From a virus: 23,137 nucleotides of DNA. Made by a program: the position numbers and the translations under genes. A model generated the notes under the pieces. The model made no database searches. It was not told where the DNA came from and was given only the letters and a program-made list of their open reading frames with translations. Position 1 is the first letter of the stretch, and each line of letters opens with the position of its first letter. Location: positions 1-23,137 of IMG/VR virus record IMGVR_UViG_3300009409_000855, one strand, 5' to 3'. Positions 1 to 23,137 of the stretch are shown here, in pieces.

Positions 1-285
1 AAACTTCGTAACACATTTGGTAAAAAATATAAAGTTAAAACAATTTCTCTAATAGACCTATTGCTTAAGTATAATGCTCCAAAACAAATTGATTATTTGT
101 CAATAGATACCGAAGGAAGTGAGTTTGAAATTTTAAATGCATTTGACTTCAACTCATATGATATTAAAATAATTACCTGTGAACATAATAGCCTGCCTGA
201 TAGAAAAAAAATATATAATCTGTTAATTAATAATGGTTATAAAAGAAAATTTTCTGACCCCATTGAAGATTGGTATGTACGATGA
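1..285 (+). CDS. FkbM-family methyltransferase, C-terminal part (5' truncated)
   Basis: The reading frame is open from base 1 and gives about 94 residues before TGA at 283-285, so the start lies outside the window. The stretch DYLSIDTEGSEFEIL, encoded around 91-135, is the acidic SAM-binding/core motif typical of FkbM-type SAM-dependent methyltransferases, which usually O-methylate sugars. The following ITCEH and the closing DWYVR also fit the end of that family. FkbM genes are common in marine T4-like phages and are thought to modify surface sugars or capsid glycans. The substrate cannot be read from this fragment. It overlaps the next gene by 11 nt. Confidence 0.8.
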   Translation, partial: KLRNTFGKKYKVKTISLIDLLLKYNAPKQIDYLSIDTEGSEFEILNAFDFNSYDIKIITCEHNSLPDRKKIYNLLINNGYKRKFSDPIEDWYVR

Positions 286-478
286 AAAAATTACAAGAGA
301 TTATGCGCTGGCACACTTTAGGGAACGGATAAATATATACATGGAAAAATGTAAGAACTGTAAATGCGAGGCACATTGTCCCGAAACTTGTATGAATTGC
401 AAGTGTAATAAATGTGATTGTTCAATTTGTGATAAACCAAGACCTAAAGTAAAAACAGGAGATGAAATAGTACAATAA
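275..478 (+). CDS. Small cysteine-rich, metallothionein/zinc-knuckle-like protein
   Basis: A 67-aa protein if the ATG at 275 is used. Another ATG at 341 would give 45 aa and keep all the cysteines. The middle holds ten cysteines in about 28 residues, in CxxCxC, CxxxC and CxC patterns (CKNCKC, then CMNCKCNKCDCSIC), and the tail is basic and then acidic. Such density suggests binding of zinc, copper or an iron-sulfur cluster. The spacing is not that of a zinc finger I can name. The start is uncertain: neither ATG has a strong Shine-Dalgarno, although AGGGAACGG lies 13-21 nt before the second. The next gene begins directly after its TAA with no gap, so they are probably co-translated. I do not recognise the family; metal binding is inference from composition. 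Confidence 0.65.
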   Translation: MYDEKITRDYALAHFRERINIYMEKCKNCKCEAHCPETCMNCKCNKCDCSICDKPRPKVKTGDEIVQ

Positions 479-934
479 ATGGAACAAAGTAAAACAACAG
501 CCGAAAAAATAAAAATCATTAAGTTGATTAATGGGGACGATATTGTTGCCGTTGTGGAAAATTCAAAGAGTCAAATGGATACCACACATCAAACAATTTG
601 TATTAATAAACCTTTACAGATAAAATACGTACCACAAATAACAATGCATGGTTTCAAAGACTATATCGCATTGATACGTTGGACGGCCTATACTAACGAT
701 AATCATATTACAATTCCAAAAGATAAGATAATGACTATTACAAATGCCAACGAGGCTATGAGTAAGAGTTATCTTGGTGTCGTTGATACATATGGTGATA
801 TTCCATTGGCCAATGCAGATGGACATAGACAGAAAATGATGATGAAGTTTTCTACTAAAGAAAATAGAAAGTTAAATGAGATATTTGATGACAGATTTTA
901 TGATGAAGATGATGAGCCAGGAACTTTACATTAA
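479..934 (+). CDS. Small Sm-like (LSm-fold-like) phage protein, copy 1
   Basis: A 151-aa protein beginning immediately after the previous stop codon. The N-terminal half (KIIKLINGDDIVAVVE, residues 11-26, then a KPLQIKY strand) reads as a short twisted beta-sheet like the Sm1 part of LSm proteins. The middle carries HITIPKDKIMTI (residues 77-88), which looks like a closing strand, followed by KSYLGVVDTYGD. The C-terminal tail is very acidic (DDRFYDEDDEPG). It clearly resembles the 101-aa protein at 19115-19420 in the same order of motifs (K-I-x-L-x-x-G-(D/E)-D, K-(P/N)-(L/P), ITI-K-(D/E)-KI, KSY), so the two are paralogues. Nucleic-acid or RNA binding is inferred from the Sm-like pattern only. 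The gene is followed by a 161-nt non-coding gap. Confidence 0.7.
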   Translation: MEQSKTTAEKIKIIKLINGDDIVAVVENSKSQMDTTHQTICINKPLQIKYVPQITMHGFKDYIALIRWTAYTNDNHITIPKDKIMTITNANEAMSKSYLGVVDTYGDIPLANADGHRQKMMMKFSTKENRKLNEIFDDRFYDEDDEPGTLH

Positions 935-1060
935 TAATCCCCCTAGCTGGAGGTTCTCTATCAACCGGCTACACCGTTCATTATACATATTTTCCAGAAA
1001 AAGTCAATGCTGATTTAGCCTAAAACCGAAATTTTTTTGGTGTGTTATAACCTTAAAACA
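935..1060 (+). other. Intergenic region with small dyads, no gene seen
   Basis: There is no ORF of note. ACCGAAA (1025-1031) and TTTTGGT (1035-1041) can form a 7-bp hairpin with a TTT loop, and a perfect 8-nt palindrome GTTATAAC lies at 1044-1051, just before the gp55 promoter. The hairpin could be a weak terminator and the palindrome a repressor site, but neither is proven. The part at 940-1000 is richer in G+C than its surroundings, yet I could not fold it into a tRNA. Confidence 0.35.
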
Positions 1061-1089
1061 TTGACAAACTGAACGAAAAGGTATATAGT
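1061..1089 (+). promoter_or_regulatory. Sigma-70-type promoter of gp55
   Basis: The -35 box TTGACA (1061-1066) is perfect, the spacer is 17 nt, and the -10 box is TATAGT (1084-1089). The expected transcription start lies about 7 nt further, at the A of the gp55 ATG (1096), so the mRNA would be leaderless or nearly so. No Shine-Dalgarno is present close to the ATG. Confidence 0.8.
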
Positions 1090-1095
1090 TATATT

Positions 1096-1689
1096 ATGAC
1101 TGCAAAATCAAAAACGAAGAAAGAACACTACGTTAATAATAAAGAGTTTCTGGAAGCGATGAACAAGTACAAAAAAGCTGTACGAAAAGCAATAAGAGAA
1201 AAACAAGATAAACCAGCAGTAGGAAACTACCTTGGATCCTGTTTTTTGAAGATTGCCAATCACCTTTCATTTAGACCAAATTTCATAAATTACACATTCA
1301 AAGATGACATGATTTCAGATGGTATAGAAAACTGTCTACAATACCTTGACAACTTTGATGGCAAAAAATCTAACAATCCTTTCGCTTATTTTACTCAAAT
1401 AATCTACTATGCTTTTATACGTAGAATACAAAAAGAGAAAAAACAAGTGACGATTAAACACAAACTTATTAGTAAATCAAATTTAGATGACTTTGCTCTC
1501 CAACCAGGTGAAGATAGAGAGTTTAAAAATCAAATGACAGAGTATTTACAAAAGAACTTACCTATGGATTCACAAGAGAAAATAGCTGAAGAAATAGCAA
1601 AAAGTAAAATAAAACGTAAAAAAAGGACGAGTAAGAATAGTTTAGATTATTTTTTCCAAAAAAATTATGAAGATAGCTCTGCTAAATGA
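1096..1689 (+). CDS. 55: Late-transcription sigma factor gp55
   Basis: A 197-aa protein with clear resemblance to T4 gp55: the N-terminal YVNNKEFLEAM, the MISDGIENCLQYLDNFD block (near residues 74-90), then NPFAYFTQIIYYAFIRRIQKEKK, matching T4's [23 protein letters not shown]. This is the reduced sigma-2-like core that lets RNA polymerase read T4 late promoters (TATAAATA), normally with the sliding clamp gp45 and the co-activator gp33. The C-terminal end (SLDYFF) resembles the T4 terminal peptide SLDFLY, which binds the sliding clamp in T4. The gene follows a sigma-70-type promoter that appears leaderless and overlaps gp47 by 23 nt. Two TATAAATA octamers occur later in the window, a natural target set. 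Confidence 0.93.
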   Translation: MTAKSKTKKEHYVNNKEFLEAMNKYKKAVRKAIREKQDKPAVGNYLGSCFLKIANHLSFRPNFINYTFKDDMISDGIENCLQYLDNFDGKKSNNPFAYFTQIIYYAFIRRIQKEKKQVTIKHKLISKSNLDDFALQPGEDREFKNQMTEYLQKNLPMDSQEKIAEEIAKSKIKRKKRTSKNSLDYFFQKNYEDSSAK

Positions 1690-2710
1690 TACACATTTTG
1701 GTTGCCGTAATGATTCTCCACACTTTATAAACTATCAAAATAAGTTTTACGAGGAACAATTTTTTCCTTATATTATTGATAACGATATAAAATGTTTAGT
1801 ACATTTAGGTGACGTTGTTGATAGACGTAAGTTTATTAATCACAACACAGCCCACAATTTTAGAGTAAATTTTTGGGATAAATTAGAAGAATTGAATATA
1901 GATACTCACGTTATATTGGGTAATCACGATACCTATTATAAAAATACTAACGAAGTAAATGCTATACAAAATTTAAATCTAGGAAAAATTACAACATATA
2001 CAAGAGCAACAGATATAAATCTTGCTGGATTAGATATATTGTTTATACCATGGATATGTGAAGCCAATATAGAAGATACTTTATATAAAATAGATAATAC
2101 AACAGCTCAAATTGTTATGGGTCATTTAGAAATAAAAGGTTTTGAAATGCATAGAGGAATTGTAAATGAACAAGGACTTGATAGAGAACAATTTAGAAGA
2201 TTTGAAAAAGTATTATCTGGTCATTTTCATAAGAAATCAGATGATGGTCATATCTTTTATCTAGGTACACAATATCAAATTATGTGGTCAGATTATAATT
2301 GTCCAAAAGGTTTTCATATATTTGATACAGACACAAGAGAATTAGAACGAATAGAGAACCCTTTACCTATATTTAAAAAATTAATATATGATGATACAAA
2401 AGAAAACTATGACAATTTAGATTTATCCTCTTACGATAATTGTTTTGTAAAACTATTTGTAAACAGGTGTAAGAATAAAGAAATGTATAGCAATCTAGTA
2501 GAAAGATTTTACAACAATACCAATGTACATGAATTGATTATTAATGAAGATACAACTGATATTACACAAACAGTTAAGGTAGATACTATAGATCAAGGCG
2601 AAGATACATTAACATTTTTAGGTAACTATATTGAACAGGTAGATACTGATTTAGATAAGACAAAACTAAAAGAGTTTGCAAAAGAATTATACACGGAGGC
2701 CAGTGAATAA
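1667..2710 (+). CDS. 47: Recombination endonuclease subunit gp47 (Mre11/SbcD-like)
   Basis: A 347-aa metallophosphoesterase, close to T4 gp47 (339 aa). Metal-binding motifs are visible in order: DTH at residues 8-10, GDVVD at 48-52, GNHD at 85-88, then the late GH (MGHLEIKG) and GHFH (SGHFHKK) motifs. With gp46 it forms the T4 Mre11-Rad50-like complex that resects double-strand ends for recombination-dependent replication. The start is the ATG at 1667, because MKIALLNDTHFG aligns with T4's MKILNLGDWHLG. It lies inside the end of gp55 without a strong Shine-Dalgarno, so translation is probably coupled. In T4 also gene 47 precedes 46, separated by small ORFs as here. Confidence 0.95.
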   Translation: MKIALLNDTHFGCRNDSPHFINYQNKFYEEQFFPYIIDNDIKCLVHLGDVVDRRKFINHNTAHNFRVNFWDKLEELNIDTHVILGNHDTYYKNTNEVNAIQNLNLGKITTYTRATDINLAGLDILFIPWICEANIEDTLYKIDNTTAQIVMGHLEIKGFEMHRGIVNEQGLDREQFRRFEKVLSGHFHKKSDDGHIFYLGTQYQIMWSDYNCPKGFHIFDTDTRELERIENPLPIFKKLIYDDTKENYDNLDLSSYDNCFVKLFVNRCKNKEMYSNLVERFYNNTNVHELIINEDTTDITQTVKVDTIDQGEDTLTFLGNYIEQVDTDLDKTKLKEFAKELYTEASE

Positions 2711-2963
2711 TAAAATTCCAAAAGTTGAAACATTAGAATCACAAAAAGAAGAATTAGAGTCATCTATGAAATCTTCCAGACATCAAGAGTATGTTAGAAA
2801 AGAAATGGATAAAATTAGAGCAGAAGGTAAAATGAAGGAAGAAAGTGTGTCTGATACACACGCTATTATTAAAGAGGCAGAAAAAAGATTAAAAACACCA
2901 TCAGAAAAAATGCAAGAGGAGTTGGAACCAATACCAAATTTATGTCCAATAACAGATGAATAA
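2703..2963 (+). CDS. Small charged coiled-coil-like protein
   Basis: An 86-aa protein. I chose the GTG start at 2703 because a strong GGAGG lies just before it (2695-2699); an upstream TTG at 2676 would add nine residues. The sequence is rich in Glu, Lys and Ser (ESQKEELESSMKSSRHQEYV, then DKIRAEGKMKEES), suggesting a long charged helix or coiled coil, and ends in a short Pro/Cys tail. It overlaps the gp47 stop by 8 nt and its own stop overlaps the next ATG. I do not recognise the family. Its place between 47 and 46 matches that of T4 46.1/46.2, but I see no sequence similarity. Confidence 0.65.
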   Translation: MNNKIPKVETLESQKEELESSMKSSRHQEYVRKEMDKIRAEGKMKEESVSDTHAIIKEAEKRLKTPSEKMQEELEPIPNLCPITDE

Positions 2964-3186
2964 AGCTATAATAGAAAGTATTATAGATGTAGGTAGTGGA
3001 TTATTTTTAGCTATTCTTATTCAATTATATATCTTTCCATTCTTTGGATTATATCCAACTATTTTAGATAGTATAGGAATTGCGTTAATATTTACTGTTG
3101 TATCAATGGTAAGATCAGCATGTTGGAGATACTTCTTTAGAATTAGGCCTATTAATCCGGTTTTAGGAAAAGATGATAGTTTTTAA
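2956..3186 (+). CDS. DUF7220-like small inner-membrane protein
   Basis: A 76-aa protein with two hydrophobic segments (about residues 12-33 and 38-52) joined by a short FGLYPT turn. Between and after them is FTVVSMVRSACWRYFFR, matching the pattern of short phage membrane proteins of the DUF7220 type (GIxxxFTxxSxxRSYxxRRxF). Two membrane helices with a positive C-terminal end are expected. Function is unknown. The gene is coupled on both sides: it starts 8 nt before the previous stop and ends 14 nt inside gp46. Confidence 0.75.
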   Translation: MNKAIIESIIDVGSGLFLAILIQLYIFPFFGLYPTILDSIGIALIFTVVSMVRSACWRYFFRIRPINPVLGKDDSF

Positions 3187-4888
3187 AAAAATATCATATA
3201 AGAATTTCCTATCTACAGGTAATACGCCTATAGTAATAGACTTAAATAAATCACATACAACATTAGTAATAGGACCAAATGGATCAGGTAAGTCTACTTT
3301 ATTGGACGCCCTTTGTTTTGTTTTATTTAATAAACCATTTAGAATTATAAAGAAAGAACAAATAGTAAACTCAATAAACAATACAGAAACTATTGTAGAA
3401 ATAGAATTTAATGTAGGTATGAAAGAATATAAAATAGTAAGAGGTATTAAACCAAATCTATTTGAAATATATCAAGATGGTGTTCTTATGAATCAAGACG
3501 CCAACAGTATAGACTATCAAAAATATCTAGAACAAAATATAATGAGACTTAACTATAGGTCTTTCTTACAAGTTGTATTATTAGGATCATCATCATACGA
3601 GCCGTTTATGAAAATGAAACCTAGATACAGACGAGAAGTGGTTGAGGAAATTTTAGACATTAGAGTGTTTGGTCTTATGGACTTGATATTAAGAAGTCAA
3701 CAATCAGATTTAGCTAAGAAAGTTATTGAAATGAAACACCGAGCTGACCTTATACAAACCAAGTATGAGACAGAGTTAAATCACTTCAATGCTATTTCCA
3801 ACTTGAATATGAACGACCTAGATGGTAAAAAACAGCTGATTAACAAAAACGAAGAAGATAATAAAGAGTATGGTAGAAAGATTGAATCACTAAACAAACA
3901 AATAGGTTCTCATAAAAAAGAAATAGAAAATAAAAATAAAGTAGTTACCAAGGTAAGTAAATTAACAAAACTAGAAGCTAAGATTGAAACCAATTTAAAG
4001 ACACATCAAAAGACATTAGAGTTTTTTGAGAATAATGATAGTTGTCCTACATGTACACAACCTATAGATCAAAATTTTAAAACTCAAAAGATAAATACTA
4101 CTAAAACAAAAGTAAAAACTCTATCAGATGGTATGAGAGATATATTAAGTGAGATAGCCAAAACAGAATTAAAATTAACAGAAATGAATAAAGTATCTGA
4201 AAAGATATATGAACTTAATATTGACATATCTAAATATGAAACATCTTTAGACGAGATAAATAAGTTTAGCAATAGAATACATGAAGAAATGAGACTACTA
4301 GAAAACAAACAAGTTGATGGTAAAGAGATTAAAATACAACTAGAAGATTTAAAACAACAACTAGATGATAGTAAAGTAGAAAGAGATAGAATAATTGAAC
4401 AAAAGGATTACGTAGATATATTAAGAGAGATATTAAATGACAAAGGTGCCAAGGCTCAGATTATACGTAAGTATGTTCCTATAATGAACAGCTTAATTAA
4501 TCAACATTTACAGGCCATGGATTTCTTTGTATCGTTTCATTTAGATGAGGAGTTTAATGAAACAGTAAAGAGTAGATTTAGAGATACATTTAATTATAAT
4601 AACTTTAGTGAGGGTGAAAAAATGAGAATAGACCTTGCATTGTTATTTACTTGGAGACATATTGCAAAGATGAAAAATAGTACAAATACCAATCTATTAA
4701 TATTAGATGAAATATTTGACGGCAGTTTAGACGGTCAAGGTACAGATGATTTTTTTAAGATTATAACACAACTCTCAAAAGAAAACATCTTTATTATATC
4801 CCATAAGGGAGATATAATGTTTGATAAATTTACTAATATAATAAAGTTTGAGAAGTATAAAAACTTCACAAGATTACAACCAACATAG
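3173..4888 (+). CDS. 46: Recombination endonuclease subunit gp46 (Rad50/SbcC-like ATPase)
   Basis: A 571-aa SMC-type ATPase, close to T4 gp46 (560 aa). Visible parts are the Walker A GPNGSGKST at residues 34-42, a long coiled-coil region (about 175-430), a zinc-hook CPTC at 291-294, the ABC signature FSEGEK at 478-483 and Walker B LLILDE at 508-513, followed by FDGS and IFIISHKGD with the switch histidine. With gp47 it processes DNA ends for recombination and recombination-driven replication, and in T4 it helps degrade host DNA. The ATG at 3173 has AGGA five bases upstream and lies inside the end of the membrane-protein gene. Confidence 0.95.
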   Translation: MIVFKKISYKNFLSTGNTPIVIDLNKSHTTLVIGPNGSGKSTLLDALCFVLFNKPFRIIKKEQIVNSINNTETIVEIEFNVGMKEYKIVRGIKPNLFEIYQDGVLMNQDANSIDYQKYLEQNIMRLNYRSFLQVVLLGSSSYEPFMKMKPRYRREVVEEILDIRVFGLMDLILRSQQSDLAKKVIEMKHRADLIQTKYETELNHFNAISNLNMNDLDGKKQLINKNEEDNKEYGRKIESLNKQIGSHKKEIENKNKVVTKVSKLTKLEAKIETNLKTHQKTLEFFENNDSCPTCTQPIDQNFKTQKINTTKTKVKTLSDGMRDILSEIAKTELKLTEMNKVSEKIYELNIDISKYETSLDEINKFSNRIHEEMRLLENKQVDGKEIKIQLEDLKQQLDDSKVERDRIIEQKDYVDILREILNDKGAKAQIIRKYVPIMNSLINQHLQAMDFFVSFHLDEEFNETVKSRFRDTFNYNNFSEGEKMRIDLALLFTWRHIAKMKNSTNTNLLILDEIFDGSLDGQGTDDFFKIITQLSKENIFIISHKGDIMFDKFTNIIKFEKYKNFTRLQPT

Positions 4889-4896
4889 GAGATAAT

Positions 4897-5610
4897 ATGG
4901 GTAGTACACAAAAAAGTGTAATGAGACCACCACAAACAAAAAGGGAGAAGATACCTAAACAGGATAATTATACTGATAATGCTCAAACGTTTATGAAGGC
5001 AAAGTCAAAAAAACAAGTAAACACTGACAAAAAAGAGGAGAAGGGGGCCACTGAAGTGGACAATAAAAAAACTTTAAAATTGGTACCACCAAGAGACCCG
5101 AGAGTAAATTCAGCCATAGCACCTTTTAGCGATGATATGTTAAAAGATGAGGGTTTTAAAGATAGAAAAGAACTAGCAGACGCTATGTTCAAAACTATGA
5201 GAAAATATGGTGGATTAGGTTTAACCTGTAATCAGGTTGGATTGCCTTTCAATATGTTTACATTAGGCGATCATCCAGATTTAGAAAAAGGGTTAAAGAT
5301 GGCATGTTTTAATCCATTTATAATTTCAAAAAGTGAGGAAACAGTAATGATGAAAGAAGGTTGTTTAACCTTTCCTTTTGTATTCTTATCAATAGTAAGG
5401 CCTAGAAAAGTAGTTGTTAAATACGAAGACGAAGATGGACAATTAAGAGAAGGTCACCTTGATGGTATGATTAGTAGAGTATTCCAACATGAATACGATC
5501 ATATATTAGGTAAGAATTTTATAGATGGTGTATCTAAAATGAAATTGGATATGGCTTATAAGAAGGCTGCTAAACAGATGAAACTCTACGAAAAACGTAA
5601 GAATCAATAA
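4897..5610 (+). CDS. def: Peptide deformylase with a long N-terminal extension
   Basis: A 237-aa protein. The three deformylase motifs are present: GLGLTCNQ (106-113), EGCL (154-157, metal-binding Cys) and HEYDH (198-202, two metal His and the catalytic Glu). The enzyme removes the formyl group from new proteins. Phage deformylases, as in cyanophages, are often short and lack the C-terminal helix. Here the catalytic part is about 165 residues, preceded by about 65 residues rich in Lys, Gln, Asp and Thr with no fold I can see. AGGAG stands just before the ATG. The second alanine of the usual GLAA motif is Cys here (GLTC). The next promoter begins three bases after the stop. Confidence 0.93.
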   Translation: MGSTQKSVMRPPQTKREKIPKQDNYTDNAQTFMKAKSKKQVNTDKKEEKGATEVDNKKTLKLVPPRDPRVNSAIAPFSDDMLKDEGFKDRKELADAMFKTMRKYGGLGLTCNQVGLPFNMFTLGDHPDLEKGLKMACFNPFIISKSEETVMMKEGCLTFPFVFLSIVRPRKVVVKYEDEDGQLREGHLDGMISRVFQHEYDHILGKNFIDGVSKMKLDMAYKKAAKQMKLYEKRKNQ

Positions 5611-5612
5611 GC

Positions 5613-5641
5613 TTGACAATCAGATTAATTTCTGATAGGAT
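5613..5641 (+). promoter_or_regulatory. Sigma-70-type promoter with a dyad in its spacer
   Basis: TTGACA (5613-5618), 17-nt spacer, TAGGAT (5636-5641). The spacer is almost filled by a perfect inverted repeat ATCAGA (5619-5624) / TCTGAT (5631-5636) around TTAATT. This could be an operator or a small hairpin at the end of the deformylase mRNA. The expected transcription start is next to the ATG at 5648. Confidence 0.75.
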
Positions 5642-5647
5642 TATATT

Positions 5648-6979
5648 ATGAATAAAGAAGACTTTGATATACATGAAAAACAAGATTTAGAAGGCGTTGA
5701 AAAAAAGTGGAAGAAATTCCAAGAAGAAAACGATATATCTAAAGTAGAAGATGTTGATCTAAAACATCTTAAAGAAGAAATAGAAAAAGACCTTGGATAC
5801 GTGTCTAAAATGACCGTACAAGAGTATACATTATTCCAAAAGTGGCAAGAAGTACATAAGAAATATCCTACAACCGAATCAACTACATTGTATGGTACTG
5901 AAAAAATATTAACATCACCTGAACAAAGAACTCAAATAGATACAGTTAGAAATAATATCTGGATTCCAGAATCACCTGAAGACTATGATAAATTAGAACC
6001 TGTATTAGAACCTACAGATGATAGTACAAAAAATTTTAAAGGTAAAGCAGTAAGAACTGCCAAACTATCAGAGAACTGGAATACATTAAGAACGTTTTTG
6101 TCTACTATGAAAAACAATAGTAATATTGGTAGACAACTATTCTTTAATGTAAATGATAACAGATCAGGTAAACATCTAGGTGTCATTTGTATATCTGGTG
6201 ACTTTATGGATTTAACTCCAAGAGACAGTGCTATTGGTTGGGATAGACATAGTAAAACATTTGGTGGTATGATTAATCATACTGCTATTGGTTCCTCTAT
6301 TGTACCAACACAACCTTTAGGTTATAGTTTTACTGGTGGTAAATTATTAGCATATCTATGTTTATCAGATGATGTACAAAGAATATGGCAAGAAAAGTAT
6401 GGCGATAAGTTAGTTGGTGTTACCACAACATCTTTATATGGTAAGGCAAAAGCGAATACTTTAAGTCAATATGATGGTTTAAAATATTGGAAACGTATGG
6501 GTTTCACTATGGGTTCCGTTTCATATGAACCACAATTAGAAACTAAAAATTTAATTAAACAGTGGTTAAAGAAAAATCATACTAGAAAATTCTTTGAATG
6601 GTATGTGGCAACAAGAGCCAATGGCCAACCATTAAAAAGAGATCATAAAAATAGGTCATATATGTTTACTTATTCAAGACTTGGTATACCTAAAGAGTAT
6701 ATAAAAACAGATCATGCTAGAGGTATATACTTTGCAAGATTATATGAGAATACATATGAGTATTTAAGAGGCGAAGTAAAAGATGATGGTTTAAAGAAAC
6801 GATTCGATTCGTCTACCGAAGCATTAGTTAAGGTGTGGAAAGAAAAACATGCCTCTAAAAGAATAAAGAGTCTAGAAAAAACAAATAGATATTCTAAAGA
6901 ATCACATTTTTATGATGATTTGATATACTTAAATTGGGAAGAGTGTAAAGGAAAGTACTTAAATCAAGTAGGAAGATAG
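5648..6979 (+). CDS. DUF4338/DruA-like (GNAT/Mom-related) protein
   Basis: A 443-aa protein. The first 130 residues are charged and helical. The middle (about 160-300) has the order of motifs seen in DUF4338 proteins, including DruA of the Druantia defence system: GKHLGVICISGDF, RDSAIGWDR, HTAIGSSIVPTQPLGY, GGKLLAYLCLSDDV, then W..KYG....GVTTTSLYG and LKYWKRMGFTMG. In that family these correspond to a GNAT-like fold related to the phage Mom enzyme. The C-terminal part (about 305-443) is basic and resembles nothing I know. It has its own consensus promoter. AGGA lies seven bases before the ATG. The domain assignment is by motif order and needs a profile search; function is unknown. Confidence 0.6.
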   Translation: MNKEDFDIHEKQDLEGVEKKWKKFQEENDISKVEDVDLKHLKEEIEKDLGYVSKMTVQEYTLFQKWQEVHKKYPTTESTTLYGTEKILTSPEQRTQIDTVRNNIWIPESPEDYDKLEPVLEPTDDSTKNFKGKAVRTAKLSENWNTLRTFLSTMKNNSNIGRQLFFNVNDNRSGKHLGVICISGDFMDLTPRDSAIGWDRHSKTFGGMINHTAIGSSIVPTQPLGYSFTGGKLLAYLCLSDDVQRIWQEKYGDKLVGVTTTSLYGKAKANTLSQYDGLKYWKRMGFTMGSVSYEPQLETKNLIKQWLKKNHTRKFFEWYVATRANGQPLKRDHKNRSYMFTYSRLGIPKEYIKTDHARGIYFARLYENTYEYLRGEVKDDGLKKRFDSSTEALVKVWKEKHASKRIKSLEKTNRYSKESHFYDDLIYLNWEECKGKYLNQVGR

Positions 6980-7032
6980 AGAATCAGCAAGAGTTATCCA
7001 ATGTTCTGGTAATGTTCTATAAATTAATTTCA

Positions 7033-7070
7033 AAAAGCAAGTAAAACCGTCAAAAATAATGGTTGCTTTT
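7033..7070 (+). terminator. Terminator-like hairpin overlapping the next promoter
   Basis: AAAAGCAA (7033-7040) pairs with TTGCTTTT (7063-7070), with an inner ACC/GGT match, followed by T-rich sequence. It would end the transcript of the DUF4338-like gene. Its 3' arm contains the -35 box of the next promoter. Confidence 0.6.
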
Positions 7071-7091
7071 CGTTTCATTTTCCTTTAGGAT
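7063..7091 (+). promoter_or_regulatory. Sigma-70-type promoter of the VWA gene
   Basis: TTGCTT (7063-7068), 17-nt spacer, TAGGAT (7086-7091). The boxes are identical to those of the promoter at 9458 before the partner ATPase gene, suggesting the two genes are expressed alike. The predicted leader is only about five bases. Confidence 0.7.
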
Positions 7092-7102
7092 AAGAGTATA
7101 TT

Positions 7103-9427
7103 ATGAAAAAGAAAACCACTACAAAAGTTTCACTAGATCAAAAATCACAATTAGCAAAATTATTAGCAACCGAAAATGTAAGCATTCAACATAACAATGT
7201 TAGAACGGCTTCTTTTGATGTAAAGAATAGAGTACTTACATTACCAATTTTTAAAACAAAATCTCCCGATGTGTATGACATGTTAATCGCCCATGAGTGC
7301 AGTCATGCTCTATTTACTCCTTATAAATTATGGGCAAAAATTACAGATGATGAGTTACGTGCTTATGTAAATGTTCTAGAAGATTGTAGAATAGACTTAA
7401 AAATTCAAAAGAAATATCCTGGTGTTACTAAAAACTACCTTAATGGTTTTGATATTCTTAATAATGCTAACTTCTTTGGAGTTAGAGATAAAGATTTAAA
7501 TAAAGACTTACATTTAATTGATAAAATTAATATGTTCTATAAGTCTTCAAAAAGATTACCAATACATTTTACAACCCTTGAAAGCATTTGGATTAAAAAA
7601 GTTAATGCAATAAGAACTTTTACAGATGTTGTTACGTTAGCTAAAGAAATGTTAAATTGGCAGAAAAAACAAACTGAAAAAAATAAAAAGGATCCAAATT
7701 TTTCAGGTAGTAATTTAGATAAACTGTATGTAATAAAAGACGATCATAAAGGTCCTGAAGAAACTAAAGCAGAAACACCTAACAATGATGATGAAGATGG
7801 TAATAATAAAAAAGAAGAAAAACCTCAAGAAAAAAAAGAAGGCAATGGTGAAGCTAGTAAAGAAGATGTACAAGTTGACAATGCTGAAAATCAAAAATCA
7901 ATTGAGGGTGGTGATGGTAAAACAGAAAATCAAGAAAGTAAAGGTTTAGATTCAAGAAAATTTATAGCAATTACTGATAAAAAATACCAAGAAAGTACTC
8001 AAAGAATTACAGACAGTGATGTTGAATATAATTATGTGACTTTACCTGAACCTGATTTAAATAAAGTTATTGTTCCAACTAAAACTTTCTTAAAAGAAAT
8101 GAGAGAATATATTAGAGGTGAATATAAAATATCATCTAGTACAACTCAATATTTAAATTGGTTAAAAAATGATTTTAAAAAGTATTGTAGTGATAATATG
8201 AAAACTGTTAACTATCTAGTTAAAGAATTTGAAATGAAAAAATCTGCTACTGCTTATAAGAGAGCAACTACTGATAAAACAGGTACAATTGATCCACTTA
8301 AATTAAAAGATTACAAATTTAGTGAAGACATTTTTAAAAGATTAACTATCTTACCTACAGAAAAAAACCATGGTATGATGATGTTGTTAGATTGGTCTGG
8401 TAGTATGTGTGCTGATCTTAAAAAAACTATAGATCAATTAATTAATTTAGTTTACTTTTGTAGAAAAGTTAACATACCTTTTAAAGTATATGCATTTACT
8501 ACCGAGTATTGTGAAAATCAAGGATTAGTCCATAGAGATAGGGATCCTAGTAAAGCAACTTTTAAATTTAAAAGTGGTGATATGTTTTTAGAAAATTTTA
8601 ATCTAATTGAAATAGCAAATCATAATTTAAAGAAAAAAGAATTAGAAGAGTCTTTAATGTATATTTACAATATGGGCTTATGTTATGGCCATTATTCAAG
8701 AAAAGGTTTTTGGAATGAGGAAAGACATGAAGGAAGTAGATTTCATATGCCGTCTCAATATAATTTAGGTACTACACCACTTAACGAAGCTTTAGTTGCT
8801 TGTTTAAAATTGGTTCCATTATTCAAAAGAAAATATAATATTGAAAAAATGACTTTCATTACATTAACTGATGGTGGTGCTAACTATTCTGGTGACGCAA
8901 AAGTTGTAGAAGACAAAGATGGTAAACTTATTAGAGCACATAAAGATGAATTAAGAGTCACTGATAAAAATGGTAGAGACAAATATATTCCAATTAAAAC
9001 AGTTATTAAAATTGGTAAAAAACAATATGTTAATGAGGATAGTAGATCAGATATGACTTCTTTGTTATTAACTCTTATACAAAAAGAACATAATATAAAA
9101 ACAATTGGTTTCTATGTTTTAAAAACTATTAAGTGGTGGGATATTGACAAATTTACTAGACAACTTAAATCATATATGTTAAGAGAAAAAGTTACTGCCG
9201 ATATTAGAAAGAAATTTGTTAAAGAAAAATGCGCTATTGTATATCATAAAGGATATAACAAGTATTTTTTATTAAATGGTAAAACAATGGCCGTACAAAA
9301 TACTGACCTTACTACAATACAAGAAGGCTTAAAACCAGGTCAGATTAAAAATTTATTTAGTAAAAGTATGAAAGGAAGAATCACTTCCAGAACACTATTA
9401 AATAAATTCATTGAGGAGGTTGCGTAA
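7103..9427 (+). CDS. VWA-domain protein with N-terminal HExxH motif (CobT/ViaA-type partner of a MoxR ATPase)
   Basis: A 774-aa protein. Residues 60-96 hold HECSH (64-68) and, 25 residues on, NVLEDCRID with Glu93, as in zinc metallopeptidase-like domains of CobT-type proteins. Residues about 210-290 form a highly charged, low-complexity Glu/Lys/Asn linker. The C-terminal half is a von Willebrand A domain with a complete metal-ion-dependent site: DWSGS at 430-434, Thr558 in TTPLNEA, and Asp590 in LTDGG. It is followed directly by a CobS-type AAA+ ATPase gene, so the pair resembles MoxR-VWA systems (CobS-CobT, RavA-ViaA, NorQ-NorD) that remodel or metallate a client protein. Marine T4-like phages often carry such cobS/cobT genes, but no magnesium or cobalt chelatase large subunit is visible here. 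The client is unknown. Confidence 0.85.
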   Translation: MKKKTTTKVSLDQKSQLAKLLATENVSIQHNNVRTASFDVKNRVLTLPIFKTKSPDVYDMLIAHECSHALFTPYKLWAKITDDELRAYVNVLEDCRIDLKIQKKYPGVTKNYLNGFDILNNANFFGVRDKDLNKDLHLIDKINMFYKSSKRLPIHFTTLESIWIKKVNAIRTFTDVVTLAKEMLNWQKKQTEKNKKDPNFSGSNLDKLYVIKDDHKGPEETKAETPNNDDEDGNNKKEEKPQEKKEGNGEASKEDVQVDNAENQKSIEGGDGKTENQESKGLDSRKFIAITDKKYQESTQRITDSDVEYNYVTLPEPDLNKVIVPTKTFLKEMREYIRGEYKISSSTTQYLNWLKNDFKKYCSDNMKTVNYLVKEFEMKKSATAYKRATTDKTGTIDPLKLKDYKFSEDIFKRLTILPTEKNHGMMMLLDWSGSMCADLKKTIDQLINLVYFCRKVNIPFKVYAFTTEYCENQGLVHRDRDPSKATFKFKSGDMFLENFNLIEIANHNLKKKELEESLMYIYNMGLCYGHYSRKGFWNEERHEGSRFHMPSQYNLGTTPLNEALVACLKLVPLFKRKYNIEKMTFITLTDGGANYSGDAKVVEDKDGKLIRAHKDELRVTDKNGRDKYIPIKTVIKIGKKQYVNEDSRSDMTSLLLTLIQKEHNIKTIGFYVLKTIKWWDIDKFTRQLKSYMLREKVTADIRKKFVKEKCAIVYHKGYNKYFLLNGKTMAVQNTDLTTIQEGLKPGQIKNLFSKSMKGRITSRTLLNKFIEEVA

Positions 9428-9453
9428 AAATCAATGTGGATAACACAATTTTT
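9426..9453 (+). terminator. Terminator-like hairpin after the VWA gene
   Basis: AAAAAT (9426-9431) plus TGTG (9435-9438) pair with CACA (9444-9447) plus ATTTTT (9448-9453), with a three-base bulge and GATAA as loop. The A-run and T-run make it a usable terminator in either direction. It starts two bases before the last base of the stop codon and ends five bases before the next -35 box. Confidence 0.55.
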
Positions 9454-9457
9454 AGGC

Positions 9458-9486
9458 TTGCTTTATGAATAGAACTATGATAGGAT
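9458..9486 (+). promoter_or_regulatory. Sigma-70-type promoter of the CobS-like gene
   Basis: TTGCTT (9458-9463), 17-nt spacer, TAGGAT (9481-9486), with transcription expected to start near 9493. The mRNA then carries AAAGGAAAG before the ATG at 9514, so this gene has a normal leader with a Shine-Dalgarno. Confidence 0.75.
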
Positions 9487-9513
9487 ATATTAATAAAACG
9501 AAAGGAAAGCACT

Positions 9514-10740
9514 ATGCTAAACACTAAACAAACACAATTTATTGAACATGCTTATTCAATGTTTAATAAAAAGGAGTTAACTGTAGATCAGTTAAAGAAA
9601 GCCAATGCAAAATTTGGCTGTAAATATGCTCCACAATGGTTGATTAAAAATAAAGATTACAAATTAGGTAAATCTTTATTTAAATTACCTGTAGACGGTG
9701 AGGACGTTTCTGTTCCAGAACCAGTTATCAAAAAAGATACGGCTAATGAGGTTGAATCAAAATCTGAAGCCGCTTATATTGTATCATCTTTAGTAGGCGA
9801 CATTGTCCCTAAAAAAGATCCAATATTTGTTCCATTTGGTAATTATACAGATGTAAAATCTATTGTAAAATCTAATAGGTTTTATCCTATTTTTATTACT
9901 GGTTTATCTGGTAATGGTAAAACAATGGGTGTCATTCAATCTTGTGCCGAGGCTAAGAAAGAAATGATTAGAGTAAACATAACAATTGAAACCGATGAGG
10001 ACGATTTGTTAGGCGGTTATAGACTTAAAGATGGTCAAACTGTATGGCAAAACGGACCTGTTATTGAGGCGATGGAAAGAGGCGCTATGTTATTATTAGA
10101 CGAGGTTGACCTTGCTAGTAATAAGATTATGTGTCTACAACCAATACTTGAAGGTTCAGGAGTTTATGTTAAAAAGATAAACAAGTTTGTTAAACCTAAA
10201 TTAGGGTTTAATGTTATCGCTACTGCCAATACTAAAGGTCAAGGTAGTGAAGACGGTAAGTTTATCGGAACCAACATTCTTAATGAGGCATTTTTGGAAA
10301 GATTTCCTGTTACATTTGAACAGAAATATCCAAGTGTTGCTATTGAGAAAAAAATATTAACTAACACATTAAAACAAGCTGGTAAATCAGACAAAGATTT
10401 CATAGAAAAGCTTACTACATGGGCTGATGTTATCAGAAAAACTTATTTTGATGGTGGCGTTGACGAGATTATCTCAACAAGAAGATTGGTCCACATTACT
10501 CAAGCTTATGCGATATTTAATAATAAAGTAAAAGCTATTACAATGTGTACTAATAGATTTGATGATGATACAAAAAATTCGTTTGTAGAGTTATATACTA
10601 AAGTAGATTCTGGTGCTAGTGTTGAAGACATTATGGAACAGAATAGACAAAAAGATTTAACCGAACAATCGGATCTTAGCGAGAACGAAGACGATGATTC
10701 TGACAGCGATGCTGGGACAGATGATTCGGATAATGTTTAA
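9514..10740 (+). CDS. cobS: MoxR/CobS-type AAA+ ATPase
   Basis: A 408-aa protein. Residues 1-60 form a small N-terminal domain with CKYAPQWL. The AAA+ core has Walker A GLSGNGKT (130-137), DEDDLLGGYRL (161-171, typical of the MoxR branch), Walker B MLLLDEVD (192-199) and a sensor-1 region FNVIATANTKG. STRRLVHI near residue 324 fits sensor 2. The tail is very acidic (Asp/Glu/Ser), perhaps a contact for the VWA partner. It resembles the CobS genes of marine T4-like phages; in bacteria CobS drives cobalt insertion with CobT and CobN. Here it lies directly behind the VWA gene but has its own promoter, so the two are probably a chaperone-like pair rather than a cobalamin pathway. Confidence 0.9.
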   Translation: MLNTKQTQFIEHAYSMFNKKELTVDQLKKANAKFGCKYAPQWLIKNKDYKLGKSLFKLPVDGEDVSVPEPVIKKDTANEVESKSEAAYIVSSLVGDIVPKKDPIFVPFGNYTDVKSIVKSNRFYPIFITGLSGNGKTMGVIQSCAEAKKEMIRVNITIETDEDDLLGGYRLKDGQTVWQNGPVIEAMERGAMLLLDEVDLASNKIMCLQPILEGSGVYVKKINKFVKPKLGFNVIATANTKGQGSEDGKFIGTNILNEAFLERFPVTFEQKYPSVAIEKKILTNTLKQAGKSDKDFIEKLTTWADVIRKTYFDGGVDEIISTRRLVHITQAYAIFNNKVKAITMCTNRFDDDTKNSFVELYTKVDSGASVEDIMEQNRQKDLTEQSDLSENEDDDSDSDAGTDDSDNV

Positions 10741-10875
10741 GCTATAGTGTAATCCTTGGTGGCGATGTAGTGGTCGCCACCGCTTAAGGAGATTGGCATT
10801 TGTAGGGAATTTATAGGGTACCTTAGCCGAACATGCCAATCTCTTTAAGGATTAGATAGAAGAATAAATAGAATT
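10741..10875 (+). ncRNA. Strongly structured intergenic RNA, two hairpins
   Basis: No ORF on the + strand. Two hairpins lie side by side. The first is a perfect 8-bp stem GGTGGCGA (10758-10765) / TCGCCACC (10774-10781) with an 8-nt loop. The second is a 17-bp stem, CTTAAGGAGATTGGCAT (10783-10799) with ATGCCAATCTCTTTAAG (10833-10849), with a single G-U pair and a 33-nt loop containing the palindrome GGTACC. Neither is followed by a T-run, so they are not ordinary terminators. The region is richer in G+C than its surroundings. It could be a stable small RNA, a 3' stability element for the cobS mRNA, or a protein-binding site. No consensus promoter was found before it, although TATAGT occurs at 10743-10748. 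Confidence 0.55.
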
Positions 10876-11457
10876 ATGATATATTTAAATACAGAAATTA
10901 AATCACATACACCTTTTTTGCAGAAAAAAAGTCATTCGTATCCACTTAATAACGATACGCAAGTTAATAAATTAATAGATATAATAAATTATGTATATTG
11001 GTTATCAGTAGAAAATATTACTTTACCTGGATCCTCAATATATTCAGGATTCATTTATAGAATGAAAGGATTAGATTTATACAAATATATACAGAATTTT
11101 GGTTACAAAGATAAAACTAATAGTAGAATAAGAACAGACAAATATGGTAATACTTGGTTAAACATTCCTTTTACTGAAATGAAAAAAGTAGGTCAAATAG
11201 ATAAAAATATAATGAAAGACTCAGGTATTAATGGTCAAGGTGTTTCTATGTATGGAAGATCAGATCAGTTAGAATGGTATAGAAGTGGTGCAAAAAGAGA
11301 TCCAAACAAAATGAATAGCAAAGGCACGACTGGTGAAATGTTGATGAGAGATTATTTTAATAAACAAGAAAGAGTATTAAAGGTTGAAAAACCAGCAAAC
11401 ATTTACAGTCCAGTAGATATGATACTAACAATTAAACCAAAGAAAGGAGGAATATAA
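10876..11457 (+). CDS. Hypothetical protein, possible endonuclease-like C-terminus
   Basis: A 193-aa protein that I do not recognise. The N-terminal half has hydrophobic helices (NKLIDIINYVYWLSVENITL) and the middle is basic. The C-terminal 45 residues (GTTGEMLMRDYF, then SPVDMILTI) are reminiscent of the GxxGExxxxxxF...D start of PD-(D/E)XK nuclease-like domains, but the expected E-x-K after the Asp is missing because the protein ends in KPKKGGI. It may therefore be a truncated or inactive member, or unrelated. Upstream, AATAAATA (10863-10870) matches seven of eight bases of the T4 late octamer and ends five bases before the ATG. AAAGGAGG at its 3' end serves as the ribosome binding site for the bS21 gene one base downstream. 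Confidence 0.65.
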   Translation: MIYLNTEIKSHTPFLQKKSHSYPLNNDTQVNKLIDIINYVYWLSVENITLPGSSIYSGFIYRMKGLDLYKYIQNFGYKDKTNSRIRTDKYGNTWLNIPFTEMKKVGQIDKNIMKDSGINGQGVSMYGRSDQLEWYRSGAKRDPNKMNSKGTTGEMLMRDYFNKQERVLKVEKPANIYSPVDMILTIKPKKGGI

Positions 11458-11458
11458 A

Positions 11459-11662
11459 TTGAGTATAACAGTAGATGTAAGAAATGGTAATGTAGAACAG
11501 GCTTTAAGAGTCTTAAAAAGAAAAAATTTAAAAGATAATTTCCTTAAAAATTATAAGGAAAGAATGTATTTTGAGAAACCTTCTGAAAAAAAGAGACGAA
11601 AAAAGAAAGAAGGAATTGCTAATGCAAAGAGGAAGAAACGTTTACAAGAAAAATTTTTATAA
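11459..11662 (+). CDS. rpsU: Phage-encoded ribosomal protein bS21
   Basis: A 67-aa very basic protein that matches bacterial bS21 over its length: V-x-x-N-x-x-(V/F)-E-x-ALR-x-(F/L)-KR near the N-terminus (NVEQALRVLKRK), then YKERMYFEKPSEKKRRKKKEG, corresponding to the RRREFYEKPTxxRKRxK block, and an Arg/Lys helix at the end. bS21 sits at the mRNA exit platform of the 30S subunit and helps initiation. Virus-encoded bS21 is known, including in SAR11 phages. The start is TTG at 11459, supported by AGGAGG about seven bases before it; no ATG is available in frame. It lies one base after the previous stop, so the two are co-translated. Confidence 0.9.
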   Translation: MSITVDVRNGNVEQALRVLKRKNLKDNFLKNYKERMYFEKPSEKKRRKKKEGIANAKRKKRLQEKFL

Positions 11663-11888
11663 GAAATTTATGGAATTTAACGCTATAAAAGTGATATATA
11701 TATTATGGTCAAGGCTGCTCGTAAGTCCTATGACAGCGTTAAAGAAGCTATTATAGCTTCGGATATGGTGGATTGTTTTAGCATTTGCGCTTAGTTTCGC
11801 ACCACCTTAAAAAAACAAACTAAAGCTGCGGAGCGTTTTGGTAGTTTCGCCCTTATATAAAAACTACCATTTTATTTTATATAGATGG
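11663..11888 (+). other. Structured, mostly non-coding gap between bS21 and hsp20
   Basis: No convincing gene. Several dyads are present: AACGCT (11679-11684) / AGCGTT (11735-11740); GAAGCTA (11744-11750) / TAGCTTC (11754-11760) with a TTA loop; GCTTAGTTT (11789-11797) with AAACTAAAGC (11817-11826), one bulged A; and the terminator at 11839. An ATG at 11705 follows TATATT, the start context of five real genes here, and would give a 29-aa peptide beginning MVKAARKSYDSVKEAIIASD, but its CGT and GCT codons are unlike the neighbours and it has no known match. This could be the bS21 3' UTR, a small RNA or a decayed gene. Confidence 0.4.
11839..11880 (+). terminator. Rho-independent terminator
   Basis: TGGTAGTTT (11839-11847) pairs perfectly with AAACTACCA (11861-11869), with a 13-nt loop, followed directly by TTTTATTTTAT. 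This is the clearest terminator in the window and ends the bS21 transcript. Confidence 0.85.
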
Positions 11889-11920
11889 TTGACATTTGAA
11901 GATTAATACTTATATAAATA
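11889..11920 (+). promoter_or_regulatory. Overlapping sigma-70-type and T4 late promoter of hsp20
   Basis: TTGACA (11889-11894) is followed after 16 or 18 nt by TATATA (11911-11916) or TATAAA (11913-11918). The same bases hold the complete T4 late octamer TATAAATA (11913-11920). Host polymerase early and gp55-directed polymerase late could thus both start near 11924-11926, giving a leader of about 60 nt. Confidence 0.75.
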
Positions 11921-11925
11921 ACTAT

Positions 11926-11982
11926 GACAATGCCATTAAGGGTTGTCTATAACAATAACTTTGCTTAACAATAGGAGGTTAA
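11926..11982 (+). promoter_or_regulatory. hsp20 leader with hairpin and Shine-Dalgarno in a small loop
   Basis: GACAAT and CC pair with GGGTTGTC (11926-11947, one bulged G, loop ATTAA). Further on, TTAAC (11965-11969) and GTTAA (11978-11982) flank AATAGGAG, so the Shine-Dalgarno AGGAGG (11973-11978) lies mostly in a small AT-rich hairpin five bases before the ATG. The stem is weak; a thermometer role is only a possibility. Confidence 0.35.
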
Positions 11983-11983
11983 T

Positions 11984-12430
11984 ATGACCAATTCAAAAGC
12001 AATTCAATTCTTTAATAGTTTAAGACCAATAACCGTAGGGTTTGACAGTATGTTTGACAACTTTGAACATATGTTAGATACAGATTTTACGAGAATGGGA
12101 AACTATCCACCATACAATATCGTTAAAACAGGTTCGTTTACCTATGATATTGAATTAGCATTAGCAGGATACTCTAAAAATGATGTAACTGTTGACTATG
12201 CTGACAATGTTCTAACAATCAAGTCTAATAAAGACGAGCAGACTAAAGAGGTTGAGGACAATGATGGTATACTTCACAAAGGTATAGCTAAAAGATATTT
12301 TAGTAAGTCATTTACTGTAGCAGAAGACTGCGAAGTAAAGGGTGCTGAACTAAAAGATGGTCTTTTAAAGGTATCTTTAGAGAAGATTGTTCCAGACTCA
12401 AAGAAGCCTAGAACAATAAAGATTAAATAA
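11984..12430 (+). CDS. hsp20: Small heat-shock protein Hsp20 (IbpA-like)
   Basis: A 148-aa alpha-crystallin-type chaperone. The N-terminal SLRPITVGFDSMFDNFEHML is the typical IbpA-like lead-in. The crystallin domain (about residues 40-135) has YNIVKTGSFTYDIELALAGYSKNDV, LTIKSNK, IAKRYFSKSFTVAEDCEVKGAELKDGLLKVSLEK, and the tail ends in a basic RTIKIK where an I-x-I motif is expected. Such proteins hold unfolding proteins; they are conserved in marine T4-like phages and may assist virion protein folding or stress protection. AGGAGG is well placed before the ATG. It has an early-plus-late promoter and is followed by a strong hairpin. Confidence 0.95.
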   Translation: MTNSKAIQFFNSLRPITVGFDSMFDNFEHMLDTDFTRMGNYPPYNIVKTGSFTYDIELALAGYSKNDVTVDYADNVLTIKSNKDEQTKEVEDNDGILHKGIAKRYFSKSFTVAEDCEVKGAELKDGLLKVSLEKIVPDSKKPRTIKIK

Positions 12431-12443
12431 TAATTAAAACTAT

Positions 12444-12473
12444 AGGCGTTCCAGCATTGACAATGGGACGCCT
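12444..12473 (+). terminator. Terminator-like hairpin with the next -35 box in its loop
   Basis: AGGCGTTCC (12444-12452) pairs with GGGACGCCT (12465-12473), with one G-T pair, and the stem can extend further by ACTA/TAGT past one mismatch. The loop AGCATTGACAAT carries the -35 box TTGACA of the next promoter. The T-run after the stem is short (TTTAG). Confidence 0.7.
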
Positions 12474-12494
12474 TTAGTGTATAGTGTATAAATA
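12457..12494 (+). promoter_or_regulatory. Sigma-70-type promoter followed by T4 late octamer
   Basis: TTGACA (12457-12462), 17-nt spacer, TATAGT (12480-12485), the same boxes as the gp55 promoter. Two bases later a perfect TATAAATA (12487-12494) gives a possible gp55-dependent late start near 12500. The two starts would differ by only about 8 bases and both give a leader of roughly 75-85 nt. Confidence 0.8.
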
Positions 12495-12575
12495 GGATTA
12501 TATAAACTAAAGCAAAAAAGTTTGCTGTTTATATTAAATAAATTGTAAAGCGACAAAGGTCGCAGAAAGTAAATT

Positions 12576-13796
12576 ATGACATTAAATACGCCACAAAGCA
12601 CACAAAGGCTAGATAGAGCTTTTGATATTCAATCAACACCAAAAATTATTAATAACGACAATTCAATTATTGTAAATGTAAGTAATACAGATAGATTTAC
12701 AGACGAGAATTTAAAAACACAGGATAGACTTATTGTTAAAGAAGCATATCCTGAATTATATGATAGAGAAGATAAAGGATTATTTTTTTTAAGATTTGAG
12801 ATTAGAGATATAGATACATTATTTGACAATCTAAAAAACAAATACGGTAAACAAAAAGGTAGAGCTATAACTAACCAAAAGATGGTTGGTATTAGAAACG
12901 ATATTTTAGAAAATGGTTTTAAACTAAAATATAACCCTATAGCAATAGCTGAATACGTAGATGGTTCAATTAAATTTTTAACAGGTAGAACTAGGGTAGA
13001 AATCCTAAAAAAGACTTGCGATTTTAAAAATGCCATTGTAGCTGTTTATTCAGTAAAAGACAATAAAACTTTAGCAACAAATAACTTAAAGTTTAATCTA
13101 ATTGATTCTCCAGTAGGTCTTGCTTTAACTAGTGATGTCATTGCAGTAGGTCAAGAACTAATTGATGACGGAGATATAACAAAAAATTTAGATGAGATAA
13201 ATGCTTGGGTAATTGAAGTTACCGAAGGCAGTCATTTTACAGACAATACTAAAAACATTATTGCTCAATCACTTTTAAATAACAATTCTTCAAGACCTTA
13301 TATCAACTCTTGGACACCTGAAAGGGTACACGATTGGATGATAGAACAAGGTTATAAGAAAGCTGGTGACCAATATCCTAGTAGTGGTTTATCTTCTAAA
13401 GAATCAGTTTACGTACAAACTAAACAAGGTCAAGAACATTTAAATCAATACTTATATGTTATAGGAGCTTCTTCATCTTGGAGTAAAAATCTATCCAGAG
13501 TATCAGCAATAGCAAACAATACATATTTTACTGGTAAATCTATTAGAGTTATTTTACATACTTCAACATTAGATACATTAAATACTATTCAAAAATTAGA
13601 AGAACAATATGATGATAAGATTGAAAAACATAATTTAAATTATAATCAAGAGTTATTAAATATTGGTAACTCTTACTATACTAGAGAAATTAACGGCGAG
13701 GTTGTACTACCTATTATTAATACAAAAGTGGTATTATATGCAACTTTACCAGTTATAGGCAAGGTACATAAACAAAATGAACTTGTCGTATTATAA
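12576..13796 (+). CDS. Hypothetical protein with a ParB-like nuclease/binding domain
   Basis: A 406-aa protein. Residues about 100-150 (KMVGIRNDILENGFKLKYNPIAI, then DGSIKFLTGRTRVEILKK) follow the ParB N-domain pattern, in which a short helix is followed by a P-I strand, a strand describing the item, and G-x-(T/H)-R-x-x. In ParB and relatives this part binds or hydrolyses a nucleotide. The rest (RPYINSWTPERVHDWMIEQGYK; later helices) is not recognised and there is no clear helix-turn-helix. The final 130 residues look globular. The gene has both an early-type and a late-type promoter, so it is probably expressed throughout infection. I do not know its role; the ParB-like call is by pattern only. 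No strong Shine-Dalgarno is seen (GCAGAAAGTAAATT before ATG). Confidence 0.6.
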   Translation: MTLNTPQSTQRLDRAFDIQSTPKIINNDNSIIVNVSNTDRFTDENLKTQDRLIVKEAYPELYDREDKGLFFLRFEIRDIDTLFDNLKNKYGKQKGRAITNQKMVGIRNDILENGFKLKYNPIAIAEYVDGSIKFLTGRTRVEILKKTCDFKNAIVAVYSVKDNKTLATNNLKFNLIDSPVGLALTSDVIAVGQELIDDGDITKNLDEINAWVIEVTEGSHFTDNTKNIIAQSLLNNNSSRPYINSWTPERVHDWMIEQGYKKAGDQYPSSGLSSKESVYVQTKQGQEHLNQYLYVIGASSSWSKNLSRVSAIANNTYFTGKSIRVILHTSTLDTLNTIQKLEEQYDDKIEKHNLNYNQELLNIGNSYYTREINGEVVLPIINTKVVLYATLPVIGKVHKQNELVVL

Positions 13797-13799
13797 TCA

Positions 13800-13818
13800 G
13801 AGGAGCATTGACTTCCTC
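13800..13818 (+). terminator. Terminator-like hairpin enclosing the next -35 box
   Basis: GAGGAG (13800-13805) pairs with TTCCTC (13813-13818), including one G-T pair, around the loop CATTGAC, then CCGATTTTA. The -35 box of the peroxiredoxin promoter (TTGACT, 13808-13813) lies in the loop. Confidence 0.5.
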
Positions 13819-13836
13819 CCGATTTTATGTTAAAGT
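13808..13836 (+). promoter_or_regulatory. Sigma-70-type promoter of the peroxiredoxin gene
   Basis: TTGACT (13808-13813), 17-nt spacer, TAAAGT (13831-13836). Transcription should start near 13843, about five bases before the ATG at 13848, so the leader is nearly absent; no Shine-Dalgarno is seen. Confidence 0.7.
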
Positions 13837-13847
13837 AAGACTATATT

Positions 13848-14372
13848 ATGGAAATAAAGAATATAAAATTTAAAATACGTGAAGGTGACATATCCGAATC
13901 AGGTGCTTGTAATTTTTCCAATGGTAAATGGGTTGATAGAACTACTGACTATTACTTTAAAGATAAGAAAGTAATTATATTCAGTTTACCAGGAGCTTTT
14001 ACACCAACTTGTACATCACAACAACTTCCAGGTTATGACAACCTGTATACGAAATTCAAAGAACATGGCATAGATGAGGTTTATTGTATATCAGTAAATG
14101 ATTCTTTTGTTATGAATGCATGGAAAACCAACGAACAAATCAAGAACATTAAAATGATACCAGATGGCAATGGCGAACTAACAAAGAGTTTAGATATGTT
14201 AGTTAACATAGAGGCCATTGGTTTTGGTTACCGTTCATGGAGATATGCAGCTATTGTACACAATGGTGATATAATAAAAATGTTCGTTGAACCTGGTAAA
14301 GAATTTAATGATCCATCGGATCCTTATGGAGTATCTTCACCAGAAAATGTCTTGAAATATTTGGAGGCTTGA
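13848..14372 (+). CDS. Prx5-type peroxiredoxin
   Basis: A 174-aa thiol peroxidase of the Prx5/AhpE-like redoxin group. PGAFTPTCTSQQLPGY (near residues 49-64) contains the peroxidatic Cys56 with its usual Thr and Pro, and EVYCISVNDSFVMNAW is the characteristic second block of Prx5 enzymes. GYRSWRYAAIV carries the active-site arginine. Such enzymes reduce peroxides using glutaredoxin or another thiol donor; no fused glutaredoxin is present. The likely role is protection of infected cells from oxidative damage. It has its own short-leader promoter, and the promoter of the next unit overlaps its stop codon. Confidence 0.92.
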   Translation: MEIKNIKFKIREGDISESGACNFSNGKWVDRTTDYYFKDKKVIIFSLPGAFTPTCTSQQLPGYDNLYTKFKEHGIDEVYCISVNDSFVMNAWKTNEQIKNIKMIPDGNGELTKSLDMLVNIEAIGFGYRSWRYAAIVHNGDIIKMFVEPGKEFNDPSDPYGVSSPENVLKYLEA

Positions 14373-14397
14373 CATTTTGAACAAATTGATATAGTAT
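14369..14397 (+). promoter_or_regulatory. Sigma-70-type promoter of the tRNA-Gly and replication operon
   Basis: TTGACA (14369-14374) overlaps the peroxiredoxin stop codon. After 17 nt follows TAGTAT (14392-14397), with TATAGT at 14395-14400 as an alternative. Transcription should start close to 14404, practically at the first base of the tRNA (14405), leaving little or no 5' leader. Confidence 0.75.
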
Positions 14398-14404
14398 AGT
14401 AAAT

Positions 14405-14478
14405 GCGGATGTCGTATAAAAGTATTATGATAGGTTTCCAACCTGTAGAACTTGGGGCAGTACCAAGTATCCGCTCCA
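14405..14478 (+). tRNA. tRNA-Gly(UCC), unusual D- and T-loops, CCA encoded
   Basis: A full cloverleaf is visible. The acceptor stem GCGGATG (14405-14411) pairs with TATCCGC (14468-14474), with one G-T pair, then discriminator T and an encoded CCA (14476-14478). The anticodon stem ATAGG/CCTGT (14430-14434, 14442-14446) holds the loop TTTCCAA with anticodon TCC (14437-14439). The T-stem CTTGG/CCAAG is perfect. It resembles E. coli tRNA-Gly(UCC), sharing GCGG, TCGTATAA, TTCCAA and CGCTCCA. Two parts are not canonical: the T-loop reads GGCAGTA instead of TTCRANY, and the short D-loop (TAAAAGTAT with a 3-bp stem) has only one G where GG is expected. The usual elbow contact therefore cannot form. 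Confidence 0.88.
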
Positions 14479-14531
14479 AAAAGAAAAGTTAAATAAAAAA
14501 AAGTTAAATTATGAATAGGAGTGATTACAAA

Positions 14532-15197
14532 ATGAACTTGTCCACAAACACAATAGCTTTGTTAAAAAATTTCTCTGATATAAATCAGAACATTTTAATT
14601 AAGCCAGGAAATAAGATACAAACTATTTCCAATATGAGAAATATTTTAGCAGAGGCTGAAATAAAAGAAAAATTTGATAGTGAATTTGCTATCTATGATC
14701 TACCACAATTTTTAAGATCATTGGATTTATTTAAAAGTCCTGAACTAACGTTTAATGGTGGTGCTTCAATGACTATCAGTGAAGCTAAAGAGGGAAGAAA
14801 ATCAGTTAAGTATTTCTTCTCTGATAAATCTACGGTGTTTACACCTAATAAGATTAACATGCCAGATAAACATGTTTCATTTCAATTAAAAAATGATGAC
14901 TTAGCTGAACTACATAAAGGCGTTACAACTTTAAATTTACCAGATGTTGCTGTAATAGGCGATGGTAAAGATATTAAATTAGTGGCTACTGATAAGAAAA
15001 ACAAGACTTCTAACGTAGTGTCTTCTGTAATCGGAAAATCAGATATTAAGTTTACTGCTTACTTTAAATCAGAAAACTTTAAGATGATACCAGATGATTA
15101 TGATGTAGCAATATCAAAAGCAAAAATATCTAGTTTCATTAGTAGAGCAAAAAACGTCCAATATTGGATTGCATTAGAACCTGATTCTGAATTTTAA
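14532..15197 (+). CDS. 45: Sliding clamp gp45
   Basis: A 221-aa processivity factor, matching T4 gp45 (228 aa). MNLSTNTIALLKNFSDINQNILIKPG aligns with T4's MKLSKDTTALLKNFATINSGIMLKSG, and the end YWIALEPDSEF matches YVVALEADSTHDF. I chose the ATG at 14532 because of this alignment and AGGAG ten bases upstream; an in-frame ATG at 14511 would add seven residues but has no ribosome binding site. The trimeric ring tethers gp43 to DNA and activates late transcription with gp55 in T4. The gene begins the classical 45-44-62-regA-43 operon and is co-transcribed with the tRNA in front of it. Confidence 0.93.
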   Translation: MNLSTNTIALLKNFSDINQNILIKPGNKIQTISNMRNILAEAEIKEKFDSEFAIYDLPQFLRSLDLFKSPELTFNGGASMTISEAKEGRKSVKYFFSDKSTVFTPNKINMPDKHVSFQLKNDDLAELHKGVTTLNLPDVAVIGDGKDIKLVATDKKNKTSNVVSSVIGKSDIKFTAYFKSENFKMIPDDYDVAISKAKISSFISRAKNVQYWIALEPDSEF

Positions 15198-15208
15198 GGA
15201 GTTGGTCA

Positions 15209-16153
15209 ATGACAGATTTTTTGTGGGTAGAACAATACCGACCCAAAACAATAGATGAATGTATCTTATCAGAAGATACAAAGAATACCTTTTTAGAATT
15301 TCTATCTAAAAAAGAACTACCAAACATGTTATTAACTGGTACTGCCGGTACTGGTAAGACAACTGTTGCTCGTGCTTTATGTGAAGAATTAAACCTTGAT
15401 TATATTATAGTCAATGGATCAGATGAAGGCCGTCAAATAGATACGTTAAGACATAAGATTAAAAACTTTGCAACAACTGTATCTTTCAATACAGAATCAA
15501 AACATAAAGTAGTCATACTTGACGAGGCAGATTATATGAATGCCGAATCGGTACAGCCTGCTTTAAGAAATTTCATAGAAAGTTTTTATAATAACTGTAG
15601 ATTTATATTTACTTGTAACTATAAGAACAAAATCATACCAGCTTTACATAGTCGTTGTACTGTTATTGACTTCAAAGTTTCTAATGGTCAAAGAGGGAAA
15701 ACTGCTGTTGCTTTTATGAAACGTTTGGAAAATATCTTAAAAGAACAAGAAATTGAGTATGATAAAAAAATATTAGCTCAGTTAATTGAAAAACATTATC
15801 CAGATTTTAGAAGAACTATCAACGAACTTCAAAGATATTCTGTACGTGGTAAGATTGACAGTGGTATTCTATTCAATCTAAAAGAAACAGACTATAAAAA
15901 TCTTATGGGTTACCTGAAGAAAAAAGAGTTTGATAGTATGAGGAAGTGGGTAATCCAACATTTAGATATGGACGCTACTGATCTATTCAGAGGTGTCTAT
16001 GATGTTCTATATGAGAGTTTAGAACCTAAATCCGTACCTCAAGCGATATTAATAATTGCTGGCTACCAGTACAAGGCAGCTTTTGTGGCTGACCACGAAA
16101 TTAATGTAATCGCCTGTCTAACAGAGATTATGGCCAATTGTAAATTCAAGTGA
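15209..16153 (+). CDS. 44: Clamp-loader large subunit gp44
   Basis: A 314-aa AAA+ ATPase (T4 gp44 is 319 aa). WVEQYRPKTIDECIL is the standard opening, Walker A GTAGTGKT lies at 44-51, Walker B VVILDEAD at 100-107, and the SRC arginine-finger motif at 147-149 (HSRCTVIDF). Four copies with one gp62 open the gp45 clamp and place it on primed DNA. AAGGAGTT provides the ribosome binding site 11 nt after the clamp gene. A small hairpin, AAAGGC (16185-16190) / GCCTTT (16195-16200), follows the stop codon. Confidence 0.95.
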   Translation: MTDFLWVEQYRPKTIDECILSEDTKNTFLEFLSKKELPNMLLTGTAGTGKTTVARALCEELNLDYIIVNGSDEGRQIDTLRHKIKNFATTVSFNTESKHKVVILDEADYMNAESVQPALRNFIESFYNNCRFIFTCNYKNKIIPALHSRCTVIDFKVSNGQRGKTAVAFMKRLENILKEQEIEYDKKILAQLIEKHYPDFRRTINELQRYSVRGKIDSGILFNLKETDYKNLMGYLKKKEFDSMRKWVIQHLDMDATDLFRGVYDVLYESLEPKSVPQAILIIAGYQYKAAFVADHEINVIACLTEIMANCKFK

Positions 16154-16229
16154 TGAAAGGAAACATTTTACTAAATATGCTTAGAAAGGCAAATGCCTTT
16201 TAAATCAATGAAAGAGATAAAGAAAAGAA

Positions 16230-16376
16230 ATGGCAAAGAGAACATTATGGAGAGTTATGATAGTTAAGTTTAGAATGTGGTATGCTGACGTAAGAGGACA
16301 CCACGGACATAGATGGAACTACGAACCATCCGAGCATTATATGGGTAGACACCCAAACAAAAATGGCAGACATTAA
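16230..16376 (+). CDS. 48-aa basic His/Trp-rich small protein
   Basis: ATG at 16230, TAA at 16374-16376. The product begins MAKRTLWRVMIVKFRMWY, continues with RGHHGHRWNYEPSEHY and ends MGRHPNKNGRH. It has three Trp and six His in 48 residues and a strongly basic charge. It overlaps the start of the bL12 gene by 14 nt in another frame, a normal arrangement in this genome, and fills the otherwise empty stretch after gp44. I do not know the family. The biased composition and the overlap favour a real gene, but no strong Shine-Dalgarno is present (AAAGAGATAAAG lies 9-20 nt before). Metal or nucleic-acid binding is only suggested by the composition. Confidence 0.6.
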   Translation: MAKRTLWRVMIVKFRMWYADVRGHHGHRWNYEPSEHYMGRHPNKNGRH

Positions 16377-16725
16377 CAAATTATTAAATGAAATAGGTAA
16401 ATTAACTATGCAAGAAGCTGCTGATATGGCCAAAATGATGGAAGATCAGTGGGGAATACAAGCAAGTAATTTACAAGCAGCTGCTCCAACCCCTGTTGCA
16501 GTTTCAGAAGAAAAGAGTACAGCTACAGTTATATTAAAAAGTTTTGGTGAAAAGAAAATGGGTGTATTAAAAGTTGTTAAAGAAGTATTAGGATTAGGCT
16601 TAATGGAAGCAAAGACTTTTATTGAAGATTTACCTAAAACGGTTGAAGAAAACCTTGAAACAGCACATGCTGAAGAATTAAAGAAGAAGTTAGAAGACGC
16701 TGGCGGAACAGCAGAACTTAAATAA
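16363..16725 (+). CDS. rplL: Phage-encoded ribosomal protein bL12 (L7/L12)
   Basis: A 120-aa protein, the normal bacterial length (E. coli 121). Residues 1-33 form the dimerisation helices (LLNEIGKLTMQEAADMAKMM), followed by a short Ala/Pro hinge (LQAAAPTPVAVSEEK) and the complete C-terminal domain (residues 52-120) with VILKSFGEKKMGVLKVVKE, then LGLGLMEAKTFIEDLP and the ending LKKKLEDAGGTAELK. The GLGLxEAK patch and Lys residues that contact EF-Tu, EF-G and IF2 are kept. bL12 forms the flexible stalk of the 50S subunit and recruits translation factors; it is exchangeable, so a phage copy can enter host ribosomes. It sits inside the clamp-loader operon, between gp44 and gp62. Viral bL12 has been reported before, but this location is striking. 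Confidence 0.95.
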   Translation: MADINKLLNEIGKLTMQEAADMAKMMEDQWGIQASNLQAAAPTPVAVSEEKSTATVILKSFGEKKMGVLKVVKEVLGLGLMEAKTFIEDLPKTVEENLETAHAEELKKKLEDAGGTAELK

Positions 16726-16752
16726 AATTGATTCAAGGCACTAGTTTATATT

Positions 16753-17145
16753 ATGTACGAATTAAAAGATTATTTAAAAGCTATAAACGAAACAAAAGTT
16801 AACCTTTTGAAGACCAGCGATATTGCCTGGATTAAAAAGTACCCTCCCTACATCATTAATAAGTGTTTATCCATGTTTTGGGATACACTTCCACATGCCA
16901 ATGAAATGAATGGTTATCACTTCTTGGACAAAGACATACAATTTCAATTTTTACTAAATAGTATCAGACCAAAGAAACGTTTTGGAGGGAAGTGGATCAA
17001 ACAAATTAAATTGATTGACTTGGAATATGTAAAAGAGTATTATGGATACAGTAATGATAAAGCAAGACAAGCACTACAAATACTCTCAAAAGAACATATA
17101 GATAAAATTAAACAAGCTTTATACAAAGGCGGGAGAAAAAAATGA
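16753..17145 (+). CDS. 62: Clamp-loader small subunit gp62
   Basis: A 130-aa protein, shorter than T4 gp62 (187 aa) as usual in marine T4-likes. LKDYLKAINETKVNLL, KKYPPYIINKCLSMFWDTLPHANEMN and LDKDIQFQFLLNSIRPKKRFGGKW are the conserved gp62 blocks. It completes the 4:1 gp44-gp62 clamp loader. The start lies in the context TATATT-ATG with no close Shine-Dalgarno, 27 nt after bL12. Its stop overlaps the regA start (ATGA). Confidence 0.92.
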   Translation: MYELKDYLKAINETKVNLLKTSDIAWIKKYPPYIINKCLSMFWDTLPHANEMNGYHFLDKDIQFQFLLNSIRPKKRFGGKWIKQIKLIDLEYVKEYYGYSNDKARQALQILSKEHIDKIKQALYKGGRKK

Positions 17146-17612
17146 ATGATGAAATAACGTGGTCACAAGATCAGATGTTAGAGGTGACTCTAAATCAACC
17201 AGACGATTTCTTAAAAGTTAGAGAAACACTTACCAGAATAGGTGTTGCAAGTAGAAAAGATAAGACCCTTTTTCAATCTTGTCACATATTACACAAACAA
17301 GGAAAGTATTACATAGTACATTTTAAAGAACTTTTTGCTTTAGATGGAAAGAAGGCAACTCTAATTAATAATGATATACAACGTAGAAATACAATAGCAG
17401 TATTACTAGAAGACTGGAAATTAATTAATATATTAAACAAAGATACAGCAAAAGAAAACAAAGCACCATTATCACAGATTAAAGTATTACCATTTAAAGA
17501 GAAAAAAGAGTGGATATTATCCGCTAAATATAATATAGGTAAGAAAATAATTAAGGAAGAGAAGCCTCTTCCGAAGGAAGAAAAACCTGATAATGCAGAT
17601 ACCAAAGTTTAG
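17142..17612 (+). CDS. regA: Translational repressor RegA
   Basis: A 156-aa RNA-binding repressor. LEVTLNQPDDFLKVRETLTRIGVASRKDKTLFQSCHILHKQGKYYIVHFKELFALDG matches T4 RegA (122 aa) closely, as do NTIAVLLEDWKLI and EWILSAKYNIG. Compared with T4 it has a 12-residue N-terminal lead and a Lys/Glu/Pro tail of about 20 residues. RegA binds the start region of many early phage mRNAs, including clamp and clamp-loader genes, and blocks initiation. A perfect 7-bp hairpin GGAAGAG (17555-17561) / CTCTTCC (17566-17572) lies within its 3' end, about 20 nt before the next gene's ATG, and could regulate that gene. Confidence 0.95.
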   Translation: MNDEITWSQDQMLEVTLNQPDDFLKVRETLTRIGVASRKDKTLFQSCHILHKQGKYYIVHFKELFALDGKKATLINNDIQRRNTIAVLLEDWKLINILNKDTAKENKAPLSQIKVLPFKEKKEWILSAKYNIGKKIIKEEKPLPKEEKPDNADTKV

Positions 17613-19059
17613 AGATTATATAACAGAGCAAAACCAAGGTCGTAAAGATAAACCGATTACGGTTGCTATACTTACTATAAATGATTCAGAGGATCCTCAA
17701 AAGGATTCAACTGTTGAACTTATAGAAAAGGCGTGTAAAAAACAAAAGACTAAATGTGTTATTGTTAATACTACATCTACTATAATCACAGCAAAAGACG
17801 AAGATAAGAACACCCTTACTGTCTATAATTACGATGGTAAGAATGGTGAACATACCTTTACAGGTAAAGATACCGTTGTTGTAACACGAGGTGGTGCAGT
17901 GGAGAACGAAGCTGGACTGTCTTTAATCTCTGCCTTTCAAAACTCACAATCATTTATGTTAAACACAAGAGCAGCTATGATGACTTGTGATAACAAATTA
18001 ACGTCAGCTTTACTATTTGAAAAGTTTGGTATAGCTACACCAAGAACAGCATTTATATCTAACGAGAATAATATAAGAACTGGATTAGATATGATTGGTG
18101 GTAAGTTTCCACTTATCTTAAAGACATTAACAGGTACACAAGGTATCGGAGTAATAAAAATTGAAAGTTATGAGGGTCTTGTTGCAACTGTACAAGCAAT
18201 GTGGAAATTAGAATCTGAACTTTTAATACAAGAATTTATGCCTACAAAGTTTGATGTAAGAACTTTTTGTTTAGATAACAAAGTTATTGCAAGTACAAAA
18301 AGAGTACATAGCTCATATGATTTTAGATCAAATACTCATAGAGGTGCCGAGGCACACCCTTATACTTTAAATGATGAAGAACATGAATTAATTTTAAAAG
18401 CTTCAAGAGCTTCAAAGGCATATATGGTAGGAGTTGACCATATAATACACAATAAAAAACCATACATTTTAGAAATCAATGGTAGTCCAGGATCAGGTGC
18501 TGATTATCAAGGTTACCAATACAAAGATTATTATTCTGATCCAGAACCATCTGGTAGAATAGACGGTGAAAAAATGATGGAATATCTTGTAGATTATATT
18601 CAAGATAGAAGTCATTGGGATAGACAATCACTTATAGAATGTGGTTGGTTAGAAACTGTTGACGTTACCGATGTAGATAAAGTTAGAGCTAAGTTTGATA
18701 GTGGTAACGGATCAAAAGCTTGTGCTTTACATGCCGATAAAATTATGTCAGATAAGAAAACTGTTAAATGGAAATATAACGGTAAAACTTATGAGAAACC
18801 TAAATTTGGTCAAAGTAAAATTTTTAGAGCAAATGCTACAAACGAACCTTCTGAAATTAGACCTACAATATTATTAGATTTAACCTTTAATGGTTTTACC
18901 TATAAAGATGTAGAGGTAGGATTAGATAGTAGACCAAGATCAGGATCAGACTTATTAATTAATAGAGATTTAATGAGACAAATGAATGTTAGTGTTAACC
19001 CTAATAGAACGTTTGTATTAAGTAAAAGACTAAAACCGGTTGACAAAGAACAGAAGTAA
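17593..19059 (+). CDS. RimK-type ATP-grasp ligase fused to a retropepsin-like domain
   Basis: A 488-aa two-domain protein. Residues about 22-330 are an ATP-grasp amino-acid ligase of the RimK group: NTRAAMMTCDNKLTSALLFEKFGIATPRT, the ATP-binding loop KTLTGTQGIGVIKIES, and the metal-binding E-I-N (294-296) in LEINGSPG. Residues about 350-480 look like the RimK-associated retropepsin-like domain (DUF785/RimB type): AKFDSGNGSKACALHADKI around Asp369-Ser370-Gly371, then PTILLDLTFNGFTYKDVEVGLDSRPRSGSDLLINRDLM. E. coli RimK adds glutamates to ribosomal protein S6; in bacteria the protease-like partner is a separate protein that trims such tails. The catalytic DTG/DSG appears kept as DSG. It overlaps regA by 20 nt and is followed by a hairpin. 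Substrate here is unknown; a ribosomal target is inference. Confidence 0.85.
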   Translation: MQIPKFRDYITEQNQGRKDKPITVAILTINDSEDPQKDSTVELIEKACKKQKTKCVIVNTTSTIITAKDEDKNTLTVYNYDGKNGEHTFTGKDTVVVTRGGAVENEAGLSLISAFQNSQSFMLNTRAAMMTCDNKLTSALLFEKFGIATPRTAFISNENNIRTGLDMIGGKFPLILKTLTGTQGIGVIKIESYEGLVATVQAMWKLESELLIQEFMPTKFDVRTFCLDNKVIASTKRVHSSYDFRSNTHRGAEAHPYTLNDEEHELILKASRASKAYMVGVDHIIHNKKPYILEINGSPGSGADYQGYQYKDYYSDPEPSGRIDGEKMMEYLVDYIQDRSHWDRQSLIECGWLETVDVTDVDKVRAKFDSGNGSKACALHADKIMSDKKTVKWKYNGKTYEKPKFGQSKIFRANATNEPSEIRPTILLDLTFNGFTYKDVEVGLDSRPRSGSDLLINRDLMRQMNVSVNPNRTFVLSKRLKPVDKEQK

Positions 19060-19060
19060 A

Positions 19061-19084
19061 ACATTGCCTTTTTATAGGTAATGT
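19061..19084 (+). terminator. Terminator-like hairpin overlapping the next promoter
   Basis: ACATTGCC (19061-19068) pairs with GGTAATGT (19077-19084), with one G-T pair, around TTTTTATA, beginning two bases after the RimK-fusion stop. The -35 box TTGCCT lies in its 5' arm. Confidence 0.55.
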
Positions 19085-19092
19085 GTTATATT
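19064..19092 (+). promoter_or_regulatory. Sigma-70-type promoter of the Sm-like/ferredoxin/polymerase unit
   Basis: TTGCCT (19064-19069), 17-nt spacer, TATATT (19087-19092). Transcription should start near 19099, leaving a short leader with AATAGGAG before the ATG at 19115. It would drive the genes through gp43 and nadA. Confidence 0.65.
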
Positions 19093-19114
19093 AAATAATA
19101 CAATAGGAGTTATT

Positions 19115-19420
19115 ATGCAAGAAGTGAAAATATTAAGACTATCTACAGGCGAAGATGTAATTGCCAAGGTAGGTGAGAACGACCAAGGTGTAAGTCTAAA
19201 AAATCCATTCGTGATTATACCTCAACAAAGAGGTCCAGGACAACCATTACAATTAATGATGTCATTGTACAATGCCTTTGGTAAAAAGGATACTGTCACT
19301 ATAACAAAAGAGAAAATAGTTTTTATGACAGAACCTAAAGATGAGATAAGAAAATCTTACGAACAAAACACAAGCTCAATTATAACAAAGAATCAAAAGT
19401 TAATAACCGAAGCTACGTGA
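19115..19420 (+). CDS. Small Sm-like (LSm-fold-like) phage protein, copy 2
   Basis: A 101-aa protein paralogous to the one at 479-934. EVKILRLSTGEDVIAKVGE, VSLKNPFVI and DTVTITKEKIVFMTEPKDEIRKSYEQNTSS follow the same order as in copy 1, but this copy lacks its acidic C-terminal tail. The short strands with a conserved G-(D/E)-D turn suggest an Sm-like barrel that might bind RNA or form a ring; this is inference. A good ribosome binding site (AATAGGAG) is present. The stop codon overlaps the GTG start of the ferredoxin gene (GTGA), so the two are translationally coupled. Confidence 0.72.
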   Translation: MQEVKILRLSTGEDVIAKVGENDQGVSLKNPFVIIPQQRGPGQPLQLMMSLYNAFGKKDTVTITKEKIVFMTEPKDEIRKSYEQNTSSIITKNQKLITEAT

Positions 19421-19749
19421 TAACAGTAAACTTTATTAGGACAAACAATGAGAAAGTCCAAGTAAAGGTGCCTGCTGGTTGGACTATAATGGAGGCAGCT
19501 AAAGAGGCATGTTTACCGGAAATTCCTGCTAGTTGTGGTGGTTGTTGTGCTTGTGCTACATGTCACATATATGTAAACAATGCCTGGATTGCCAAATTAG
19601 GTACTATAGATTATAATAGCAATGAGCAAGAATTATTAGAATATGAAAAAGGATATAAAAAAGGTATTAGCAGATTGAGTTGTCAAATTTCATTGACAAA
19701 AGAACATGATGGCATAACTTTACATTTACTTGATGACCAACTTTTATAA
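19417..19749 (+). CDS. [2Fe-2S] ferredoxin, adrenodoxin/Isc type
   Basis: A 110-aa protein starting with GTG at 19417. The cluster cysteines are Cys40, Cys46, Cys49 (C-x5-C-x2-C in PASCGGCCACATCH) and Cys89 (SRLSCQI). The motif C-x5-C-x2-CH and the SRLSCQI ending are those of adrenodoxin/Isc-type ferredoxins rather than plant-type photosynthetic ones. An extra Cys43/Cys44 pair lies inside the cluster loop. It transfers single electrons; possible phage uses are ribonucleotide reduction, iron-sulfur cluster assembly or supply of electrons to another viral enzyme, none of which can be decided here. The 3' end overlaps the DNA polymerase start by 17 nt. Confidence 0.9.
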   Translation: MITVNFIRTNNEKVQVKVPAGWTIMEAAKEACLPEIPASCGGCCACATCHIYVNNAWIAKLGTIDYNSNEQELLEYEKGYKKGISRLSCQISLTKEHDGITLHLLDDQLL

Positions 19750-22219
19750 ATCAGTTATAGAACACAAAGGTAAACTTCTAGTTAGAGGTATACATGATGG
19801 CAAAGACTATAAAGAAAAGATAGACTTTGGTCCTACTCTATATTCTATCACACAAAAAGATACAAAATTTAAAACTTTAGATAATCGCAATCTTAATCCT
19901 ATTAAATTCAAAAACATTAATGACGCAAGAAGATTTAGACGAGACGTTGCAACCGATAATTCTCCTATTTACGGTTTAGAACGTTTTCATTATCAATATA
20001 TTAATGACCAATTTCCTAAAAATATAAAATGGGAGAAAAAGTTTATTAAGATATTCACAATGGATATTGAGACTACAGTAACAGATGGTTTTCCAGATGT
20101 AGAAAACCCTACCGAAGAAATTATTTGTATCACTGTTAAAAATCAAACTAACAAACAGATTATAACATGGGGAACTGGTGCATATAAAACAGATAGATTA
20201 GATGTTACCTATGTACAATGTAAAACTGAACAGCATTTAATAATGGAGTTTATGAAATTTTGGTTAAAGAATCATCCAGATGTTATTACAGGATGGAATA
20301 CCAAGTTTTTTGATTTACCATATTTAATGAATAGAATTAAATTAATTGCAGGCGAAAAGGTTGCAACTAGAATGTCGCCATGGAATTTAATAGAAAAAAA
20401 TGAAATCATAGTAAGAGGTAGACCTCAAATAACATATACTTTAAAAGGTATTGTGATGTTAGATTACCTTGATCTGTATAGATGGTTTATTCCAACAAGA
20501 CAAGAAAGCTATAAACTAGATTTTATTGGTGAGTTAGAACTAGGTAAAAAGAAACATGTAAATCCTTTTGAAACATTTAAAGATTTTTATGAAAAAGATT
20601 TCCAAAAGTTTATTGATTATAACATACAAGACGTTGAAATTGTTGACGCCTTGGAAGATAAACTTGGTTTAATTGAACTAGCATTAACTGTTGCATATGA
20701 ATCTAAAGTAAACTATGATGATATATTTTCACAAGTAAGAGTATGGGATACTTTAATTGCAAATCATTTATTGGCAAAAAATATATGTATACCACCAAGA
20801 GAAGAACATATTAAAGATACAAAATATGAAGGCGCTTATGTAAAAGACCCTAAAGTCGGTCAGCATAAGTGGGTAGTTTCTTTTGATATTAATTCACTAT
20901 ATCCACATATCATTATACAATATAATATTTCGCCAGAGAAAATAATAGGACAGGATCCTTCAGGTATTTCTGTAAATAAAATGTTAAAACGGAAAATAGA
21001 TTTATCTTATTTAAAAAATGAAAATGCCTGTGTAACACCTAACGGTGCGAAGTTTAAAAATGATAGTCAAGGTTTCTTACCAGAAATGATGGAGACCATG
21101 TACAATGAACGTGTTGTTTATAAGAAACGTATGTTAACTGCTAAAAAATTATATCAAAAGAATAAGGATCCCGAATTATTAAAAGAAATTTCTAGATGTC
21201 ACAATATACAATGGGCAAGAAAGATTGCCTTAAACTCAGCTTATGGTGCAGTTGGTAACCAATACTTTAGATTTTATGATGTAAGACAAGCAAGTGCTAT
21301 TACTACAACAGGTCAATTCATTATTAGATATATTGAGGAAAAAGTAAATGATTATATGAATAAGATTTTAAAAACAGAGTTTGATTATATTGTTGCGTCT
21401 GATACAGATTCAATTTATGTGACGATGGATAAGTTAGTTGAAAAGACTTGTCCAGGTAAAACAAATGAACAAATATGTAATTTTATTGATAAGGTTGTTG
21501 ATAGTAGAATAGAACCATATATTCAAAAATGTTTTAATGAACTATCTGAATATTCAAATGCATTTAAAAATTGTATGGTAATGAAACGAGAAATAATTGC
21601 CAACAAAGGAATATGGGTTGCAAAGAAAAGATATATGTTAAACGTATTAGATGATGAAGGAGTAAGATTAGCTGATCCTAAATTAAAGATTATGGGTATT
21701 GAGGCAGTTAAATCATCAACACCACAAGTTTGTAGAGGTAAAATTAAAGAGGCAATTCAAATTATTATGAATAAAGATGAACCTACTTTACAAAAATTTA
21801 TTGCAGACTTTAAAAAAGAATTTTTAGAAATGTCACCAGAACAAATATCCTTTCCTAGATCATGTAATAATATTAGTAAGTATAGAAACCCAGCAACCAT
21901 CTTTAGTAAAGGAACACCAATACATGTAAAAGGTTCTTTAATATATAATCATAAATTAAAAGAAATGAAATTACATAAGAAATATCCTTACATAAAAGAA
22001 GGAGATAAGATAAAGTTTCTTAAATTAATACAGGCAAATCCATTTAGATTTGATGTGATTAGTTATATTACAACGTTACCATATGAATTTAATTTAAAGA
22101 AATATATAGATTACGAAACACAATTTGAAAAAACATTCCTTGATCCTATGAGATTTATATTACAATCTATAGGTTGGTCACAGGAAAAGAGAGCAAATCT
22201 GGAGGCATTTTTCGGATGA
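19733..22219 (+). CDS. 43: Family B DNA polymerase gp43
   Basis: An 828-aa polymerase (T4 gp43 898 aa). The 3'-5' exonuclease domain has FTMDIETT with Asp111 and Glu113, [14 protein letters not shown] and a later [12 protein letters not shown]. The polymerase domain has [19 protein letters not shown] (Asp385, SLYP 388-391), the [20 protein letters not shown] block and the catalytic SDTDSIYV (Asp557, Asp559). The C-terminus (LQSIGW, then LEAFFG) resembles the clamp-binding end of T4 gp43. The ATG at 19733 is preferred to a TTG three bases upstream, because [14 protein letters not shown] resembles T4 MKEFYISIETVGN. It starts inside the ferredoxin gene and its TGA overlaps the nadA ATG. Confidence 0.96.
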
Positions 22220-23137
22220 GTTTATATAAAAAAGTAGAAAAAGTTATACCAGAGATTGAGTGGAAGTTTCACGCTCCTTATATTGAAAGTATTAATAAAT
22301 TAAAAAAAGAAAAGAATGTTGTAATACTAGCACACAATTATATGACACCAGAAATATATCATTGTGTTGCTGACATAGTTGGTGATTCTTTATTACTAGC
22401 AAAAGAAGCAGCGAAAACATCAGCAGATACTATTTTGATGTGTGGTGTTTATTTTATGGCTGAAACAGCCAAGTTGATGAGTCCTAACAAAACAGTTTTA
22501 ATTCCAGACCCAAAAGCAGGTTGTTCTTTATCAGAATCAATTACTGGTCGAGATGTACGTTTATTAAAAGAAAAATACCCAGGTGTGCCTGTGGTAACTT
22601 ATGTGAATACGTCTGCTGATGTTAAAGCAGAAACAGATATTTGCTGTACATCTTCCAATGCAGTTGAGATAATTGAATCGTTGGGAGTAGATAAAGTTAT
22701 ATTTCTTCCAGATGAATACCTTGCTAAAAATGTTGCTAAAGAAACGAAGGTTAAAATTATATCTTGGCACGGCACTTGTATGGTACATGAAAAATTTACT
22801 GCTGAAGAAATAAGAGAATATAGAAAAGATAATCCTGGCATAACTATTTTAGCTCATCCAGAATGTCCACCTGAAGTAATTGCTGAAGTGGACTTTACAG
22901 GTTCAACATCTAAAATGAGCAATTATGTTAAAGAAAAACAACCACGTAAAGTATTAATGGTTACGGAGTGTTCAATGAGTGATAACGTTTCAGTAGAGAA
23001 TCCAAATGTAGAATTTGTTAGACCTTGTAATTTATGTCCACATATGAAAAAAATCAATCTTCCAAAAATATTAGAATCTTTAATGATGAACACCTATGAA
23101 GTGAAAATACCATATGACATAATGGAGAGAGCAAGAC
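22216..23137 (+). CDS. nadA: Quinolinate synthase NadA (3' end cut by the window)
   Basis: 307 residues are visible before the window ends, so nearly the whole enzyme. [29 protein letters not shown] is the NadA signature opening; [24 protein letters not shown] contains cluster Cys76; [12 protein letters not shown] holds Cys188; [12 protein letters not shown] holds the third cluster cysteine (Cys271 or Cys274). Domains two and three are also clear ([19 protein letters not shown]). NadA joins iminoaspartate with dihydroxyacetone phosphate to make quinolinate, the pyridine precursor of NAD, using a [4Fe-4S] cluster. The ATG overlaps the polymerase stop (ATGA) and is preceded by GGAGG. No NadB or NadC is visible; they may follow beyond the window, or the host supplies them. 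Confidence 0.95.

Follow-up and report, generated by a model that had tools for sequence, protein, structure and literature searches.

Matched replacement of D- and T-loop bases in a viral tRNA-Gly and in hundreds of other, mostly viral, tRNA genes

The stretch of viral DNA analysed here (23,137 nucleotides, hereafter the window) carries a gene that is probably a working elongator tRNA-Gly, with an elbow that is re-coded and not missing. Hundreds of tRNA genes, most of them viral, show that positions 18-19 and 55-56, and positions 54 and 58, change as matched sets, of which the window gene carries one. The pairs concerned, G18-psi55, G19-C56 and T54-A58, are ordinarily presented as near-universal contacts, and programs that find tRNA genes depend on them. 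In excerpts of the published accounts, G18-psi55 and G19-C56 are called invariant, with tRNA-Pyl noted as lacking both (PMC6337575), and reviews describe the elbow bases as conserved or universally conserved (PMC4810234; PMC7912444). For pelagiphages and methylophages, tRNAs have been studied with tRNAscan-SE and ARAGORN; the excerpt available shows tRNAs for Arg, Leu and Trp (PMC9004378). We found no report of natural elbow re-coding in phage tRNAs in the open-access literature, nor GGCAGUA as a tRNA loop in titles and abstracts; the T-loop of alphaproteobacterial tmRNA is already in Rfam and is to that extent a known part.

The tRNA-Gly gene of the window

The gene lies at positions 14405 to 14478 of the plus strand, with the anticodon TCC at 14437-14439, U73 and an encoded CCA, as identified by Rfam, a cloverleaf parser and the fold. 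The original prediction had placed it at exactly these coordinates, with this anticodon and CCA, well-paired stems, the T-loop GGCAGTA and a D-loop with a single G, and the sequence agrees on every count: pairing is complete in the acceptor (7/7), anticodon (5/5) and T (5/5) stems, and reaches 3/4 in the D-stem, which has a single U-U. The minimum free energy is -22 kcal/mol (z = -2.38 against 200 shuffles). The match to the tRNA family RF00005 (14405-14475, 35.8 bits, E = 0.00029, above the gathering score of 29) is the sole Rfam match in the window at E<=1, with no tmRNA covariance model matching at that threshold, and ARAGORN called no tRNA anywhere in the window. In the register of the 7-nt D-loops used for our covariation counts, the D-loop AAAAGTA (14418 to 14424, plus strand) reads A14 A15 A16 A18 G19 U20 A21, without G18-G19; the T-loop (14456 to 14462, plus strand) reads G54 G55 C56 A57 G58 U59 A60. 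Among the canonical elbow contacts (G18-U55, G19-C56, U54-A58), G19-C56 alone is retained. On the comparisons given below, the missing contacts weaken the description of the gene as a canonical tRNA and not as a tRNA, a covarying set taking their place.

By sequence the gene has what is expected of an elongator tRNA-Gly, namely an NCC anticodon, U73, G1-C72 and C2-G71; together with C35 and C36, these are the bases that we take to be the glycine identity elements, and all are retained. Canonical tRNA-Gly(UCC) has the cloverleaf, the identity bases and CCA in common with it, as in the canonical copy of one SAR11 genome (G042; GCGGGTG...U73), but that copy combines AATGGTA with TTCGATT, whereas the phage copy combines AAAAGTA with GGCAGTA. 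Two other identities were considered and rejected: alpha_tmRNA (RF01849), the defining features of which we did not find in a gene that has an anticodon arm, and an assembly error or decaying tRNA, identical or close forms being known from a cultured phage and from tens of contigs.

The window also encodes, by Pfam, a B-family DNA polymerase, a gp45 clamp, a gp44-type clamp loader and a phage translational regulator. The host is probably a SAR11 bacterium, because Pelagibacter phage Mosig EXVC030M is the named phage that matches best around the locus, at 70.9% over 58% of the query. Codon supply is no obvious reason for the tRNA, because the open reading frames favour GGU over GGA and GGG: the glycine codons of the 21 counted in the window are GGT 209, GGA 68, GGC 36 and GGG 9, which gives 209/322 for the preferred codon and 77/322 for the two read by UCC via plain wobble.

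Covariation of the D- and T-loops

We parsed 2,517 distinct tRNA sequences from the fetched loci with a cloverleaf parser of our own, which keeps one best cloverleaf per T-arm, leaves the letters of the D- and T-loops outside its score, and slightly favours D-loops of 7-9 nt and variable loops of 4-5 nt; the main covariation count requires CCA, T33 and a parser score of at least 35. Five viral scans returned at least 120 matches each, and their counts are samples; two scans had the D-loop AAAAGTA in the pattern, so that its frequency there is by construction, and the others selected on the T-arm only. Kinship among sequences was handled solely by collapsing identical combinations.

The two loops follow a near-perfect code, in which U55-C56 goes with G18-G19, G55-C56 with A18-G19, U56 with A19, A56 with U19, and G56 with C19. 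Among 7-nt D-loops (n = 859, of which 7 tRNAs in T-loop classes of fewer than three members are left out of the class figures), T-loops of type NTC came with GG in 571/574 cases, NGC with AG in 201/202, TTT with GA in 33/35, TTA with GT in 21/22, TTG with GC in 3/3 and TCC with GG in 14/16. Outside the four scanned T-arms (2,243 tRNAs), the figures for 7-nt D-loops were 571/574 for TC-GG, 69/70 for GC-AG, 22/22 for TT-GA, 4/5 for TA-GT, 3/4 for TG-GC and 14/17 for CC-GG; counted leniently over all D-loop lengths, they were 1909/1926, 187/189, 53/53, 14/16, 10/12 and 29/33, in the same order. Mutual information is highest, among the D-T cells, at 18-55 (0.708 bits) and 19-56 (0.521 bits; 592 collapsed combinations), cells for which 300 shuffles gave a maximum of 0.024 bits. 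The next cells (0.256-0.268 bits) join 18 with 54, 58 and 60, which is what a joint switch of 54-58 with 55 would produce, and the mutual information of 54-58 is 0.683 bits (813 collapsed T-loops). The pair 54-58 is U-A in 2101 of the 2,517 sequences, A-U in 198, G-G in 134, A-A in 43 and C-A in 28. All four Watson-Crick forms occur at 19-56 (G-C 790, A-U 34, U-A 21, C-G 4, other 10; n = 859), and 18-55 is G-U in 631, A-G in 205, G-C in 16 and otherwise in 7 of the same 859. The window set has its place in this code: A18 opposite G55, G19-C56, and G54/G58 replacing U54-A58.

On this covariation, loss of the elbow is rejected. The original prediction had argued that both sides of the D-loop/T-loop contact changed together while the stems stayed intact, through selection and not decay, and the covarying loops bear it out; its description of a tRNA without the usual elbow does not hold, the changed bases obeying a code that would preserve the tertiary contacts.

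Three loop combinations, suggested by a few examples that are counted within the later totals, were predicted in writing before new T-arm-only scans, and all three held. Among the matches listed, AGCGTTA came with AG in 72/78 (56/56 in 7-nt D-loops), TTAGATT with GT in 42/44 (17/17) and TTTGAAT with GA in 65/67 (11/13, both exceptions being GG). Further matched sets were first seen in bystander tRNAs of the fetched loci. Two kinds of gene match the scans on the T-arm only: alpha-type tmRNA, at its 3' end, and tRNAs for a wide range of isoacceptors. The GGCAGTA tRNAs that these scans returned have mostly AAAAGTA-like D-loops. In the G55-C56 class 40 anticodons are represented, over 315 loci, and the combination AAAAGTA/GGCAGTA, in which AAAAGTA was partly selected, is found again on unrelated contigs in tRNAs for Gly, Gln, Lys, Val, Ile, Thr, Glu, His and Met. 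Identity bases in the A/GGC class were found as follows: U73 in 59/65 Gly, G3-U70 in 5/5 Ala, C73 in 12/13 His, A73 in 13/13 Val, 13/15 Lys and 29/29 Ile, and G73 in 7/7 Asp and 6/6 Trp; identity was weaker in Gln (G73, 10/14) and Phe (A73, 6/9). T-loops with and without TTC occur together in 174/190 loci with at least five parsed tRNAs, partly by construction, because a re-coded T-arm was what selected many of the loci. ARAGORN calls overlap 1759/1772 of the TTC tRNAs in the set, 3/121 of the GGC and 40/110 of the AGC tRNAs, and the re-coded phage class is largely invisible to this program.

Among known molecules, tRNA-Pyl has the T-loop UUAGAUU and UGU in the D-loop, which resembles the A56/U19 code, according to an excerpt of its description (PMC6337575); it differs by a small D-loop and a 6-bp anticodon stem, and does not have the A18/G55 code of the window. 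The Streptomyces phages Jay2Jay and Anedea carry, among mostly canonical tRNAs, a tRNA-His(GTG) with AAAAGTA/GGCAGTA, annotated in Jay2Jay and absent from the annotation of Anedea, and Aeromonas phage LAh_6 has a tRNA-Phe with GG/ATCGTTA and a CAT tRNA with TGCAATA. Dense tRNA arrays lie on verrucomicrobial contigs (Chthoniobacter flavus and two MAGs; L364 1540-6090, L362 1495-5610, L365 556-3080), and most of the tRNAs parsed in them have non-TTC T-loops of several codes. Two more contigs (L134 and L091) hold long cloverleaf-like genes with GGCAGTA and the anticodon loop TTATAAA, which by the parser fit no ordinary isoacceptor.

SAR11 counterparts, proposed mechanism and rival explanations

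Matched sets of this kind also occur in SAR11 genomes. In G042, for which 30 Rfam tRNA matches are listed, the sole listed tRNA-Phe(GAA) has AGGAGTA/TGCGAAT, tRNA-Val(GAC) has AATAGTA/AGCGTAA, and tRNA-Thr(GGU) has GG with GTCAGTA. In loci drawn by similarity to a re-coded gene (17/60 genomes matched, 13 loci parsed as Val(GAC)), 13/13 Val(GAC) genes combine AG with AGCGTAA, AGCGTTA or GGCAGTA. In Pelagibacteraceae AG-410-N23 the loops of tRNA-Val are exactly AAAAGTA/GGCAGTA; the contig that carries this gene also has a canonical tRNA and genes that look, by eye, bacterial in type. For Phe, 29 of 30 loci were parsed, 10 re-coded and 19 canonical, and both loops always switch together; the exact Phe form (CTGAAAA ... 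GGTGCGAATCC) is not widespread, because it was found in 0/190 genomes at class level. These Val and Phe genes share A18/G55 and G19-C56 with the window gene, and differ from it in being cellular genes for other isoacceptors and, in Phe, in having the T-loop TGCGAAT or TGCGATT.

The two-piece tmRNA of Alphaproteobacteria (RF01849) has a T-loop GGC[g/A]GUA and a GG->AG change in the D-region, as in the window gene, which differs from it by a complete anticodon arm, glycine identity and no tag reading frame. Rfam confirmed RF01849 on five phage loci, and the consensus shows an equal switch, AUAGGAU with GGC[g/A]GUA versus AUGGuUU with UUCGAUU. The T-arm GGGGCAGTACC-N11-CCA occurs in 133/197 SAR11 genomes, and all but two matches are of tmRNA type, an identity that rests on 3' ends judged by eye, the Rfam run having covered the phage loci. 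Permuted tmRNAs of the alpha type are encoded by phages (L200, L213, L163, L182 and L165, by Rfam), and a promoter-like TTGACA/TATAAAT stretch lies just 5' of some of them (by eye).

Because SAR11 tmRNA, tRNA-Val(GAC) and some tRNA-Phe use such sets, the elbow of the window gene is probably compatible with translation, and A18/G55 in SAR11 tRNA-Phe and tRNA-Val argues for its compatibility with charging and EF-Tu binding. This speaks against the earlier suggestion that the tRNA escapes translation like a staphylococcal tRNA-Gly, as do a T-loop that is also that of alphaproteobacterial tmRNA and the retained glycine identity bases. In the mechanism that we propose, the RNA would take the normal L shape, with A18 standing in for G18 and the T-loop closed by G54/G58 instead of U54-A58; host GlyRS would charge it, and glycine codons would be read in elongation. 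The least certain step is that an elbow with neither U54 nor U55 would need neither T54 nor pseudouridine-55, an independence that would suit hosts lacking TruB and tRNAs made fast during infection. Two observations stand against this idea of modification: codes altering only 19-56 keep U54-U55 and are left unexplained by it, and 3 of the 13 genomes with re-coded Val bear TruB.

TruB (PF01509) was found in 20/60 SAR11 genomes (G002-G066) versus 14/14 controls; the completeness of the genomes is unstated, and absence from the other 40 may partly reflect missing sequence. It was present in 0/10 genomes with re-coded Phe versus 8/19 with canonical Phe (p = 0.027 by Fisher's test, uncorrected for kinship). 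TrmFO and TrmA passed the cut-off in 0/60 SAR11 genomes each, with controls passing in only 7/14 and 1/14, too few for these zeros to count as absence of a T54 enzyme. The TruB distribution fits a relaxed constraint on U55 without being proof of it. A tentative alternative goes further along this line: modification of U54/U55 was lost, and fitting pair sets drifted in by compensation with no benefit. The TruB counts favour such drift, but AAAAGTA/GGCAGTA recurs across nine isoacceptor types of unrelated contigs and is carried by Streptomyces phages, which makes drift possible and not probable.

Evasion of immunity, in which the elbow would be re-coded to avoid host nucleases or factors that read G18-G19 or T54-psi55-C56 while the L is kept, seems unlikely to us. 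The matched codes number at least five instead of one, which is what diversifying selection would produce, and excerpts of the literature provide precedents: changes in the anticodon loop of phage tRNAs are predicted to let them escape anticodon nucleases (PMC10264068), and Cas12a3 engages the tRNA T-arm, though through the backbone (PMC12851939). However, the excerpts yielded no defence nuclease reading elbow bases, and re-coded tRNAs occur in SAR11 genomes too. A wider form of the idea is just as doubtful: the elbow might be a re-writable mark of self and non-self in phages and mobile tRNA arrays, hiding their tRNAs from elbow-reading host nucleases or modification enzymes with the L kept, and the occurrence of matched sets in all four Watson-Crick forms of 19-56 might be read, with equal doubt, in this sense. 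One elbow code is used by SAR11 tRNAs and alphaproteobacterial tmRNA themselves.

The remaining explanations fare worse. Integrases use tRNA T-arms, and altered T-loop DNA might escape the integrases, introns or homing elements that target T-loops. The T-loop of tmRNA genes does host group I introns, according to an excerpt of one study (PMC11915505), but escape at the DNA level would not predict matching changes in the D-loop and is highly improbable. Even less credit goes to mimicry of tmRNA, or a decoy for SmpB and tmRNA, whereby a T-arm copied from host tmRNA would disturb trans-translation; the T-loop is identical to that of host tmRNA, and the same excerpt describes a CDS-less tmRNA of phage DS6A that inhibits E. 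coli tmRNA (PMC11915505). Against this, the window gene has a full anticodon arm and the identity of glycine, not alanine, its T-loop is common to many isoacceptors, and some relatives at the locus have AGCGTTA instead. It is barely conceivable that the gene supplies glycine for a purpose other than translation, as the peptidoglycan tRNA-Gly of staphylococci does, also a glycine tRNA with changed D- and T-loop bases: the glycine anticodon and the altered elbow agree with this, but the staphylococcal bases are described as lost, whereas the window has a matched replacement common to many isoacceptors and to SAR11 tRNA-Val, and pentaglycine bridges are characteristic of staphylococci. The staphylococcal tRNA also binds EF-Tu poorly and is used by Fem-type transferases, and no observation on the window gene points to either property.

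Neither a decoy function nor one in peptidoglycan synthesis has to be invoked, because the re-coded elbow would be compatible with translation. Ribosomes altered by the L7/L12 and S21 domains of the phage are possible, but need not be invoked either. The natural covariation amounts to a ready experiment on what the ribosome, EF-Tu, RNase P and TruB need of the elbow, and re-coded elbows offer orthogonal tRNA parts. Evasion of tRNA-targeting immunity through the elbow of phage tRNAs also becomes testable.

Locus, promoter and gene neighbourhood

The tRNA gene is followed by the gp45 sliding clamp gene (14511 to 15197, plus strand; Pfam gp45-slide_C, 38.7 bits), through which we found 115 relatives; the best 80 of them, some with short upstream sequence, were surveyed for a tRNA at most 500 nt upstream of gp45. 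A tRNA was present in 50/80, with GGCAGTA and the anticodon TCC in 41, AGCGTTA and ACC in 8, and AGCGTTA and GCC in 1; none was parsed upstream of gp45 in 30/80. A canonical T-loop, which the original prediction had named as a sign of decay or assembly error, was found in 0/50 tRNA-bearing relatives, and the D-loop was AAAAGTA in 50/50. The copy in the cultured phage Mosig has the anticodon ACC, is 86.5% identical to the window tRNA, and underlies an annotated hypothetical protein (Mosig_000011). The anticodon ACC for glycine is rare in bacteria; the loci that show it, for Mosig and some relatives together, are L280 (~3014-3087), L055, L068, L070 and L073-L077. Close tRNA-Gly copies on three other contigs (L085, L154 and L160) end in TCG instead of CCA and have no TTGAC upstream.

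A promoter-like site, TTGACA-17-TAGTAT (14369 to 14397, plus strand; 10/12 matches), has its -10 element ending 7 nt before base 1 of the tRNA. Taken alone it is weak support, because the region contains 4 such sites against 1.9 expected from shuffles. In 80 distinct 45-nt upstream sequences of the window tRNA type, the distance from the start of TTGAC to base 1 is 36 or 37 nt in 59, and TTGAC is absent in 11. This conserved spacing supports a transcription start at or next to base 1; the original prediction had put it at base 1. By eye, 22 of the 30 tRNA-less relatives have a TTGAC-type promoter directly before gp45, 7 have none and 1 begins at gp45. Judged by these 22, the tRNA sits between promoter and gp45, and the promoter leading into gp45 would also transcribe the tRNA from at or next to base 1, setting its 5' end.

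Elsewhere in the window, Pfam identifies ribosomal protein L7/L12 and S21 domains, encoded at 16363-16725 and 11459-11662, and an ORF at 5648-6979 with a DruA domain (58.8 bits, cut-off 27), a domain that takes its name from the Druantia defence system and is here encoded within a phage.
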